From an uncultured Coriobacteriaceae bacterium (GTDB taxonomy: Bacteria > Actinomycetota > Coriobacteriia > Coriobacteriales > Coriobacteriaceae): a stretch of 64,000 nt of DNA. Where the stretch lies: assembly GCA_944322305.1 (NCBI GenBank), contig CALUOP010000002.1, positions 124,001 through 188,000 on the forward strand, given 5' to 3'. The notes below the pieces were generated by a model. That model did not search any database, was not told the origin of the DNA, and saw only the letters and a list, made by a program, of their open reading frames with translations. The stretch's first letter is position 1; every line of letters begins with the position of its first letter. Below, one piece after another: positions 1 through 64,000 of the stretch. A program made the position numbers and the translations under genes.

Positions 1-535
1 GCGCCGTGAGCGCGAAGGCCAGCGCGATGCTTGCGCTTACCGGCGCAAGCGGGGCGAGCGCCACGGTGAGCGCGGCGCAGGCAACGCTCCAGGCGCTTGC
101 GCCCGCGGCGAGAAAGTACACGGCGTACAACGGCACCATGAACAGCGCGCCCGTGACGATGGCAGCGCCGTACAGCGCGGCCAGGCGCGAGGCCACCACG
201 GTGCGGCGGGGGATGGGCAGCGACATCACGTGGTCGAAGTCGCGCAGGTTGAAGAGGGTGCCGTTGGCCTTGGCGAACGCAAAGAACACGCCGGCGAGCG
301 ACCCCAGGGTGACGGCGAAGGCGGGGATGGCGTCGGCGAGCCCGAGCATCGCGAGCCCCAGGCCGAGCAGCGCCATGTAGGCGGCCACGAGCGCTGCGAG
401 GAGCACGGCGCCTACGGCGACGAGGCCGAGGCGCATTGCCCGCCCGCGCCCGGTGCGCCGACTGCGCGAGCGCGGGGCGAGCGAGTTTATCAGGGAAAGC
501 GCCTGCACGCGCGTGAGGATGAGAAAGTCGCGCAT
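1..535 (-). CDS. ABC transporter permease, partial (C-terminus beyond window start)
   Basis: The reading frame is open from an ATG at 535 to the window edge, giving about 178 residues. A GGAGGT ribosome site lies just upstream, inside the end of the ATPase gene. The visible part begins MRDFLILTRVQAL and has a basic stretch (RSRSRRTGRGR), then hydrophobic segments near residues 35-70 and 125-178, as in ABC-2 type or large bacterial exporter permeases. A soluble patch reading FNLRDFDHVMSLPIPRRTV resembles the first cytoplasmic loop of such permeases. It starts 5 bases after the stop of the adjacent ATPase, so the two are almost certainly co-translated as one transporter. Substrate is unknown. 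Confidence 0.8.
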   Translation of the reverse strand, partial: MRDFLILTRVQALSLINSLAPRSRSRRTGRGRAMRLGLVAVGAVLLAALVAAYMALLGLGLAMLGLADAIPAFAVTLGSLAGVFFAFAKANGTLFNLRDFDHVMSLPIPRRTVVASRLAALYGAAIVTGALFMVPLYAVYFLAAGASAWSVACAALTVALAPLAPVSASIALAFALTA

Positions 536-540
536 GCCGC

Positions 541-1359
541 TCACCTCCGGTCTGTGCTGCGCGCGGCGGCGTCGGCAGGGGAGACGCGCGCTGCCGTGCC
601 CCTCTCGCCCGGGCCCGACGCGGGCTCGTCCTGCTCAACCAGGTCGAGGAAGACGCTTTCGAGCGACGCGTCGCCGCGGACGGCGTCGGTGGGGCCGGCG
701 GCCAGAAGCTCGCCGGCGCGGATGATGGCCACCTTGTTGCAGAGCTTCTCGACCACCTCGAGCACGTGGGACGAGAAGAACACCGCGCCGCCGCGGGCGG
801 CGAGCTCGCGGAGCATCCGCTTGAGCTCGTGGGAGGCAACGGGGTCGAGGCCCACGAACGGCTCGTCCAGCACCAGGAGCTTGGGGTCGTGCATGAGCGC
901 GCCGATGAGCACGAGCTTTTGGCGCATGCCGTGTGAGTAGGAGCCCACGGGCTCGCCGAGCGCGGGGGTGAGTTCGAGGCGGCCGGCGAGCTCGGTGATG
1001 CGTGCGGCGCGGGCGTCGGCGGGCATGCGGAAGAGGTCGGCCAGGTAGGTGAGGTACTGGATGCCGGTCATGAACTCGTAGACGTCGGGGTTGTCGGGGA
1101 CGTAGGCGCAGAGGCGCTTGGCGGCTACGGGGTCGGTTGCCACGTTGACGCCGCAGATGCGGATGGTGCCGGCATCGGAGGGCTGCACGCCCACGACCGA
1201 GCGTATAAGGGTGGTTTTGCCGGCGCCGTTGTGGCCGATGAAGCCGTAGATGTCGCCGGGCTCAACGGTGAGGGAGAGGTCGCGCACGGCGACTTTGCCG
1301 CCGTAGCGCTTCTGGTAATCCGAGATCTCCAGGATCGGGGCGGTTTGCGCAGCGTTCAT
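541..1359 (-). CDS. ABC transporter ATP-binding protein
   Basis: This 272-residue nucleotide-binding subunit energises the permease encoded directly downstream. The Walker A is GHNGAGKTTL, Walker B is LLVLDEPFVGLDP, the signature region reads SYSHGMRQK (SHGMR in place of the canonical LSGGQ, as in many ABC-2 exporters), and the switch histidine is in FFSSHVLEVVE. The start at 1359 is chosen because AGGAGGC lies directly upstream; an in-frame ATG at 1458 has no such site. The C-terminal 30 residues are low-complexity and charged. Family members export drugs, lipids, bacteriocins or act in resistance, and the sequence does not decide between these. Confidence 0.93.
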   Translation of the reverse strand: MNAAQTAPILEISDYQKRYGGKVAVRDLSLTVEPGDIYGFIGHNGAGKTTLIRSVVGVQPSDAGTIRICGVNVATDPVAAKRLCAYVPDNPDVYEFMTGIQYLTYLADLFRMPADARAARITELAGRLELTPALGEPVGSYSHGMRQKLVLIGALMHDPKLLVLDEPFVGLDPVASHELKRMLRELAARGGAVFFSSHVLEVVEKLCNKVAIIRAGELLAAGPTDAVRGDASLESVFLDLVEQDEPASGPGERGTAARVSPADAAARSTDRR

Positions 1360-1533
1360 GGCTGCCTCCTTGCGATTGGCGATGCGGTTGGCGGGCAACG
1401 GGGGCGTTCGGTGCGCGCTTTGAAGGGCTTTCCTGACGGGCACCTTGCCGCGGCACAATATGAGTTTTTCGATTTTCGAATCTTGAAAAGAGCCGCGCCG
1501 GGCCTCGCGCCGTCTTTCGCGTCTGCGGCGGCG

Positions 1534-1725
1534 CTACCCGTCGGTTCCCGGCGGTGCCTCCTCGGCGGGGCGGCCTTTGTTGGGCAGGCGCCCGTAACGT
1601 TTGAGCGCGTCGCGCAGGATCCACTCCACCTGGCCGTTTGCGCTGCGCATCTCGTCGTCGGCCCAGCGCTGCACGGCAGCCCATATCTCGGGATCTATGC
1701 GGAGGGGGTACTGTTTGCGTGCCAT
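1534..1725 (-). CDS. Small ribbon-helix-helix (Arc-type) protein
   Basis: The predicted protein has 63 residues and begins MARKQYPLRIDPEIW. The pattern of alternating residues (QYPLRID) followed by two helices (PEIWAAVQRWADDEM and NGQVEWILRDALKRYG) is that of Arc/MetJ-type DNA-binding proteins, which bind as dimers through the N-terminal strand. It lies upstream of the ABC transporter on the same strand with a 174-base gap that contains an AT-rich stretch (about 1460-1495). It may be an independent transcriptional regulator, possibly of the transporter. No toxin gene is adjacent, so an antitoxin role is not supported. Confidence 0.75.
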   Translation of the reverse strand: MARKQYPLRIDPEIWAAVQRWADDEMRSANGQVEWILRDALKRYGRLPNKGRPAEEAPPGTDG

Positions 1726-1859
1726 GACGGTCACCTGCTTTGAGCGGAGTAGTGCATAGGCGCCGGACCTGGGCCGCGCCGGGCGTTTCGGGTTGGCCCG
1801 GCGCACCGAGCGGCGCGGGGCGGCGTGCCCGGATGGGGCCGCGCCCCGCGCCCGTGCGG

Positions 1860-2894
1860 TTAGTACAGCGAGCCGGCGTTCACCACGGGCCGCGCCTCGG
1901 ACTCGCCGCACAGCACCACCATCAGGTTCGACGCCATGGCGGCCTTGCGCTCCTCGTCCAGCTCGACCTGGCCGCCGCGCGAGAGCTCGTCCACGGCCAT
2001 CTCCACCATGCTCACCGCGCCCTCCACGATCTTCTTGCGCGCGGCGATCACGGCCTCGGCCTGCTGGCGGCGCAGCATCGCCTGGGCGATCTCGGGCGCG
2101 TACGCCAGGTGCGTCAGGCGCGCGTCGTCCACCGTCACGCCGGCCGGCGCCAGGCGCTGCGTCAGCTCGTACTTCAGCGCCGTGGACACCTCCTCGATGT
2201 TGGAGCGCAGCGTGATGGCGTCCATGGAGTCCGAGCTGTCCTCAGCGTGGTCGTACGCGTAGATGCTCGCCACGTGGCGCAGGCCCGTCTCGGCCTGCGT
2301 GGCCACGAACTGCTCGTAGTTGTCCACGTCGAACAGCGCCTTGGCCGTGTCCTCCACGTGCCACACCACCACGGTGGCGATCTCGATGGGGTTGCCCACC
2401 TTGTCGTTAACCTTGAGGATGTCGCCGTTGAGCGTCCGCGCGCGCACGCTCACCTTGCACGACAGCCCGCCGGCCGCCTTGGCCGCCGCCTCGATGGACT
2501 TGCCCAGCGAAAGGCCGCTTTTGGTCACCGTGCTGGCGATGGCGTCCTCGCTGGCCGAGTTGCCGCCCATGGAGCGGCTGTAAAACGGGTTGGCCCAGCG
2601 GAAGCCCTCGTCGCGCACGGTGCCCTTGTAGTCGCCGAACAGGATGCACACGCGCGCCTGCCCGGGCTGCAGGGTGAAAAACCCGCTCACGGGGATCCAG
2701 ATCAGGCAGAACGCCGCGATGCTGATCCCTAAGCCCCAGCCGCACAACGGGCTTGCGGGCACGCCGGTGTCCTCGGCCACGGCGAGCCCCACGATGCTCA
2801 AAACGAACGCTGCGATGATGACGATGAAGGCGATGATGGTAGCGCCCAGCACAGGCCAGCCGGATGCTGCGTGGATCTTCTTCTCGACACTCAT
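1860..2894 (-). CDS. SPFH/band 7 domain membrane protein
   Basis: The protein has 344 residues. Two hydrophobic segments (about residues 14-38 and 50-72) precede an SPFH/band 7 domain that begins [27 protein letters not shown] and continues with [22 protein letters not shown]. The C-terminal part contains the conserved [28 protein letters not shown] helix (positions about 265-295), typical of SPFH proteins that oligomerise at the membrane like stomatin or flotillin. The start at 2894 has AAAGGAA upstream; the frame stays open further 5' but without a ribosome site. Such proteins scaffold membrane domains or partner with proteases. No NfeD-type partner is adjacent. Confidence 0.9.
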
Positions 2895-3239
2895 GTGAGT
2901 TCCTTTCGCAACTCGCCTCACGCTTCCCGGCGCGAGGGCAACCCCTGTGGTCGTCGGCTGCGTGGCGCGGGCAATAAGGGCAACTGCTACGGCGCACGCC
3001 AGGCTGCCGTACCGTTGCGTTCCCGTGCGCCCCGTCGCCGCGGGCCCTTTTGAGGCGGGGGGGGGTGCTCCCCGAAGCGGGCGCTTCTCTTCCGTCCGCT
3101 GATTGCATTGTGATATCACATTGAAATCTCGTCAACGACCGTTCACCGATTTCACGGCCGTGCCGGCAGACGGCAGCCAGCTGCCGGCAGACGGTGCCTG
3201 ACAGTGGGGACAGGTTGATTTGTCATGTCAAGGGGCGAA

Positions 3240-3270
3240 TGGGTTGAAAGGAACACGTCCCCAACCAACC
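3240..3270 (+). repeat. REP-like element, copy 1
   Basis: This copy reads GGGTTGAAAGGAACACGTCC then CCAACCAACCC, so it can fold through GGGTT pairing with AACCC. Near-identical copies lie at 22145-22176 (same strand) and 5692-5731 (opposite strand). All three are intergenic. Confidence 0.7.
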
Positions 3271-3307
3271 CATGCCGCCCGCCGCGCCCGCCCGGCTGCT
3301 CCGCGCA

Positions 3308-3333
3308 CATAAGTAAGTGTAAGTTAACTTATG
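3308..3333. promoter_or_regulatory. Dyad CATAAGT...ACTTATG upstream of pflB
   Basis: CATAAGT at 3308-3314 is mirrored by ACTTATG at 3327-3333, and the centre contains AAGTTAACTT, itself a palindrome. It lies about 70 bases upstream of the proposed PFL -10 element in otherwise GC-rich DNA, so it is a candidate operator or activator site. The protein that would bind is unknown. Confidence 0.4.
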
Positions 3334-3401
3334 GAATATCCGTGAACACCCCCGCCACCAGCGAAAAAACGCAGGCGGGCTCGGGAGCGCTCGCGCGCGT
3401 G

Positions 3402-3410
3402 TGTTATGCT
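3402..3410 (+). promoter_or_regulatory. Candidate extended -10 promoter of pflB
   Basis: TG-T-TATGCT is an extended -10 element. No good -35 is visible, which is usual for extended -10 promoters. Transcription would begin near 3417. Confidence 0.4.
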
Positions 3411-3592
3411 GAGCCCACGCGCCAGCCAGCGCGGGGGCTACGCGTTCCCGCGAACGGCGGTTCTTTGTCGGCAAACGGCGCATCTGCGCCTGCTTCCGGC
3501 GCCGCATGCGCGGGGAGCCCCGGCCTGGCGGCACGCCATACACCTTTGCGCGGCCGGATTGCGGCCGCGAAACGACCCTCTTAGGAGGCAGG

Positions 3593-5689
3593 ATGCAAGA
3601 GGCTTGGGACGGTTTTACCGGCGGCACGTGGCAAAACGAGGTTGACGTTCGCGACTTCATCCAGAAGAACTACACCCCGTACGAGGGCGACGAGTCCTTC
3701 CTCGCCGACCCTACGGAGCGCACGCAGATGCTTTGGGGCAAGGTCATGGACCTGCTCGAGGAAGAGCGCAAGAAGGGCGGCGCGCTCGACATCGAGACCG
3801 ATAAGGTCACCGGCATCACCGTGTACCCCGCCGGCTACATTGACGCCGAGCACCCCGAGGACGAGACGATCGTGGGTCTGCAGACCGACAAGCCGCTCAA
3901 GCGCGCGCTGCACGTCAACGGCGGCATCCGCATCGCCGTGCAGGCCGCCGCGCAGCACGGCTACGAGATCGACCCCGAGATCGTTGACATCTACACCAAC
4001 AAGCGCAAGACCCACAACGCCGGCGTCTTCGACGTGTACACCCCCGAGATGCGCGCCTGCCGCTCGGCCCACATCATCACGGGCCTGCCCGACGGCTACG
4101 GCCGCGGCCGCATCATCGGCGACTACCGCCGCGTGGCCCTGTACGGCGTTGACTTCCTGATCAAGGACAAGGAGGCCCAGAAGGCCTCCACGCCCAAGGT
4201 CATGACCGAGGAGACCATCCGCGAGCGCGAGGAGCTCTCCGAGCAGATCCGCGCGCTCAAGCAGCTCATCGAGCTGGGCCAGCAGTACGGCTTCGACATC
4301 TCGCAGCCGGCCAAGAACACCCAGGAGGCCATCCAGTGGACCTACCTGGCCTACCTGGCCGCGGTGAAGGACCAGAACGGCGCCGCCATGTCCATGGGCC
4401 GCACGAGCACCTTCATCGACATCTACGCCGAGCGCGACCTTGCCCGCGGCACCTTCACCGAGGAGCAGATCCAGGAGTTTGTCGACCACTTCATCATGAA
4501 GCTCCGCATGGTCAAGTTCGCCCGCACGCCCGAGTACCAGAACCTCTTCTCCGGCGACCCGCAGTGGGTCACCGAGTCCATCGGCGGCATGGGCGTCGAC
4601 GGCCGCACGCTCGTCACCAAGACGGCGTTCCGCTACCTGCACACGCTGGAGAACATGGGCACCAGCCCCGAGCCCAACCTCACCGTGCTGTGGAGCACGC
4701 ACCTGCCGCAGGCCTTCAAGGAGTTCTGCGCCAAGACTTCCATCGTGTCGAGCTCCATCCAGTACGAGAACGACGACGTGATGCGCGTCTACCACGGCGA
4801 CGACTACGCTATCGCCTGCTGCGTGTCCTCCATGCGCATCGGCAAGGAGATGCAGTTCTTCGGCGCCCGCGCCAACCTGGCCAAGTGCCTGCTCTACGCG
4901 CTCAACGGCGGCGTGGACGAGGTCTCCAAGAAGCAGGTGGGCCCGGCCTACCGCCCGGTTGAGGGCGACACGCTGGACTACGACGACGTGGTGGCCAAGT
5001 ACAAGGCCATGATGGAGTGGCTCGCCGGCGTGTACGTGAACTCGCTCAACATCATCCACTACATGCACGACAAGTACTGCTACGAGGCCATCCAGATGGC
5101 GCTGCACGACAAGCACGTGCATCGCTGGTTCGCCACCGGCATCGCGGGCCTGTCCGTGGTGGCCGACTCGCTTTCGGCCATCAAGTACGCCAAGGTGCAC
5201 CCCGTGCGCGACGAGCAGGGCGTCATTGTGGACTTCGAGATCGAGGGCGACTTCCCCAAGTACGGCAACGACGACGACCGCGTGGACACCATCGCCCACG
5301 ACGTGGTGCACACCTTCATGGAGTTCGTCCGCATGAACGACACCTACCGCAACTCGGTGCCCACCACCTCCGTGCTCACCATCACGTCCAACGTGGTGTA
5401 CGGCAAGAAGACCGGCGCCACCCCCGACGGCCGCAAGGCCGGCGTGCCGTTCGCCCCGGGCGCCAACCCCATGCACCAGCGCGACACCCACGGTGCCATC
5501 GCCAGCTTAAGCTCGGTGGCCAAGCTGCCGTTCCGCGACGCGCAGGACGGCATCTCCAACACCTTCTCCATCATCCCGGGCGCGCTCGGCAAGGAGGACC
5601 AGGTGTTCTTCGGCGATCTGGAGCTCGACGGGCTCGACTTCTCGCAGGCCGAGTTCAGCGTGGAGAGCCCCGACTGCGCCGAGTGCTAA
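3593..5689 (+). CDS. pflB: Pyruvate formate-lyase catalytic body lacking the glycyl-radical domain
   Basis: This 698-residue protein matches the PFL family from its N-terminus ([16 protein letters not shown]) onward. The active-site cysteine pair is in [10 protein letters not shown] (Cys409-Cys410), followed by [15 protein letters not shown] cleaves pyruvate with CoA to acetyl-CoA and formate. In E. coli PFL (760 residues) the sequence then continues to a C-terminal RVSGYAVRF motif whose glycine holds the radical. Here the protein stops after [20 protein letters not shown] plus about 30 family-unlike residues ending DCAEC. The missing domain is encoded separately at 5809-6060. The start at 3593 follows AGGAGG. 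No PFL-activating enzyme gene is in the window. Confidence 0.95.
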
Positions 5690-5691
5690 CC

Positions 5692-5731
5692 GGGTCATTT
5701 GGGGACGTGTTCGTTCTGACCCATTTTGGCG
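5692..5731 (-). repeat. REP-like element, copy 3 (between the two PFL genes)
   Basis: On the minus strand it reads CCAAAATGGGTCAG then AACGAACACGTCCCCAA and TGACCC. It is the inverted relative of the copies at 3240 and 22145. The end arms here are GGGTCA/TGACCC where the other copies have GGGTT/AACCC, so the pairing is kept although the bases differ. It begins two bases after the pflB stop codon and could limit read-through or protect the upstream mRNA end. Confidence 0.65.
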
Positions 5732-5765
5732 ATCTCGTCCCCCTCCTCCAGCGTGGTGCGGGAAA

Positions 5766-5774
5766 TGTTATAAT
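5766..5774 (+). promoter_or_regulatory. Extended -10 promoter of the glycyl-radical gene
   Basis: TG-T-TATAAT is a consensus extended -10, placed 35 bases before the start codon at 5809. The base at the -35 position is weak (CTCCAG). It suggests the small gene is transcribed independently of pflB. Confidence 0.65.
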
Positions 5775-5808
5775 CGCACTATTAAATGGCGCTCGAAAGG
5801 AGCTTCTC

Positions 5809-6060
5809 ATGCAGGTTAAAGACGTACCCCAGACTCAGGCCGACAACCTCGTAGGCATGCTCGACGCCTACGCCGAGAAGGGTGGCCACCACCTCAACGT
5901 GAACGTGTTCAACCGCGACACGCTGCTGGACGCCCAGGCTCACCCCGAGAAGTACCCGCAGCTCACCGTGCGCGTCTCGGGCTACGCGGTGAACTTCCAC
6001 AACCTCACCAAGGAGCAGCAGGACGAGGTTATCTCCCGCACCTTCCACGAGAGCATGTAG
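5809..6060 (+). CDS. grcA: Stand-alone glycyl-radical domain of pyruvate formate-lyase (GrcA/YfiD-like)
   Basis: The protein has 83 residues. Its core, [17 protein letters not shown] followed by [19 protein letters not shown], is the C-terminal glycyl-radical domain of PFL, with the radical glycine at residue 58 (RVSGYA), and it ends HESM where E. coli PFL ends TQSM. E. coli GrcA/YfiD (127 residues) is a spare-part copy that replaces an oxygen-damaged PFL C-terminus. Here it appears to be the only source of the domain for the adjacent PFL body, so the enzyme would be assembled from two chains. The start at 5809 follows GAAAGGAG. It has its own promoter and a strong terminator. Confidence 0.93.
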
Positions 6061-6099
6061 GCGCTCCGCGGACTAAGCGCTTGATCGGTTTTTCAGGCA

Positions 6100-6137
6100 A
6101 AAGGGCCCGCCGTTCCCTTGTGAACGGCGGGCCCTTT
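6100..6137. terminator. Bidirectional hairpin terminator between grcA and lysR
   Basis: A 16-bp perfect stem (AAAGGGCCCGCCGTTC with its complement) and a 6-nt loop lie between convergent genes. The stem ends in TTT on both strands. Confidence 0.8.
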
Positions 6138-6165
6138 GATGGTACGGCACAGAGCGGGACGCTGC

Positions 6166-7038
6166 TTACCCCCACAGGGTGCGGATCTTCTCCAAAAACA
6201 CGTTTGCGGCGGGGGAGAAGCTCTGGTAGCGCTTCCAGGCGATGTAGACGTCGGCGGCGATGGCCGGCTCGAGCGGGCGGAACGCCAGGCCGCTGGCCGG
6301 CGAGGTGTCCACGATGCCCTCGAGGCTGACCGCGTAGCCCACGCCGCGCCGCGCCAGAAGCGAGGCGTTGTAGAGCAGATTGTAGGTGGCCACCACGTCC
6401 AGGTCCTCCAGGTCGCGCTTGAACCAGGTCTGCATCTCGCGGTGCGCCTGCTGCGACAAGATGAGCGGGCGGCCGTCTAAGTCCTGTGGCGTTATGCGCT
6501 CGTGCGCGGCCAGCGGATCGTCGGCGCGCATGAAGACGCCCCAGCGGTTGCGCGCGGGCAGCGGCAGCACCTCGTAGCGGTCAAGGTCGGCGTGGCCCAC
6601 GAACACGCCGAAGTCGATCCGGCCGGTTTCCAGCCGTTCGCCCACGTCGGCGGCGTTGCCGCTGTACAGGCTGAACCGCACAAGAGGGTAGGCGTCCTTG
6701 AGCTCGGCGATCGCGTCGGCCACCAGCGCCATGGCGGGCGTCTCGCCGCCGCCCACGCGCACCTCGCCGGCAAGCGTTTCGGGTGCGATGCGGAATTCGG
6801 CCTCGGTGCGCCCCACCAAATCCACGATCTCCTCGGCCCGCTTGCGCAGGCGCATGCCCTCCTCCGTGAGCTCGATGCGGCGCGCGCCGCGGGTGAACAG
6901 CGTGCAGCCAAGCTCGCGCTCCAGATCCTTCATCTGGCGCGACAGCGACGGCTGCGACACGTGCAGCACGTGCGCGGCGCCGGAGATGGTGCCCTCGCGG
7001 GCGATCATGAGGAAGTACTGCAGCGGGCGAAGCTCCAT
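6166..7038 (-). CDS. LysR-family transcriptional regulator
   Basis: The protein has 290 residues. The N-terminal winged helix-turn-helix is typical: LQYFLMIAREGTISGAAHVL then HVSQPSLSRQMKDLERELG. The rest is the periplasmic-binding-protein-like effector domain. It is transcribed away from nothing obvious: upstream (toward 7174) lies the 3' end of a TetR gene on the same strand, so its targets cannot be read from the neighbourhood. LysR proteins usually regulate their own gene and one divergent operon. The paralogue at 22227 has a similar N-terminus. Its effector is unknown. Confidence 0.93.
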   Translation of the reverse strand: MELRPLQYFLMIAREGTISGAAHVLHVSQPSLSRQMKDLERELGCTLFTRGARRIELTEEGMRLRKRAEEIVDLVGRTEAEFRIAPETLAGEVRVGGGETPAMALVADAIAELKDAYPLVRFSLYSGNAADVGERLETGRIDFGVFVGHADLDRYEVLPLPARNRWGVFMRADDPLAAHERITPQDLDGRPLILSQQAHREMQTWFKRDLEDLDVVATYNLLYNASLLARRGVGYAVSLEGIVDTSPASGLAFRPLEPAIAADVYIAWKRYQSFSPAANVFLEKIRTLWG

Positions 7039-7173
7039 GGCGGGTCTTTTCTTCCGTAGGGGGGGCGGTGCGCCGGTGGCCGAGGGGCGCAGGCTGGCTC
7101 GGGCCGGCGGGATGGTGCCTTTATGGTAGCAGGTCGCGCGGCGCGGTCACCGGCCCCTACGGGCGGCAGGCCG

Positions 7174-7815
7174 TTAGGCCGCGTAATATGCCAGGCACAT
7201 GCGGATGAAGTCGCGCATCTCGTCGCGGAAGTCGGGCACGCGGCGCTTGATCCCGGCGAGCTTCACGGCTTCTGCAACGAGCGGGTTGTGCTGGCACCAG
7301 CCGTTGATGCCCACGGCGTGGTAGTACACAGCCATGAGCAGCTGGCTAGCGCGGTCGGGCTCGATTCCGAGGTTCTCGGCAAAGCGCGCGATGAGCTGGT
7401 TTTGGTTGGCGTAGTAGCGCTTTTTGAACGACGCGAGCCGCTCAACCGTCACGTTGGTCTCGATGATGCTCGAGAGCATGTCGGCGTAAGTGAAGTAGGC
7501 GCGGTTGGAGCAGATCTGCTCGAGCCACACCTCGGCGAGAACCGCGGTGGGGTAGGTGCTGCCGGCGGGGTAGGCCGTGAGCAGGCCGTTTGCGTAGGCG
7601 GCGTTGCCGTCGGCGCAGATCTCCAGGAAGATGTCCTCCTTGGTGGAGACGTACTTGTAGAGCGCGGCGCGCGACCACCCGAGCCGCTCGGCTATGGTGG
7701 CGAGCGTGATCTCGTGGTAGGGCCGCTCGGCAAAAAGCTCGCTCGCCGCTTGCTTGATGGCGGTCATGCGCTGCTCTTTCTGTTCGTCGCTGCGCGCTCT
7801 CACGAAATCTGCCAT
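7174..7815 (-). CDS. TetR/AcrR-family transcriptional regulator
   Basis: The protein has 213 residues with an N-terminal TetR helix-turn-helix: AASELFAERPYHEITLATIA then ERLGWSRAALYKYVSTKEDIF. The C-terminal helical domain would bind a ligand. The start at 7815 has AAGGAAG upstream; an in-frame ATG at 7911 lacks a good site. The gene is divergent from the flavodoxin/aldo-keto reductase series at 8024, with 208 bases between them that contain a 21-bp near-palindrome over the rightward promoter. This fits the usual arrangement of a TetR repressor controlling the divergent genes. Confidence 0.93.
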   Translation of the reverse strand: MADFVRARSDEQKEQRMTAIKQAASELFAERPYHEITLATIAERLGWSRAALYKYVSTKEDIFLEICADGNAAYANGLLTAYPAGSTYPTAVLAEVWLEQICSNRAYFTYADMLSSIIETNVTVERLASFKKRYYANQNQLIARFAENLGIEPDRASQLLMAVYYHAVGINGWCQHNPLVAEAVKLAGIKRRVPDFRDEMRDFIRMCLAYYAA

Positions 7816-7954
7816 GGCCTTCGCTTCCTTCTGCACAACATCCCTGCCGGCTGGCATACGCAGCTGGCAGCCGGAACGGTTTATGTTTTTTATCGCCTGT
7901 AATCGTAGCAATTCCTTCCATAATGTGCAAATACGTAAAAATAAGACGAGAAAT

Positions 7955-7986
7955 CACTTTACAAGTTACAAAGTGTAGCTAATATA
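7955..7986 (+). promoter_or_regulatory. Promoter with overlapping 21-bp operator, upstream of flavodoxin
   Basis: A near-palindrome with CACTTT and AAAGTG ends occupies 7955-7975. It overlaps a promoter of form TTTACA (7958-7963), 16-17 bases, then TAATAT/AATATA (7980-7986). The divergent TetR protein is the obvious candidate binder. Confidence 0.6.
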
Positions 7987-8023
7987 TGAGACAAGAAACA
8001 CAATCGTGGGAAGGAACTCCCTT

Positions 8024-8464
8024 ATGGCACGAACGTTGGTAGCGTATTTCTCGGCAACCGGCACCACGGAGGGCAAGGCGCGCGCGTTGGCGCGCGAGAA
8101 GGGTGCCGACCTGTTCGCGATAACCCCGGCAGACCCCTACACCCCGGCCGACCTCAACTGGAAAGACAAGGCGAGCCGCAGCTCGCGCGAGATGGATGAC
8201 GCGGCGTGCCGGCCGGCGCTTGCGGGCGCGCTGCCCGAGGTGGGCGCCTACGACACCGTGTACGTGGGGTTTCCCATTTGGTGGTACGTGGAGCCCCGCG
8301 TGGTCGACACCTTCCTCGACGCGGTGGCGCCGGCGCTTGCGGCTTCGGGCGCCAACGTGGTGCCGTTCGCCACGTCGGGCGGCAGCACCATCGCCCGCGC
8401 CGAGCAGCACCTGGCCGCGCTGTACCCCAGCCTGAGCTGGCAGCCCGGCAGCTTGCTTTCCTAA
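8024..8464 (+). CDS. Flavodoxin-fold protein
   Basis: The protein has 146 residues. The FMN phosphate-binding loop FSATGTTEGKA follows the first strand, and VYVGFPIWWYVEPRVVDTFL is characteristic of the short flavodoxin family (Flavodoxin_4) that carries electrons or acts as NAD(P)H-dependent oxidoreductase. GGSTIARAE is the usual C-terminal motif. The start at 8024 follows GGAAGGAAC. It opens a series of four same-strand redox/metabolic genes (flavodoxin, aldo-keto reductase, CMD protein, cupin) spaced by roughly 100-140 bases, likely under TetR control. Confidence 0.92.
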   Translation: MARTLVAYFSATGTTEGKARALAREKGADLFAITPADPYTPADLNWKDKASRSSREMDDAACRPALAGALPEVGAYDTVYVGFPIWWYVEPRVVDTFLDAVAPALAASGANVVPFATSGGSTIARAEQHLAALYPSLSWQPGSLLS

Positions 8465-8600
8465 GCGCCAGGGTGCGGCGGGCGCGGGCGCTCGTGGCGC
8501 GTCGCCGCTTCGGCAGGGGCGGCAGCCCCTCGTGCCGAACCCCCCCGCACGCCGTTCCAGTTTTGCCGTTTCAAGCTTGGGCGCTCTAGAAAGGACCCGT

Positions 8601-9626
8601 ATGACTACCATGCAGTACGCGCCACTTGGCCATTCGAACATCCAGGTTTCCAAGCTCTGCTTGGGAGGCATGAGCTTTGGCAAGCCCTCGGCCGACTTCC
8701 ACCAGTGGACCATCGGCCCGGACGAGACGCGCGCCGTCATCAAGCGCGCGCTCGACTTGGGTGTGAACTTCATCGACACCGCCAACACCTACGCCCACGG
8801 TACCAGCGAGGAGTACATCGGCGCCGCCCTGCGCGCGCTGGGCGTTCAGCGCGACAAGGTGGTGCTTGCCAGCAAGGTGTTCTTTAACGAGGGGCACCTC
8901 TCGCGCAAGGCCATCAACCGCGAGATCGACGGAACCCTGCGCCGCCTGGGAACCGACTACCTTGACCTGTACATCATCCACCGCTTCGACTACACCACGC
9001 CCATGGAGGAGACCATGGAGGCGCTCGACGCGTTGGTGCGCGCCGGCAAGGTGCGCGCCCTGGGTGCCAGCGCCATGTACGCTTACCAGTTCCACAACCT
9101 GCAGCTGGTGGCCGAGCAGCACGGCTGGACCACGTTCACGAGCATGCAGAACCACTACAACCTGCTCTATCGCGAGGACGAGCGCGAGATGATCCCGGTG
9201 CGCCGGCAGTACGACGTGGCGCTGACGCCGTACAGCCCCATGGCCTCGGGGCACCTGTGCCGCCCCACGTGGAATTCCGAGAGCAAGCGCAGCACCACCG
9301 ACGCGACCATGCGCAACAAGTACGACGCTGCCGAGGCGCAGGACATGCCCATCGTGGCGCGCGTTGCCGAGGTGGCCGAGAAGCACGGCGTGCCGATGGC
9401 GCGGGTGGCGCTCGCGTGGCACTGGGCGCGCGGCGTGACGGCTCCCATCGTGGGCTGCTCGAAGCCCGAGCGCGTGGACGACGCCGTGGCCGCCCTCGAC
9501 GTGGCGCTGACGCCTGAGGAAGTGGCGTATCTTGAGGAGCCGTACACGGCTCACGAGCTGGTGGGCCCGGTGGCGCGGCCCGGCGAGCGGCCGTTGGCGG
9601 GTACCACCAACCCCCACGCCAAGTAA
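8601..9626 (+). CDS. Aldo-keto reductase
   Basis: The protein has 341 residues with a TIM-barrel aldo-keto reductase fold. The catalytic tetrad is visible: Asp59 and Tyr64 in DTANTYAHGTSEEYIG, Lys92 in ASKVF, His127 in YIIHRFD. The cofactor end shows GVTAPIVGCSKPERVDDAV. It should reduce aldehydes or ketones with NAD(P)H; the closest described relatives are the YajO/potassium-channel beta-subunit type. The start at 8601 is preceded by AAAGGA. It follows flavodoxin and precedes a CMD-family protein. Confidence 0.93.
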   Translation: MTTMQYAPLGHSNIQVSKLCLGGMSFGKPSADFHQWTIGPDETRAVIKRALDLGVNFIDTANTYAHGTSEEYIGAALRALGVQRDKVVLASKVFFNEGHLSRKAINREIDGTLRRLGTDYLDLYIIHRFDYTTPMEETMEALDALVRAGKVRALGASAMYAYQFHNLQLVAEQHGWTTFTSMQNHYNLLYREDEREMIPVRRQYDVALTPYSPMASGHLCRPTWNSESKRSTTDATMRNKYDAAEAQDMPIVARVAEVAEKHGVPMARVALAWHWARGVTAPIVGCSKPERVDDAVAALDVALTPEEVAYLEEPYTAHELVGPVARPGERPLAGTTNPHAK

Positions 9627-9742
9627 CGGCGCGAGGGGAGGCGAGGGGCGGAGGCCCTTTCGCCAAGGTGATTCGACGAAGGCGCGGCAAGGACGGCGCG
9701 CTGGGCGCTTGTCTGCCGCATGGAACAAGGAGGAACCAACCG

Positions 9743-10471
9743 ATGGCCAACTACGCAGGGGTTTTGGGGCTCGACGCGACCGATCCTGAGTTTGCCGAAC
9801 GTTTCGCGTACTTTGCAGGCGAGGAGGTCCCGACCGAGCCGGCGGCTGAGCTGCCGACTCGCGAGCGCTACCTGGTGGTGCTCGCGGCGCTTCTCGGCTG
9901 CCAGGGGCTGGACACGTTCAAGCTCATGGCCGCCGAGGCGCTTGACGCCGGCGTTACGCCCGTTGAGCTCAAGGAGGTCGTGTACCAGGCGTGCGCGTAC
10001 CTGGGGCTGGGCCGCGTGCGGCCGTTTGTCGACGCGGCCAACGAGGTGCTGGCCGCGCGCGGCGTGGAGCTGCCGCTGCCGGGGCAGGCTACCACCACGC
10101 TCGAGACGCGCTGCGCGGCTGGCAACCAGAAGCAGATCGCGTACTTTGGCGAAGGCCTGCGCGAGAACTGGAAGTCCGGGCCCGAGGAGCGCGCGCACGT
10201 TAACCGCTGGCTGGCCGAGAACTGCTTCGGCGACTACTACACGCGCGACGGCCTTTCCGACCTGGACCGCGAGATGGTGACGTTTTGCTACATCGCCGCG
10301 CAGGGCGGGTGCGAGCCGCAGGCGACGGCGCATGCGAACGCGAACATGAACCTGGGGCGCAGCAAGGACTTCCTGTACCGCGTGGTGTCGCAGATGCTGC
10401 CCTACATCGGCTACCCGCGCAGCCTGAACGCGCTGACCTGCGTGGACAACGCCGCGGCGGCCCGCGCGTAA
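9743..10471 (+). CDS. Carboxymuconolactone decarboxylase-family protein (two CMD repeats)
   Basis: The protein has 242 residues. Two related helical units are seen, about residues 35-105 (LPTRERYLVVLAALLGCQ and VELKEVVYQACAYLGLGR) and 150-230 (LDREMVTFCYIAAQGGCEP, then AHANANMNLG and LPYIGYPRSLNALTCV). The second unit keeps the His of the family but not the CxxC pair of AhpD-like peroxidase partners, so a thiol-peroxidase role is not supported. A decarboxylase or other role is unknown. RBS AAGGAGGAACC precedes the ATG at 9743. A cupin gene follows, a frequent partner of this family. Confidence 0.88.
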   Translation: MANYAGVLGLDATDPEFAERFAYFAGEEVPTEPAAELPTRERYLVVLAALLGCQGLDTFKLMAAEALDAGVTPVELKEVVYQACAYLGLGRVRPFVDAANEVLAARGVELPLPGQATTTLETRCAAGNQKQIAYFGEGLRENWKSGPEERAHVNRWLAENCFGDYYTRDGLSDLDREMVTFCYIAAQGGCEPQATAHANANMNLGRSKDFLYRVVSQMLPYIGYPRSLNALTCVDNAAAARA

Positions 10472-10569
10472 GCCGTCGCGAGCGGTGTGCGCCGGCGCGA
10501 GGGGCTGGCGCGCGAGCGCGCTTATCGACCGTACCCGTAAGCAACCACAAGATGGTAGGGAGAGACATC

Positions 10570-10992
10570 ATGGCAGACCAGAACACCTTCGCGCCCATCT
10601 TCGGCATGGGCAACCCCAACGACGCGTACGCGGCGTACTTCACCGGGCAGTCGTACCTGAACCCGGTGACCTCAGCCGCCGAGGCGGGCGTGGGCATCTC
10701 GAACGTGACCTTTGAGCCGGGGTGCCGCAACAACTGGCACATCCATCACGCCGACAAGGGCGGCGGCCAGGTGATTCTGTGCACCGACGGCCGCGGCTGG
10801 TATCAGGAGTGGGGCAAGGAGCCGCAGGAGCTTACCCCGGGTACCGTGGTGGTTATCCCCGAGGGCGTGAAGCACTGGCACGGCGCCGCCGCCAACAGCT
10901 GGATGAGCCACCTTGCCTACGAGGTTCCGGGCGAGAACTGCTCCAACGAGTGGCTGGAGCCGGTGGACGACACGCAGTACCCGCAGGCGTAA
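10570..10992 (+). CDS. Cupin-domain protein
   Basis: The protein has 140 residues and a single cupin barrel. Metal ligands are seen in NNWHIHHADKGGGQ (two His) and the second cupin motif PEGVKHWHGAAANSWMSH (His pair). PGTVVVIPEG is the conserved strand before it. Members bind a metal and often act with carboxymuconolactone-decarboxylase-family proteins in oxidation or quinone chemistry. It begins about 98 bases after the CMD gene, with GGGAGAGA ahead of the ATG. Substrate unknown. Confidence 0.9.
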   Translation: MADQNTFAPIFGMGNPNDAYAAYFTGQSYLNPVTSAAEAGVGISNVTFEPGCRNNWHIHHADKGGGQVILCTDGRGWYQEWGKEPQELTPGTVVVIPEGVKHWHGAAANSWMSHLAYEVPGENCSNEWLEPVDDTQYPQA

Positions 10993-11052
10993 GCGCGCGG
11001 AAGCCGGCGGTGGCACCGCAGTTGGTGCTGGGGCGGCCAACGGCGGGCGCGC

Positions 11053-11157
11053 GGCGCGTGCCGCCCGCCAACGGTGCCTGCCCCAACGGCGCGTGCCGCC
11101 CGCCAACGGTGCCTGCCCAAACGGCGCGTGCCGCCCGCTAACGGTGCCCGCCCCAAC
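11053..11157 (+). repeat. Three tandem copies of a 35-bp repeat
   Basis: Units at 11053-11087, 11088-11122 and 11123-11157 begin GGCGCGTGCCGCCCGC and differ at only a few positions. They lie downstream of the cupin gene and encode nothing recognised. Together with the terminator (11234) and promoter (11320) this accounts for the 379-base gap before 11372. Confidence 0.9.
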
Positions 11158-11233
11158 GGCGGGTTATCGGCGGCAGGTCGCAGGGCTGTCTGCCGCAAAA
11201 CGCTTTAGTCAGCGGTTCCATAGCTCCAAGATG

Positions 11234-11272
11234 AGCGGCGCGTCCGAGAGGCAGGCGCGCCGCTTGTTGTTT
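11234..11272 (+). terminator. Hairpin terminator after the cupin gene
   Basis: AGCGGCGCG (11234-11242) pairs with CGCGCCGCT (11256-11264), followed by a T-rich run TGTTGTTT. Confidence 0.6.
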
Positions 11273-11319
11273 CAGCAATCCATAACATAAACGCATATTT
11301 ATAGATACAACATAAGTAT

Positions 11320-11348
11320 TTGATATAACAAGCGCATGTCCGTACCAT
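11320..11348 (+). promoter_or_regulatory. Promoter TTGATA-N17-TACCAT
   Basis: A consensus-like -35 (11320-11325) and -10 (11343-11348) have 17-bp spacing. Transcription would begin near 11355. This rules out an in-frame ATG at 11336 as the start of the next gene. A second promoter with the same TATTTGATATA surround lies at 12936. Confidence 0.7.
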
Positions 11349-11371
11349 GGGCTTCGAAGGGAGCTGATGAG

Positions 11372-11602
11372 ATGGGCGAGCTAAGCGAAGACGTTGAGCG
11401 CTGCCTGTGCAGCTGCGCGTGCGACTCCTCTGCGGTGACGCGGGCCCGCTGCGCATGCGAGGAGGGGCGCCCGCGCGAGACCAAGCGCGTGCTGTTGGAC
11501 GAACGCCAGCGCCTGCTGGACGAGCTGCATGCCAGCCAGCGGGGCATCGACGCCATCGACCACATGCTGCACCGCGTGAGCACGGAGTGCGACGCGCGCT
11601 AA
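11372..11602 (+). CDS. Small cysteine-rich protein of unknown function
   Basis: The predicted 76-residue protein begins MGELSEDVERCLCSCACDSS, has six cysteines in the first 32 residues (three in CLCSCAC, more in RARCACEE), then a probable coiled coil LLDERQRLLDELHASQ. Cysteine clustering suggests metal binding. The helical C-terminal half resembles the dimerisation helix of MerR regulators, but no helix-turn-helix is present. Start 11372 is supported by AAGGGAG and by the promoter at 11320-11348. It is followed 57 bases later by the DUF3737 gene and probably co-transcribed. I do not recognise the family. Confidence 0.65.
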   Translation: MGELSEDVERCLCSCACDSSAVTRARCACEEGRPRETKRVLLDERQRLLDELHASQRGIDAIDHMLHRVSTECDAR

Positions 11603-11659
11603 CGTGCGCGGAGCGAATGCGGCAAGCGCCGCGAGACGAGCCATATCAGAGAGGGCCTT

Positions 11660-12556
11660 ATGACTGAGCTTATCGACGAGGTTATCGAGAACCAGACCTT
11701 TGACCAAGAGCGCGCGTTGTACGGCGCGCGCAACGCCGTGGTGCGGGGGTGCCGCTTCGACGGTCCGGCCGACGGCGAGAGCGCTTTCAAGGAGTGCGAG
11801 AACATCGAGGTGGACGACTGTTTCTTCAACCTGCGCTACCCGCTGTGGCACGATCACGGCCTGGTGATCCGCAACTCCGAGCTGACCGTGAACTGCCGCG
11901 CGGCGCTGTGGTACACCGACCACGTTACCGTTGAGAACACCAAGCTGCACGGCATCAAGGCGCTGCGCGAGTGCGCGGACGCGCGCTTGGTTGGCTGCGA
12001 CATCGTGTCGCCGGAGTTCGGTTGGTCGGTGCGCGGCGTGGCGATGGAGAACTGCACGGCGCAGAGCGAGTACTTCATGATGCGCTCGACGGGGCTGCGG
12101 TTCGCCAACGTGCGCTTCAGCGGGAAGTACTCGTTCCAGTACATCGAGGACGCCGTGTTTGAGAACTGCGTGCTGGACACCAAGGACGCGTTTTGGCACG
12201 CGCGCAACGTGGTGGTGCGCAACTCGGTGGTGAAGGGCGAGTACCTGGGCTGGTACAGCGAGAACGTTACGTTTGAGAACTGCCGCATCATCGGCACGCA
12301 GCCGCTGTGCTACTGCCGCGGCCTGCGCCTGGTCAACTGCGAGATGGTCGACTGCGACCTGGCGTTTGAGCGCTCCGAGGTCCAGGCGGAGGTGGTGTCG
12401 CCGGTGGTGAGCATCAAGAACCCGCTGGAAGGCAGCCGCGTCAGCGTGGCGGCCGTAGGCGAGGTTATCCGCGACATCGCGGGCGCTACCGGCGTGGTGG
12501 AGATCCTCGGCACAGACGCCGAGGACGAAGCGGAGCCCGTGCGCGCCTGTGCGTAA
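11660..12556 (+). CDS. DUF3737 family right-handed beta-helix protein
   Basis: The protein has 298 residues made almost wholly of short repeated turns of type (V/L)xNCxxxxxxxxW, for example DDCFFNLRYPLWHDHGLVIR, VENTKLHGIKALRECADARL and FENCVLDTKDAFWHARNVVV. This spacing of about 20 residues is that of a parallel beta-helix and matches the DUF3737 family. No signal peptide is present, so it is cytoplasmic. Beta-helices commonly bind or cleave polysaccharides, but no catalytic residues can be assigned. The ATG at 11660 follows AGAGAGGGC. The C-terminus is a short acidic tail. Confidence 0.88.
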   Translation: MTELIDEVIENQTFDQERALYGARNAVVRGCRFDGPADGESAFKECENIEVDDCFFNLRYPLWHDHGLVIRNSELTVNCRAALWYTDHVTVENTKLHGIKALRECADARLVGCDIVSPEFGWSVRGVAMENCTAQSEYFMMRSTGLRFANVRFSGKYSFQYIEDAVFENCVLDTKDAFWHARNVVVRNSVVKGEYLGWYSENVTFENCRIIGTQPLCYCRGLRLVNCEMVDCDLAFERSEVQAEVVSPVVSIKNPLEGSRVSVAAVGEVIRDIAGATGVVEILGTDAEDEAEPVRACA

Positions 12557-12699
12557 GCGCGAGCGGAAGGCGGGGTGCTCTGCGGCTGCGCGCGGGTGCG
12601 GTGCGGCGTGGCTTGCCGCCTTGCGCAGAGCGACACGGCGATTTTCGAGGGGCTGGCGCGTCTTTTTGGCGTGCCAGCCCCGTTGTTTTGGCGTGCGGC

Positions 12700-12826
12700 A
12701 AAAATGGATGTTGTTTTGCGGGGTTGTGGCGAGTAGACCAAAAGACCGCACGTCTCTGACCTGCGCTTTTGTTGAGCGAAGTCTGCTTGCTACTTGTGAG
12801 GTGCCGCCAAAACAACATCCATTTTT
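12700..12826. repeat. 126-bp dyad element, copy 1
   Basis: AAAAATGGATGTTGTTTTG at the left edge (12700-12718) is mirrored at the right edge (12808-12826). A second mirrored block, AGTAG, sits 32 bases inside each edge. The related copy at 31910-32035 has T-to-G on one arm and A-to-C on the other, so the pairing is conserved. It lies in the 444-base gap between the DUF3737 gene and the hydrolase gene; otherwise that gap shows only the promoter at 12936. Confidence 0.8.
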
Positions 12827-12935
12827 CAAGTGCGGCCCCATCAGGGGATGCGAGCGCGCGGTTTTGCGCGGTACAGGCGCTTCTCGAACTCATAGCTATG
12901 CGCACAGCAAATATAAAAGCATTGAATATAGATAT

Positions 12936-12964
12936 TTGATATAGATAAGCGGCTGCATAACAAT
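12936..12964 (+). promoter_or_regulatory. Promoter TTGATA-N17-AACAAT
   Basis: The -35 is at 12936-12941 and the -10 at 12959-12964, in AT-rich DNA. The context TATTTGATATA..AAGCG is shared with the promoter at 11320. Transcription would start near 12971, ahead of the hydrolase gene. Confidence 0.6.
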
Positions 12965-13000
12965 AGTGCTGAGCAGCATCCACGAGAGGAAGGAACGCAT

Positions 13001-14005
13001 ATGCACAACGAGCAGCTTACCCTCACGCAGGAATGGGATAAAACCTTCCCGCAGTCCGACCGCGTTGAACACGCCAAGGTTACGTTCCATAACCGCTACG
13101 GCATCACGCTGGCGGCCGATCTCTACAAGCCCAAAGGTGCCGCGGCAAACCAAGACGCGGCCGATGGCAGGCTTTCCGCCATTGCGGTGAGCGGGCCGTT
13201 CGGCGCGGTGAAGGAGCAGGCCAGCGGCCTGTACGCCCAAACGCTGGCGGAGCGTGGGTTCCTCACTCTTGCGTTCGACCCCAGCTACACCGGAGAGAGC
13301 GGCGGCGAGCCGCGCCGCGTTGCCTCGCCCGACATCAACACCGAGGACTTCCTGGCCGCGGTGGACTACCTCAGCTGTCGCGCCGACGTTGATCCCGAGC
13401 GCATCGGCATCCTGGGCATCTGCGGGTTCGGCGGCCTGGCCATCAACGCTGCCGCGCTCGACCCGCGCATCAAGGCAACGGTTGCCTCCACGATGTACGA
13501 CCTCGCCCGCACCTCCGCCAAGGGCTATTTCGACGAGCAGGATACGCCCGAGGCCCGCATGGCCCAGCGTCGCGCCCTCGCCGCGCAGCGCACGCGCGAC
13601 TATGCGGCGGGTGCGTACGACCGCGCGGGCGGCGTGGTTGACCCGCTGCCCGCCGACGCGCCGTGGTTCGTGAAGGACTACCACGACTATTACAAGACGC
13701 CGCGCGGGTATCATCCGCGTTCGGGCAATTCAACGGACGGCTGGAACGTGACAGGCACTATGAGCTTCCTGAACCAGCCGATCCTGGCCTATGCGGGCGA
13801 GATCGAAAACGCCGTGATGGTGCTTCACGGCGAGAAGGCCCACTCCCGCTACATGGGCGAGGACGTCTTCAAGCTGCTTACCGGCGACAACAAAACGCTC
13901 GTGATCGTGCCCGGCGCCACCCATACCGACCTGTACGACGGCGGCGGCAAGGACATGATCCCGTGGGACAAGATCCAGGCCTTCTTCGAGAAGTACCTGG
14001 GTTAG
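13001..14005 (+). CDS. Alpha/beta hydrolase with cysteine nucleophile (YcjY-like)
   Basis: The protein has 334 residues. The nucleophile elbow reads GILGICGFGGLA: cysteine replaces the usual serine, as in dienelactone-hydrolase-like and YcjY-like hydrolases. The likely acid and base are Asp and His near the C-terminus (VMVLHGEKAHSRYMGED and VPGATHTDLYDGG). The N-terminal half has the oxyanion region AVSGPFGAVKEQ. It should be a cytoplasmic hydrolase with unknown ester, lactone or amide substrate. The ATG at 13001 follows GAGAGGAAGG and the promoter at 12936. An MFS exporter gene follows on the same strand. Confidence 0.9.
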   Translation: MHNEQLTLTQEWDKTFPQSDRVEHAKVTFHNRYGITLAADLYKPKGAAANQDAADGRLSAIAVSGPFGAVKEQASGLYAQTLAERGFLTLAFDPSYTGESGGEPRRVASPDINTEDFLAAVDYLSCRADVDPERIGILGICGFGGLAINAAALDPRIKATVASTMYDLARTSAKGYFDEQDTPEARMAQRRALAAQRTRDYAAGAYDRAGGVVDPLPADAPWFVKDYHDYYKTPRGYHPRSGNSTDGWNVTGTMSFLNQPILAYAGEIENAVMVLHGEKAHSRYMGEDVFKLLTGDNKTLVIVPGATHTDLYDGGGKDMIPWDKIQAFFEKYLG

Positions 14006-14123
14006 CCAGGGGCGCTGTCGGGGCGGCTGCCGGCGCGGTTGCCCCGGCGTTGGCGCACAGCATATCCAGTGCAAACAGCGCGCGGGTGCCCCCGCAAGCC
14101 GCGGGGATACGAAAGGACTTCAG

Positions 14124-15281
14124 GTGAAACCCATTTCCAACAAGCTTCTGGTGCTCATCCTAACCATCGGCGTGTTCGGCATCCTGAACACTGAGATGGG
14201 CGTGGTGGGCCTGATCCCGTATGTGGCTGAGCGCTACGCCGTGTCCATACCCGACGCGGGGATGCTCGTGAGCGGCTTTGCCCTGGTGGTTGCCGTTGCC
14301 GGACCTACCATGCCGCTGCTGTTCTCCAAGGTGAACCGCAAGGTGGTTATGGTGCTGGCGCTGGGGATCTTCTCGGTCTGCAACCTGTTCTCGGTCTTTG
14401 CGCCCAGCTTCGAGCTGCTGCTGGCGGCGCGCGTGATCCCGGCGGCCTTCCACCCGCTGTACGTGTCCATGGCCATGGCCGTGGCGCAGCAGACCGGCGA
14501 CACCGCCGCCGAGCGCGCCAAGAACTCCGCGCAGGTGTTCGTGGGCGTGTCGGCCGGCATGGTGGTGGGCGCGCCCATCGCGGGCATGCTGGCGAGCTCG
14601 GTGAGCTTCCCGGCGGCCATGGCGTTTTTCGCGGTGGTCACCGTGGCGGCGCTCGCGCTCACGGTGGTTCTCGTGCCGTCCATGCCGGTTGAGCGCCCCA
14701 TGAGCTACGGCAGCCAGGTCGCCATCCTCAAGAAACCCTTCGTGCTGGTCTCTCTGCTGGCGGCGGCCACGGTGAACGCGGCCATGTTCGGGTTTTACAG
14801 CTACCTGTCCGACTACCTGGGCTCGGCGGTGGGCATGGGAGCGGCGCTGGTGAGCGGCATGCTGTTTGCCTACGGCATCGCCAACATCGTAGGCAACACG
14901 CTGGCCGGGCGCACGCTGGGCTCGGCGCCGCGCGTCACCATGGTGGCGGGGCCCGTGGTGCTTGCCGTGCTGTACCTGGCGCTTTTTGTTGCAGGCAACG
15001 CGCTGGTGGCCGCCGCCGTGCTTTTGCTGGCGATCGGCGTTGCGGTGGGCGTGGCCAACACGTGCGACCAGTACCTGGTGAGCCGCTCGGCGCCCGAGGC
15101 GCCCGACTTTGCCAACGGGCTTTTCCTCACGGCCACGAACCTGGGCACCACGGTGGGCACCAGCGTGTGCGGCGCGCTTATCGCAGGCGGCGGGGCGCAT
15201 GCGGCTGTGCTGGGCACGCTGCCGATGCTTGCGCTCGGCCTTGCGTTCACCTTGGCGCGCCTGCGCCTGGAAAAGCGCTAG
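14124..15281 (+). CDS. MFS transporter, drug/sugar efflux type
   Basis: The protein has 385 residues and about 12 hydrophobic segments. The N-terminus (FGILNTEMGVVGLIPYVAER) is characteristic of the AraJ/YdhP branch of DHA1 exporters, and RKVVMVLALGIFSVCN is the motif A region. It starts with GTG at 14124, preceded by GAAAGGA. Family members expel sugars, arabinose derivatives or drugs by proton antiport. It is followed 8 bases later by a lipoprotein gene, so the two are co-transcribed. Confidence 0.92.
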   Translation: MKPISNKLLVLILTIGVFGILNTEMGVVGLIPYVAERYAVSIPDAGMLVSGFALVVAVAGPTMPLLFSKVNRKVVMVLALGIFSVCNLFSVFAPSFELLLAARVIPAAFHPLYVSMAMAVAQQTGDTAAERAKNSAQVFVGVSAGMVVGAPIAGMLASSVSFPAAMAFFAVVTVAALALTVVLVPSMPVERPMSYGSQVAILKKPFVLVSLLAAATVNAAMFGFYSYLSDYLGSAVGMGAALVSGMLFAYGIANIVGNTLAGRTLGSAPRVTMVAGPVVLAVLYLALFVAGNALVAAAVLLLAIGVAVGVANTCDQYLVSRSAPEAPDFANGLFLTATNLGTTVGTSVCGALIAGGGAHAAVLGTLPMLALGLAFTLARLRLEKR

Positions 15282-15289
15282 GAGGCGTT

Positions 15290-15904
15290 ATGCGGCAAGA
15301 CCTCTGTCTCTGTACCCGCAGGCGCTTCGTTGGGTTGGGGGCTGCCGCCGCGCTTGCGCTGCTGGTTTCTGGATGTACGGAGTCGCTTCCGCACGATGCG
15401 GGCGCGGACGGCTTGGCGGCGTCTGCTGCCTCCGGCGCGGGCGGCGGCTCGCGTGGGCTGCTGCCTGCCCAGACGCCGGAAGCCCCGACGCCGGAAGCCC
15501 AAGTGCAAGAGACCCAAACACCGGAGACCCGGCAAGGAGAGGATGCGGTTGTGACGGATAGGACGCACATCACGCTCAGCATCGGCGACAGGACGTTTTC
15601 CGCGACGTTCGAGCGCAACGATGCGGCTGCGGCGTTTGCCGAGCGCCTGCCCATGACGCTTGCCATGTCGGAGCTGAACGGCAACGAGAAGTACGCCTAC
15701 CTTGACGAGGCCCTGCCGGTTGCCGCTGAGCGACCGGGCACCATCCAGGCAGGCGACATCATGCTTTTCGGCAGCGATTGCCTCGTGTTGTTTTACGAGA
15801 CATTCTCAAGCGGGTATCGCTACACCCGCATCGGGCGCGTGGACGATCCCGCGGGGCTTGCCGCGGCGGTTGGGAATGGGCCGGTGCGCGTGTCCTGGGC
15901 GTAA
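15290..15904 (+). CDS. Tat-exported lipoprotein with cyclophilin-like domain
   Basis: The protein has 204 residues. The N-terminus TRRRFVGLGAAAALALLVSGC joins a twin-arginine motif to a lipobox (LVSGC), so it should be exported folded and lipid-anchored. A Pro/Glu-rich linker with repeated EAPTPEAQ/ETQTPET units (about residues 60-82) precedes a domain beginning THITLSIGDRTFSATFERND and containing LPMTLAMSELNGNEKYAYL and GDIMLFGSDCLVLFYETF. This is the cyclophilin-like fold often found with flavodoxins. No prolyl isomerase activity is implied. It starts 8 bases after the MFS gene. Confidence 0.88.
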   Translation: MRQDLCLCTRRRFVGLGAAAALALLVSGCTESLPHDAGADGLAASAASGAGGGSRGLLPAQTPEAPTPEAQVQETQTPETRQGEDAVVTDRTHITLSIGDRTFSATFERNDAAAAFAERLPMTLAMSELNGNEKYAYLDEALPVAAERPGTIQAGDIMLFGSDCLVLFYETFSSGYRYTRIGRVDDPAGLAAAVGNGPVRVSWA

Positions 15905-15924
15905 GGCGCGCGGCGCCACAAGCG

Positions 15925-16008
15925 GCTCCTCCCTGATAGCGGGGCGGCGGGCACTCAGGCTGCCGCCGATGCCGCGTCGGACGAGGCTCCTCCCTGGTAG
16001 CGGGGCGG
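15925..16008 (+). repeat. Pair of 23-bp direct repeats
   Basis: GCTCCTCCCTGATAGCGGGG at 15925 recurs with one change (GGTAGC) at 15986, 61 bp later. Both lie between the lipoprotein and the aldo-keto reductase gene. Meaning unknown. Confidence 0.7.
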
Positions 16009-16087
16009 TAGGACGGGTGTTGGGCAGCGTCTTGGGCCAAGCTGGAAGCCGCATAACCGCATCGATGTTTGCCGGAAAGGAGAGCTT

Positions 16088-17185
16088 ATGGAGTACCGCA
16101 TCCTGCCGCATGGCGGCGAGAAGATCAGCGTGATCGGCTTGGGGTCGGCCGGCATGCACAACGCCGACGACGCCGAGATCGAGCGCACTGTTGACGAGGC
16201 TGTGGACGCCGGCGTCAACCACTTCGACTTCATCCCCAGCGAGGCCGCCCCGCTCGCCGCGATGGGCCGGGCGCTGGGGCGGCACCGCGACCAGGTGCAC
16301 GTGCAGGTGCACATCGGCGCGCTGTACGCGAGCGGCGCCTACGGCTGGACCACTGCGGCCGAGCCGGCCATCGCCGAGTTCGAGCAGCGCCTGAAGGCCC
16401 TCGGAACCGACTACGCCGACTTCGGCTTCATCCACTGCATCGACGAGGATGCCGACCTCGACCGCGTGATGAACGGCGGCATCTGGGACTACGCGCAGGC
16501 GCGCAAGGCCGACGGAACCATCCGCCACCTGGCCTTCTCGACCCACAACCTGCACATCGCCCGCCGCCTGCTGGCCACCGACGCGTTCGACTTGGCCATG
16601 TTCAGCCTAAATCCCCTGTACGACTACACCGACGAGTCCGAGTACGGCCGCGGCGAGGCCGGCGACCGCATGGCGCTGCTGTGCGAGTTCGAGCGCGCGA
16701 GCGTTGGCGTGAGCGTGATGAAGCCGTTCGCGGGCGGGCAGCTGCTCGACGCCGCGCAGTCGCCGTTCGGGCGCGCCCTCACGCGTACGCAGTGCATTCA
16801 GTACGCGCTCGACAAACCCGGGGTGCTCACGGTGCTGCCGGGCGTGCACGGCCTGGCCGACCTGCACGACCTGCTCAGCTACTTTGACGCTACGCCCGCT
16901 GAGCACGACTACTCTGCGCTGGCCGCCATGGCGCCGCAGTCGCGCGAGGCCCGCTGCGTGTACTGCAACCACTGTCAGCCCTGCCCGGCCGGCTTGCAGA
17001 TAGGGCTCGTCAACAAGTACTACGACCTTGCGCGCGTGGGCGACGCCCTGGCCGAGGAGCACTATCGCAACCTGGAGAAGCACGCCGGCGACTGTGTTTC
17101 CTGCGGCCATTGCGACAAGCGCTGCCCCTTCGGCGTTGCGCAAAGCACCCGCATGGCCGAGATCGCTGCGTACTTCAGCGCATAG
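16088..17185 (+). CDS. Aldo-keto reductase with C-terminal ferredoxin domain (two 4Fe-4S clusters)
   Basis: The protein has 365 residues. The N-terminal two-thirds is an aldo-keto reductase barrel (VIGLGSAGMHNAD; FGFIHCIDEDADLDRVM). The catalytic Asp/Tyr region is divergent: HFDFIPSEAAP replaces DTAxxY, so classical carbonyl reduction is uncertain. The C-terminal part has two cysteine clusters, CVYCNHCQPCP (about 298-308) and CVSCGHCDKRCPFGV (about 342-356), which would bind two 4Fe-4S clusters. Such fusions occur widely in anaerobes as putative ferredoxin-linked oxidoreductases. ATG at 16088 follows GGAAAGGAG. It is transcribed alone. Confidence 0.9.
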   Translation: MEYRILPHGGEKISVIGLGSAGMHNADDAEIERTVDEAVDAGVNHFDFIPSEAAPLAAMGRALGRHRDQVHVQVHIGALYASGAYGWTTAAEPAIAEFEQRLKALGTDYADFGFIHCIDEDADLDRVMNGGIWDYAQARKADGTIRHLAFSTHNLHIARRLLATDAFDLAMFSLNPLYDYTDESEYGRGEAGDRMALLCEFERASVGVSVMKPFAGGQLLDAAQSPFGRALTRTQCIQYALDKPGVLTVLPGVHGLADLHDLLSYFDATPAEHDYSALAAMAPQSREARCVYCNHCQPCPAGLQIGLVNKYYDLARVGDALAEEHYRNLEKHAGDCVSCGHCDKRCPFGVAQSTRMAEIAAYFSA

Positions 17186-17243
17186 GCGCATCGTCGCAGG
17201 CGTGCGCCCGACCGGTTGCGCTTGTAAAACGTATCGCTAACAA

Positions 17244-17406
17244 CGTTCCGCATGCATTTTGTGTCAGCTAGCGCTCGTTTTTGAGCCCCAGCTGATACGG
17301 GGTGCATGCGGAACGCTGTGGCTGATACGGGAGGCATGCGGAACGGCTGTGGCTGATACGGGAGGCATGCGGAACGGCCGCGGCGGATACGGGGTGCATG
17401 CGGAAG
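17244..17406. repeat. Mirror-image 30-bp array, family 1 copy 1 (1 + 4 units)
   Basis: One 26-bp unit in the GTTCCGCATGC orientation (17244-17269) faces four units in the opposite orientation starting at 17290, 17320, 17351 and 17381 (AGCTGATACGG...GCATGCGGAACG). A 20-nt core (17270-17289) containing CGTTTTTG separates them. It fills most of the 393-base gap before the alpha-galactosidase gene; nothing else is visible there. Confidence 0.9.
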
Positions 17407-17578
17407 CGAGGCCGTCTGCTTGCCTGCTGCGGGGAAGGGCCATGCCGACTCCAGGACAACGCATTTTGCCTGGTTACATTGCAATTTAAGGCGAATTTCG
17501 CGCATGGTGTTTCATGGGGGCTTCTTGTCTTTATGATGGGCGGTAACGAGATCGCCTGACGTTAGCAAGGAGGCTCCC

Positions 17579-19924
17579 ATGCCTATCAGCGTCCATCCCG
17601 AAACCCAGACCTTCCACCTCTACAACAACCGCCTGAGCTACCTCTTCACCGTGCGCGAGGGCTACCCCTTCCACCTGTACTTCGGCGCGTGCGTGCCCGA
17701 CGAGCCCGACTACGGCTACCTGCTCAGCGAGGAGTGGCGCCCGTCGTCGGTGGGCGTCTCGGCCGAGCACGAGAGCCTCAGCTTCGAGCACGCACGCAGC
17801 GAGCTGTCGTTTTCCGGCGTGGGCGACATGCACCTGCCCGCGCTGGAGGCCGTTACCGCCTCGGGCAGCCGCGTGCTCAACCTCACCTACCGCGGCTACG
17901 AGCTGCTGCCCGGCAAGCCCGAGCTTATCGACCTGCCCGCCACCTACGCGGAGGACCCCGCCGAGGCCGACACGCTCATCCTCACGCTGGCCGACGACGT
18001 GGCGGGCGTGGAGGTGCGCCTGGCGTACACGGTGTTTTCCGGCGTCGGGACGCTCGCCCGCAGCATGCAGGTGCGCAACACCGGCGCGGGCACGCTTGTG
18101 CTCGAGCGCGCCATGAGCGGGTGCTTCTCGTTTGAGGACATGGACTTCGAGATGATCCAGCTGGCGGGCGCATGGGCGCGCGAGCGCTCGGTGGTGCGCG
18201 CGCCGCTGCACCCCGGCATCCAGGGCGTGTACTCGCTGCGCGGCCATTCCGGCCACCATTTCAACCCGTTCGTGGCGCTGACGCGTCCCCAGACCACCGA
18301 GACCGCCGGCGAGGCGTACGGCTTCTGCCTGGTGTACAGCGGCAACCACGCGCTCACGGTGGACGTGGACCCCTACCACAGCGCGCGCGTTCTGGCCGGC
18401 GTGAACCCCGAGGGCTTCAGCTGGCCGCTTGCGCCGGGCGAGACGTTCCAGACGCCGGAGGTTGTGGCCGCCTTCAGCGACGAGGGCCTGGGCGGGATGT
18501 CGCGCACGCTGCATACGCTGTTCCGCGAGCGCCTGGCCCGCGGCGCGTGGCGCGACAAGCCGCGTCCCATCCTCATCAATAACTGGGAGGCCACCTACTT
18601 CGACTTTGACGAGGAGAAGCTCGTGGAGGTGGCGCGCGCGGCGGCCGACCTCGGCATCGAGCTTTTCGTGCTGGACGACGGCTGGTTCACCAACCGCGAC
18701 GACGACTTCGGCGGCCTGGGCGACTGGGAGGTCAACACCGCCAAGCTGCCGAGCGGCCTGGACGGTCTGGCGCGGCGCATCAACGAGCTGGGGATGGACT
18801 TTGGCCTGTGGATCGAGCCGGAGATGGTGAACCCCGGCACGCGCGTGTGGGACGAGCATCCCGAGTGGGTGCTGCACGCGCCCGGCCAGCCGCTGCGCCC
18901 GTGCCGCCACCAGTACGTGCTCGACTTCTCGAACCCGCAGGTGGTGGACTACCTCTACGAGCAGCTTGAGCAGGTGATAAGCTCGGCCAACATCAGCTAC
19001 ATCAAGTGGGACATGAACCGCTCGATGGCCGACGTGTACTCCCAAACCACGGCCCCCGAGCGCCAAGGCTGCGTGCTGCACGCGTTCATCCTGGGGGTGT
19101 ACCGGCTGTACGACCGCCTGACCAAGCGCTTCCCCGGCATTTTGTTCGAGTCGTGCGCGGGCGGCGGCGGGCGCTTCGACGCCGGCATGCTGGCCTTTGC
19201 GCCGCAGGCCTGGACCAGCGACGACACCGACGCCGTGGAGAGGCTGCGCATCCAGTGGGGCACCTCGCTGGCGTACCCGGTGAGCTCGATGGGCAGCCAC
19301 GTGTCGGCCGTGCCCAACCACCAGGTGTTCCGCAGCACGCCGCTCAAGATGCGCGCGGATGTGGCGTACTTCGGCACCTTCGGCTACGAGCTTGACGCCA
19401 CGGCGCTGACTGAGGCCGAGCGCGCGGAGGTGCGCGGCCAGGTGGCGTTTATGAAGGACAAGCGCGCGCTCATTCAGTTCGGCGATCAGTACCGGCTCAA
19501 GAGCCCCTTTGAGGGGCGCGGCAACGAGTGCGCCTGGATGGTGGTGGCGCCCGATAAGAGCGAGGCGCTGGTGGCGTACTACCGCGTGCTGCAGGAGGTC
19601 AACGTGGGCCGGCGCTGCGTGCGCCTGGCGGGGCTCGAGCCTGAGGCACGCTACGAGCTGCGCGAGGTCGCCGCGGGGATGGAGGCCGTGGAGGCTGCTG
19701 GCGGCGCTGAGGCCGGCGCGGACGCGCTTGCCGGCGTGGCGGCTGCTGCGGACGCTGCGGTGCCTGGATGCGCGGTGAGCGTGCTGGCGCAGGGGCAGCG
19801 GCTGCTCAGCGGAGCGGAGCTCATGCGCATCGGCCTCGACCTCACCGACGAGAGCTCCGGTCAGATCCTGTCCGACCGCGGCGACTTCATCTCGCGCCTG
19901 TTCACCCTCAAGCGCGTGCGATAA
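17579..19924 (+). CDS. Alpha-galactosidase, glycoside hydrolase family 36
   Basis: The protein has 781 residues, matching the large GH36 enzymes that release alpha-1,6-linked galactose from melibiose, raffinose and galactomannan. The N-terminal beta-sandwich domain (LYNNRLSYLFTVREGYPFHLYFG) is followed by the barrel with NNWEATYFDFDEEKL and LFVLDDGWF. The nucleophile is Asp478 in YIKWDMNRSM and the acid/base is near Asp548 in SDDTDAVERL. No signal peptide, so it acts in the cytoplasm. Start 17579 follows AAGGAGGC. No sugar transporter is adjacent. An Ala-rich insertion near residues 700-730 is unusual. Confidence 0.95.
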   Translation: MPISVHPETQTFHLYNNRLSYLFTVREGYPFHLYFGACVPDEPDYGYLLSEEWRPSSVGVSAEHESLSFEHARSELSFSGVGDMHLPALEAVTASGSRVLNLTYRGYELLPGKPELIDLPATYAEDPAEADTLILTLADDVAGVEVRLAYTVFSGVGTLARSMQVRNTGAGTLVLERAMSGCFSFEDMDFEMIQLAGAWARERSVVRAPLHPGIQGVYSLRGHSGHHFNPFVALTRPQTTETAGEAYGFCLVYSGNHALTVDVDPYHSARVLAGVNPEGFSWPLAPGETFQTPEVVAAFSDEGLGGMSRTLHTLFRERLARGAWRDKPRPILINNWEATYFDFDEEKLVEVARAAADLGIELFVLDDGWFTNRDDDFGGLGDWEVNTAKLPSGLDGLARRINELGMDFGLWIEPEMVNPGTRVWDEHPEWVLHAPGQPLRPCRHQYVLDFSNPQVVDYLYEQLEQVISSANISYIKWDMNRSMADVYSQTTAPERQGCVLHAFILGVYRLYDRLTKRFPGILFESCAGGGGRFDAGMLAFAPQAWTSDDTDAVERLRIQWGTSLAYPVSSMGSHVSAVPNHQVFRSTPLKMRADVAYFGTFGYELDATALTEAERAEVRGQVAFMKDKRALIQFGDQYRLKSPFEGRGNECAWMVVAPDKSEALVAYYRVLQEVNVGRRCVRLAGLEPEARYELREVAAGMEAVEAAGGAEAGADALAGVAAAADAAVPGCAVSVLAQGQRLLSGAELMRIGLDLTDESSGQILSDRGDFISRLFTLKRVR

Positions 19925-19979
19925 GCTCGCACCGATCCAGCGAAAGCAGAATCGCGACCAACCGCCCGAGTCACGCTCC

Positions 19980-20253
19980 CGGTTGGTCGCGCTTTTTCCG
20001 ATAAGGACCCGCGCGAGCCGCTTGCCTGGCACGGTTGCCCGCAGCGGCGGCATGTAGGCTCCGGTTGGTCGCGATCAGCACAGCCAAGCCTTCAGTTGAA
20101 CGCTGTTGCCGCAGCTAACTTCCGTTTAGCCGCGACAACTGCACGTAACTCCCGGATTTCCGGGAGTTGGCCGCCGTCAGGGCGACCAACCGCCCCGGCG
20201 ACGACAGAATCGCGGGCAACCGAAGCCCTGCGTGACGCATTGGCGACCAACCG
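19980..20253. repeat. Mirror-image array, family 2 copy A, around a 22-bp palindrome
   Basis: The core at 20147-20168 has arms AACTCCCGGA and TCCGGGAGTT around TT. CGGTTGG-type sites on the left end at 20129, 20099, 20068, 20038 and 19986; CCAACCG-type sites on the right begin at 20186, 20216 and 20247. The first three on each side lie at identical distances (28.5, 58.5, 89.5) from the core centre. It occupies the 529-base gap 19925-20453, in which no gene or promoter is evident. Confidence 0.85.
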
Positions 20254-20453
20254 GCCGGGCGTCCACCACGTTAGCCGCGATGACGACATGCAAGTCTTGG
20301 TTGCCCGCGCTTTTCTCGGCTAAGGGTCGAGGCTCTGCCGCCGGTTGGCTGCTGTTAGCGTATCCGGCTTACGTTCCGACCTCTGCAGCCTTTCTTTCTG
20401 TCCATCCCGATACAATGGATGCGGAGACAACGTCCTGCAAGCGGGGAGGGGCC

Positions 20454-21389
20454 ATGCGCGTTACGGTGCTGATGGAGAACTGCACGCCTTCGAGCCGGTT
20501 TGCGGCACGGCACGGCTTGAGCTTGCTGCTCGAGGTGGCTCCGTCGGCGGCTGGTCCCGCTGCGGCTGTTCCGTCGCTGGTCCCGCTTGCGCCAGTCCAG
20601 CCGGCGACGACTGCCCCAGCCCCCGCGCCCGCCGCTCCGCGCCGCGTCCTGTTCGACATGGGCCCCGACGACGCGTTTCTCGACAACGCACGCACGCTGG
20701 GCGTTAGCGTGGCGGACGTTGACTGCGCGGTTCTCTCCCACGGGCATTACGATCACGGCGGCGGGCTGCCGGCGTTTCTCGCAGCCTCGGCCACTGCGCC
20801 GCACCCCGCGCCGGTGTACGTGCGCGCGGGCGCCTTTGCCGAGCACGCGTCGGGCACGCCGGCGATCCATCACGCCATCGGGATCGACCCCGCGCTGGCG
20901 GCGCACCCGCGCATCACGGCGCTGGGGGAGGGGCCTGCGGCAATCGCCCCGGGCCTTACGCTGTTCACCACGCCGCGCCGCAACTATCCTGCGGCAACGT
21001 CCAACAAACGCCTGCTCGAGCGCCGCGACGGCACCTGGGCGCCGGACGCGTTTGCCCACGAGCAGAGTCTGTTGGTTGAGGAGAACAACCGGCATATCCT
21101 CGTGGCGGGGTGCGCGCACGCGGGCATCTTAAACATCATGGACGAGGCCGAGTGCTTGGCGGGCGCGCCGCTTGACGCGGTGGTGGCGGGCTTTCACCTC
21201 ATGAGTCCGAGCGCGGGGCAGGCTCAAGCGGCCGAGGCAACGCGCGCGTTGGCGCGCGAGCTGGCGGCGCGGCCGGCAACGCGGTACTACACGTTCCACT
21301 GCACGGGGCTCGAGGCGTTCGGCTACCTGCGCGACGAGCTGGGCGGCCGCGTGCGCTACCTTGCAGCAGGTTCCCAGGCTGAGGTGTAG
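20454..21389 (+). CDS. Metallo-beta-lactamase-fold hydrolase
   Basis: The protein has 311 residues. The metal-binding motif is SHGHYDHGGGLPAF (HxHxDH type), with further ligands likely in VAGCAHAGILNIM and in the terminal YTFHCTG. This arrangement matches the MBL subgroup annotated as 7,8-dihydropterin-6-yl-methyl-beta-D-ribofuranosylaminobenzene phosphate synthase-like. An Ala/Pro-rich insertion (residues about 31-62) between the first strands is unusual. The start at 20454 follows GGGGAGGGG. The gene is alone between a repeat array and a terminator. Substrate unknown. Confidence 0.9.
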   Translation: MRVTVLMENCTPSSRFAARHGLSLLLEVAPSAAGPAAAVPSLVPLAPVQPATTAPAPAPAAPRRVLFDMGPDDAFLDNARTLGVSVADVDCAVLSHGHYDHGGGLPAFLAASATAPHPAPVYVRAGAFAEHASGTPAIHHAIGIDPALAAHPRITALGEGPAAIAPGLTLFTTPRRNYPAATSNKRLLERRDGTWAPDAFAHEQSLLVEENNRHILVAGCAHAGILNIMDEAECLAGAPLDAVVAGFHLMSPSAGQAQAAEATRALARELAARPATRYYTFHCTGLEAFGYLRDELGGRVRYLAAGSQAEV

Positions 21390-21426
21390 CGCACGCCTCG
21401 GCCCGTTGCCCAAGCGGGGCCAAGCA

Positions 21427-21470
21427 AACGCGCGCCCGCAGCGCTTTGGCGCTTGCGGACGCGCGTTGTT
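21427..21470. terminator. Hairpin terminator between MBL gene and nitroreductase
   Basis: AACGCGCG (21427-21434) pairs with CGCGCGTT (21460-21467), with inner CCGC/GCGG and GCGC pairing, then TTGTTCTT. Convergent genes flank it. Confidence 0.65.
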
Positions 21471-21568
21471 CTTGGCAGGTGATGTTGCTGCCGCGCGGAC
21501 GGCCTGCCTGGCGGGTCGGCTGTGGCCGTTGTTCTCGCCCGCCCGGGCAGCCGTCTGCGCAAAGGCTC

Positions 21569-22090
21569 TTACGCGATCCGGTACACGTAACCGTCCTTAC
21601 GCGGCTTGGGCGCGGGCTCGTCGCCGGCGGCGTAGCCCAGGATGCAGTGGCCGATGCCCTCGTAGGCGTCCGGGTCGAGCCCCAGCTCCTCAAGCAGCGC
21701 GCGGCCCTCGGGCAGCTCGAACTCCTCCTTGGCGCGGTGGATCCAGCAGCTTGCCAGCCCCAGCTCGTGCGCGGCGTTCATGAGGTTGCCCATGACCAGG
21801 CTGCCGTCGTACACGTGGGTGGGGATGTCTTTCTGCGCAAGAACGACAAGCACCGCCGGCGCGCCGTAAAACGGGTCGGAGTCGGTGCCCATGATCTGCG
21901 CGTTCAGGGCCGAGAGTTTGTCGCGCAGCGCCTTGTTGGTGACAGCGATGATGATGGGCGACTGCCGGCCCATGCCCGTGGGCGCGTACGTGCCGGCTTC
22001 GATGACCTTGTCGAGAAGGTCGGCCGGCACGGGGCCGGGCCGGTAGCTGCGGACGCTGCGGCGGGTGATAAGCGCATCCAACGTGTTCAT
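21569..22090 (-). CDS. Nitroreductase-family protein
   Basis: The protein has 173 residues and starts MNTLDALITRRSVRSYRPGP, the classical FMN-binding arginine motif of the family. TYAPTGMGRQSPIIIAVTN and SLVMGNLMNAAHELGLASCW are also typical. It is an FMN-dependent NAD(P)H oxidoreductase that may reduce quinones or nitro-compounds. The start at 22090 follows AGGAGGAACC on the minus strand. It is divergent from a LysR gene with 136 bases between, suggesting LysR control. The C-terminus DEPAPKPRKDGYVYRIA is slightly extended. Confidence 0.94.
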   Translation of the reverse strand: MNTLDALITRRSVRSYRPGPVPADLLDKVIEAGTYAPTGMGRQSPIIIAVTNKALRDKLSALNAQIMGTDSDPFYGAPAVLVVLAQKDIPTHVYDGSLVMGNLMNAAHELGLASCWIHRAKEEFELPEGRALLEELGLDPDAYEGIGHCILGYAAGDEPAPKPRKDGYVYRIA

Positions 22091-22144
22091 AGGTTCCTCC
22101 TTTGACGTGGACGCTCTCGTTGTACCCGTTTCGGCGCCCCAAAA

Positions 22145-22176
22145 TGGGTTGAAAGGAACACGTCCCCAACGAACCC
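22145..22176 (+). repeat. REP-like element, copy 2
   Basis: TGGGTTGAAAGGAACACGTC at 22145 continues CCCAACGAACCC. It is identical to copy 1 (3240) over 26 bases and lies between the divergent nitroreductase and LysR genes. Confidence 0.75.
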
Positions 22177-22226
22177 GTTTCGGCGGCGGCGGTAAGATAC
22201 AACCGAGACGTTGCAAGGGAGGCCCT

Positions 22227-23096
22227 ATGAAGCTGCAGGTGCTTCGCTATTTCATCGCGGTGGCCGAGGAGCGCAGCATCACGCGCGCCTCCGAGGTGCT
22301 GCATGTGACGCAGCCCACGTTGTCGCGCCAGCTTCGCGAGCTTGAGCGCGAGGTGGGGTGCGCGCTGTTCACGCGCGACGCGCGCGGCATCCGCCTCACC
22401 GACGACGGGTGGTTCCTGCTCAACCGCGCGCGGGAGATCGTCGACCTGACCGACCGCACCGAGCGCGAGCTCGCAAGCGGCCGCGCAGAGCTTTCCGGCA
22501 CCGTTGCGCTAGGTTGCACGGAGAGCCAGGGCTTCCACGCGCTCGCCGACTACATGGGGGCGTTTCTCGTCCAGCACCCGCAGGTGCGCTTCGACCTGCA
22601 CACCGGTTACACCGACACCATAGAGGAACACATCCAAAGCGGCGTGATAGACCTGGCGCTGCTCATCTCCAACGTGGACACTTCGGAGTACCGGTATGTA
22701 ACGCTGCCGCAGGCAGATCGCTGGGGCGTGCTGGTGCGACGCGATTCAGCCCTCGCCGAGCGGGGGTTTGTGCGGTTGGGGGATATTGCCGCCGAGCCGC
22801 TGATCCTGCCGCGCCGCGCACAGGCCATGGGCAACATCATGAACTGGTTCGGCCCGCACCGGCCCGACCTGCGCGTGGTGGCAACTTACAGCCTGCTTTC
22901 CAACGCGGTGCTGCTCGTTGAGCACGGGGTTGGCGTGGCGGTGTGCATGGACGGCGCTATCGGCGTGCGCGGCAGCGAGCGGTGCGTGTTCGTGCCGCTT
23001 GAGCCGGCGCGGACGCAGCAGAGCATTCTGGCATGGCGCCGCGGGCGCGTGCTGGGGCCCGCGGCGGCTGCGTTTATCGAGATGGTGAGCGCCTAA
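22227..23096 (+). CDS. LysR-family transcriptional regulator
   Basis: The protein has 289 residues. The helix-turn-helix reads ERSITRASEVLHVTQPTLSR then QLRELEREVGCALF. The effector-binding domain begins near residue 90 (LSGTVALGCTES) and has the usual GVGVAV turn. It is divergent from the nitroreductase gene, so that gene is the likely target. The ATG at 22227 follows AAGGGAGG. It is a paralogue of the LysR at 6166: both share the QxQPSLSRQ/TQPTLSRQ recognition helix and LxRxxREIVDL linker. Confidence 0.94.
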   Translation: MKLQVLRYFIAVAEERSITRASEVLHVTQPTLSRQLRELEREVGCALFTRDARGIRLTDDGWFLLNRAREIVDLTDRTERELASGRAELSGTVALGCTESQGFHALADYMGAFLVQHPQVRFDLHTGYTDTIEEHIQSGVIDLALLISNVDTSEYRYVTLPQADRWGVLVRRDSALAERGFVRLGDIAAEPLILPRRAQAMGNIMNWFGPHRPDLRVVATYSLLSNAVLLVEHGVGVAVCMDGAIGVRGSERCVFVPLEPARTQQSILAWRRGRVLGPAAAAFIEMVSA

Positions 23097-23177
23097 GGCG
23101 TCGTGTCGGACGGATTTGCGCGGAAAAGCGGTGCGCGGGGTACGGGCGCGTCCTGGTGGCTATGCTCCTGCGGCAGG

Positions 23178-24092
23178 TTACAGCACCACAGCTTGGCCGG
23201 GGAGCGGCGCTAAAACGCGCTCGGGGTTGACCACATGGCGCGCAAGCTCGCGGGGATCGCCGTTGAACGTGCTCCAATCCGGTGCGTCGACCGTGCCCCA
23301 GTGGATGCACAGCAGCCGTGCGTGCGGGTAGGCGTTGGCGAGCTTGACTGCGCCGTCAAAGGTGATGTGCCATTCGTTATCCGAGAAGTCCAGCATGATG
23401 AGGTCGGGTTCGGGCATCTCAAGCTGCTCGGGGAGGAGCTTCGAGTCACCTGGCAGCCAGATGGAGCCGTCCGGGGTGTCCAGCCAGTACCCGCAGTAGT
23501 CCTCGCGCTGCCACACGCGGTAGCCCCACTTCTTTGATTCGTTTTGCCAGGTGTGCAGCGCCGGCGTGAGGCGCGCGGTTATCTCGGCTGCGTTCTCGGC
23601 GGCACCGCGGACGGTGAACGCCTCGTCGATGCCGTGACCTCGGCCCGCGAGCCCTTCGGCGCGCATAACTTCGGCCACGTAGGCCGGCGCGTGGTAGCTG
23701 CGGCACACATGCATGAGGTTTTTGCAGGTCAGACGGCTGAAGTGGTCGTTGTCTATATGGGTGACGAGAAGCGCGTCCAGGCTGGGGACGTCTTCGGGCG
23801 CCAGCGGCGCGTCAAAGAGCACCGGCATGTCGAAGCCGCCCAGCACCGGGTCCACCATTACCGTGGTGCCGCGCGCGTTAACGAGGAACCCTGCCCCGCC
23901 GAGCCACCACACGGCGGTGTCTGTGCGGGGAGCGAGCGCGTCTGCCTCCATGGCGACGATGCCGGTGGGCGCCGCTTGCCCACGGTTGTTGGTGGCTACG
24001 GTTGCTGCGGGGTCGTATGCGGTCGCGGTTGCGGGTGCCGCCTCCGCTGCGTTGCGGTCCTGCAGGTGCGCTACGGTTCCGTTCTCTGCCAT
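23178..24092 (-). CDS. Metallo-beta-lactamase-fold (UlaG/YfhI-like) hydrolase
   Basis: The protein has 304 residues. After a 50-residue low-complexity N-terminus, the MBL fold starts AVWWLGGAGFLVNARGTTVM. The metal motif reads LLVTHIDNDHFSRL: the usual HxHxDH is HxDxDH, so one His ligand is replaced by Asp. Later features are IWLPGDSKLLPEQLE, LIMLDFSDNEWHITFDGA and LLCIHWGT, as in UlaG-like lactonases and metal-dependent hydrolases. ATG at 24092 follows AAGGAGACG. A divergent phosphatase gene lies beyond a repeat array. Confidence 0.87.
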   Translation of the reverse strand: MAENGTVAHLQDRNAAEAAPATATAYDPAATVATNNRGQAAPTGIVAMEADALAPRTDTAVWWLGGAGFLVNARGTTVMVDPVLGGFDMPVLFDAPLAPEDVPSLDALLVTHIDNDHFSRLTCKNLMHVCRSYHAPAYVAEVMRAEGLAGRGHGIDEAFTVRGAAENAAEITARLTPALHTWQNESKKWGYRVWQREDYCGYWLDTPDGSIWLPGDSKLLPEQLEMPEPDLIMLDFSDNEWHITFDGAVKLANAYPHARLLCIHWGTVDAPDWSTFNGDPRELARHVVNPERVLAPLPGQAVVL

Positions 24093-24241
24093 GACGTCTC
24101 CTTGCCTGTAGCTTGCGCTGCGTCTTCTATGCTTGGTAAGTAAGGTATGACGCGTGGGATATCATGTCCAATACTTATTCCAGATCAGTATTCTTAGCAA
24201 AAAGGCATGGCTGTTGTTTATGCGTTTGTGTGGGTGGGCCC

Positions 24242-24462
24242 CGTTCCGCATGTACTTTGTATCAGCCAGCACGTTCCGCACGCCTTTTGTATCGACAGCG
24301 CGTTCCGCATGCATTCCGTATCAGCCATCACTTTCCGCATGTCTTCCGTATTAGCTGCAAGCCAAAAACGGCCGTTAGCTGATACAAAGTGCATGCGGAA
24401 CGGGCCAGCTGATACAAAACGCACGTGCAATCCCGCAGCTGAAACAAAACGCATACGGAGGA
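24242..24462. repeat. Mirror-image 30-bp array, family 1 copy 2 (4 + 3 units)
   Basis: Units of 26 bp start at 24242, 24272, 24301 and 24331 in one orientation (CGTTCCGCATG...TATCAGCC) and at 24377, 24407 and 24437 in the other (AGCTGATACAAA...). The 20-nt core 24357-24376 contains CCAAAAACGG. It lies in the 534-base gap between divergent genes; no other element is clear. Confidence 0.92.
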
Positions 24463-24626
24463 TGCTTTGGGCCCGCCTCCGTTCGCCCCATGCCTCAGGC
24501 GTATGCAGGTGCTTGCAAAAGAGGTATTGGACATGGTCGGTGCAACGTCATTCAATGGGGGAAGAAGCCGAGACTGTGTGCTGCGCTGCGCAAGGGGGGG
24601 GCAGCGGCTTGAAGGGGGAATCGCCA

Positions 24627-25214
24627 ATGAAACGTCTGTACCTCATGCGTCACGGCGAGACGCTCTTTAACGTGGAGAAGCGCATCCAGGGGTGGTGCGA
24701 CTCTCCGCTGACTGATCATGGCCGTGAGCAGGCGCGCGCCGCCGGGCGTTACCTGCGCGCCCGCGGAGTAACCTTCGACCACGCTTACTGCTCAACGTCC
24801 GAGCGCGCAAGCGACACGCTCGAGCTGGTGCTCGACGCCATGGGTGCCGCGCTGCCGTACGAGCGTCTGCGTGATCTCAAGGAGATGAACTACGGCCGTC
24901 TCGAGGGCTGTCCCGAGTTCCTCAACTGCGCCACGCCCGAGGAGTGCGTGACGTACTACCTGCAGTTTGGCGGCGAGTCATCCGACACCGTGCGCGACCG
25001 CATGCTTGCGGCGCTCACGCAGATCATGGAGCGGCCGGGGCACGAGTGCGTGCTGGCGGTCTCGCACAGCGGCGCCACGTTCAACTTCCTGCGGGCGCTG
25101 CAAGATCCCACCGTGGAGCTGGCCAAGGGTTGGGGCAACGGTACCACCTGCGTCTACCGCTTCGAAGACGGCCGCTTCGCGCTGGAAGAGGTTATCCGCA
25201 AGTTTGACATCTAG
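24627..25214 (+). CDS. Histidine phosphatase (phosphoglycerate-mutase-like)
   Basis: The protein has 195 residues. The catalytic phospho-histidine motif is LYLMRHGETLFN (His9), the second is VLAVSHSGATFNFL. An Asp/Glu general acid is likely in LKEMNYGRLEG. The short length and lack of the mutase insertion indicate a broad phosphatase (PhoE/GpmB type) rather than a glycolytic mutase. The start at 24627 follows GAAGGGGG. It converges on the ABC exporter operon. Confidence 0.93.
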   Translation: MKRLYLMRHGETLFNVEKRIQGWCDSPLTDHGREQARAAGRYLRARGVTFDHAYCSTSERASDTLELVLDAMGAALPYERLRDLKEMNYGRLEGCPEFLNCATPEECVTYYLQFGGESSDTVRDRMLAALTQIMERPGHECVLAVSHSGATFNFLRALQDPTVELAKGWGNGTTCVYRFEDGRFALEEVIRKFDI

Positions 25215-25218
25215 GCAG

Positions 25219-25288
25219 CGGTCGGTCGCTTTGGCGACATCTAACTCGCGGGAAATCGAGAACTACATGTCGCCCGAGCGACCAACTG
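25219..25288. repeat. Mirror-image array, family 2 copy D (minimal)
   Basis: A 22-nt degenerate core (25243-25264, AACTCGCGGG...GAGAACT) has one site on each side: CGGTCGG ending at 25225 and CCAACTG beginning at 25282. Both are 28.5 bp from the core centre, the same distance as in copies A-C. Confidence 0.65.
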
Positions 25289-25301
25289 CCTCAGATCTGG
25301 C

Positions 25302-25344
25302 GCGCTTGCGCCAAATTAAGCGCGGCCTAATTTGGCGCAAGCGC
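25302..25344. terminator. 17-bp perfect hairpin between convergent genes
   Basis: GCGCTTGCGCCAAATTA (25302-25318) pairs perfectly with 25328-25344 around a 9-nt loop. There is no long T-run. It ends 6 bases before the stop of the minus-strand ABC gene, so it probably terminates both transcripts. Confidence 0.6.
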
Positions 25345-25349
25345 CTCCG

Positions 25350-27143
25350 CTACTCCGTCGGGGCGAACTGCGCCTCGTAGATGGCGCGGTAGCGCCCGCC
25401 GGCGTCCAGCAGCTCCTCGTGGGTGCCGCGCTCGGCAATTGTGCCGTCGGCCACCACGCAGATCAGGTCGGCGTCGCGGATCGTAGACAGTCGGTGCGCC
25501 ACCACAAAGCTCGTGCGCCCCTCCATCAGCCGCGCGAACGCGCGCTGTACCAGCAGCTCGGTGCGCGTGTCGATGTTGCTCGTGGCCTCGTCCAGAATCA
25601 GCATCGCCGGCCGCGCCAGCATCACGCGCGCAATGCACAGCAGCTGCCGCTGACCTGCGGAAAGCGAGGTCGACCCGTCCAGCACCGTGTCGTAGCCCTG
25701 AGGCAGGCGGCAGATGAACTCGTCGGCGTAGGCCTCGCGCGCGGCCGCCCGCACCTCTTCGAGCGTGGCGTCGGGACGTCCCATCGCGATGTTCTCGCGC
25801 ACGGTGGCGCGCCGCACCCACGTGTCCTGCAGCACCATGCCCCAGGCGCTGCGCAGGCTCGCGCGCGTCCAGGCGCGCACGTCGCGCCCGTCAACGGACA
25901 CCGAGCCGGCGTTCACGTCGTAAAAGCGCATGAGCAGGTTGATGAGCGTGGTCTTGCCGCAGCCCGTCTCGCCCACCAGCGCGATGCGCTGGCCCGGGCG
26001 CACCGCCAGGTCCACGTCGGAGAGCACCAGGCGGTCGGGCTTGTATCCAAACGCCACGTGCGAAAGCGCCACCGCGCCGCGCGGCTGGGAAAGCACCTCC
26101 GCGTCCGGGGCGTCGGGCTCCTCGACCGGCACGTCGATCAGGCTGAAGAGCCGTCGCGCGCACGCCACGGAGTTCTGCAGCTCGGTCACCACGCCCGAGA
26201 TGTCGTTGAACGGCTTGGCGTACTGGTCGGCGTAGCCCAGAAACGCCGAGAGCCCGCCCACGGTGATGCCGCCCGCCATCGCCACGAACGCGCCGAAGAT
26301 GCCGACGGCGGCGTATACCAGCGCGTTGGCAAAGCGCGTGGTGGGGTTCACCAGCGACGAGAAGAACACCGCCTTGAAGCTCTCCTGCCCCAGCTCGGCG
26401 TCCAGGTTGGCAAAGGTCACGGCAACGTCGTCGGCCATGTCGAAGGTCTCCACGCACGAGATGCCGCCGATCATCTCCTCGGTAAGGGCGGTGAGCTCGC
26501 CGCGCAAGCGCGTCTGGCCGGTGAAGTGTCTGGCGCTGTGGGTGGCGATGAAGCGCGCCGTGAAGATGGAGATGGGCGTGAGCAGCGCCACCACGGCGGC
26601 GATGGAGGGGTTCAGCGCAAACATGAACCCCAGCGTCACCACGATGGTGAGCAGCCCCGTGGGCAGCTGCTGAAAGGCCATGAGCATGCCGTTAGTGAGC
26701 TGGTCGGCGTCGGTGACGATGCGGCTCACCAGGTCACCGTGGCCGTGGCTATCTATATAAGAGAGCGGGAGCCTTTGCAGGTGGCTGAACGCGCGCTCGC
26801 GCAGGTCGCGCACCGCGTCAAAGGCCAGGCGGTTGGTGAGCGCCGTGAGCCCCCACTGCGTGACGGCTGTGAACGCCAGCGTGAGGCCGATAAGCGCGAG
26901 CTTGCGCGCCAGCCCCTCAAAGTCCACCTGGCCCGGGCCCACCACGCAGTCGACCGCCTGCCCGGCGAGCACCGGCAAAAGCAGCGTGCCCACCACCACG
27001 GCCACGGCGAGAACCGCGGACGCCGCCACGGCCGCGGGGCGCCCGGCAAACAGCGCCATCATGCGGCGCACGGTGGCGTCTTTGGCCTGGTTGCGGCGCG
27101 CGCCTTCCTGCGCGCGCGTTGCCGCTCCGTTCGTGCCGCTCAT
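25350..27143 (-). CDS. ABC exporter, second half-transporter (TMD-NBD)
   Basis: The protein has 597 residues: an ABC type I exporter transmembrane domain (about 30-330) and a nucleotide-binding domain (about 355-597). Walker A is GETGCGKTTL, signature LSAGQRQ, Walker B MLILDEATSNID with the catalytic glutamate, and the H-loop VVAHRLSTI. The start at 27143 overlaps the stop of the upstream gene by 4 bases, so translation is coupled. Together they form an MdlAB/BmrCD-like heterodimeric exporter for drugs, lipids or peptides. Confidence 0.95.
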   Translation of the reverse strand: MSGTNGAATRAQEGARRNQAKDATVRRMMALFAGRPAAVAASAVLAVAVVVGTLLLPVLAGQAVDCVVGPGQVDFEGLARKLALIGLTLAFTAVTQWGLTALTNRLAFDAVRDLRERAFSHLQRLPLSYIDSHGHGDLVSRIVTDADQLTNGMLMAFQQLPTGLLTIVVTLGFMFALNPSIAAVVALLTPISIFTARFIATHSARHFTGQTRLRGELTALTEEMIGGISCVETFDMADDVAVTFANLDAELGQESFKAVFFSSLVNPTTRFANALVYAAVGIFGAFVAMAGGITVGGLSAFLGYADQYAKPFNDISGVVTELQNSVACARRLFSLIDVPVEEPDAPDAEVLSQPRGAVALSHVAFGYKPDRLVLSDVDLAVRPGQRIALVGETGCGKTTLINLLMRFYDVNAGSVSVDGRDVRAWTRASLRSAWGMVLQDTWVRRATVRENIAMGRPDATLEEVRAAAREAYADEFICRLPQGYDTVLDGSTSLSAGQRQLLCIARVMLARPAMLILDEATSNIDTRTELLVQRAFARLMEGRTSFVVAHRLSTIRDADLICVVADGTIAERGTHEELLDAGGRYRAIYEAQFAPTE

Positions 27144-28870
27144 CGCGCCACCTCCTCTTCGGTCAGCTGGCTTGCGCAGATCTCCTGGTACACCGGGCAG
27201 CTCGCCAGCAGCTCCTCGTGCGTGCCCAGGCCAACCTGGCGCCCGCCGTCCAGCACGAGGATCTGGTCGGCCTGGCGCACCGCCGTGACGCGCTGCGAGA
27301 TGGTGATGACGGCGGTGTTCGCGCAGTCGCGGTGGATGGCACGGCGCAGGGCCGCGTCGGTGGCGAAGTCGAGCGCCGAGGACGCGTCGTCAAGCACGAG
27401 CACCCGCGGCCGGCGCGCCAGCGTGCGCGCTATGGCCAGGCGCTGCCGCTGCCCGCCCGAGAAGTTGCGTCCGAACTGGTCGACGCCGGCACTGAGGCCG
27501 CCCTCCTTGCCCGCCACGACGCCGGCGGCCTGGGCGGTTGCCAGCGCCGCGGCCATGTCCTTCTCGCCCGCGTCGGAGTTGCCCCAGCGCAGGTTGGAGG
27601 CAACGGTGCCCGAGAACAGCACGGTGCCCTGCTCCACCAGCGAAACGGCGCGCCTGAGCGAGCGCCGCGTGAGCGTGCGCACGTCTGAGCCTCCCACGCG
27701 CACCACGCCCGCGGTGACGTCGTAAAAGCGCATCACCAGGTTGGCCAGCGTGGTCTTGCCCGAGCCCGTGCCGCCGATGACGCCGAGGGTGGCGCCCGGC
27801 TCAAGCGAGAAGCTCACGCTGTCCAGCGCGTTGCCGGCGGCGCCCGGGTAGGCGAAGCTCACGTTTTCGAAGGCCACCGCCGGCGCACCCGGCGCAAACG
27901 CGGCCTGCTGCGTGCCGTCCTTCATGGACGGGGTGGTGGCGAAGATCTCGTTGATGCGCTTGGCGCAGGCCGAGGCCTTGGAGAGCAGCACGATGAGGTT
28001 CGAGAGCTTGAGCAGCTCGCCCAGCGCCTGGCTCACGTAGCTCACGAGCGCCACGAGCTGGCCCTGCGTGAGGTTGCCCACGTTCACCTGGAAGCCGCCG
28101 AACCACAGCAACGCGATGAGGCCGCAGTTGATGGCGGTGTAGGTGAGCGGGTTGATGAGCGCGGAGAGGTCGCCGGTTGAAACCTGGCGGCGCGCCACGG
28201 TTCCCGCGGCCTGGGCAAAGCCCGCGCGCTCGGCGTCCTCGCGGCGGAAGGCGCGCAGCACGCGCACGCCCTCGAGGTTCTCAGACGTCTTGAGCAGCAC
28301 GTCGTCCAGGCCGCGCTGGATGGCGCGGTAGCGCTCGGTGGTGAGCCGCATGAAGGTGAGCACGATCGCCATAGAGACGATAACCGCCACCAAAAGCGTC
28401 GCGCCCTCTACGCCGTCTACGATAAAGGCGGCCACCACGGTGCCGAAGGTGACCATGGGGGAGCGCAGGATGAGGCGGAAGAACATGTTGAGGCCGTCTT
28501 GGACCTGCTGGGAGTCGTTGGTGATGCGCGTGACGAGCGTGGCGCGGCCGATGCGGTCAACGTCCTCGCGGGAGAGGCTGAGCACGTGGCGGAAAAGGTC
28601 GTCGCGCAGCGCCGTGCCGAAGGCGGCGGCCAGCTTCGAGCTGAAGTACTGGGCGATAACCGCCACCACCCACGCGAAGACCCCCATGGCCACGAGCACC
28701 GCGCCGTGCGCGAGCACATAGGGGCCGTCGCCCTTGGCAATCCCCACGTCGATGACCTGGGCCATCACCAGGGGAACGATGAGCTGGAGCAGCGCCTCCA
28801 GCATCTTGAACAGCGGGGCCAGCACGCACTCGGCGTAGCGGCCGGCCAGATAGCGTCTCAGCTTGAACAT
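27140..28870 (-). CDS. ABC exporter, first half-transporter (degenerate catalytic site)
   Basis: The protein has 576 residues from the start at 28870 (MFKLRRYLAGRYAEC), which fits the family's usual N-terminus; a GTG at 28903 with its own GAGGT site is an alternative start. It holds TMD (about 15-310) and NBD (about 345-576): Walker A GGTGSGKTTL, signature FSGGQRQRL, Walker B LVLDDASSALD, where Asp replaces the catalytic Glu. Its H-loop reads VITISQRVTAV without His. A degenerate site in one partner is standard in heterodimeric exporters; the downstream gene supplies the active one. Confidence 0.94.
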   Translation of the reverse strand: MFKLRRYLAGRYAECVLAPLFKMLEALLQLIVPLVMAQVIDVGIAKGDGPYVLAHGAVLVAMGVFAWVVAVIAQYFSSKLAAAFGTALRDDLFRHVLSLSREDVDRIGRATLVTRITNDSQQVQDGLNMFFRLILRSPMVTFGTVVAAFIVDGVEGATLLVAVIVSMAIVLTFMRLTTERYRAIQRGLDDVLLKTSENLEGVRVLRAFRREDAERAGFAQAAGTVARRQVSTGDLSALINPLTYTAINCGLIALLWFGGFQVNVGNLTQGQLVALVSYVSQALGELLKLSNLIVLLSKASACAKRINEIFATTPSMKDGTQQAAFAPGAPAVAFENVSFAYPGAAGNALDSVSFSLEPGATLGVIGGTGSGKTTLANLVMRFYDVTAGVVRVGGSDVRTLTRRSLRRAVSLVEQGTVLFSGTVASNLRWGNSDAGEKDMAAALATAQAAGVVAGKEGGLSAGVDQFGRNFSGGQRQRLAIARTLARRPRVLVLDDASSALDFATDAALRRAIHRDCANTAVITISQRVTAVRQADQILVLDGGRQVGLGTHEELLASCPVYQEICASQLTEEEVAR

Positions 28871-28990
28871 GCGACTCCCGTCTGCGGCGGTCTGCGACGT
28901 CACGCCGCGACCTCAGGGTATCCCGTGCAATTTTACGTCGGGCGTTCGCGGGGTCACAACATCTAAACCGACCGACGCGAGACCCATTAC

Positions 28991-29038
28991 CTAAGTCGCT
29001 ATTCTCGCACTGAGAAAATCTTATATAAGTAGACTTAG
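28991..29038. promoter_or_regulatory. Inverted repeat CTAAGTC...GACTTAG upstream of clpB
   Basis: The arms at 28991-28997 and 29032-29038 flank an AT-rich segment containing TATATAAG. It is 120 bases upstream of clpB. No HAIR or CIRCE heat-shock operator was seen; this dyad may serve instead, or may belong to the divergent ABC exporter. Confidence 0.35.
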
Positions 29039-29159
29039 ATTGTTGGTATAAACCAGATACAAAGCGGTAACAATATCCTTCGAACAGACGAAGCCGCCCC
29101 GGAGGGCGGAGCGCGCCGAAACCTCGCGGGGGCTCGGCGCGGTAGGGAGAGGTGATCTC

Positions 29160-31802
<2,643 letters not shown>

Positions 31803-31841
31803 GCGCCGATCCGAGCGCTTAGGTGCCCGGTATTGACGAGG

Positions 31842-31876
31842 GCGCGCACCGGTTTTGCGCCGGTGCGCGCCTTTTT
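31842..31876 (+). terminator. Intrinsic terminator of clpB
   Basis: GGCGCGCACCG (31842-31852) pairs with CGGTGCGCGCC (31861-31871), followed by TTTTT. Confidence 0.9.
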
Positions 31877-31909
31877 GCGTGCAAAACGGGGTGTAAGGGG
31901 GCGTCTTGG

Positions 31910-32035
31910 AAAAATGGATGTGGTTTTGCGGGGGTATCCGAAGTAGAGCGAAAAACGGCAAGCCGTCTACCTGGTATTTTGTTAACCGATGGAACGCTGC
32001 TACTTTGAGTGGGCGGGATAAACCACATCCATTTT
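31910..32035. repeat. 126-bp dyad element, copy 2
   Basis: AAAAATGGATGTGGTTTTG at the left edge is mirrored at the right edge, with AGTAG blocks at the same inner offset as copy 1 (12700-12826). The central GTCTAC..CTGG and TTTTGTTAACCGATGG also match copy 1. With the clpB terminator it accounts for the 306-base gap 31803-32108. Confidence 0.8.
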
Positions 32036-32108
32036 CAGTTTTGGGCCGTTGCGGGCGTCCTTGCGCTTGCGATTTGAGGTGAACGGTCGCGGTTTGCCGC
32101 GATTTTAA

Positions 32109-32594
32109 CTATGCCGGGTAGTTCAGATGGGCCTCGTCAGCGTGCTCTAGGGTCTGGGTGAGGTAGCGGCGCGCCCACCACTGCGCGGCCGGCAGGTTCT
32201 GGTCGAGGTAGTTGCCGCATTCGGCTGGCGCGGCGCCGGGGATCTCGCCTTCAAAGCCCGCGACGAACGAGAACATGTCCCGCACAAGCGGCAGAACCTC
32301 CTGCGACGTGCACGATCCGAACACGATGAGGTAGAACCCGGTGCGGCAGCCCATGGGTCCAAAGTACACGATGCGCTCAGCCCAGACAGGGTGGTTGCGC
32401 AGGAACGTGGCCCCCAGGTGCTCGATGGTGTGGACCTCGGCGGTGTTCATCACCGGTTCGCGGTTGGGCGCGGTCAGGCGCAGGTCGAAGGTGGTGACAA
32501 CCGCGCCGGTGGTGGGGTCTTGGTCCACGCGCGAAACGTACACGCCCGGCTCGAGCGTCAGGTGGTTTACGGTGAAGCTGGCGATCTTGTCCAT
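32109..32594 (-). CDS. luxS: S-ribosylhomocysteine lyase (LuxS)
   Basis: The protein has 161 residues. The metal site is HTIEHL (His55, His59) with Cys126 in PAECGNY; Cys83 (GPMGCRTGFYL) and Glu58 are catalytic. It splits S-ribosylhomocysteine to homocysteine and the autoinducer-2 precursor in the methyl cycle. It begins at 32594. It is transcribed alone; no pfs or metE/metH is in the window. Identification is secure from the motif set and length. Confidence 0.97.
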   Translation of the reverse strand: MDKIASFTVNHLTLEPGVYVSRVDQDPTTGAVVTTFDLRLTAPNREPVMNTAEVHTIEHLGATFLRNHPVWAERIVYFGPMGCRTGFYLIVFGSCTSQEVLPLVRDMFSFVAGFEGEIPGAAPAECGNYLDQNLPAAQWWARRYLTQTLEHADEAHLNYPA

Positions 32595-32786
32595 GGGTGC
32601 TCCTATCGTTATGTTGTTGCATCTTCTTGGGTGCGTCGCGGATGTGGTTCCGCTCTGTGGTTTTGCGTGGCAATCGCGGGCGCTTCCATTGTATCCTGCA
32701 TGGTGGGCCGAGGGCCCTGCGGGAAATAACGCGAGGCGGCGTGAGGTGCCGCTTGTGGGACAGCGGCAAGAAGGGGAGCGGCTTAC

Positions 32787-32960
32787 ATGGAAACTCAGCA
32801 GAGCAAGGCAACGGCAAAGCCCCAGCGCACGGCGGGCGAGAAAAGCCCCTACGAGCGCGAGTTCATTCGCGCGGAGAACGAGGACGACGACGGCTACGAC
32901 CCCTATTCCGACCGTCGTCCCGAGCCCGAGCCGCTGTTCGAGCGCGATCCCTGGGGTTAG
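32787..32960 (+). CDS. Small acidic protein of unknown function
   Basis: The ATG at 32787 follows AAGGGGAG and opens a frame of 57 codons. The predicted peptide is strongly charged: METQQSKATAKPQRTAGEKS, then YEREFIRAENEDDDGYDPY and a C-terminus RRPEPEPLFERDPWG. It lacks membrane segments and looks disordered. It lies between luxS (divergent) and tRNA-Arg. The good ribosome site and the contrast with surrounding sequence favour a real gene. Not recognised. Confidence 0.55.
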   Translation: METQQSKATAKPQRTAGEKSPYEREFIRAENEDDDGYDPYSDRRPEPEPLFERDPWG

Positions 32961-33005
32961 CCGCGGCGACGCTGGGGCGGTGGTGCGGCAAACGGTGCCG
33001 TCCCG

Positions 33006-33014
33006 TGGTACAAT
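33006..33014 (+). promoter_or_regulatory. Extended -10 promoter of tRNA-Arg
   Basis: TG-G-TACAAT lies 14 bases before the tRNA start. No clear -35. Confidence 0.6.
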
Positions 33015-33027
33015 GACCGATGCGCAA

Positions 33028-33103
33028 GCCTCCGTAGCTCAGGGGATAGAGCACCGCTCTCCTAAAGCGGGTGTCGATGGTTCGAATCCATTCGGGGGCA
33101 CCA
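33028..33103 (+). tRNA. tRNA-Arg (anticodon CCT)
   Basis: The acceptor stem GCCTCCG pairs with CGGGGGC; the anticodon loop is CTCCTAA, reading AGG; the T-loop is GGTTCGAATCC. CCA is encoded at 33101-33103. A duplicated 3' end lies 130 bases downstream. Confidence 0.95.
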
Positions 33104-33112
33104 GCACTTTTA

Positions 33113-33140
33113 GCGGCGTCGCATCAGCGGCGCCGTTTTT
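33113..33140 (+). terminator. Terminator of tRNA-Arg
   Basis: GCGGCG at 33113-33118 pairs with CGCCG at 33131-33135 before TTTTT. The same unit recurs at about 33247-33262. Confidence 0.65.
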
Positions 33141-33198
33141 GCTTCGCTGGCGTTGCCGATGGATTAGGGCCATCGACGCCCGCGTCACCATGCTCCTT

Positions 33199-33266
33199 GC
33201 GGGTGTCGTCTTCGAATCCATTCGGGGCAGGCATTTTTTGTCGCATCAGCGGCGCCGTTTTTGCTT
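33199..33266 (+). pseudogene. Duplicated 3' end of tRNA-Arg with its terminator
   Basis: The segment repeats GCGGGTGTCG..TTCGAATCCATTCGGGG from the tRNA (33067 on) with small deletions, then GTCGCATCAGCGGCGCCG and TTTTT of its terminator. It lacks a 5' half and cannot be a tRNA. This is how tRNA 3' ends look when they serve as attachment sites, though a simple local duplication is equally possible. It covers most of the gap to 33357. Confidence 0.75.
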
Positions 33267-33313
33267 TCCGCCCGCACGGCCCACTCGCCGGAGCATCGCC
33301 TGTGCAGCGTGTT

Positions 33314-33346
33314 AGAATCAATGATAGCATTGGAATCAATGATTCT
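33314..33346. promoter_or_regulatory. Operator and promoter of the toxin-antitoxin pair
   Basis: AGAATCAATGAT (33314-33325) and ATCAATGATTCT (33335-33346) form a dyad with one mismatch. It overlaps the extended -10 TG-T-TAGAAT at 33310-33318, so binding would block transcription. Autorepression by the antitoxin is the usual scheme. Confidence 0.65.
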
Positions 33347-33357
33347 GGAGGCGCCGC

Positions 33358-33639
33358 ATGGTCACGATGATGAGCACGAAGCTCACGAAGGGCGGGCAGA
33401 CGACCGTTCCCAAGGAGGTACGCACGGCGCTCGGCATCGCCGACGGAGCGCGCGTGTACTGGTCGTTCGACGGCCGCCGCGCCTGGGTGTCCGCGACGCC
33501 TACCGACCCTCTCGAGGTGACGGGCGAGGAGGACTTCTACGCCCGGCTCGCCGAGGCCGAGGAGGCGCGGGCTGCCGGCCGCGTGAGGGACGCCCGGGCG
33601 GTGTCCGCCGAGCTGAGGGCGAGGTACCGCCTTGCCTAG
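33358..33639 (+). CDS. AbrB/SpoVT-type antitoxin
   Basis: The protein has 93 residues. Its N-terminal swapped-hairpin DNA-binding domain reads STKLTKGGQTTVPKEVRTAL then GIADGARVYWSFDGRRAWV. The C-terminal helix (EDFYARLAEAEEARAAGRV) would wrap the toxin. GGAGGC lies before the ATG at 33358. The stop overlaps the toxin gene by 8 bases. AbrB/MazE antitoxins usually accompany MazF or PIN toxins; here the partner is of the RelE/ParE type. Confidence 0.88.
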   Translation: MVTMMSTKLTKGGQTTVPKEVRTALGIADGARVYWSFDGRRAWVSATPTDPLEVTGEEDFYARLAEAEEARAAGRVRDARAVSAELRARYRLA

Positions 33640-33949
33640 CTTCGTCGTCGAGACGACGAAGCCGTTCGACGACGATCTCGGCGCCGCCGCCTCGTGGAGG
33701 CTCGCCAACGTTGGGCCGTCGAGCGTCGACCGGCTTCTCGACGCCTACGACGCGCTCGTCGCCGCCATCGGCGAGTTCCCGCTCATGGCGGGAAGCGTGG
33801 AGGGCACCCCTTACCGCTGGAGGGCGCTCGAGCGCTACGCTGCCGTATACGTCGTCGACGAGGACGCGCGCACGGTGACGCTCATGCGACTCTTCCACAT
33901 GTCTGCCGACTGGCGGGCTCGCCTGCTCGCCGGCGCCGCCGAGGGGTGA
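33632..33949 (+). CDS. RelE/ParE-family toxin
   Basis: The protein has 105 residues and probably starts at TTG 33632, after GAGG. The family pattern is seen in FPLMAGSVEGTPYRWRALER, YAAVYVVDEDARTVTLMRLF and HMSADWRARLLAG, which gives the late strands and C-terminal basic residues typical of RelE/ParE. RelE members cleave mRNA on the ribosome and ParE members poison gyrase; the sequence does not decide. It is coupled to the upstream antitoxin gene. Confidence 0.85.
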   Translation: MPSFVVETTKPFDDDLGAAASWRLANVGPSSVDRLLDAYDALVAAIGEFPLMAGSVEGTPYRWRALERYAAVYVVDEDARTVTLMRLFHMSADWRARLLAGAAEG

Positions 33950-33954
33950 TCCCG

Positions 33955-34353
33955 GCGAGAAGACTGGAAGCGCTTCAAGTTGTCCTTGACATACGAGCTG
34001 ATCTCGCGCGACATACGAGACACCGGTGCATCGTGGTCGCCGTGGAGCCCTTTCTTCTTGAAGAGAAAGGCGCGGAAGCCGATCGGCACGTGCCGCGGGA
34101 AGTTGAAGAGCGTGCGGAAAGTCTCCTGAGTTCGTCGATGTCCAGCGCGGCGTAGTTTGCTTCGCGGCAGATGAGTGGCCCCGTGTGGATGGCGTGCCCC
34201 GCGGGCAATCTCACTCGACGACTTGCCTGGCTGGGTAATCAATCGATATGGATTCAGTCTATGCAGCACGAGGGCGATGATGTAGTACCGGGCATGCGGC
34301 TCGTACACCCCGAAGTCGCCGCTCTCATCGGTGAGGATGTCCAGTTCCCGCAC
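33955..34353 (-). pseudogene. Frameshifted DUF3800 gene remnant
   Basis: The N-terminus MRELDILTDESGDFGVYEPHARYYIIALVLH is the DUF3800 start, with the characteristic DESGDFG. The family motif HTGPLICREANYAALDIDELRR continues in another frame (about 34150-34200), and FNFPRHVPIGFRAFLFKKK is back in the first. The 3' end is missing: it stops at the end of the toxin gene. At least two frameshifts and a truncation make it non-functional. DUF3800 proteins are nuclease-like and often ride on mobile elements. Confidence 0.75.
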
Positions 34354-35033
34354 GGTGACCTCCCGATACGAAAAGCGGGGAATATCCCCGCCTTTGGATG
34401 GACCAGATCCTTTCGGCCAGCCTAGAAACTAAAGTTGCCGTACCATTCCCGCGCTTTCTTATGCACGAAAAGTGCCCACATAGCCATAAGGAACGGCGGA
34501 TGAAAAGTCGGATGCTCCGGGAAATTCATGTGCACTGTTAGGGAGGGCGGGTGCAGATGGCCGAACGTGCGAGACGTGCCGTCTGCACCCGTCCCGAATG
34601 ACAGGCGCTTGTCGTATGATCCGGGGCATCGTTCGATGATCGTTGGCGCTGCTTGCGATGTGACGGCAAGCTTGCAATTGGTCGCGACTTTATCATGACA
34701 GGAGCGGTTGGCCGTGCGGACGACGGCTAATTCTCGGATTTCCGGGAGTTGCGTGCGCTTTTTGAGGCTAAGTGGTTCTTAGAGGTCGAAGGGGCGTTGA
34801 ACCGGGCTCCTCGATGTCGAAGGGGCGACCAACTCGGTTGCTTGATGTCAGAAACGCGGTCAACCGCACGGCCCAATGCCGCATGGAATGGCCCAACGCC
34901 GCGCGCAACCAAAAGGCGCCAACAAAAACGGGGCCGAGAACGCGAAGGTTCAACGTAAACTCTTGCGTTCCCGGCTCCGTCTCATGCACGTGACAAGCTC
35001 AGGAAAGGTGAGGCGCTCCCGGCGTCCGCGGCG
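34354..35033. other. Gene-poor region with hairpins and array copy C
   Basis: No gene is supported. It contains a short hairpin (GCGGGGA/TCCCCGC, 34375-34391), a 16-bp hairpin with one bulge (34545-34560 with 34579-34595, 18-nt loop) and the family-2 array copy C (34675-34912). A 72-residue frame on the minus strand around 34460-34677 has no family resemblance and no good start. Confidence 0.6.
34675..34912. repeat. Mirror-image array, family 2 copy C
   Basis: Core 34729-34750 (AATTCTCGGA and TCCGGGAGTT arms). Left sites CGGTTGG and CAATTGG end at 34711 and 34681. Right sites begin at 34768 (CTAAGTG), 34798 (TGAACCG), 34829 (CCAACTC) and 34860 (TCAACCG). Distances from the centre are 28.5, 58.5, 89.5 and 120.5, as in the other copies. 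Confidence 0.8.
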
Positions 35034-37076
35034 CTACTCCGCAGCGTCAGCCCCGTCTTCGGTGCCGGTATCGCTGGAATCGGCGGCATTGCCCGAGCTG
35101 TTGTCGCTATTGCCCGTGGAGGTGTTGCCGCTCGAGGAGCTGCCGCTCGAGTTGCTGCTGGTGGTCCACGCAACCACCACGGACACCGTGGCGCCCTCGT
35201 CGGCCGAGCCGGTGGGGTTCCAGCTGATCACGTGGTCGGGGCTCACGCCGTACTGCGAGCCGTCGTCGTAGGAGAAGCGCGCGGTGAACCCGGCACGCTT
35301 CAGCGCGTTCTCAGCCTGGGACTTGGTCATGCCCGTGAGGTCGGGGATGGTGGTCTTACCCGAGCCCTCGGATACGTACAGCGTCACGCTCGAGCCCTTG
35401 GCTGCCTTGCCGGTGGGGTCGGTGCGGATGGCCACGCCCTCGCTCACCGAGTCGCTCTCCTCGGTGGCGACGGTTACCACGAAGCCGGCGTTCTCCAGCA
35501 GGCGCTTGGCGTTGTCCTGGTCGTAATCGGCCACGTCGGGAATGTCAACTTCCTCCTCGCCGCTGGAAACCCAGTACTTAACGGTGGAGCCGCGCTGCGC
35601 CGAGCCGCCCACGCCGGGGTCGCAGCGGGTGATGTCGCCTTCGCCCACGTCGCTGCTGGGCTCCTCGTCCACGCGCTGGTACTCAAGGCCCACCTGCGCG
35701 AGCATCTGCTGCGCGGTTGCCTCGTCGCGGCCCACGATGTCGGGAACCTGCACCTGGTCCTCAGTGGGGTCGGTGCCCTGCGAGATCACGAGCGACACCT
35801 TGGAGCCCTCGGGAACCTTCTGACCCTCGTCGGGGTTCTGATCGCACACCTGGCCCTCGTCGTAGTCGGAGTTGTACTCCTCGGTCACGCTGTCAACCTC
35901 AAGGCCCTCGGCCTCGAGCGCGGCGCGCGCGGCGTCCTCGGTCATGCCCAGCACGCTCGGCACGTCCACGGTTTGGCTGCCGCCGCCCATAAGGCCGCTC
36001 ACCACCACGGCTGCCACGGCGATAATCGCCACGACCGCCACCACGGCGGCTACGATCCGGCCGGTGTGGCGCTTCTTCTCGGGCTGGTAGGAGCCGGTGG
36101 CCGTCATGTCAGGCGTGCCGGTGGCAACGCCGCCGCGCCGCCCCACCGCGCGCGGCATGGCGGTGGTGGAGCCGCCTGCGGGCATCACCTTGGTGGTGGT
36201 GTCGCCGGCGGCGCCCGCCGCGCCGATCACGCGCGTGGGCTCGGCGATCTGCACCGTGCGGCCGGCGAGGTAGCTGTTGAGCACCTGGCGCAGCTCGTCG
36301 GCGGTCTGGAAGCGCATGGCCGGGTCCTTCTCCATGCACTTCAGGATGATGCGCTCCAGGTCGGGGTCGACCTTGGGGTTCAGCTGGCTCGGCGGCACGG
36401 GGATCTCGTTGACCTGCTTCAGGGCCACCGAGATGGCGTCGTCGCCGTCAAAGGGCACGCGGCCGGTGGCGCACTCGTACATCACCACGCCCAGCGAGTA
36501 CAGGTCCGAGGTGGGGCCAAGCTCCTGGCCGCGCGTCTGCTCGGGGGAGACGTAGTGGGCGGTGCCCAGCACGTTGTTGTCTTGCGTGAGGTGGCTGTTC
36601 TTGGCGCGCGCGATGCCGAAGTCCATCACCTTGATGTTGCCGTCGGGCAGCACCATGATGTTCTGCGGCTTGATGTCGCGGTGGATGATCTCGTGCTTGT
36701 GCGCCACGGAGAGCGCGCCGCAGATCTCAGAGCCGATCTGGGCCACCTTCTTGGGGTCGAGCGCGCCGTGGGTGCGGATGCCGGTCTTGAGGTCGGTACC
36801 GCGCAGGTACTCCATGGCGATGAAGTACGTGTCGCCGTCCTTGCCCCAGTCGTACACGCTCACGATGTAGGGGCTCGAGAGGGCCGCCGCTGCCTGGGCC
36901 TCCTGCTTGAAGCGCGCCGCGAAAGTTGGGTCGCTGGCGTACTGGGGCAGCATGATCTTGATGGCTACGGTGCGGTCGAGGGTCTGGTCGTGCGCGCGGT
37001 AGACCGTGGCCATTCCGCCCGAGCCGACTTTGTCCTGGATGAGGTACCGACCGCCGAGGACTGTGGGTTGCGACAT
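35034..37076 (-). CDS. pknB: Ser/Thr protein kinase PknB with four PASTA domains
   Basis: The protein has 680 residues: kinase domain (about 9-270; Gly loop GSGGMATV, Lys40, HRDIKPQN with Asp134, DFG 152-154, APE-like SPEQ), a juxtamembrane linker, one transmembrane helix (about 345-370) and four extracellular PASTA repeats (VDVPSVLGM, VQVPDIVGR, VDIPDVADY, TTIPDLTGM), then a Ser/Asn-rich tail. PASTA domains sense muropeptides or lipid II; the kinase then phosphorylates wall and division proteins, read by FHA proteins from the same operon. It lies 120 bases after the RodA-PbpA fusion gene. Confidence 0.97.
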   Translation of the reverse strand: MSQPTVLGGRYLIQDKVGSGGMATVYRAHDQTLDRTVAIKIMLPQYASDPTFAARFKQEAQAAAALSSPYIVSVYDWGKDGDTYFIAMEYLRGTDLKTGIRTHGALDPKKVAQIGSEICGALSVAHKHEIIHRDIKPQNIMVLPDGNIKVMDFGIARAKNSHLTQDNNVLGTAHYVSPEQTRGQELGPTSDLYSLGVVMYECATGRVPFDGDDAISVALKQVNEIPVPPSQLNPKVDPDLERIILKCMEKDPAMRFQTADELRQVLNSYLAGRTVQIAEPTRVIGAAGAAGDTTTKVMPAGGSTTAMPRAVGRRGGVATGTPDMTATGSYQPEKKRHTGRIVAAVVAVVAIIAVAAVVVSGLMGGGSQTVDVPSVLGMTEDAARAALEAEGLEVDSVTEEYNSDYDEGQVCDQNPDEGQKVPEGSKVSLVISQGTDPTEDQVQVPDIVGRDEATAQQMLAQVGLEYQRVDEEPSSDVGEGDITRCDPGVGGSAQRGSTVKYWVSSGEEEVDIPDVADYDQDNAKRLLENAGFVVTVATEESDSVSEGVAIRTDPTGKAAKGSSVTLYVSEGSGKTTIPDLTGMTKSQAENALKRAGFTARFSYDDGSQYGVSPDHVISWNPTGSADEGATVSVVVAWTTSSNSSGSSSSGNTSTGNSDNSSGNAADSSDTGTEDGADAAE

Positions 37077-37196
37077 GGATGCTGCTCCTAACCTAACGAA
37101 AGACGCGGGGCCGCGAGGGCTCGCAGAAAAGGGACTCGTACGCGCAAGGACGCTTGGGCGGCGACGTTGGCGCCGCGTTTGGGTAACGCATCAGCC

Positions 37197-40088
37197 TCAC
37201 CTCTGCCCTTGGATGCTCAGCGCCGCCTTGAGCACCTGTCCGGCGATCTGGGCCGCCGAGATGTCGTGCTCCTCGTAGTTCTCAACAACCACCGAGATGG
37301 CGAGCGTGGGCGAGTCGTACGGCGCGAAGCCGATGAACGTAGAGTTGACCTGGGTGTTGGTGGCCTCGGCGGTGCCGGTCTTGCCGGCGACCTTCACGCC
37401 GGGGACGGCCGCAGCCGAGCCGCTGCCCTTTTCGACCACCGTGAGCATGGCCTCCTTCACCTGCTGGGCGGTGGTGGCGCTCACGGCCTGGCCGAGCGAG
37501 CGCGGCTGCGTGGAGGCACCGGCCACGCCCTCGGGGGAGAGGATGTGGTCGACCACGTAGGGGTTCATCACCACGCCGTCGTTGGCGATGGCGGCGGCGA
37601 TCACGGCGTTCTGCATGACGGTGGTCTGCGGGCCGGGGGTGTGGTTGGAGGAGTCGCCCACAGGTTGGCCGTCGGCGGCCCATGCCGTCTCCCACTCGGT
37701 CATCTGGCTCGCCTCGGGGATGATGGAGGCAACGGTGGAGAAGTCCTGGCCGAGCTCGCGCCCGTAACCGAAGGCGTTGGCGTAGTTTACCAGCGTCTCA
37801 GCGCCCAGCTCGACGCCTACCTGCGAGAAGACCGTGTTGGCCGAGTAGTCGAAGGCGGTCTGCAGCGAGATGGTGCCCCAGTTGGCGTTGTTGACGTTGG
37901 TGATGTCGGCGCCGCCGAGCTCGATGGAGGAGGGCGCGTTGTAGCGCGTGTTGAGCGTGGCCGTGCCGGTCTCGAGCGCCGCGGCGAGCGTCACCGTCTT
38001 GAAGGTGGAGCCGGGCGTGTAGAGGGCCTGGGTGGTGCGGTCGAACAGCGAGGTCGTGCCGTCACCGGAGCTTGCGGCGGCGATGGCCGCGGCGGCGTCG
38101 CTGTTGTCGTAGGTAGGCGAGCTCGCCTTGGCGAGAACCGCGCCGGTGGAAGGGTTGAGCACCACGATGGCGCCGGTGAGGCCGGAGAGCGCCTCCTCGG
38201 CCGCGCGCTGGATGCGCGAGTCAAGGGTGAGCACCACCGAGTTGCCCGGCTGCGCGATGCCGGCGAGAGAGTTGATGGCCGTCTCCCAGGTGGAGTAGTC
38301 CTGCGAGCCGGTGAGGGTCTCGTTCATAGAGGCCTCGACGCCGGTGGCGCCGTACTGCTGCGAGAAGTACCCCACCGTGTGCGCGGCGAGGTTGCCCTGC
38401 GGGTACTGGCGCACGTAGGTGCCGTCCTCCTGCTGCACGGACTGCGCGAGCGTCACGTTGTCGGAGGTGATGATGGAGCCGCGCTGCACGTAGGCGGCGC
38501 GCGCGATGGAGTGGTTGTTGTCCGGGCGGCTCTTGAGCTCGTCGGCCTGGATCACCTGGATGTAGGTGAGGTTGCCGATAAGCACCGCGAAAAGCGCGGT
38601 GAGCACCCACACGGTGCGGGTGAGGCGCTTGGCGAGCGCCACGCGGCCGAGCACGCCGGACTCGGGCGTCTCGAGCACGCGGCGGCGCAGGCGGCTGCCG
38701 GGCTTGGCGTGGGTGGCGGCGCGCCCGGAGGCGGCCGAGCTGTAGCCACCCGCGCTCACGGCCTCGGCGATGCGGGCGCGGTGGTTGGCCAGCGCCTCCA
38801 TGACGCCGGTGCCGCTCATCTCGGTCTCGCGGCCGGTGGCCTCGTCGCCGGCGCGCATGAGCAGCGCCACGATGATGAAGCTCGCCAGAAGCGAGGAGCC
38901 GCCCTGGCTCATGAAGGGCAGGGTCACGCCGGTCAGCGGGATCAGGCGGGAGACGCCGCCGATGATGAGGAACGCCTGGAACGAGATGGCCGCGGTGAGG
39001 CCCACGCACACGAAGGCGGTGTGGTCGGACTTGGAGCGGGCCGCCGTGGTGAGGCCGCGCACCGCGAAGAGCACGAACAAAAGGACCACAGCCGAGCCGC
39101 CGAGCAGGCCCATCTCCTCGCCGATGGCCGAGAAGATGAAGTCGGACTCCACGACGGGGATGTTGGTGGACATGCCCTTGCCGATGCCGGTGCCCACCAG
39201 GCCGCCGTCAGCGAGCGAGTACAGCGACTGCACGAGCTGGTAGCCGGTGTTCTGGGCGTCGGCCCACGGGTCGAGCCAGATGTTGAAGCGCACCTGCACG
39301 TGGCTCATGACCTGATAGGCGCCGAGCGCGCCCACGGCCAGAAGCCCCAGGCCGATGACGATGTAGGACAGGCGTCCCGTGGCGGCGTAGAGCATCACCA
39401 GGAAGATGGTGTAGAACAGCACCGCCGAGCCCAGGTCGCGCTCGAAGGCCACGATGGCGATGAAGATGCCCCACACCACGAACAGCGGCGTGAGCAGGCG
39501 CAGGCGCGGCACCTTGAAGCCGAGAACCTCGCGGTTGGCCACCGAGAGCAGCTCGCGGTTCTCGGACAGGTAGCCGGCCAGGAAGAACACGAAGCAGATC
39601 TTGGCGAACTCGCCGGGCTGGATGGTGAAGGACCCGATGCGCAGCCACAGCTTGGAGCCGCCGATCTCGGTGCCGAAGATCATGGGCAAGACGAGCAGGA
39701 TGATGCCGATGATGCCGAAGGTGTACTTGTACTTGCGCACCAGGTCCAGGTTCTTCACGAACGCCAGCGTGAGCACCATGAGCAGGATCGAGGCGAACAG
39801 GAAGATGAGCTGGTTCACGGCCAGGTCGGGCTTGAGGCGCGTGACGAAGGTGATGCCTATGCCCGCGAGCGAGAACACGATGGGCAGAAGCGCCGGGTCG
39901 GCGCCGGGGGCCAAGATGCGCGTGGCGATGTGCGCCGCAGCGAAGGCGGCGAACAGTCCCAGCGGCACGGCGAGGGTCTCGAAGGTGATCTGCGTGCCGG
40001 AGTTGGCAACGTACAGGGCGTAGAGCAGCGTGACGGGAAACGCTGCGGCTATGAGCAAGAAGAGCTCGGTGTTGCGTCTGCTTCCCAT
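37197..40088 (-). CDS. RodA-PbpA fusion: SEDS glycosyltransferase joined to class B transpeptidase
   Basis: This single 963-residue frame holds both halves of a peptidoglycan synthase. Residues about 10-415 are a SEDS (RodA/FtsW) polytopic domain, with the conserved [30 protein letters not shown] and [14 protein letters not shown] linker (about 416-485) leads to a membrane anchor (491-512) and a class B PBP: catalytic Ser694 in [12 protein letters not shown] 749-751, KTG 903-905. In mycobacteria rodA and pbpA are adjacent but separate genes. The fused frame is continuous, without stop or shift. Its start overlaps the PP2C stop (TAATG). Confidence 0.95.
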
Positions 40089-42241
40089 TATGCGGCACCT
40101 CCTGTGTTCTCCGGTGTCTGGTCAGTGCTTGCGGCGTCGGCGCCTGCGCTTGCGTCTGCGCTGTTCTCGGCGTCCGCGCCGTCTTGGGTGTCAGCCTCGT
40201 CGGCGGCAGCGGGGTCGTGCTGCTCCTGCAGACTCTGGGCGGTCAGCGCCTCGCGGGCGCGCTGGCTGTCTATCTGGTCGCGGTAGTTGGCTACGGTGCG
40301 CTCGGCCTCCTCCGTGCTGCCTTGGGGGATGCCCTGCCCAAGGCGCGACTGCGTGTCCTCGGGCAGCTGGTCAACCTCCACGGAGGTCTCGTCTTCCAGC
40401 CAGTGGAGCTCGATGCCCAAGGGCGTGGAGGGGATGCCGCGGTACACGGCCACGTTGCCGTCTTTGATGCCCAGGTACACCGAGCTGCTGATCGAGATGG
40501 CAAGCGCGGCGACGGTGGCGAGCACGAGCACGAGCGCGGCCACGCCGGCGATGATGAGGTTGCGGCGCCGGCGGCGGTGAAGCTCCTTCATGCGGCCGTC
40601 GTCCATCACGTCCACCACGACCACCGTCACGTTGTCGGTGCCGCCGGCGGCGAGCGCGGCGTCCACCAGGTTGTCGGCCGCGAGCTGCGCGGACGAGGAC
40701 TCGGTGGCGATGCTCTCGATGTCGCGGTCGGGGATCATGCCCGAAAGGCCGTCCGAGCACAGGATCAGCCGGTCGCCCTTCTCGATGTTCAGGGTGAAGT
40801 GGTCGGCGTACATGGCCGGGTCCGAGCCCAGCGCGCGGGTGATGACCGAGCGGTTGGGGTGCACGCGGGCCTCGTCGGCGGTGATCTCGCCGGCGTCCAC
40901 GAGCTCCTCGACCAGGGAGTGGTCGTGCGTGATGCGGATGAGCATGCCGCCGTGCAGCAGGTAGGCGCGCGAGTCGCCCACGTGCGCGATGGCGAGCGTG
41001 TGGCCCTCGATCATGGCCACGGTGGCGGTGCAGCCCATGCCGGGCTTGCCGCGCCCGTTGGCCGCCGCCTCGATGACCGCGGCGTTGGCCGATTCCACTG
41101 CGGCGCCCAAAAGCGCCGGGTCGGCCGCGGCCGGGGCCGTCTTGGCGATGGTCTCCACCGCGATGGAGGAGGCCACCTCGCCGGCGGCGTGGCCGCCCAT
41201 GCCGTCCGACACGCAGAACAGCGGCGGCTGCACCAGGTAGGAGTCCTCGTTGTGCGAGCGCACGCAGCCCACGTCGGAGCGGGCGCCCCAGGTGAGGTTG
41301 GTGGAGGTGCCGGCGTCGTAGGTGGAGGAGGTGTTGATGCGCTCCTCGGGCAGCGGCTCGAAGCTCAACGTCGAGCCGGGGTCGTTCAGCTTGGCCTCCA
41401 CGGCCTCCACGTCGATCTCGGCGGTGTCCTCCACCGAGGAGACGTCGGGGATGGGGGCGGTGTCCTCGTCTGCGTCGGGGTCGGCCACGGCGGACGGGTC
41501 GGGGGTTGCGGCTTGGATCGGCGCCGGGGCGGGGCTCGGGGCGGGTGCGCTGTCGCCCGCGGCAAAGAGCGTTTCCTGGCCGGGAAGCGGCGCGGGCGCG
41601 CCGGCTGCGGGCGTGTTCGCCGCCTCGGCGGCCGGGGCGTGCGCCTCGTGCTGCTCAAAGAGGGCGCCGTCGGCGTCGGCGGCGTGGTCGGTGCCGGAGA
41701 ACAGCGCCTCCTGCAGGCGGGCCTGCGCCGCTACGGCGGCGGCAGGCAGCTCGTCTGCGCTGCCGGCGGGCGAGAAGAGCGCGTCCTCGGGGTCGCCGTG
41801 CTTGAGCGCGGCCGTCTCGGGCGCGGGGGCTGCGGCGGCAGGGGCCGCGGCGGCCTCGTTGGTTGCCTTGGCGTGGAGCCCGATCGGCCCTTCGGCGCCG
41901 GTGTCGCCGGCGGCGTTCGCGGCGGCCGGCGCGGCAAAGAGGGCGTCTTCGGAGTGGTGCGTCTCGTCGGCGGCGCGGCGCGCGCCGAGGGCGTCGGGGA
42001 GCTGGCTGTGTTGCGGCGCGCTGTGGAGGCCGAGCGCCCGTCCGGACGCGGCGGGGGCGTCTGCGCTTGCGGGCGCGGTTGCCCCGACGCTCTTCTCGGC
42101 CTCGGCGGCAGCGAGGAAAGCCCCCGTGTCGTGGGGGGAGGAGGCGGCTTTGGGCTGATGGGCGGTAGCTGCGCCCTCAGCGCCGAGATCCGCCGCAGCC
42201 GCGCCCTGGGGGCGGGCATCCTCGCGGTCAGACCAGGTCAT
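40088..42241 (-). CDS. pstP: PP2C-type Ser/Thr phosphatase with disordered N-terminus (PstP-like)
   Basis: The protein has 717 residues. A 315-residue Ala/Pro/Glu-rich N-terminus carries five copies of a short xALF/TLF motif (100-102, 154-156, 179-181, 193-195, 224-226). The PP2C domain (about 317-550) shows [39 protein letters not shown] and [10 protein letters not shown], giving the metal-binding aspartates. A basic stretch and transmembrane helix (about 561-587) lead to a Glu/Asp-rich outer tail. It reverses the kinases encoded around it. Start overlaps the FhaB stop (ATGA). Confidence 0.95.
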
Positions 42242-42651
42242 CGGCGGTTCACCTTCATGACCACGTCGCCGATCTGCACCTCGTCGCCCTCGCGCAGGGT
42301 GGCGGGCTCGGCGAGCGGGCGGCCGTTGACCATGGTGCCGTTAAGCGAGTTGAGGTCCTCGACCACCAGCGCGGGCCCCTGCAGCGAGAAGCGCGCGTGG
42401 CTGGCCGAGACGAACGGCTCGTTGATGCAGATGTCGGACGAGGGGGAGCGGCCCACGATCACGGGGCCGAGCATGTCCACGTGGATGCCGCGGATGCCGC
42501 GCGGGCCCTTGTCGACGTCGATGGTCCAGATGGCCGAGTCGCGGCGCTGGCCGCGCACCAGGCCCACGCCGGTTTTCATGACGGCGAACAGGAAGATGTA
42601 GAGCAGGACGACCAGTACGATCCTGCCGACGAAAAGCACCAGGTCGATCAT
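42238..42651 (-). CDS. fhaB: FHA-domain protein, membrane-anchored (FhaB-like)
   Basis: The protein has 137 residues: an N-terminal membrane helix (MIDLVLFVGRIVLVVLLYIF) and an FHA domain (about 65-135) with VIVGRSPSSDI, SASHARF and LNSLNGTMVNG, the phosphothreonine-binding loops. The start at 42651 has GGGGGT upstream; a TTG at 42669 is an alternative. One base separates it from FhaA upstream and it overlaps the phosphatase gene by 4. In mycobacteria FhaB recruits phosphorylated partners to the elongation machinery. Confidence 0.94.
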   Translation of the reverse strand: MIDLVLFVGRIVLVVLLYIFLFAVMKTGVGLVRGQRRDSAIWTIDVDKGPRGIRGIHVDMLGPVIVGRSPSSDICINEPFVSASHARFSLQGPALVVEDLNSLNGTMVNGRPLAEPATLREGDEVQIGDVVMKVNRR

Positions 42652-42652
42652 G

Positions 42653-43564
42653 TTACCCCCTGAACTCAAAGGTCATGAGGCCGAACGTGACGAGGTCGCC
42701 GTTGCGCAGCGGCCAGCGGGTCACGCGGCGGTTGTTGACCATGAGGCCGTTGGTGGAGTTGAGGTCCTCGATGGTCCAGTCGCTGCCGCTGAAGGTGAGC
42801 TCGGCGTGGCGGCGGCTCACGTTGGGGTCGGACAGCACGATGTCGGCGCTGGCGCGCTCGCGGCCCACGATGACGCGCTGGCTGGTGAGCTGGTAGTGCT
42901 CGCCGGAAACCACGTCAACGAGCTCGGCGAACGGGATGGAGGGCACCTGCGGCTGGGAGCCGGTGCCCATGCGCATGCCGCCCGTTGCGGCGGCGCCGCC
43001 CATGCCGGCCAGCGCCTCGCGCGAGACGGTGGGTGGCACGCTCTGGAAGGGATCCTCCTGCGGGGCGGCGAGCGGGTCCAGGCTGTCGCGGCTGGGCATG
43101 ACCGGGCGGTTGGGGTGCGGGGCGCGGGCGGTGCCGCGGCCGCCGGCGAGCGAGAGCGACGAGCCGGAGAGGTAGGCGCGCTCCTCCTCGTACAGGCGCC
43201 CCAGGGTGGGGGCGTCAACGTTCTCGGCAAAGACCGAGAACTTGCCGGGCTTGAGCGCCGGGTCAACCATGAAGCGCACCAGCGGCTCGCCCACGAAGGC
43301 GTACTTGCGCTTCTCGGCCTGGGCCTTGATGAGCTCGGAGATCTCGCTCGTGAGCTGCGGGTAGTACTGGGCGAGCATCACGTCGTCGCCGGGGGAGACG
43401 AGGATGCTGTACAGGGCCGGCGCGGTGTCCACGCCGTTTACCACGAGCGTTTGATCCTCCATCTCGTGGGCCGCCTGCTTTGCCAGCTTTTTAAACGAGA
43501 AAGGCGCGCGCGTGGCACCGAACACGCCTGCCACGCGGTCCTCGAATATATTGAGAAAGTTCAC
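42653..43564 (-). CDS. fhaA: FHA-domain protein with DUF3662 (FhaA-like)
   Basis: The protein has 303 residues. The N-terminal DUF3662 domain (about 1-130; FLNIFEDRVAGVFG, LYSILVSPGDD) is followed by a Pro/Ser/Gly-rich linker and a C-terminal FHA domain (about 225-303; VIVGRERASADIVL, VSRRHAEL, LNSTNGLMVNN). GTG start at 43564 overlaps the kinase stop codon (GTGA), with GGAAGGTG upstream. This is the FhaA architecture of actinobacteria, which interacts with wall-synthesis proteins such as the MviN flippase. Confidence 0.95.
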   Translation of the reverse strand: MNFLNIFEDRVAGVFGATRAPFSFKKLAKQAAHEMEDQTLVVNGVDTAPALYSILVSPGDDVMLAQYYPQLTSEISELIKAQAEKRKYAFVGEPLVRFMVDPALKPGKFSVFAENVDAPTLGRLYEEERAYLSGSSLSLAGGRGTARAPHPNRPVMPSRDSLDPLAAPQEDPFQSVPPTVSREALAGMGGAAATGGMRMGTGSQPQVPSIPFAELVDVVSGEHYQLTSQRVIVGRERASADIVLSDPNVSRRHAELTFSGSDWTIEDLNSTNGLMVNNRRVTRWPLRNGDLVTFGLMTFEFRG

Positions 43565-45942
43565 GGGCGCTCACCTTCCGTGGCTCTTGGCACTTCTCCG
43601 AATGCACACATGAGTATCCCACCGATTATAGTTGATAGCACCGCCGCGCCCATGGCCGCGAGGGTGCCGCCGCCGGGGGCTCCGGCAATTTCCACAGGGT
43701 TTGCAAGAGCCTTGAGCAAAACAACCACAATTCCCGCACTTACGCAGATACCGCCGAGAAGCACCCGCGAGCCTGCGGTGGGAACAGGTTTTGCCACGCG
43801 TCTGGTGCCCGCGCTTACGCCTGCGGCAAGCGCCGTGTAGAGCGCACCGGCAAGCAGAAGCCGCGGCTGCAGAAACGCTTGGGCGAGAAGCGCCGGGCCG
43901 GGCGCGAAGTTGGCGCTGGCGGCCGTTGCGAGCAGGTGCGCGAAGGCGAGGCCCACACCCACGCTGCCTGCGGCGGCGCCGGGGGAGAGCCAGTAGCCGG
44001 CTGCGACAGCCAGGGGGCCGGCCCCCGCCAGTGGTTCGCCGGTGACGAGCGCGGCCGCGCCGCAGGCGAGAACCACCGCCGAAGCGGCCGGCTGGGTGCG
44101 GCCCCAGGTGAGCCACCAGCTGGCGAGCGCGGCGAAGGCCAGGACGCCGGCCGAGAGCGTGGTGGCCAGCGGCGCGGCGGACGCAAGCGCCAGCATAAGG
44201 CCGCCGAACACGAGGGCCGACCCTATCTGCGGGGCAACGCCTGCGGCCGCGCCCACCGCGAGCGCGAGCACGGGAACCGCCGCGGGGTTCGGGATGTTGG
44301 CGGCAGGCACCAGGGCGGCTACCGAGACGCCGCAGGACACGGCGGCGACGAGCCCCTGTGCCACGCGCTCGGACACGGGCCAGCGCGCCCCGAGGTAGCC
44401 GAGCTCGGGGTCGTACTCCCAGGAGGGGGCCGGCTCCTCCGCGGGCTTCTCGCCGCCTTCGGCGTCGTCGGTGAGCTCGGCGATCATGTGCTCGAAGCTG
44501 CGGCGGCCGGTCGCGGGGTTGCCGATGGCGGGGAGGAACTCCTCGGCAAACTCCTCCACGCTGGCTTGGCGGTCGGCGGCGTTGGCGCTGAGCGCCCGCA
44601 GCAAGGCCGCCTCGCTTGAGGCCGGCATGGTGGGGAGGAGCTCCGAGGGCGGGGTGACGCCTTTTTTGATCTTGCGCACCGAGCCTTGCGGCGTGGGGGC
44701 GGCGAAGGGCCGCGTGCCGCACAGGGCCTCGTAGATGACCGTGGCGAGCGAGAACAGGTCGCTGCGGGCGTCCACGAGCCCGTCGGTGATCTGCTCGGGC
44801 GGCATGTAGCCCACCGTGCCGCCGTTGGCGTCGGCCCAGCCGGCGGCCGAGGCGAGCACGGCGGTGCCGAAGTCGGTGAGCTTGATGGTGCCCTGCCGGT
44901 CGATGAGGATGTTGGCCGGCTTGATGTCCAGGTGCAAAACGTTTTTGGCGTGCGCGGTTTTCACGGCGTTCACCAGGGCTTCCGCCAGGGCGGCCGTTTC
45001 GTCGTAGGTGAGCGAGCAGCCCTCGACGCGCCGCAGGAACTCGGCGAGGCTCATGCCGTCGACGTACTCCATGATGAGGTAGGCGTAGCGCTGGTCGGGG
45101 CGGAAGTCGTGCACCGTGACGATGTTGGGGCTGTTGAGCGAGCAGGCGTTCTGCGCCTCGCGCAGGGCAACGTTCACGTCGTCGGGGCGCAGGGTGCCGT
45201 CCTCGGCATGCAGGGGGATGCGCTTGATGGCGACGTAGCGCTTGAGGCGCGTGTCCAGGCACTTTTCCACCGAGGCGAAGCCGCCGCGGCCCGTGGTTTT
45301 GAGCGGCAGGTAGCGGCGGAAGATGGAGGCCGTGGCGTCAAGGGGCATGTCGTCGTACGCCGGCGCGTTGGGCACGGCGGGGTGGGGTTGGGCCGCGTGC
45401 GCTTGGGGGGTAGCGGCGCCTTGGGGGCGCGGCTGCGGCTGGGCGTGCTGTGGCGCGGAGGGCTGCCGCGTTGCGGCGGCTTGCGACCGCGCTTGCGCTT
45501 GGGGTTGCTGCGCCGTTCGCGCTGGGGATGTTGCTGTGTACTGCGGTTGCGCCGCGGAACGCGCAACGGCATGCGGCTGGGGCGTAGGGGTGAGCCGAGC
45601 CTCCGCGGCCTGGTCCTGGGCGGGCGCAAACTTGGACGCCGTGCTCTTCTCGCCTGCGGCGCGATCGGCAAAGCGCTGTTGGGTGGCGTTGCGCACGCGC
45701 TGCGTGGTTGCCGCGCTTGTCGCCGTTGGCGCAGCGTGCTGCGAGTGACCAACCTGGCAAGCAGGGTTGTGCCCGGCGGGGTGGTGCACCGTGCTCTTCT
45801 CGTTTGCGGTTGTTCTTGCCTGGGGCGCACGGTTGTGCGACGCGGCGCCGGGAGCGGCCGAACGCGTGATGGCCGCGTCGGTGGACCAACGCGGCTGAGA
45901 AGGGCTGCCGCCCGTAGGTTGTTTGCGCCGGAAGGGCTGCAC
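43561..45942 (-). CDS. Ser/Thr kinase with Gln/Pro-rich N-terminus and polytopic membrane C-terminus
   Basis: The protein has 793 residues from a GTG at 45942 (AAAGGTG upstream). A 200-residue Gln/Pro/Ala/Thr-rich N-terminus precedes a kinase domain (about 209-475): GRGGFASV loop, Lys240, HLDIKPANIL with Asp339, DFG 357-359, MPPEQ. The usual HRD is HLD, so it is a non-RD kinase. The C-terminus (about 525-790) has roughly eight hydrophobic segments instead of a single helix and PASTA repeats. It heads the operon, where mycobacteria instead have fhaA first and pknA later. An in-frame ATG at 46017 lacks an RBS. Confidence 0.9.
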   Translation of the reverse strand: MQPFRRKQPTGGSPSQPRWSTDAAITRSAAPGAASHNRAPQARTTANEKSTVHHPAGHNPACQVGHSQHAAPTATSAATTQRVRNATQQRFADRAAGEKSTASKFAPAQDQAAEARLTPTPQPHAVARSAAQPQYTATSPARTAQQPQAQARSQAAATRQPSAPQHAQPQPRPQGAATPQAHAAQPHPAVPNAPAYDDMPLDATASIFRRYLPLKTTGRGGFASVEKCLDTRLKRYVAIKRIPLHAEDGTLRPDDVNVALREAQNACSLNSPNIVTVHDFRPDQRYAYLIMEYVDGMSLAEFLRRVEGCSLTYDETAALAEALVNAVKTAHAKNVLHLDIKPANILIDRQGTIKLTDFGTAVLASAAGWADANGGTVGYMPPEQITDGLVDARSDLFSLATVIYEALCGTRPFAAPTPQGSVRKIKKGVTPPSELLPTMPASSEAALLRALSANAADRQASVEEFAEEFLPAIGNPATGRRSFEHMIAELTDDAEGGEKPAEEPAPSWEYDPELGYLGARWPVSERVAQGLVAAVSCGVSVAALVPAANIPNPAAVPVLALAVGAAAGVAPQIGSALVFGGLMLALASAAPLATTLSAGVLAFAALASWWLTWGRTQPAASAVVLACGAAALVTGEPLAGAGPLAVAAGYWLSPGAAAGSVGVGLAFAHLLATAASANFAPGPALLAQAFLQPRLLLAGALYTALAAGVSAGTRRVAKPVPTAGSRVLLGGICVSAGIVVVLLKALANPVEIAGAPGGGTLAAMGAAVLSTIIGGILMCAFGEVPRATEGERP

Positions 45943-46128
45943 GTCACGGCACCTTTCATCGTTTGAGCTGCTGTTTCGCCGTGTGTTGTAACGGCCCTCA
46001 TTGTAGCACGCGCCCACAGCCTTGCGACTGCGGGCGCGCGGGGCCGGACCTTACGTTTTCTTAAGGAAGCGCGGTGGCGTGTAGCACCGTGGCGCGTGCC
46101 GTGGAGGCTCGCTGCGCGCGCAGGGGCT

Positions 46129-46575
46129 TTACGAGTTCTGCACCGTCTTGGTATGGCACTTGGGGCAGGTCACGCGCAGCTTGCCCTTGCCGCGCGGAAC
46201 CGAAAGCACCGTGCCGCAGTTCTTGCACAAAAAGTAGCGCTTGTCGCGGTGCTTCACCTGCATCTCAACAAGCTTGATGTGCTGACGCAGGGGACGCGTG
46301 AGGTCGCGGTAGCGCTGACGCTCGCGAGCGCGGGCGGGGATGTTGCGCGAAAGCGTGCGCCACATCGAGACCACGAGCGCCGCCAAGGCGATAAGCGCCA
46401 GAACGACCCAGCCAGTCACGGCCGAAATCAGCGCCAGCACCAGCGCGAGGATCATCAACGCGTTGGAAAGCTCGTCGGCTCCGTTGCGGCCGCGGAGAAA
46501 CTCATAGGCACGGCGCTGCGCGTCCTCGCGGCGGCGCTGCCTCTCACGTTGCTTCTGCTCGTTGTTGCCAGCCAT
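46129..46575 (-). CDS. Membrane protein with C-terminal zinc ribbon
   Basis: The protein has 148 residues. A very basic N-terminus (KQRERQRRREDAQRR) precedes two membrane segments (about residues 38-71), a second basic stretch (RARERQRYRDLTR) and a zinc ribbon LCKNCGTVLSVPRGKGKLRV then TCPKCHTKT (four Cys). Similar small proteins are widespread in Coriobacteriia but I know of no function. Start 46575 follows AGGGGGAGC. It is upstream of, and same-strand with, the kinase operon, separated by 186 bases; a link to it is possible but unproven. Confidence 0.8.
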   Translation of the reverse strand: MAGNNEQKQRERQRRREDAQRRAYEFLRGRNGADELSNALMILALVLALISAVTGWVVLALIALAALVVSMWRTLSRNIPARARERQRYRDLTRPLRQHIKLVEMQVKHRDKRYFLCKNCGTVLSVPRGKGKLRVTCPKCHTKTVQNS

Positions 46576-46873
46576 TGCTCCCCCTAGCTGTTTGGGTTCA
46601 GCGCCGATGCGCGGCGCGTCTCGTTCGCGGTAATGCCTATAGAAAATACCCGTCGGGACCCTCTCTAAACAAGTGTCGCAGCTCGAATCCATGCGACCTG
46701 CTTTCAGAATCCACGTTTGCGCGGTTGTTGTGGTTGGCGGTTGTAGGCTGTGGGGCGCTTAGCGTTTGCTCGCGCGGCGGGCGAGGGGCGGGGCGTTGGG
46801 CAGCGGGTTTACGACGTGGCGAGGGGGAAGCGTGAGAGCAAGGGTTGGCGCGACGAAAAATCAAAAAAGTCTC

Positions 46874-46902
46874 TTGCCCGCGCCGAGAAGGTAGTGTACT
46901 AT
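46874..46902 (+). promoter_or_regulatory. Promoter of tRNA-Leu
   Basis: TTGCCC (46874-46879), 17 bases, TACTAT (46897-46902); start expected near 46909, five bases before the tRNA. Confidence 0.75.
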
Positions 46903-46913
46903 TCTCTTCGCAC

Positions 46914-47001
46914 GCGGGCGTGGCGGAATTGGCAGACGCGCATGGTTCAGGTCCATGTGAGCTTTACGCTCATGAAGGTTCAAGTCCTTTCGCCCGCACC
47001 A
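46914..47001 (+). tRNA. tRNA-Leu (anticodon CAG)
   Basis: 88 nt with CCA encoded. Acceptor GCGGGCG pairs with CGCCCGC; anticodon loop TTCAGGT; long variable arm (GAGCTTTACGCTC) as expected for class II leucine tRNA; T-loop GGTTCAAGTCC. Confidence 0.95.
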
Positions 47002-47010
47002 TTTGAACTG

Positions 47011-47035
47011 AAAGCCCCAGCGATGGGGCTTTTTT
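47011..47035 (+). terminator. Intrinsic terminator of tRNA-Leu
   Basis: AAAGCCCC pairs with GGGGCTTT across a 6-nt loop, followed by a T-run. Confidence 0.92.
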
Positions 47036-47206
47036 CGTATATGTTTGCTTTGCGGGAAAGAGGGACGTGGGGCAAAGGCGCCCACTCCATCGCGTTCCGC
47101 TCGGTGACTCACGTTTGTCCGCAGGAATGGCATGTAAGCTTCCGCTGTCCGCAAAGGGCGGTCATGTTGTTCGCAAGGGGCTGCCACGCTCGCCTTCGAC
47201 ATTCCA

Positions 47207-47800
47207 CAGTTAATCGCGAGAACGACATATAGGCTTCGGTTGCCCGCGATTGTTGCAGGTAGGCTCTTGGTTAAACGCTGTTATCGCATGTAATTTCCGT
47301 TTGGTCGTTCAAAGCGCACGCAATTCCCGGATTTCCGGGAATTGGATGTCGTCAGAGCGGCTAACTGTTTTGTGGATGACGAAATCGCGACCAAGCGCGA
47401 CGCTAGATGACAACTCTGCGGCTAACCGAGGGGCTACATGTCGTTTGCGCGACCGACTGAGGTGGCCCGGACGTGGCGAATCGGGTTAGCGGTCGTTCTC
47501 GCGACCAACTGGGGCGCGTCTCTCGCCTTACCTGCTGTTCTCGCGGCTAACTGAAGGGCGGCTTGCGTCTGCATGTCGTTTCCGCGACCAACCGCCATGT
47601 CGGCCTTCTCTTATTTGCTGTTTTCGCGACCAACCGCGCGGATGGAGGATGGCTTTACGACTGGTTGGGGGGTTGCGTGCGGTTCTCGCGACCAACTGGA
47701 GCGCGGGGCTTGCGCCCGCAGGTCATTTTCACGACTAACTGCTGCCGGCCGCCCCGCGCACCCGCGTTCCACCGCTGTGTGCTGTTCTCGCGTCCAAACG
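47207..47800. repeat. Mirror-image array, family 2 copy B (largest)
   Basis: Core palindrome 47322-47343 (AATTCCCGGA / TCCGGGAATT). Left sites end at 47304, 47274, 47243 and 47213. Right sites begin at 47361, 47391, 47422, 47453, 47505, 47547, 47588, 47630, 47692, 47735 and 47794, each CCAACTG-, CTAACTG- or CCAACCG-like and mostly preceded by TTCTCGCGA. Most intervals are 30-31, 41-43, 52 or 62 bases. It fills most of the 978-base gap between tRNA-Leu and the HAD gene; no gene is evident there. Confidence 0.85.
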
Positions 47801-47979
47801 TGGCTCGCGGGCCTTGCTGCGGCACCCATCGCCGCGCATCTTTTATAATGGCTTGCGGCCAACGGCTGTGCGCGACCGCCGTGCGCCGCACAACGCGCCG
47901 CGCAACACGGCCGCAGCGTCGCTGCCCCGGTGCTGCCCAAGCGCGCTACGCCGCCCCATCTCGCATGAAGGAGGACCGC

Positions 47980-48822
47980 ATGCCTGTTCGCATGATCGCC
48001 ATGGATATCGACGGCACCCTCAAGAACTCGCTCGACCAGCTGACGCCGGCCACCAAGGAGGCGCTGCTCACGGCGCAGGCCTCGGGCGTGCGTCTCGCCC
48101 TGGCGTCGGGCCGTCCCACGCCGGGCTTGATGGAGATGGCCCACGAGCTTGAGATGGACACCCACGACGGCCTGCTCATCTCGTACAACGGCGCCTGCAT
48201 CTCGGACTGCCAGACCGGCGCGGTCATCTACGAAAACGCCATCGAGCCCGAGCTGGCGCGCGAGATCCTCGAGCACCTGAAGGGCTTCGACGTCATCCCC
48301 ATGGTGCCGCACGACCGCTACCTCACCGTGCGCGACGTCTACCAGCCCAGCTACACGGTGCCGGGTCGTCCCGCGCAGAACATCGTTCAGATGGAGGCCC
48401 GCATGTGCAACCTCTACCTGCACGAGGAGCCCGACCTGGCGGCGTGGGTCTCGCGCCCGGTAAACAAGATCCTCACGGCCGGCTACCCGGAGTACCTGCA
48501 GGAGCATCACGCTGAGATGGGCGCGCCGTTCAAGGGCCGCGCGTCCAGCATGTTCACGGCGGCGTTTTACTACGAGTTCACCGCGCTCGACGTCAACAAG
48601 GGCACGGCGCTCAACGCGGCCCTGCCGCGCATCGGCGTCGACCCGAAAGACCTCATGGCGTTCGGTGACGGCGAGAACGACATCTCGATGATCGAGGTGG
48701 CGGGCACGGGTGTTGCCATGGCCAACGCCATCGACGCGCTCAAGCAGGCGGCCGACGAGATCACGCTCTCCAACGACGAGGACGGCATCGCCGCTGCGCT
48801 GAAGGCCCACGGCCTGGCGTAG
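47980..48822 (+). CDS. Cof-type HAD phosphatase
   Basis: The protein has 280 residues. HAD motif 1 is IAMDIDGTLKNS (nucleophile Asp8), motif 2 LALASGRPTP, motif 4 MAFGDGENDISM. The large alpha/beta cap between motifs 2 and 3 puts it in the Cof/IIB group, which dephosphorylates sugar phosphates, flavin and nucleotide intermediates. The start at 47980 follows AAGGAGGAC; the frame stays open upstream through the repeat array, but that part is not coding. It is transcribed alone. Substrate unknown. Confidence 0.94.
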   Translation: MPVRMIAMDIDGTLKNSLDQLTPATKEALLTAQASGVRLALASGRPTPGLMEMAHELEMDTHDGLLISYNGACISDCQTGAVIYENAIEPELAREILEHLKGFDVIPMVPHDRYLTVRDVYQPSYTVPGRPAQNIVQMEARMCNLYLHEEPDLAAWVSRPVNKILTAGYPEYLQEHHAEMGAPFKGRASSMFTAAFYYEFTALDVNKGTALNAALPRIGVDPKDLMAFGDGENDISMIEVAGTGVAMANAIDALKQAADEITLSNDEDGIAAALKAHGLA

Positions 48823-49132
48823 GGCGCCGGTCCGCATCCCGCGCGGGCGTGTTTTGCGCCCCGCAGCAAGCAGCAGGATATAAAATCTGTGCAACGGGGT
48901 ATAAACCGCCCATCGCCGCGCGCTTTTGTTTCGTTTTGTTAACGGATGATGAGCGCGCTGTTTCCATACGCCCCTGCCGCGTGTGCGGAGGCGGCATCAG
49001 GTGCATGATAAGGTGGCTGCGTTCGCGCGAGGCGCGCGGCGTTGCGCACCGTGCTGCGCCGCAGGGTACCGCAGGCGCCTCCGGGCGCCAACCGCCGCTT
49101 GGGCGGGAACCGGTCAGAAAGGGAAAACGCAT
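48823..49132. other. Intergenic region before the amino-acid ABC operon
   Basis: These 310 bases contain two similar AT-rich blocks (GGATATAAAATC near 48884 and GGGTATAAACC near 48898), which may hold the operon promoter. No riboswitch, T-box or open reading frame could be supported. Confidence 0.4.
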
Positions 49133-49867
49133 ATGGCTGACACCATGATCGAGATCAAGGGGCTGAACAAGTACTTCGGCGACCTGCACGTGCTGAAGGA
49201 CGTCAACCTCACCGTGAAGCGGGGCGAGAAGGTCGTCATCATCGGCCCGTCGGGCTCGGGCAAGTCCACGCTCATCCGCTGCATGGACTACCTCGAGGAG
49301 CCCACCACCGGCGAGGTCATCATCGACGGCACGCCGCTCACCAAGAAGAACCACCTGGAGATGGCCCGCAAGTACTCGTCCATGGTGTTCCAGCAGTTCA
49401 ACCTGTACCCCAACATGACGGTGCTCAAGAACCTCACGCTGGCCCCCGTGAAGCTGCAGAAGAAGAGCAAGGAAGAGGCCACCAAGACGGCGCTCGCCGC
49501 GCTCAGGCGCGTGGGCCTCGAGCAGAAGGCCGGCGAGTACCCGCAGAACCTCTCCGGCGGCCAGCAGCAGCGCGTGGCCATCGCGCGCGCCATGTGCACC
49601 AAGCAGCCGATCATCCTCTTCGACGAGCCCACCTCCGCGCTCGACCCCGAGATGATCCAGGAGGTTCTCGACGTCATGGTCGAGCTCGCGCGGGACAACA
49701 TCACCATGATCTGCGTGACGCACGAGATGAACTTCGCCAAGCAGGTGGCCGACCGCGTCCTGTTTATGGACGACGGCCAGATCTTGGAGGAGGGCACGCC
49801 CGAGCACTTCTTCACCAACCCGCAGAACCCGCGCTGCAAGGACTTCCTCAACAAGATCCTGCATTAG
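49133..49867 (+). CDS. Polar amino-acid ABC importer, ATP-binding protein
   Basis: The protein has 244 residues and matches GlnQ/HisP-type ATPases: Walker [25 protein letters not shown] signature, Walker [14 protein letters not shown], and the H-loop [15 protein letters not shown]. Start 49133 follows AAAGGGAAAA. It is the first gene of an operon with a solute-binding lipoprotein and two permeases, which together would import a polar amino acid such as glutamate or glutamine, or cystine. The specificity cannot be read from the sequence. Confidence 0.95.
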
Positions 49868-50035
49868 GCGAGAAGCGCGCCCGTCCCGCGGGGCTCGCCC
49901 GCTTGGCGGCGCGGGGCGCGCACACGGTATCCCTCGGCGTGCGAGAAGCGCGGTTGAGCCGCCCGCGCGCCGTTCGATAAAGTCCGCGGCCCTCTGGGCG
50001 CGGGCGCTACGAACCCGATGGAAAGGGGCTACATC

Positions 50036-50899
50036 ATGGATATGTCACGTCGTCAGTTCCTCGGCGCTTTCAGCGCGGTCGCCACGGTCGCCGGCCTCGG
50101 CCTTGCGGGCTGCAGCGGTGGGGACGCGGGCTCCGGCTCTGCTTCCGGCAGCTCGGAGTCCAAGGTCCAGGCCATCAAGGACCGCGGCAAGCTCGCCTGC
50201 GGCGTCAAGCAGGACGTGCTGGGCTACGGCTACCTCAACACCGAGACCAACCAGTACGAGGGCCTCGAGATCGACCTGTGCTACCAGCTGGCCGCCGCGG
50301 TGCTCGGCACCACCTACGAGGAGGCCAAGGAGCAGCAGCTCTGCGAGTTCACGGCGGTGACGCCCAAGACCCGCGGCCCGCTTATCGACAACGACACCCT
50401 CGACGTCGTCGTGGCCACCTACACCATCACCCCTGAGCGCGAGCAGGACTGGGACTTCTCCACGCCCTACCGCACCGACTCGGTGGGCATCATGGTCATG
50501 AAGTCCTCGGGCATCACCGACATGGCCGACCTTGACGGCAAGATCATCGGCGTCTCCCAGGGCTCCACCACCAAGGACGCCGTGACCCAGATGCTTGCCG
50601 ACCAGGGCATCGACGCCACGCCCACCTTCCAGGAGTACCCGGACTACCCGTCCATCAACTCCGCCCTGGAGTCGGGCAACATCGACGCCTTCGCCATGGA
50701 CCGCTCCACGCTCAACACCTACATGAACGACAACAAGGAGCTCGTGCAGCCCGAGATCGAGTTCGGCACGCAGGACTACGGCGTGGCCACCAAGAAGGGC
50801 TCCGACCTCACCGAGGTCGTTGACGACAAGGTGCAGGAGCTGCTCGAGAACGGCTGGATGGACGAGGAGGTCCAGACCTGGCTCGGCGCGAGCGCGTAA
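50036..50899 (+). CDS. Amino-acid solute-binding lipoprotein
   Basis: The protein has 287 residues. SRRQFLGAFSAV with the lipobox GLAGC (Cys at about 23) suggests export through the Tat route and lipidation. The mature part is a type II periplasmic-binding fold (LACGVKQDVLGYGYLNTE; EGLEIDLCYQLAAAV; VVVATYTITPEREQDWDFS), as in glutamate/aspartate-binding proteins. Start 50036 follows GAAAGGGG. A stable hairpin lies after the stop, before the permease genes. Confidence 0.95.
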   Translation: MDMSRRQFLGAFSAVATVAGLGLAGCSGGDAGSGSASGSSESKVQAIKDRGKLACGVKQDVLGYGYLNTETNQYEGLEIDLCYQLAAAVLGTTYEEAKEQQLCEFTAVTPKTRGPLIDNDTLDVVVATYTITPEREQDWDFSTPYRTDSVGIMVMKSSGITDMADLDGKIIGVSQGSTTKDAVTQMLADQGIDATPTFQEYPDYPSINSALESGNIDAFAMDRSTLNTYMNDNKELVQPEIEFGTQDYGVATKKGSDLTEVVDDKVQELLENGWMDEEVQTWLGASA

Positions 50900-50916
50900 A
50901 CGCAGCTGAACCAAAC

Positions 50917-50958
50917 GCGCCAAGGGCGGACGCGCAGCGCTGCGTTCGCCCTTGGCGC
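50917..50958 (+). promoter_or_regulatory. Stable hairpin after the binding-protein gene
   Basis: GCGCCAAGGGCG pairs with CGCCCTTGGCGC around an 18-nt loop. No T-run follows. Such stems commonly keep the binding-protein part of the transcript in excess over the permease part. Confidence 0.6.
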
Positions 50959-51043
50959 ATGTCCTCAAAGGAGGCGGGTTCCCGGGGCGCGGCAAGCCCG
51001 TGCACCGGTCTTCTTTTGGGACAGGGATTGGAAAGGAGACGCT

Positions 51044-51796
51044 ATGCTCGACGGGTTGTTCGATGCCAGGCGTTGGGAAATTACCCTCAGCAGCATGGGG
51101 CCCTTCTGGGACGGGTTCTTCTTCACGCTGCAGGTGACCGTTGCCGGCTTGGCCATCTCGCTGGTGCTCGGCACGGTGTTGGGCATCTTCTCTACCACGC
51201 GCTCGCGGGTGCTGCGCGCCGTCAGCCGCGTGTACGTTGAGTTCTTCCAGAACACACCGCTGCCGGTACAGGTGTTCTTCTACTACATGGCCGGCCCGCG
51301 CGTGCTGCAGGCCATCCTCGGCGCGCCGAGCCCGGTGCGCATCTCGTCGTTCGCCATCGGCGCGGTAGGCGTGGGGCTCTACCACGCCGCCTACATCTCC
51401 GAGGTTATCCGCACCGGCATCGAGAGCGTGCCGCGCGGCCAGATGGAAGCGGCGCTCTCCCAGGGCTTCAGCCGCCCGCAGGCCTACGCCTACATCATCC
51501 TGCCGCAGACCTTCAAGGTGATCCTGCCGCCGCTGTGCAACCAGGCGCTCAACCTGGTCAAGAACACCTCGGTGCTGGCGCTTATCGCCGGCGGCGACCT
51601 GATGTACAACGCCGACAACTTCGTCTCCACCTACGGCTACCTGCAGGGCTACATCATGGCCTGCGTGCTGTACTTCATCATCTGCTTCCCGCTGGCCCTG
51701 CTCGTGCAGTGGCTCGAGCGCCGCAGCAAGCGCCGTCCGCGCGCCAAGAGTATCCCCGGCATCACGCCGGCCCCCGAGACCGCGAAGGAGGCATAA
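51044..51796 (+). CDS. Amino-acid ABC importer permease 1
   Basis: The protein has 250 residues and about five membrane segments. The EAA loop (EAALSQGFSRPQAYAYIILP) contacts the ATPase, and FFQNTPLPVQVFFYY is the family pattern of polar amino-acid permeases (HisMQ/GlnP type). ATG at 51044 follows GAAAGGAG. The next permease begins 3 bases after its stop, so the two form a heterodimeric channel. Confidence 0.94.
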   Translation: MLDGLFDARRWEITLSSMGPFWDGFFFTLQVTVAGLAISLVLGTVLGIFSTTRSRVLRAVSRVYVEFFQNTPLPVQVFFYYMAGPRVLQAILGAPSPVRISSFAIGAVGVGLYHAAYISEVIRTGIESVPRGQMEAALSQGFSRPQAYAYIILPQTFKVILPPLCNQALNLVKNTSVLALIAGGDLMYNADNFVSTYGYLQGYIMACVLYFIICFPLALLVQWLERRSKRRPRAKSIPGITPAPETAKEA

Positions 51797-51799
51797 GCT

Positions 51800-52447
51800 A
51801 TGGAGATCTTCACCCCGGCAAACGTTTCCTTCATCATGGCCGGCTTCCTCAAGACCATCGAGATCTCGTTTCTGGCCATCATCTTCTCGGTCATCCTTGG
51901 CACGGTGCTGGCGCTTGTGAAGCAGTACTGCACCGGCAAGCTCTCGATCTTCAAGTGGATCGTCTCGGCCTACATCGAGCTGTTCCGCTGCACGCCGAAC
52001 CTGCTGTGGATCCTGTTCATCTACTTCACGGTCAAGGGTTCCGACATCTTCATCTCGGTGCTCGCCTTTACGATCTTCACCTCGGCGGTCATGGCCGAGA
52101 TCATCCGCGGCGGCCTGAACTCCATCCCCAAGAGCCAGTTCGAGGCAGCCAAGAGCCAGGGCTTCGGGTTCTTCTCGTCCATGCGCCTCATCATCCTGCC
52201 GCAGACGTTCAAGACCATCATTCCGGCGCTCTTCAGCCAGTGCACCACGGTCATCAAGGACTCCTCGTACCTGGCCGGCATCAACGTGGTGGAGTTCATG
52301 TTCTCGGCCAAGGTGGTCATGGGCTACACGAGCGACCTCTCCCAGGTGCTGTTGCTGTACGGGTTCGTGTTCCTGCTGTACTTCGCGCTGAACTTCGGGA
52401 TCTCGCTCGTGGTGCGCGCCTATCAGCGCCGCGTGGTCGCCGCCTAG
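51800..52447 (+). CDS. Amino-acid ABC importer permease 2
   Basis: The protein has 215 residues and about five membrane segments. FRCTPNLLWILFIYF and the EAA loop EAAKSQGFGFFSSMRLIILP match polar amino-acid permeases. It is the last transport gene of the operon and pairs with permease 1. It starts 3 bases after that gene's stop; AAGGAGG lies inside the end of the upstream gene. Confidence 0.94.
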   Translation: MEIFTPANVSFIMAGFLKTIEISFLAIIFSVILGTVLALVKQYCTGKLSIFKWIVSAYIELFRCTPNLLWILFIYFTVKGSDIFISVLAFTIFTSAVMAEIIRGGLNSIPKSQFEAAKSQGFGFFSSMRLIILPQTFKTIIPALFSQCTTVIKDSSYLAGINVVEFMFSAKVVMGYTSDLSQVLLLYGFVFLLYFALNFGISLVVRAYQRRVVAA

Positions 52448-52565
52448 CGTTTGCATATCTGCCGCGGGGGACGGGTACCAATGGCAGAAACGCGGGAGGT
52501 GCGCCGTCCGCACCTGCCGTCCGTGCTCGTCTCCCACGGCACGCCAAGACTTGTGAGGAGCTGCA

Positions 52566-53294
52566 ATGGCTATCAAGAAACGCAAGCACGCGCTCGAGAA
52601 GCGCGTTGTCGCCCCCGAGGCCGAGCGCGCCGGGCAGCCGGTGGTCATCACCATCGCGCGCGACTTCGGCGCCGAGGGCCACGAGGTGGGCAAGATGCTC
52701 GCAACCGAGCTGGGCATCCCGCTGTACGACAACGAGCTGCTGGTGCGCTCGGCCCTGCGCGCCGACGAGACGGTGGACAAGATGGCCGCCTACGACGAGC
52801 AGCTGGCGGCCGAGAACCTCGCTTTTCTGCCGGACCAGTTCGACGCGCGCACGCTGGCCGACAAGCTCTTTGAGAAGATGGCGCAGGTCATCCTCGACTT
52901 GGGCTCCACCGAGAGCTGCATCATCGAGGGGCGCCTGTCGGACTACCTGCTGCGCCGCAACCCCAACCACATCGCCGTGCTCGTGACCGCGCCGCTTGAG
53001 GACCGCATCACCATCGTGAGCGAGAAGCGCGGCATCACGCGCAAGAAGGGCGCCAAGCTGGTGAAGCGCATGCAGCGCGCCCGCGAGCAGTTCTACAAGC
53101 GCTACTCGGCCGGCAAGTGGAAGATGAGCGACGGCAAGGACCTGGTGGTGAACCGCGCCAAGCTGGGGCGCCAGGGCTGCGTCGACGTGATCGCCGCCGC
53201 GTACCGCTCCAAGCTGCGTGAGCTGGGCGTCTTTGAGGAAGAGGCCGCCTGCGCCGCCGAAAGCGCCAGCGCCGAGCCCACCGCAGAGGCGTAA
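52566..53294 (+). CDS. Cytidylate-kinase-like family protein
   Basis: The protein has 242 residues. After a basic N-terminus, VVITIARDFGAEGHEVGKML corresponds to the altered P-loop of the cytidylate-kinase-like family (AAA_26), then ELGIPLYDNELLVRSA and CIIEGRLSDYLLRRNPN. These proteins are common in gut anaerobes, and their substrate is not established. It follows the ABC operon by 118 bases and could be co-transcribed. The C-terminus is an Ala/Glu-rich tail. A hairpin with a conserved loop follows in its 3' region. Confidence 0.88.
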   Translation: MAIKKRKHALEKRVVAPEAERAGQPVVITIARDFGAEGHEVGKMLATELGIPLYDNELLVRSALRADETVDKMAAYDEQLAAENLAFLPDQFDARTLADKLFEKMAQVILDLGSTESCIIEGRLSDYLLRRNPNHIAVLVTAPLEDRITIVSEKRGITRKKGAKLVKRMQRAREQFYKRYSAGKWKMSDGKDLVVNRAKLGRQGCVDVIAAAYRSKLRELGVFEEEAACAAESASAEPTAEA

Positions 53295-53328
53295 GCGGCG
53301 GACTGCATAAAGAGGGTAACGCAACGCG

Positions 53329-53399
53329 CGAGCCGCCGGGGGACAAGAACCTGAGATCTGCCCGATATCAGATCTCAGAACCTTGTCTCCGGCGGCTCG
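53329..53399 (+). ncRNA. Structured 3' element, copy 1 (hairpin with CCCGATAT loop)
   Basis: Lower stem CGAGCCGCCGG/CCGGCGGCTCG and GACAAG/CTTGTC, a symmetric AAC/AAC internal loop, upper stem CTGAGATCTG/CAGATCTCAG and an 8-nt loop CCCGATAT (53361-53368). A sequence-divergent copy in reverse orientation lies at 53452-53518. The call is a candidate structured RNA; it could also be a protein site or terminator. Confidence 0.6.
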
Positions 53400-53451
53400 T
53401 GGTTCTCGGGCTCGCCGCGCGCCGTGTTCGCAATAACCGGGACATGCAAAA

Positions 53452-53518
53452 GGGCCGAGGACGATAAGGTCCAAAATCCGATATCGGGCGGATTTTGGGT
53501 TCTTATCGTCCTCGGCCC
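53452..53518 (-). ncRNA. Structured 3' element, copy 2 (same design, opposite strand)
   Basis: Read on the minus strand: lower stem GGGCCGAGGACGATAAG with its partner, internal loop AAC/AC, upper stem CCAAAATCCG/CGGATTTTGG, loop CCCGATAT, then TTTT. Stem sequences differ from copy 1 while loop, internal loop and the AAG...CTT closing pairs are kept. It lies in the 3' region of the M16C peptidase gene. Confidence 0.6.
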
Positions 53519-53580
53519 GTTGGGTATCGACGGCGGCTCGCGTAAGCGCGGTCGCCCAGGTTGAGACCCGAGCTTCTCGC

Positions 53581-56500
53581 TTAGGCGAGGAGGTCCACCG
53601 GGGTGAGGCCGGCGCGGTTGTGCTCCACCAGGTCGCGCGAACCGAAGACGCAGGCCGGGGCTTCGGCGGCCATCTTGGTCACCGGGGCGCCCACGGCGCG
53701 CAGGGCCTCGGGCGTGGAGGCGAGGATCTCGGCGCGCAGCTGCTCGCGCAGGTTGGCCGGGCGGCGCGAGAAGTACGCGGCGTCCTGGCGGCGCGCCTGC
53801 GCGTAGGGCTTAACCGGCGCGTCGTGCGTGGCGGTGGTGGAGACCACGAGGCCTTCGAAGGCCGCTTCGTCGGGCTCGAAGGCGCTGAGCCAGGCGCCGG
53901 CCTCGGCGAAGCGCGCGAGCGTGGCGTCGAGCGCCGGGTCGCGGTAGGAGTAGAAGGCCAGCTGGCGGTCGGCCTGCACGCGGAAGCCGCAGCCGTAGGC
54001 GCCGCCCTTCACGCGCACCTCGTTCCAGAGGAAGTCGTAGGAGAGCGCGTTGGACGCCACGCCCCACACGCCCGAGGTCGCGAGCCCCAGAAGGCGCGGG
54101 TCGTGCGCCTGGGCGCAGAAGCAGATGTCGCTGGGGATGATGAAGGCCTCGTGCTTGTCTTCGGGCATGGGGACGTAGAGCTCCTTGATCGGCGCGGTGC
54201 GCGGCGCGAGCCCCAAGGTGCCGGCGGCGTCCCAGTAGCGGCGGTAGTCCTCGGCCGAGCCCACGAAGCTCGCCACGGCGCCGTCGGACACGAAGATGCG
54301 CGCGGAGAGCTCGCGGAGCTTCTCGGCCAGCTCGTGCTTGCGCGCGTCGTACGAGGCGATAAGCTCGCGCAGCCAGCGGTAGAAGTCCACGCCGCCGAGC
54401 TGCTCGCGCACCACGGCCGCAGGCGAGACGTAGGAAAGCGCGCGGGCCATGGCGGCGCCGTGGCCGGCGTTGAGGAAGCCCTGCTCGAGGTTGATGCGCA
54501 TCTGCGTGAGCACGTCCAAGATCTTGCCCTCGTCGTCGAAGCGCGTGGTGGCCCAGACCTCCTGCGGGATGCGCGCCAGCTCCGGGACCTTCTCGGACAG
54601 GGCGCCGGCCGCCACCACGAGCTTGGGGCGGGCCAGGCGCGGGCTCCCGGGCGCGTACACCTCGGTTGAGAAGGACAAAAAGCCCAGGTTGGCCTTGACG
54701 TAGCTGTCAAGCTCGCCGGCGCTCATGCGCTCAGTGCCCAGGCGCTTCAGGAGCTGCGCCAGCACGGTGACGTAGGGGAGCTCCTGGTAGCTGACGCCCG
54801 TGATGTCGAAGTAGGTGAGGGCGTAGGCCAAGCGGTTGGTGGGGATGCGGTGCGTGAGGCAGGGGATGGGCGCGCAGGTGTCAACCGTGAGCGCGGGCTC
54901 GGGGGCCGCCAGGCCGATGTCGGCAACCGTGAGGCGCGGCAGCGCGGCGGTTGCCTCCGGGGCGTCGGGCGCCTCCTGCGCGGCGCGCAGCTCGGCCTCG
55001 GCGGACACGACGCCTGCGAGCTCGGCGTCGGTCATCTGCGCTTTGAGCGCCTCCAGGCGCTCGGCCTCCGGGTCGCCGGCGCCCGACTCAACCGGCGCGA
55101 GCTCCACCAGGGCCCAGTGCTCGCTGTTGAGCACGAGCTCGTCCAGCAGCTGCTCGAAGTAGCCGCTGTCCAGCTTGGCGCGCAGGTTGGCGAAGATGTC
55201 GGCGTACTTGAGGCCGAGCGTGGCGGCGTCCTCGCTGTAGAGCCAGGTGGACAGTGCGTCGAGGGCAAGCACCACGCCGTCGGCGATGCCGTAGTCGCGC
55301 TGGCGCAGGTCGTACTCGTTGCTCGCGATGGTGGCCTCGAGGCGGTCGCGCGGGATGCCCTGCTCAACGAGGGCGCGGCAGCTGGCGAGGACGGTGTCGC
55401 GGAAGGCCTGAGCCACCGCGGGCTTGGCGTTGCGCAGCACGATGAGCTCGTAGGGCTGCAGGCAGGTGGCCTGGGTGTAGGAGCTCACGTCGCCGCCGAG
55501 CCCCGCGTCGAGAAGCGCGCGCTTCACGGGCGCCTCGTTGGAGCCCAAAAGCGTCTCGAACAGCACGTCGGCCGCCACGATGCGCTCGCGGTCGCAGACG
55601 TCGCCCAGCACAAAGGCGAGGCCCACCTGGGCGTTCTCTGGCGTGGTGGCCATCTCCACGCGGCGGTACGGGCACACCACGGGCTCCTGGCGCTCAAGCG
55701 GGTTCGGCTGGCCGGGGTTCTCGGCCGCGCCGTGCCCGCGCTTGCGCGCGGCGGCCTGCGCGCGGGCCTCGCCGCTCAGGTACTTGTCGTTCAAGAAGGC
55801 GAGCTCGCGCTCGACGTGCAGGTTGCCGTAGAGCACGATGAGGCTGTTGGCCAGGTTGTAGTGGCGCGCGTGGGTGTTGAGGAACTGCTCGTAGGTGAGG
55901 GTGGGGATGGCGCGCGGGTCGCCGCCGGACTCGCAGGCGTAGGCGGTGTTGGGGAAGAGCGCGCGGCTCACGGCGTCGTCCAGCACGTCGGAGGGGTCGG
56001 AGAGGGCGCCTTTCATCTCGTTGAAGACCACGCCGTTGTAGCGCAGGCGGCCGTCGCGCACGCCGGCGCCCTCGGGCACGTCGAGCTCCAGGTGCCAGCC
56101 CTCCTGCTCAAAGATCTGCGGCTTGGTGTAGATGGCCGGGTTCAGCACCGCGTCCATGTACACGTCCATGAGGTTCATCAGGTCCTGCTCGTTGGTAGAG
56201 GCCACGGGGTACACGGTTTTGTCCGGGTAGGTCATGGCGTTCAGGAAGGTCTGCATCGAGGTCTTGATGAGATCGACGAAGGGCTCCTTCACCGGGAACT
56301 TGGCCGAGCCGCACAGCACCGAGTGCTCCAGGATGTGGAAGACGCCCGTGTCGTCGGTGGGCGGGGTCTTGAAACCGATGGCGAAGGCCTTGTTGTCGTC
56401 GGCGCAGGCAAGGTAGAGCAGCCGCGCGCCGGAGGCCTTGTGGGCGAGCTCGAAGGCGGTGGCGTCGAGCTCGTCTATGCGCTCCGCGCGCGTGACAGTG

Positions 56501-56595
56501 AAGCCGGAGAGCTCCTGGCCGGGCGATAAGAGCGTGGGCGCGGACGCTTCGGCGGCGCCTGTGCCGACGGTGGGTGCGGTTTCGGGCGAAGTCAT
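53581..56595 (-). CDS. M16C metallopeptidase (presequence-protease-like)
   Basis: The protein has 1004 residues. The inverted zinc motif is HILEH (87-91), followed by VKEPFVDLIKTSMQTFLNAM and TYPDKTVYPVAS, the hallmark of M16C (PreP/Cym1-type) peptidases. It comprises four M16 modules; only the first has the active site, and the M16C-associated linker domain is in the middle. Family members degrade unfolded peptides in a closed chamber. No signal peptide, so cytoplasmic. Start 56595 follows GAGGAGC. It converges on the cytidylate-kinase-like gene. Confidence 0.95.
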   Translation of the reverse strand: MTSPETAPTVGTGAAEASAPTLLSPGQELSGFTVTRAERIDELDATAFELAHKASGARLLYLACADDNKAFAIGFKTPPTDDTGVFHILEHSVLCGSAKFPVKEPFVDLIKTSMQTFLNAMTYPDKTVYPVASTNEQDLMNLMDVYMDAVLNPAIYTKPQIFEQEGWHLELDVPEGAGVRDGRLRYNGVVFNEMKGALSDPSDVLDDAVSRALFPNTAYACESGGDPRAIPTLTYEQFLNTHARHYNLANSLIVLYGNLHVERELAFLNDKYLSGEARAQAAARKRGHGAAENPGQPNPLERQEPVVCPYRRVEMATTPENAQVGLAFVLGDVCDRERIVAADVLFETLLGSNEAPVKRALLDAGLGGDVSSYTQATCLQPYELIVLRNAKPAVAQAFRDTVLASCRALVEQGIPRDRLEATIASNEYDLRQRDYGIADGVVLALDALSTWLYSEDAATLGLKYADIFANLRAKLDSGYFEQLLDELVLNSEHWALVELAPVESGAGDPEAERLEALKAQMTDAELAGVVSAEAELRAAQEAPDAPEATAALPRLTVADIGLAAPEPALTVDTCAPIPCLTHRIPTNRLAYALTYFDITGVSYQELPYVTVLAQLLKRLGTERMSAGELDSYVKANLGFLSFSTEVYAPGSPRLARPKLVVAAGALSEKVPELARIPQEVWATTRFDDEGKILDVLTQMRINLEQGFLNAGHGAAMARALSYVSPAAVVREQLGGVDFYRWLRELIASYDARKHELAEKLRELSARIFVSDGAVASFVGSAEDYRRYWDAAGTLGLAPRTAPIKELYVPMPEDKHEAFIIPSDICFCAQAHDPRLLGLATSGVWGVASNALSYDFLWNEVRVKGGAYGCGFRVQADRQLAFYSYRDPALDATLARFAEAGAWLSAFEPDEAAFEGLVVSTTATHDAPVKPYAQARRQDAAYFSRRPANLREQLRAEILASTPEALRAVGAPVTKMAAEAPACVFGSRDLVEHNRAGLTPVDLLA

Positions 56596-57093
56596 AGTGC
56601 TCCTCGCGTACGGGCGCCGGACGGGGCGGACCCGGCCGGCGCGGTTGTGCAATACCTGCAAGTATACCCACCGGCGGAGCGGAGGGGGTGGCTGCAGGGG
56701 CATCTGGGATGCGGCGGCCGGCACGCAGGGGCGTGGCGCGGACGCGGGCGTGCCGCGGCGGGCAGAGAGTCGGATGCAGCTGCAGGCGCGGTGGGTGGAG
56801 AGTCGGATGCAGTTGCGGGCGCGTCGGGCGGACGGCTGGACACGGCTGCGGGCGCGGCGGATGGACGGTCGGAGAGCGCGGCGTTCTGTGGAGGAGTTGT
56901 GTGCGTCTGCGTGCGATGCCGGGATGTGCCCGCATTGCCCGAGCGGGTGCTTCAGCGGGATAAAGCAGCGCGCCCCTTTGCGTGCACACGGCCTATGAGC
57001 TGGTGTTTTTATCGTATGGGCGATGCTAGTATGGCGAGGGAAACATCACGGGGCGCCTGCGCGGGCGCCTTGGCGGACGCGGGGAGGATTGCG
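56596..57093. other. Intergenic region between divergent M16C and EamA genes
   Basis: No gene is supported in these 498 bases. Between about 56766 and 56865 there are three imperfect 32-bp tandem repeats (GAGTCGGATGCAGCTGC, GAGTCGGATGCAGTTGC, then a degenerate copy). TAGTAT near 57026 may be a -10 for the EamA gene. Confidence 0.45.
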
Positions 57094-58101
57094 GTGCAGG
57101 GCAACGAGATGGCGGCAAAAGTGCGAGACGGCGCAGTGGCGAGCGGGGTTGCCGCGCGCGCAACCGACCCCGCCTCCGAGCGGCGCCGCCGGCGCGCGGC
57201 CCGCAAGCTCGCCCAGGGTGCTGCCAGCCGCAAACTCACGCGCGGCATCGCCTGCACGCTGGTGGGCGGCGCGTGCTGGGGCTTCTCGGGCACCTGTGCC
57301 AGCTTCCTGTTCGAGAACTACGGGGTTCAGACGCCTTGGCTGGTCTGCGTGCGCCAGGTCACGGCGGGCCTGCTCTTCTTGGCCTACGTGCTCATGGCTG
57401 ACCGCGCGCGCCTGGTGAAGCTGCTGCGCACGCCGCGCGACCTGCTCACCGTGCTGGTGTTTGCCATGGGTGGCTTGCTCTTCAACCAGTTTGCCTACCT
57501 GGCGGCGGTGGGCGCTACCAACTCCGGCACCGCCACCGTGCTGCAGTGCCTGCAGCTGGTGCTCATCATGGGGTACTCGTGCGTCGCCGCGCGCCGCGCG
57601 CCCCGCAAGCGCGAGGCGGCCGGGCTGGCGCTGGCGCTGTTCGGCACCTACCTCATCGCCACGGGCGGCAACCCCTCTACGCTTGCCGTGCCGGTGGACG
57701 GCCTTGTCTACGGCTTGGGCGCGGCGCTGGGCGGCGCGCTGCTCTCTATCCTGCCGGCGCGCGTGCTGCCCACCTACGGCTCGCCCATCGTCACGGGCAC
57801 CGGCATGCTCGTGGCGGGGGTCGCGGCCTCGCTGTTCGTTCGCCCGTGGACCTACGCCGTGTCGTTTGACCTCATTGGCTGGGGTGCCCTGTTCGTGCTC
57901 GTGGTGGTGGGGAGCTTCCTTGCCTATCTGCTCTACATGCAGGGCGTGTCCGATTTGGGCTCCATGCGCGCGAGCCTGCTGGGCAGCATCGAGCCCATCT
58001 CGGCTACGGTGACCAGCGCGCTCTTGCTGGGTGTCATCTTCGCGCCCACCGACCTTGCGGGCTTCGCCTGCATCATCGCGATGATCTTCCTCGTGGTGTA
58101 G
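57094..58101 (+). CDS. EamA/DMT-family transporter
   Basis: The protein has 335 residues from a GTG at 57094, chosen because GGGGAGG lies 7 bases upstream; in-frame ATGs at 57016 and 57031 lack such a site. A 50-residue charged N-terminus is followed by ten hydrophobic segments in two EamA repeats (CTLVGGACWGFSGTCASFLF and the second beginning VYGLGAALGGALLSIL). It probably exports or exchanges metabolites; the substrate is unknown. LFNQFAYLAAVGATNSGTATV is the conserved middle part. Confidence 0.9.
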   Translation: MQGNEMAAKVRDGAVASGVAARATDPASERRRRRAARKLAQGAASRKLTRGIACTLVGGACWGFSGTCASFLFENYGVQTPWLVCVRQVTAGLLFLAYVLMADRARLVKLLRTPRDLLTVLVFAMGGLLFNQFAYLAAVGATNSGTATVLQCLQLVLIMGYSCVAARRAPRKREAAGLALALFGTYLIATGGNPSTLAVPVDGLVYGLGAALGGALLSILPARVLPTYGSPIVTGTGMLVAGVAASLFVRPWTYAVSFDLIGWGALFVLVVVGSFLAYLLYMQGVSDLGSMRASLLGSIEPISATVTSALLLGVIFAPTDLAGFACIIAMIFLVV

Positions 58102-58209
58102 GGTATTGCCCTGCTCCGAGCGCGCGTCTGCTGTGGGGAGCGGGCGCGGATAGCGGATGCGCGGCGCTAGCGTTCGCACCCGTTTCCCATAGCAGGTTCT
58201 TGTCGCATG

Positions 58210-58243
58210 AAGGCGGCCCGCCGGATTCCCGGCGGGCCGCCTT
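58210..58243. terminator. Bidirectional hairpin between EamA and UspA genes
   Basis: A 15-bp perfect stem (AAGGCGGCCCGCCGG with its complement) and a 4-nt loop lie between convergent genes. Confidence 0.8.
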
Positions 58244-58283
58244 GCGTTGTGTATCAGCCGTGCGGCGTGTTTCTCGCCTCAGG

Positions 58284-58721
58284 CTACTTCACCACGAGGA
58301 TGTCGCAGTCGGTGTTGCGCAGCAGGAACGTGGAGATGGAGCCCAGCAGCGCGTACTTGATGGAGGAGAGGCCGCGGGCGCCGCAGAGCACCAGGTCGGG
58401 CTTCACCACGTCGAGCATCTCCTCTTTGAGGGTCTCGCGGATGCGGCCGGCGCGGACGATAACCTCGACCTCGGGGATGTCGGGGTTGGCCTTGGCCTCT
58501 TCCAGCTGCTCGGCGATGGAGGAGCGGAAGGCCTCCTCGAGCCCAGCGATCAGGTCGACCGGGTAGGCGCCGGCGGTCTCAAGCGCCGTGGAGTCGATCA
58601 CGTGGCCGATCACGAACTTGGCGTGGTTGTTGGCGGCGACTTTCATGGCGCGCGCCATCACGAATTCCTGCTGCTCAGTGCCGTCAAGCGCTACGAAAAC
58701 TGTCTTGTAACCCTCGTTCAT
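58284..58721 (-). CDS. Universal stress protein (UspA family)
   Basis: The protein has 145 residues. The UspA fold begins YKTVFVALDGTEQQEFVMAR; the end reads LVLCGARGLSSIKYALLGSI then STFLLRNTDCDILVVK, close to the ATP-binding G-x2-G-x9-G(S/T) motif (GARGLSSIKYALLGSIS). It therefore probably binds ATP. Start 58721 follows AGGAGGCC. It is transcribed alone. Confidence 0.94.
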   Translation of the reverse strand: MNEGYKTVFVALDGTEQQEFVMARAMKVAANNHAKFVIGHVIDSTALETAGAYPVDLIAGLEEAFRSSIAEQLEEAKANPDIPEVEVIVRAGRIRETLKEEMLDVVKPDLVLCGARGLSSIKYALLGSISTFLLRNTDCDILVVK

Positions 58722-58946
58722 AGCTGGCCTCCTCGATGTAAGCAACCCGCTCAGCGGGCATCCGCCGCGGCCTTGGTCCGGCGGGGTTAACGTCGGTGAC
58801 GTTATACCCCTCTAGGTGCGAACGCGCGCAAACCTCCGTATTTTTTCGGTAAACGAGTCATTCGGCGGTGAGGCGGGTTCGTTGCGGGAGGAACGGCGTG
58901 CCTGGAGTGAGCCCAAATGCCCTGCGCCGTGAGCATTTCAGCCTGA

Positions 58947-59128
58947 GTGTGCAAATTTTCGAGCTATGAACGATTGGCGGCGGCACCTTTTCTCGGTCAT
59001 TCTTTTTCTGCATAGCCTAGGAAAATCAACAGGTAAAACGATGGGCAATATGTATATATTTGCACAGATCGGCGCGCCGCCTTCCCCAAGGGCGCAAAGA
59101 ATCGTCCATAGCTCGAATATTTGCACAC
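58947..59128. repeat. 182-bp inverted-repeat element
   Basis: The outer 29 bases (58947-58975, GTGTGCAAATTTTCGAGCTA onward) are mirrored at 59100-59128 with two differences. An inner GGCGGCG (58977-58983) pairs with CGCCGCC near 59077. The internal sequence is AT-rich. It lies in the 605-base gap between UspA and UppP, which holds no gene. Confidence 0.75.
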
Positions 59129-59326
59129 CAACGGCGGCTTCGCAGAGCCTTGCATCGCTGCGCGTCCTTTCTGCGCCCAACTTCGGCCAGCCGTTGCGCC
59201 AACTCTTATCTTTTGATAAACCGCGGGCGTTCTCGCCTGCGTATCTGGCCCGCTCAGGCATAATGGGGAGCACGCGGGCCATTGCACCTCAAACACCGTT
59301 GGGCCCACATGCACGAAGGAGGTACC

Positions 59327-60283
59327 GTGGACGTTATCGAGCTCGTCAAGTCGGCGTTTCTCGGCTTGGTGGAGGGCATCACCGAGTGGCTGCCCATCTC
59401 GTCGACCGGGCACATGATCTTGGTCGACGAGTTCATGAAGCTCAACGTGACCGAAGAGTTCATGAACATGTTTCTGGTGGTGATCCAGCTCGGCGCCATT
59501 CTCGCGGTGTGCGTGCTGTTCTTCCACGAACTCAACCCGTTCAGCCCGAGCAAGGGCAAGGAGGGCCGCCGCGCCACCTGGGCGCTGTGGGGCAAGATCG
59601 TGCTGGCATGCCTGCCGGCGGCCATCATCGGCATCCCCCTGGACGACTTCATGGAGGAGCACCTCTACAACGGTGTGGTGGTTGCGGCGGCACTTATCGT
59701 GTACGGCATCGCCTTCATCGCGATCGAGATATGGCGCAAGCGCGTGCTCAAGCGCCGCATCGAGGAGGAGGGCGTGGTTCCGGGCAGCCGTCCGGCCGGC
59801 GCGCACTTCGCCCGTCCCGCCGAGGCGGTTGAGCCCACCGACGGCGGCGACTTCGGCGCGATCACCCGCGTGGAGGACCTGCCGGTTGGCACGGCCTTCG
59901 GCATCGGCTGCTTCCAGGTGCTTTCGCTCATTCCCGGCACGTCGCGCTCCGGCTCAACCATCATCGGCGGCTTGCTGCTGGGCTGCACGCGCTCGGTGGC
60001 TTCCAAGTTCACGTTCTTTTTGGCCATCCCCGTCATGTTCGGCGCCAGCGCACTCAAGCTCGTGAAGTACGTGGTGCTCGACGGCGGCACGTTCGGCACC
60101 AACGAGATCGCCATCATGGCGGTGGGCTGCATCGTGGCCTTCGTGGTGTCGCTGCTTGCCATCAAGTGGCTGATGGGCTTCGTGCGCCGCCACACCTTCA
60201 TCGTGTTTGGCTGGTACCGCATCGTTCTGGGCGTGCTCGTGCTCGCGTATTTCCTGGTGCTGCGCCCCATGGGGATCCTGTAG
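59327..60283 (+). CDS. uppP: Undecaprenyl-diphosphatase UppP (BacA)
   Basis: The protein has 318 residues, somewhat longer than E. coli UppP (273), with an acidic loop insertion (about residues 145-182). The two active-site motifs are EGITEWLPISSTGH (residues 16-29) and SLIPGTSRSGSTI. About eight membrane segments are visible. It recycles the undecaprenyl carrier for wall synthesis and gives bacitracin tolerance. GTG start at 59327 follows AAGGAGG. It links functionally to the RodA-PbpA fusion. Confidence 0.96.
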   Translation: MDVIELVKSAFLGLVEGITEWLPISSTGHMILVDEFMKLNVTEEFMNMFLVVIQLGAILAVCVLFFHELNPFSPSKGKEGRRATWALWGKIVLACLPAAIIGIPLDDFMEEHLYNGVVVAAALIVYGIAFIAIEIWRKRVLKRRIEEEGVVPGSRPAGAHFARPAEAVEPTDGGDFGAITRVEDLPVGTAFGIGCFQVLSLIPGTSRSGSTIIGGLLLGCTRSVASKFTFFLAIPVMFGASALKLVKYVVLDGGTFGTNEIAIMAVGCIVAFVVSLLAIKWLMGFVRRHTFIVFGWYRIVLGVLVLAYFLVLRPMGIL

Positions 60284-60744
60284 GGGCGCCCCCTGGAAGG
60301 GGCTGCATTTTCCGGTAAGGGCCGCGTCCCTCTGTAGGGGGTCGCGTTCCGCGCGCCAACAGCGTTTTGCTTGCAAGCCGCGTCCGAGGTTCGGGCGCGG
60401 CTTTTTGCGTGCCACCCTGTCCTCAAGGGATTTCTGCTTCATTATTACCTCGTAGAACGCTTTGCGAGCAAAAGGTACCTCACGCAGCCGGCAAGCAGCG
60501 ATGTAGCGGAACCATGTGCAAGCGAAGCCCTGCGGGATGACGTTTTGCAGGCAGGGCTGCTGCCGGCGCAGACGGCAGCACGGTCGGTCAAGACGGTGCC
60601 GCCGAGCCGCTACGCTGTTGCCAAGGAACCGCCGCCGGCTCAGCGCTGCGGTTTGCGCGCGGGCCAGGCCTCCGGAGGAGGAGCTTCGCCCTGCCCAGGC
60701 GCGTCCGCCGCGCGGTTCTCGGCATCTGTATGAGAGGAGTGCGC
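60284..60744. other. Intergenic region downstream of uppP
   Basis: These 461 bases hold the terminator at 60375-60406 and a short hairpin (GCTGCCG/CGGCAGC near 60560-60580). No open reading frame is convincing. Confidence 0.5.
60375..60406 (+). terminator. Intrinsic terminator downstream of uppP
   Basis: AAGCCGCG (60375-60382) pairs with CGCGGCTT (60396-60403), with TTTTT overlapping the stem end. Confidence 0.8.
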
Positions 60745-62214
60745 ATGAACGTTTTCATCGCCCATTTCACCTCGGAGTGCAACGAGCACGTGCCCGTTGA
60801 TGCCGAGCTCGAGGACTTCCTGCTGCGATACGGCGAGGGCTGCACCGACGCCATGGGTGTCCGTGACATCTTCGAGGAGGCAGGCATCGGCATCGTCCCG
60901 TCGGTGTACGCGCGGCTGAGCCCCAGCGGCATGATCAGCCGCCGGGCGTTTGACTTCATCGCCTGCCGCATGCTCGGCGAGCTCAAAGACCACCTGGACG
61001 AGATTGATGGCATTTACCTGCAGTTTCACGGCGCAAGCGGCATCCGCGGGCTCGAAGGGGTCTCCGGCGAGCACTACCTGGTGCGCCGCATCCGCGAGAT
61101 CGTGGGCGCGCACGTGCCCATCGCCATGGTCATGGACCCGCACGGCAACGTGACCGCCGAGCTGGTGAGGCGCCTCAACATCGTGCGCTGCTACCGCGAG
61201 TCACCGCACATCGACACCGTCGAGTCCGAGCGCCTGGTGGCGCGCAAGCTCGTGGACCTCATGCAGCGCCGCCGCCCCATGCACCCGGTGATGCTGAAGT
61301 TGCCCATCATGGTGGGCGGCGAGCGCAGCGTGTCGGCCATGGAGCCCATGCGGTCGATAAACGCCCTGCTTGACGAGGCGGAGCGCGACCCGCGGGTGTT
61401 CTCGAGCTCGTACCATGTGGGCTATATCCGCCACGACGACGACAAGCTCGGCGCCGCGGTGGTCGTGGTGCCCAACGAGCCGGCCGACCGCGCGCACTGC
61501 GAGCAGGTGGCCGAGCGCGTGGCGGCCTACGCCTGGGAGCATCGGCGCGAGTTCCGGTTCACGGGCAACTTCGGCGAGCCGGCCGACTCCGTGCGCGACG
61601 CGATCGCCTTTGCCGGCAAGACCGCGGTCATCACCGACTCGGGCGACAACTGCGGGGCCGGCGGCGCGGGGTACAACACCGCGTTGCTCCGGGAGCTTCT
61701 CGCCCAAGACGTGCGGGGCAAGGCGGTCTTGGTGGCGGGCGTCAACGACCCGGCGGCCTGCGCGCTCGTTGGGGCGAAGCGGCCTGGCGACCACGTGTCG
61801 TTTGACCTGGGCGTGGGGCTGGACGAGCTTTCGGCGCCCGTGCACATAGAGGGCGTGCTCAAGGTGTCGGGCGACGCGCTGACGGGCGGCAACCCGCCGC
61901 ACCGGGTGGGGCCGTGCCACGTGGTGGCGGTAGACGGCACCACGGTCGAGGTGCTGGTGATGGACAAAAACGTGCAGTACGGCACGATGGAGCAGTTCAG
62001 CGGTGCGGGCGTTGACTTTCACGACTACGACATCGTGGTGGTGAAGATGGGCTACCTGGACACCTACCTCATCCCCGAGACCGCCTACCACACCATGGCA
62101 CTCACCGGCGGGCCGACGATCCAGCGCTCCGAGCACATTCCGTTCAAGCGCATCTTCCGCCCGATGTGGCCCGTGGACGAGATGGACGAGCTTATGTATA
62201 TAGAGCGCTGCTAG
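60745..62214 (+). CDS. M81-family metallopeptidase (MlrC-like)
   Basis: The protein has 489 residues. The N-terminal domain (DUF1485) shows YLQFHGASGI, MVMDPHGNVTAELV and CYRESPHIDTVES; the C-terminal MlrC domain shows ITDSGDNCGAGGAGYNTALL. The His/Asp residues of these motifs would bind zinc. MlrC degrades linearised microcystin, but most relatives have unknown substrates. ATG at 60745 follows GAGAGGAG. It is transcribed alone, followed by a repeat array. Confidence 0.92.
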   Translation: MNVFIAHFTSECNEHVPVDAELEDFLLRYGEGCTDAMGVRDIFEEAGIGIVPSVYARLSPSGMISRRAFDFIACRMLGELKDHLDEIDGIYLQFHGASGIRGLEGVSGEHYLVRRIREIVGAHVPIAMVMDPHGNVTAELVRRLNIVRCYRESPHIDTVESERLVARKLVDLMQRRRPMHPVMLKLPIMVGGERSVSAMEPMRSINALLDEAERDPRVFSSSYHVGYIRHDDDKLGAAVVVVPNEPADRAHCEQVAERVAAYAWEHRREFRFTGNFGEPADSVRDAIAFAGKTAVITDSGDNCGAGGAGYNTALLRELLAQDVRGKAVLVAGVNDPAACALVGAKRPGDHVSFDLGVGLDELSAPVHIEGVLKVSGDALTGGNPPHRVGPCHVVAVDGTTVEVLVMDKNVQYGTMEQFSGAGVDFHDYDIVVVKMGYLDTYLIPETAYHTMALTGGPTIQRSEHIPFKRIFRPMWPVDEMDELMYIERC

Positions 62215-62216
62215 GA

Positions 62217-62437
62217 CGCGCCGCATGCAGGTTGCTCCACACGCAGCGTTGCGCATGCGGCCGAGAAGCACCCGAAGTTCCGCATGCACCTCGTCTCACG
62301 AAGTGCGTTGCGCATGCAAATTGCTCCATACGCGGGGTTGCGCATGCACGTTGTTTCTCTAAAACGCCGTTTTCGGGTTGTAGCTGATACGGTTTGCATG
62401 CGCAGCGTTGGAGGGTAAACGGTTTGCATGCGGAACA
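62217..62437. repeat. Mirror-image 30-bp array, family 1 copy 3 (5 + 2 units)
   Basis: Units start at 62217, 62247, 62276, 62306 and 62336 in one orientation (GTTGCGCATGCA, GTTCCGCATGC) and at 62382 and 62412 in the other (AGCTGATACGG...GCATGC). The 20-nt core is 62362-62381 (contains CGTTTTCGGG). It fills most of the 364-base gap before the helicase gene. Confidence 0.88.
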
Positions 62438-62578
62438 CGCACGGGGGCGGGGCGCGTCCGGGCGCTGTCCTCCGTGTGTTCTCTCCCGGAGGGTTTGTGG
62501 CTCCGGGGGCGCGCGAGTTTTGTGTCCGCACGGGCGGCTATACTGGTTCCCGTTGAAAGCGAGGACCGGGAGACGCAC

Positions 62579-64000
62579 ATGCACGACATGCCTTGGGAGA
62601 ACAACGCACACGCGGCCGCCGCTGCCGCAGGACAGGCGCCGCAGCCTCAGATGCCGCAGCAACCTGCGATGCCGCTGGCGTGGGACACCCCGGCGTCCGC
62701 GTCTGCGCCGGCACCTGCACCCGCGGCGCGCCCGGAGGCCGCCGCGCCCCGTCCCGCCTGGCAGCCGCCGACGTTTCCTCCGCTTGACCTGGAGGGTCTG
62801 AACCCGGCTCAGCGCGAGGCCGTCGAGACCACCGAGGGCCCGCTTTTGGTGCTTGCCGGCGCGGGCTCGGGCAAAACGCGCGTGCTGACCTACCGCATCG
62901 CCCACATCGTGCGCGACCTCGACGTGCGCTCGTGGCGCATCTTGGCCATCACCTTCACCAACAAGGCCGCAGCCGAGATGCGCGAGCGCCTGCAGGCGCT
63001 GCTGCCCGGCGGCACGCGCGGCATGTGGGTGTGCACCTTCCATGCCATGTGCGTGCGCATCCTGCGCGAGGACGCCGACCTTCTCGGCTACACCGGCCAG
63101 TTCACCATCTACGATGACGACGATTCCCGCCGCATGGTGCGCGACATCATGAGCGCGCTCGGCATCGAGCAGAAGCAGTTCCCCGTGAACATGATCCGCA
63201 GTCGCATCAGCTCGGCCAAAAACGCCATGATCGGCCCGGACGAGTTCCAGCGCATGGCTTCCACGCCGCCCGAGCAGAAGGCCGCCCAGGTCTACCAGGA
63301 GCTCGAGCGCCGCCTGCGCGCCGCCAACGCCATGGACTTCGACGACCTGCTCGTGCGCGCGCTGGAGCTTCTGCGCACCCGCCCCGAGGTTCTCGAAAAG
63401 TACCAGGACCGCTTCCGCTACATCAGCGTGGACGAGTACCAGGACACCAACCACGTGCAGTACGAGATCGCCAACCTGCTCGCCGCCAAGCACCAGAATC
63501 TCATGGTGGTGGGCGACGACGACCAGTCCATTTACAGCTGGCGCGGCGCTGACATCTCCAACATCCTCGACTTCGAGAAGGACTTCCCCGCCGCACGCGT
63601 GGTCAAGCTCGAGCAGAACTACCGCTCGACCGGCCACATCCTGGCGGCGGCCAACGCCGTGGTGGCCAACAACAGCCGGCGCAAGGAGAAGCGCCTGTTC
63701 ACCGCGGCCGGCGACGGCGAGAAGATCCAGGCCTACCAGGCAAGCGACGAGCGGGACGAGGGCCGCTGGATCGCCGCCGAGATCGAGAAGCTCGTGCGCG
63801 CCAAGCGCTGTACCTACGACGACGTGGCCGTGTTCTACCGCACCAACGCGCAGTCGCGCATCCTGGAAGACATGTTCCTGCGCGCGGGCGTGCCGTACAA
63901 GATCGTGGGCGGCACGCGCTTCTTCGACCGTGCCGAGATCCGCGACGTCATGGCCTACCTCAAGATGGTGGTGAACCCCGCCGACGAGATGAGCGTCAAG
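62579..64000 (+). CDS. pcrA: UvrD/PcrA-type DNA helicase, partial (C-terminus beyond window end)
   Basis: 474 codons are visible. An Ala/Pro/Gln-rich N-terminus of about 70 residues precedes the SF1 helicase core: Q-motif LNPAQREAVE, Walker A LAGAGSGKTR, motif Ia AITFTNKAAAEMRER, motif II (Walker B) VDEYQDTN, motif III GDDDQSIYSWRGAD, motif IV QNYRSTGHILAAAN. PcrA/UvrD unwinds DNA in repair and in removing stalled polymerases. ATG at 62579 follows GGGAG. The extended disordered N-terminus is longer than in B. subtilis PcrA. Confidence 0.95.
   Translation, partial: MHDMPWENNAHAAAAAAGQAPQPQMPQQPAMPLAWDTPASASAPAPAPAARPEAAAPRPAWQPPTFPPLDLEGLNPAQREAVETTEGPLLVLAGAGSGKTRVLTYRIAHIVRDLDVRSWRILAITFTNKAAAEMRERLQALLPGGTRGMWVCTFHAMCVRILREDADLLGYTGQFTIYDDDDSRRMVRDIMSALGIEQKQFPVNMIRSRISSAKNAMIGPDEFQRMASTPPEQKAAQVYQELERRLRAANAMDFDDLLVRALELLRTRPEVLEKYQDRFRYISVDEYQDTNHVQYEIANLLAAKHQNLMVVGDDDQSIYSWRGADISNILDFEKDFPAARVVKLEQNYRSTGHILAAANAVVANNSRRKEKRLFTAAGDGEKIQAYQASDERDEGRWIAAEIEKLVRAKRCTYDDVAVFYRTNAQSRILEDMFLRAGVPYKIVGGTRFFDRAEIRDVMAYLKMVVNPADEMSVK

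Follow-up and report, generated by a model that had tools for sequence, protein, structure and literature searches.

The window, the whole stretch of 64,000 nucleotides analysed here, belongs to a 2.35-Mb draft genome and carries at 47207-47800 fifteen short sites arranged in mirror image around a palindrome. The palindrome is the 22-bp sequence AATTCCCGGATTTCCGGGAATT at 47322-47343, composed as AATTCCCGGA-TT-TCCGGGAATT. To its left, four sites lie on the minus strand at 47207, 47237, 47268 and 47298 (47207-47308), separated by gaps of 30, 31 and 30 bp. To its right, eleven sites lie on the plus strand at 47357, 47387, 47418, 47449, 47501, 47543, 47584, 47626, 47688, 47731 and 47790 (47357-47800), at intervals of 30, 31, 31, 52, 42, 41, 42, 62, 43 and 59 bp. 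The innermost sites of the two arms are 59 bp apart. A sequence-only reading of the locus had described these fifteen sites, the palindrome and the opposite orientations on its two sides, and every element is recovered, the sites by a position weight matrix (PWM) trained on copies outside the window. The right-arm intervals that it had given match to the base. As it had also claimed, all of them except the last lie near multiples of 10.4 bp, the 59-bp interval towards the outer end being the sole one out of phase, and the copy is the largest, with the highest number of sites among all 72 arrays found in the genome.

We refer to arrays of this type as family A. Their unit is asymmetric and consists of two parts, TGNCG and GCGACCAACYG, with about 5 bp between them, so that the second conserved patch, TGNCG, sits approximately 10 bp, or about one helix turn, upstream of the 11-bp core. 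Read away from the centre, each arm is approximately TTCCGGGAGTTAGnTGCCGTTnGAGCGACCAACCG CTCCttaGATGTCGaAAnn GCGACCAACCG aagCCTTnnntGnCGnnnncGCGGCCAACCG. Arms of variable length abut a centre of 14-22 bp, and in most copies the sites are found 24, 54 and 85 bp from it; 55 of the 72 arrays have the complete set of four inner sites. Units are mostly spaced by 30 or 31 bp, i.e. three helix turns, and otherwise by 4, 5, 6 or more turns with constant polarity: within 100 bp of the centre, 334 sites point outward and 6 inward. Information content alternates sharply within the unit, high in site columns and low in spacer columns. It peaks near the centre and declines outward. Spacers vary freely among copies, while the sites are kept, and those of a single array are mutually unrelated.

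The window holds three full arrays, centred near 20158, 34740 and 47333, and a minimal one. The second full copy (L071; 20032-20253) has its palindrome at 20147-20168, with sites at 20032, 20062, 20093 and 20123 on the minus strand and at 20182, 20212 and 20243 on the plus strand; additional sites occur around it at 19954, 19980 and 20298. In the third (L073; 34675-34866) the palindrome spans 34729-34750, between minus-strand sites at 34675 and 34705 and plus-strand sites at 34794, 34825 and 34856. About 250 bp to its left, at 34377-34424 on the minus strand, there is a match to the Rfam DUF3800-XI RNA (48.9 bits, for a gathering threshold of 37.8). The minimal copy (L072; 25219-25288), detected with the PWM, has a single site per side, at 25219 (minus) and 25278 (plus), 59 bp apart as in the central geometry of full copies. 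It is adjoined at 25297-25345 by an inverted repeat of another palindromic type, GGCGC..TTGCGCCAAATTA..TAATTTGGCGCAAGCGCC.

Across the genome, GCGACCAACYG occurs 128 times, compared with 12 for the reversed pattern; pairs of sites at 30 or 31 bp number 77 (1 when reversed), and the palindrome core is found 17 times (0 when reversed). In the copies listed, inverted sites flank the palindrome core on both sides, a few keeping only one arm well. A profile of the centre, built from sequence only, gave 169 matches on both strands, which correspond to about 72 loci, the weakest few being marginal. The genome scan that had been suggested as a check yields about 72 family A arrays with 545 outward-pointing sites. 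Two outcomes had been named beforehand as fatal to the design, the lack of a genome-wide excess of the spacing and a random spacing of the motif; both were looked for and neither occurred.

The phase of the sites was analysed over all 72 arrays. For successive same-polarity gaps beyond the second unit (n=276), a search between 8 and 14 bp gave a best period of 10.4 bp with a vector strength of 0.878, whereas jittered gaps gave a mean of 0.17 and never exceeded 0.33. Distances of the outer sites from the centre (169 sites, 95-400 bp) have a vector strength of 0.825, also maximal at 10.4 bp. Because the 30- and 31-bp gaps may reflect a repeat unit, the other gaps were considered separately: 77 are in phase, lying at most 1.6 bp from a multiple of 10.4, and 8 are not, for an expectation of 30% (p about 1e-31). 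By both spacings and distances from the centre, the phase is kept for approximately 35 turns. The proposal that the sites face one side of the DNA, with the periodicity check that accompanied it, is supported well beyond the single array for which it was made.

All arrays but one (71 of 72) are intergenic, and the remaining one may lie in a falsely called ORF, genes having been predicted with a simple codon-usage caller. The flanking genes are tandem in 44 cases, convergent in 15 and divergent in 12; for the other gaps in the window (n=31) the counts are 21, 4 and 6, without clear enrichment of any orientation at the arrays. The 131 flanking proteins searched against Pfam are mostly unrelated, the commonest family occurring in four, and no common function emerged. 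No rep or par family is present among the 25 commonest of the 178 Pfam families in these neighbours. The orientation of the central TT gives no signal with respect to gene direction. Near-identical tracts connect some distant arrays (L085 with L105; L058 with L109 and L121) and die out within them, a pattern resembling gene conversion; they show that copies recombine with one another.

The motif is nearly confined to this genome. The pattern of paired sites, found 77 times here, occurs 0-2 times in each of 397 other genomes of the class sample. Among the congeners compared, the family A profile has no match in G001 and G002. In G003 it has ten matches, the six best of which constitute three family A loci, the others being weaker. 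The search for the element in other Coriobacteriia, also suggested at the outset, thus succeeded in one congener, with three copies, and detected none in the rest of the class sample. Two loci of this genome, L065 and L119, are 98-99.7% identical to L125 and L124 of G003, while the species are about 82% identical elsewhere; at one of them the jump in identity starts at the array edge. As this identity is far above the general level, a recent transfer or recombination at the array is likely. Viruses, phages and plasmids gave no match, either by array patterns or with blastn. An origin from such elements was rejected: the palindrome is matched in viral contigs (6) and in genome_contigs (30), but never with an array site within 200 bp, and these matches resemble chance occurrences. 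Similarly, a palindrome scan of 84,980 species returned isolated matches alone, devoid of array sites. No comparable motif stood out when k-mers were scanned in two other genera, over 200 kb of each, a search of low power.

The three congeners do have analogous mirrored elements, built in part on other motifs. The dominant repeat of G003, family B, has units TCGTATGAgtGCGnTTCTCGCCC at a pitch of exactly 30 bp, arranged in mirror image about TCGTACGA. One of the two sides usually has a gap of 113-167 bp next to the centre, holding the partly conserved sequence CCAAAACATA..TGCGTT..GATAAGCACATAATGCG. Family B sites number 112 in this genome (loci L208-L218 and L104) and 103 in G003 (L142, L143, L145, L158, L164 and L219-L226), with 0-1 in other genomes of the family. 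Neither A nor B arrays are found in G001 and G002, so neither is essential in the genus. These two genomes carry family D instead, in which AAGATTACGCA is present twice per side, mirrored as ++--, with a fixed geometry of 29, 57 and 29 bp. We collected 21 full copies from the two genomes (loci L187:13727, L196:17863, L197:12854 and L227-L256), whose spacers are mostly unrelated except between orthologues. In three orthologous pairs, substitutions affect 2 of 132 site positions, 14 of 246 spacer positions and 141 of 900 flanking positions (site versus flank, p 3e-7; site versus spacer, p 0.06); in additional orthologue pairs, spacers likewise diverge and sites are kept. The pitch is 30.0 bp in family B and 29 bp in family D, neither on the 10.4-bp grid, strict phasing being demonstrated for family A only. 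All four genus genomes compared therefore contain mirrored elements of fixed geometry, whose pitch is about three turns and whose motifs vary from species to species. G001 and G002 also have palindrome pairs like TGCCAAATAACGCTGTTAACAGCGTTATTTGGCA that flank an inner inverted pair CTACCTGCG..CGCAGGTAG (L190:17145, L191:7795 and 7888, L202:13821 and L206:463); their core is absent from the pieces of this genome and G003 that were examined.

We consider it probable that 47207-47800 belongs to a set of about 72 arrays, scattered between genes, whose units are putative sites for a sequence-specific DNA-binding protein that would assemble cooperatively outward. Binding by such a candidate protein and its cooperativity are what we infer from the arrangement of the sites, and selection on family A sites is read from their conservation relative to spacers among copies in one genome. 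The protein would nucleate at the palindrome and its flanking units; cooperative loading would then proceed outward along one helix face, giving a continuous or regularly wrapped nucleoprotein complex. A two-part asymmetric unit would suit a protein that touches the DNA at two places, and spacings of at least three turns would leave room for one such protein per unit. Altogether, the common face, the polarity, the outward order, the whole-turn gaps and the free spacers are expected from selection for cooperative protein assembly, and the phase reads like a genomic record of such assembly on one face.

What such an assembly might do is a more tentative matter. Given the scatter of the arrays and the arbitrary genes beside them, an architectural role, i.e. 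condensing, bridging or insulating the chromosome, seems the likeliest, ahead of the control of particular genes; granted that the arrays bind protein, we would still place it somewhat short of an even chance, because dispersal without functional context is also expected of a selfish repeat. If true, it would amount to a lineage-specific chromosome organisation. The related designs with differing motifs in the four genus genomes hint at a fast co-evolution of protein and sites. One may speculate, although we lean against it, that they belong to a genus-wide chromosomal system, in which DNA-binding proteins of a fast-diverging family and mirror-image arrays (A, B and D) diverging alongside would organise or silence the chromosome from tens of loci, the protein spreading from each palindrome along one DNA face. 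That system would, if true, be comparable to nucleoid or centromere-like architecture, in a form specific to this lineage.

The arrays could also be a selfish dispersed repeat, in which a mobility protein (a transposase or similar) would bind the phased sites and spread the element with no gain for the host. Its protein-binding anatomy would be that of the main reading, the difference lying in the reason for the arrays' existence. We hold this to be unlikely, though not far-fetched; if true, it would be a new kind of dispersed repeat. The element is restricted to a lineage, present in tens of copies and found beside arbitrary genes; the intergenic regions that bear it have a median length of 782 bp, where the gaps of the window taken together have one of 145 bp; and the G003 regions orthologous to several arrays are short and lack it, in a genome that aligns to the window over a long stretch at 82% identity. 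The pneumococcal BOX, RUP and SPRITE repeats, similarly distributed, are deemed parasitic by their authors in the cited passages (PMC3049150). Against such an origin, the arrays have no fixed ends, and the near-identical tracts fade inside them as gene conversion predicts. Recently spread copies should share spacers, but these are strongly diverged while the sites are kept. Target duplication was not seen at the element-free orthologous regions, where the intergenic flanks are too diverged to place a junction. The array is absent from the virus, phage and plasmid sequences searched, and RAYT is ruled out as a partner (see below).

Repressors and activators typically bind cooperatively to sites on one face of the helix. 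Family A could accordingly be a set of operator arrays, where a regulator on phased sites would control the neighbouring genes. Their intergenic siting agrees with this, as do those copies that sit between divergent or tandem genes. This is nevertheless improbable, as 15 of the 72 arrays lie between convergent genes (compared with 4 of 31 in the window background), the neighbours have no common function and the central TT has no preferred orientation relative to genes.

Could the mirrored arms instead form a long hairpin in a transcript, as a terminator or processing site? The centre can indeed pair as a perfect stem of 10 bp, and arms in mirror image necessarily have complementary conserved sites. 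However, complementarity between the arms of one copy is not above that between arms of different copies, and over 51 symmetric pairs 68.8% of positions are paired, versus 69.8% in shuffles, with a covariation score equal to that of shuffles. Compensatory arm pairing, the mark of a structured RNA repeat, is thus not seen; no Rfam family matched the array; strict helix-turn spacing is not needed for RNA pairing; and any bias to convergent or downstream positions is too weak to notice. The RNA hairpin was rejected for lack of covariation and of an Rfam match, and it retains a very small probability. The sequence-only reading had argued for protein sites on one helix face rather than RNA, on the grounds that the intervening sequence is neither conserved nor complementary; free spacers, arms that do not covary and the 10.4-bp phase all speak in its favour. 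Finally, tandem duplication or slippage of a 30/31-bp unit as a neutral process, with nothing bound to it, has next to no likelihood: 30 and 31 bp are indeed the commonest gaps and arrays exchange sequence, but gaps of 41-43, 52, 73, 83 and 104 bp cannot be derived from that unit and yet keep the phase (77 to 8), an array's spacers are unrelated to each other, and mirror-image polarity is not a product of slippage.

A search of the literature returned no description of this design, and no bacterial element known to us unites dispersal in the genome, polarity mirrored about a palindrome and strict 10.4-bp phasing over hundreds of bases. The ends of transposons such as Tn7 and Mu each contain several two-part transposase sites, the two ends being mutually inverted. 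Family A also has several two-part sites per arm and inverted arms; unlike those ends, it has neither internal cargo nor fixed termini, and its arms abut a centre of only 14-22 bp. Shared termini as in MITEs are not observed, since the near-identical tracts stop inside the arrays at no fixed point. CRISPR arrays, whose long and nearly identical repeats share one orientation and alternate with unique spacers of similar length, do not fit either, the sites being degenerate, 11 bp long, in two orientations and with gaps that vary by whole turns.

For membership of the REP and BIME families we used their published definitions (PMC3733652, PMC2817692): REPs are palindromes of 20-40 bp with a GTAG or CGTC tag (PMC3733652), and BIMEs are bound by several proteins (PMC2817692). 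Like REP/BIME elements with their REP-associated tyrosine transposases (RAYTs), the arrays are dispersed, intergenic, palindrome-containing and present in many copies, such repeats often being species-specific. They differ in that they repeat an untagged, asymmetric and phased unit and have a palindrome at the centre only. A variety of tetranucleotides is found around the core palindrome, and GTAG and CGTC are not among the commonest. RAYT presence does not follow repeat abundance, as PF01797 is found in 55 of the 67 family genomes, most of them without family A arrays, and the RAYT loci of this genome and G003 have no family A sites, where a RAYT should be flanked by its cognate repeat. The presence of PF01797 in this genome (G000) and G003, and not in G001 or G002, had made RAYT a candidate for the missing partner; it was rejected, nearly all of the 55 genomes being arrayless and the G000 and G003 genes being flanked by other repeats or having no array sites beside them. 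Both of these RAYT-type genes are single-copy and have flanking repeats of their own, of the GGAACACGTCCCCAAC type in this genome (L207:6300-8400) and of the GTACCCGTCCCC / GTACCCGTCCCCAATGGC type in G003 (L150:7900-9000). Each gene with its repeats plausibly constitutes a REP/RAYT pair unrelated to the arrays.

The cited passages on pneumococcal BOX, RUP and SPRITE describe interspersed repeats that hardly occur outside one or two species, a species restriction that the arrays share; they treat those repeats through secondary structure and co-transcription and, within the same passages, report no helical phasing or mirror polarity (PMC3049150). The arrays thus fall under the broad heading of interspersed intergenic repeats, yet they lack the defining features that were tested for the named families.

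Another comparison concerns iteron arrays and centromeres of the parC/ParR type, where asymmetric sites in the same orientation are helix-phased and cooperatively bound by one protein, possibly with an inverted operator nearby. These occur at one or two loci per replicon, adjoin their own rep or par gene and are spaced by one or two turns. Family A matches them in having helix-phased sites of the same polarity; it differs in its roughly 72 dispersed loci beside unrelated genes, its mirroring about a palindrome and its three-turn spacing. Because they are dispersed and no cognate gene is seen alongside among the 25 commonest neighbour families, we do not class the arrays there, yet it is these iteron and centromere arrays that they would resemble most in their working.

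What the first reader, a model, noticed from the sequence alone, without database searches (positions are those of the whole stretch)
53329..53518. Two hairpins with identical loop and internal loop but different stems, one per convergent transcript
Copy 1 on the plus strand and copy 2 on the minus strand share the loop CCCGATAT, an AAC internal loop and AAG...CTT closing pairs, while nearly every stem base pair differs with complementarity kept. Each lies in the 3' region of its gene in the sense orientation. Conserved loops on covarying stems are the mark of a functional RNA. The loops of the two strands are also mutually complementary, so the two transcripts could pair.
Basis: partly seen in the sequence, partly recalled or inferred. 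Interest (0 to 1): 0.76.

Follow-up and report, generated by a model that had tools for sequence, protein, structure and literature searches.

The report
Dispersed hairpin family with conserved loop
The two hairpins belong to a family of dozens of DNA hairpins scattered between genes in two related bacterial species; their loop and a mid-stem bulge stay the same while the stems keep changing on both sides together, so they look like a new kind of REP-like extragenic element that often also serves as the end signal of a gene's transcript.

Summary
The two hairpins are members of a dispersed family: 46 recognisable copies (plus 2 doubtful) in the own genome and 9 in one sister species. None was found in the two other genomes of the genus, in 63 of 65 family genomes, or outside the genus in a sample of 396 class genomes. 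Architecture: outer stem of about 17 bp, AAC/AAC internal loop, inner stem of 10 bp, loop CCCGATAT. Of 27 pairs, 23 covary. All 48 places are intergenic. 34 lie just behind a stop codon in sense (median 39 nt), 14 are antisense to the gene on their 5' side. Of 13 adjacent pairs, 11 face inward, whatever the gene order. Stems change on both sides at once with few intermediates, and G-U is not clearly favoured over A-C (21 v 16); the internal loop is closed 3/3 in 5 of 55 copies. This fits DNA template switching plus selection on loop and bulge. Best reading: a REP/BIME-like extragenic element, newly spread, often doubling as a 3'-end hairpin. It lacks the REP tag and a RAYT partner of its own.

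The parts
53329..53399 (+). hairpin copy 1: outer arms 53330-53347 / 53382-53398, AAC 53348-53350 and AAC 53379-53381, inner arms 53351-53360 / 53369-53378
   Evidence: sequence, fold, model match 80.6 bits (G000:C2:177323-177405)
53361..53368 (+). conserved loop CCCGATAT of copy 1
   Evidence: 38 of 55 copies have exactly this loop, 9 have CCCGTTAT
53452..53518 (-). hairpin copy 2 (read on minus): outer arms 53502-53518 / 53452-53468, AAC 53499-53501, AC 53469-53470, inner arms 53489-53498 / 53471-53480
   Evidence: sequence, fold, model match 84.9 bits (G000:C2:177445-177525)
53481..53488 (-). conserved loop CCCGATAT of copy 2
52566..53294 (+). gene upstream of copy 1, cytidylate kinase-like family protein, 242 aa
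   Evidence: ORF, Pfam PF13189 E 1.9e-39
53581..56724 (-). gene upstream of copy 2 (convergent), M16C/PreP-type peptidase, ORF 1047 aa (my gene finder starts it at 56595)
   Evidence: ORF, Pfam PF08367 E 3.6e-50

Best explanation
The two hairpins are members of a dispersed, genus-restricted family of extragenic palindromic elements that resembles REP/BIME elements in behaviour. Shown: about 46 copies in this genome, all intergenic; conserved recognition features (8-nt loop CCCGATAT and a 3x3 AAC/AAC internal loop 10 bp below it); stems that differ between copies and between orthologues by paired changes; preference for the 3' side of genes; inward-facing pairs; presence in only two of four genomes of the genus. 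Inferred: (1) the element spread recently, since most copies are missing from the syntenic places of the sister species and outgroups have none; (2) something in the cell reads the folded hairpin through its loop and internal loop, as TnpA-REP reads REP hairpins through loop and mid-stem mismatch; (3) the stems are rewritten and kept perfect largely by template switching between the two arms during replication, which copies one arm onto the other and leaves the loop alone; (4) where a copy lands just behind a stop codon it serves as the 3'-end hairpin or terminator of that transcript, with a modest T-rich tail on the loop strand, and two copies facing each other insulate neighbouring transcription units.
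For: Family and covariation. Restricted spread: 2 of 4 genus genomes, 2 of 65 family genomes, 1 of 197 in an order sample that did not draw G001, 2 of 396 class genomes by core pattern. Turnover: of 48 places, 22 had a syntenic interval in the 1.19 Mb of G001 that I fetched; 6 carry a counterpart, 16 do not. G000-only intervals are longer by a median of 196.5 bp (12 intervals) against -34 bp in 17 control intervals, p 0.002. Pairs: 11 of 13 neighbours within 300 bp face inward, 2 tandem, 0 outward; p 1e-5 against 25%. Two-sided change: 7 orthologous hairpins, 189 pairs: 154 same, 20 one-sided, 13 two-sided Watson-Crick to Watson-Crick, 2 two-sided other. Intermediates: G-U 21, A-C 16 of 1107 cells, p 0.51. 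Internal loop wholly closed in 5 of 55 copies, 1 at two of three. The template-switch mechanism for hairpins that keeps the loop is described in PMC8794818 (passages). Location: 34 of 48 sense behind a stop, median 39 nt, IQR 30-62; 0 of 48 inside predicted genes. T in the 8 nt after the stem 2.5 against A before it 1.56, p 0.003.
Against: No conserved tag outside the stem and no target-site duplication, so no transposition footprint. Spacers and flanks are not shared between copies apart from a tandem duplication and a few short matches, so the pair is not a conserved mobile unit. No factor that would move or bind the element is identified; the single RAYT has its own, different flanking repeats. 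The T-tail polarity and the leaning of sense copies to G-U (20 G-U v 12 A-C; anti 1 v 4) are what RNA-level selection would give. The tRNA control (47 G-U, 0 A-C) is biased, since ARAGORN brackets mainly standard pairs.
Confidence: 0.5

Rival explanations
1. A family of transcription terminators or mRNA 3'-end hairpins whose loop and internal loop bind a protein or RNA partner; selection acts on the RNA, and antisense copies terminate divergent or antisense transcripts.
For: 34 of 48 places in sense a median 39 nt behind a stop; T-rich tail on the loop strand, higher in sense (2.8 of 8) than anti copies (1.75), p 0.04; some copies have TTTT or longer behind the stem; at one place the sister species has an unrelated long hairpin behind the same gene and G002 one behind the kinase gene.
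Against: Only 10 of 43 tails hold 4 or more T in 8, while the window has ordinary U-tract terminators; 12 of 32 copies between co-directional genes are antisense (p 0.22, no clear orientation bias); the copy at C5:92513 stands about 250 nt beyond an ordinary U-tract terminator; G-U and A-C intermediates equally rare.
Confidence: 0.33
2. A REP family mobilised by the genome's RAYT (IS200-like Y1 transposase).
For: One Y1_Tnp gene in G000 and one in G001, none in G002 and G003, the same distribution as the hairpins in the genus; NCBIfam REP_Tyr_transpos 71.3 bits, below its cut-off of 80.
Against: The two RAYT genes are flanked by other repeats (GGGGACGTGTTC in G000, GGGGACGGGTAC in G001); 52 of 64 family genomes have Y1_Tnp while only 2 of 65 have the hairpin; no GTAG-like tag.
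Confidence: 0.1
3. Ordinary terminators with chance loop identity.
For: Long GC-rich hairpins behind genes are common here.
Against: 46 clear copies with the same loop and internal loop; model E-values to 1e-18; in 1.19 Mb of G001 no other loop recurs among two-stem hairpins.
Confidence: 0.01

Closest known systems
REP / BIME elements and REPINs (GTAG- and CGTC-tagged palindromes; TnpA-REP recognition)
   Same: Extragenic, dispersed, imperfect hairpins in inverted pairs; in E. coli REP recognised through a conserved mid-stem mismatch and loop features (PMC8266576, PMC3733652, passages).
   Different: No GTAG or CGTC tag, two stems of about 17 and 10 bp (reported REP stems 5-13 bp), stem sequence not conserved, RAYT flanked by other repeats, only tens of copies.
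Intrinsic terminators
   Same: GC-rich hairpin shortly behind stop codons, some T-rich tails.
   Different: Weak U-tract in most, conserved loop and internal loop, 14 of 48 not in sense with the gene on the 5' side, one copy beyond a separate terminator.
Iron-responsive-element type hairpins (architecture only, recalled, not tested)
   Same: Conserved loop plus conserved bulge at fixed distance on free-running stems.
   Different: Different loop, spacing, length; no regulon visible among the neighbouring genes by eye.
Repetitive hairpin elements of mitochondria (sponges, Allomyces)
   Same: Short hairpin repeats that appear to spread between close species (PMC2800124, passages).
   Different: Mitochondrial; in sponges stems are conserved and loops vary, the reverse of here.
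Collinsella-1 RNA (RF01700)
   Different: 196-position model, no match in any of 4 genus genomes, none at E 10 on the locus.

Membership tests
REP (GTAG/CGTC super-families) | GTAG or CGTC tag beside the hairpin | tested here: not met
   No consensus tetranucleotide in alignment columns 1-7 or 76-83 over 41 copies
REP (GTAG/CGTC super-families) | stem 5-13 bp (Table 1 of PMC3733652) | tested here: not met
   about 17 + 10 bp in the family alignment
REP (GTAG/CGTC super-families) | RAYT gene flanked by the repeat | tested here: not met
   RAYT loci carry GGGGACGTGTTC (L246) or GGGGACGGGTAC (L401) repeats; no CCCGATAT hit in L401 and no such hairpin among the inverted repeats of L246
REP (GTAG/CGTC super-families) | extragenic, inverted dimers | tested here: met
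   0 of 48 in predicted genes; 11 of 13 neighbours inward-facing, gaps 36-165 nt
Intrinsic terminator | stable hairpin close behind a stop codon in sense | tested here: met
   34 of 48 places, median 39 nt; 14 of 48 not
Intrinsic terminator | U-tract after the hairpin | tested here: inconclusive
   T enriched but weak: 2.5 of 8, 10 of 43 tails with 4 or more T
Collinsella-1 (RF01700) or any Rfam 15 family | match to the covariance model at the gathering score | tested here: not met
Insertion-sequence derived MITE | target-site duplication | tested here: not met
   43 copies, no excess of direct repeats of 2-6 nt abutting the stems
Protein-bound RNA regulon | binding factor | not testable with these tools
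   needs pull-down or CLIP

The most novel reading that the evidence does not exclude
A new class of structure-read extragenic element: a dedicated factor reads only the loop and the AAC/AAC internal loop of a folded single strand, the element spreads without a fixed terminal sequence, and the stems are continually rewritten by template switching, so that copies share shape rather than sequence.
Probability: 0.27. Interest if true: 0.78.

Novelty: new variant of a known kind. Interest (0 to 1): 0.56.

Why it matters
Covariation is usually taken as proof of a selected RNA. Here is a natural set of 55 copies and 7 orthologue pairs in which stems change on both sides at once, G-U is not clearly favoured over A-C, and a three-base mismatch is closed all at once in 5 copies. 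That makes it possible to test how far template switching, rather than RNA selection, makes covariation. It also gives a young, countable element family in two sister species for finding the factor that spreads or reads it.

Tried and rejected
Chance loop identity: rejected. Pairing of the two transcripts by complementary loops: rejected, both sense loops are CCCGAUAU. Rfam and Collinsella-1: no match (no control genome rang for RF01700). RAYT as partner: not supported. Insertion of only the core into a pre-existing terminator: in the G000-only sites that I aligned I saw no terminator with the same outer stem in G001, but intergenic sequence has diverged too far to exclude it. Regulon: neighbouring genes, read by eye from their translations (names recalled, e.g. 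polynucleotide phosphorylase, RNase J, RNase III, ribosomal proteins), look like unrelated housekeeping genes. A second decayed hairpin beside single copies: none convincing. The sequence as such in print: a search on the 8-mers gave 476 papers, of which I saw the best 12 in the listing, none about this; searches for Coriobacteria/REP, for conserved-loop terminators and for repeated stem-loops showed nothing in their listings that describes it. One search ended with an error after its main counts were printed. Genes were called with my own codon-usage script, not a published finder. misread the 3' internal loop of copy C2:177323 as AA; the sequence shows AAC. In one search the loose 'core' flag marked the G001 intervals at C2:214932, C4:59749, C4:84844/84948 and C4:257129; the model finds no copy there.

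Full report
WHAT IS THERE. Between two convergent genes (cytidylate kinase-like, plus strand, ends 53294; M16C/PreP-type peptidase, minus strand, ends 53581) lie two long hairpins, 53329-53399 on plus and 53452-53518 on minus. Each has an outer stem of about 17 bp, an internal loop (AAC/AAC in copy 1, AAC/AC in copy 2), an inner stem of exactly 10 bp and the loop CCCGATAT. Folding energies are -55 and -49.4 kcal/mol, z -7.6 and -9.4.

THE FAMILY. The pattern AAGAAC-N10-CCCGATAT has 19 exact and about 20 near matches in the 2.35-Mb genome. I aligned 41 copies. In the structure given, 96.8% of 1107 cells pair (shuffled 68.8%), 23 of 27 pairs have a change on both sides, covariation score 0.744 against 0.215 in shuffles and at most 0.186 in slid versions; RNAalifold finds the same structure unaided. 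A covariance model finds 48 places in the genome down to 27.9 bits, many of them also on the opposite strand at a lower score. At two of the 48 (C1:148621, C3:35540) the loop is absent or degenerate, which leaves 46. Over these 46 and the 9 of the sister species, 38 of 55 loops are CCCGATAT and 9 CCCGTTAT; the internal loop is AAC/AAC in 38 of 55 by the script, 39 after correcting one misreading.

DISTRIBUTION. Genus: 2 of 4 genomes; G001 has 9 places. Family: 2 of 65. Order sample: 1 of 197, G001 not drawn. Class sample with a strict core pattern: 2 of 396, control pattern 0 in the genomes listed. Among the pattern matches in viral contigs (88) and species genomes (97 of 117 tested) the model finds none. 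Hairpins with two long stems and an internal loop are rare otherwise: in 1.19 Mb of G001 only this loop recurs, 4 times (the script counts each hairpin on both strands); 330 kb of G002 gave 2 chance structures.

CONTEXT. With my own gene calls, 0 of 48 places lie in a gene; 34 are in sense behind the gene on their 5' side (median 39 nt from the stop, IQR 30-62) and 14 are antisense to it; 14 fall in the class between convergent genes, 32 between co-directional genes (20 sense, 12 antisense, p 0.22) and 2 between divergent ones; two places (C1:323036, C3:298988) had no gene called on the 3' side within the stretch and were put in these classes by default. 25 of 48 places stand in clusters; of 13 adjacent pairs within 300 bp, 11 face inward, 2 are tandem, none outward (p 1e-5). 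Inward pairs also occur between co-directional genes, where the second copy is antisense in front of the next gene. After the stem the loop strand has 2.5 T in 8, before it 1.56 A (p 0.003); sense copies have 2.8, antisense ones 1.75 (p 0.04); only 10 of 43 tails have 4 or more T. One copy stands about 250 nt beyond an ordinary U-tract terminator (C5:92513).

EVOLUTION. Seven places are shared with G001 (six by synteny, one by alignment). In those seven, 189 pairs: 154 unchanged, 20 changed on one side, 13 changed on both sides from one Watson-Crick pair to another, 2 otherwise. One orthologue is identical, others have partly rewritten outer stems; three G001 copies show decay (5, 3 and 5 pairs that are not Watson-Crick). 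Of 22 G000 places with a syntenic interval in the fetched half of G001, 16 have no counterpart. The 12 distinct intervals with copies only in G000 are longer by a median 196.5 bp, 17 control intervals by -34 bp (p 0.002); regions chosen for holding hairpins are expected to be somewhat longer, so this is support, not proof, for insertion. The best paralogue match of a copy is 69-93% identical, about as far apart as orthologues are, so paralogues may be young although their stems differ. G-U and A-C mispairs are about equally rare (21 and 16 of 1107, p 0.51); split, sense copies have 20 and 12, antisense 1 and 4. tRNA stems of G001 gave 47 G-U and 0 A-C, but that control is biased by the tRNA finder. 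The internal loop is closed in all three positions in 5 of 55 copies, in two positions in 1, in one in 5. All-at-once closure and two-sided change are what template switching between the arms gives; PMC8794818 describes this for RNA hairpins, including that such priming keeps the loop (passages).

MECHANISM, AND HOW SURE. Shown: family, structure, location, pairs, turnover. Inferred: recent spread, a factor that reads loop and internal loop, stem rewriting by template switching, terminator or 3'-end role of sense copies. I give 0.5 to a REP/BIME-like element that often doubles as a 3'-end hairpin, 0.33 to an RNA/terminator family proper, 0.1 to RAYT-driven REPs.

MEMBERSHIP. It works like REP/BIME elements (extragenic, inverted pairs, hairpin with mid-stem mismatch; passages of PMC3733652 and PMC8266576) but is not filed as one: no GTAG/CGTC tag, stems too long, RAYT flanked by different repeats. 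The RAYT is in the same two genomes of the genus yet in 52 of 64 family genomes, and sits among GGGGACGTGTTC (G000) or GGGGACGGGTAC (G001) repeats. No Rfam family fits.

LIMITS. No expression data. Gene calls are from a simple script. The sister-genome comparison covers 1.19 Mb of about 2.3 Mb. Papers were seen only as listings or passages.

Noticed in passing
L246 (around G000:C4:265091-265420) and L401 (around G001:C1:68235-68564): A RAYT-like Y1 transposase gene lies beside the same conserved neighbour sequence in both species (blocks of 90% and 89% identity on either side), but the transposase region has only a 161-nt match at 67%, and the flanking repeats differ (GGGGACGTGTTC in G000, paired GGGGACGGGTAC in G001): transposase and repeat seem to have changed together.
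   Followed up: partly
window, 7 matches on both strands (e.g. behind the gene ending at 17185), and 20 in 1.19 Mb of G001: Another palindromic repeat family with outer arm TTCCGCATGCA and variable inside; 0 matches in 330 kb of G002. Its arms often contain CTTATCG, as do many outer stems of the family studied here.
   Followed up: partly
window 52453-52540: Large palindrome with GGGGACGGGTACCAATGGCAGA between the permease and the kinase gene; parts of it match several other places in the genome.
   Followed up: no
window 34377-34424 (-): DUF3800-XI RNA, 48.9 bits against a gathering score of 37.8.
   Followed up: no
L305 (G000:C4:130640-133960): Three copies of the hairpin in one intergenic region; the two tandem ones share diverged flanks as well by eye, so a local duplication; only one has a counterpart in G001.
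   Followed up: partly
L273 (G000:C1:112691), L305 (G000:C4:132142), L300 (G000:C5:92513), L301 (G000:C2:214932), L280 (G001:C1:316156): Copies in which the internal loop is closed, so that the outer and inner stems form one continuous stem around the loop.
   Followed up: yes
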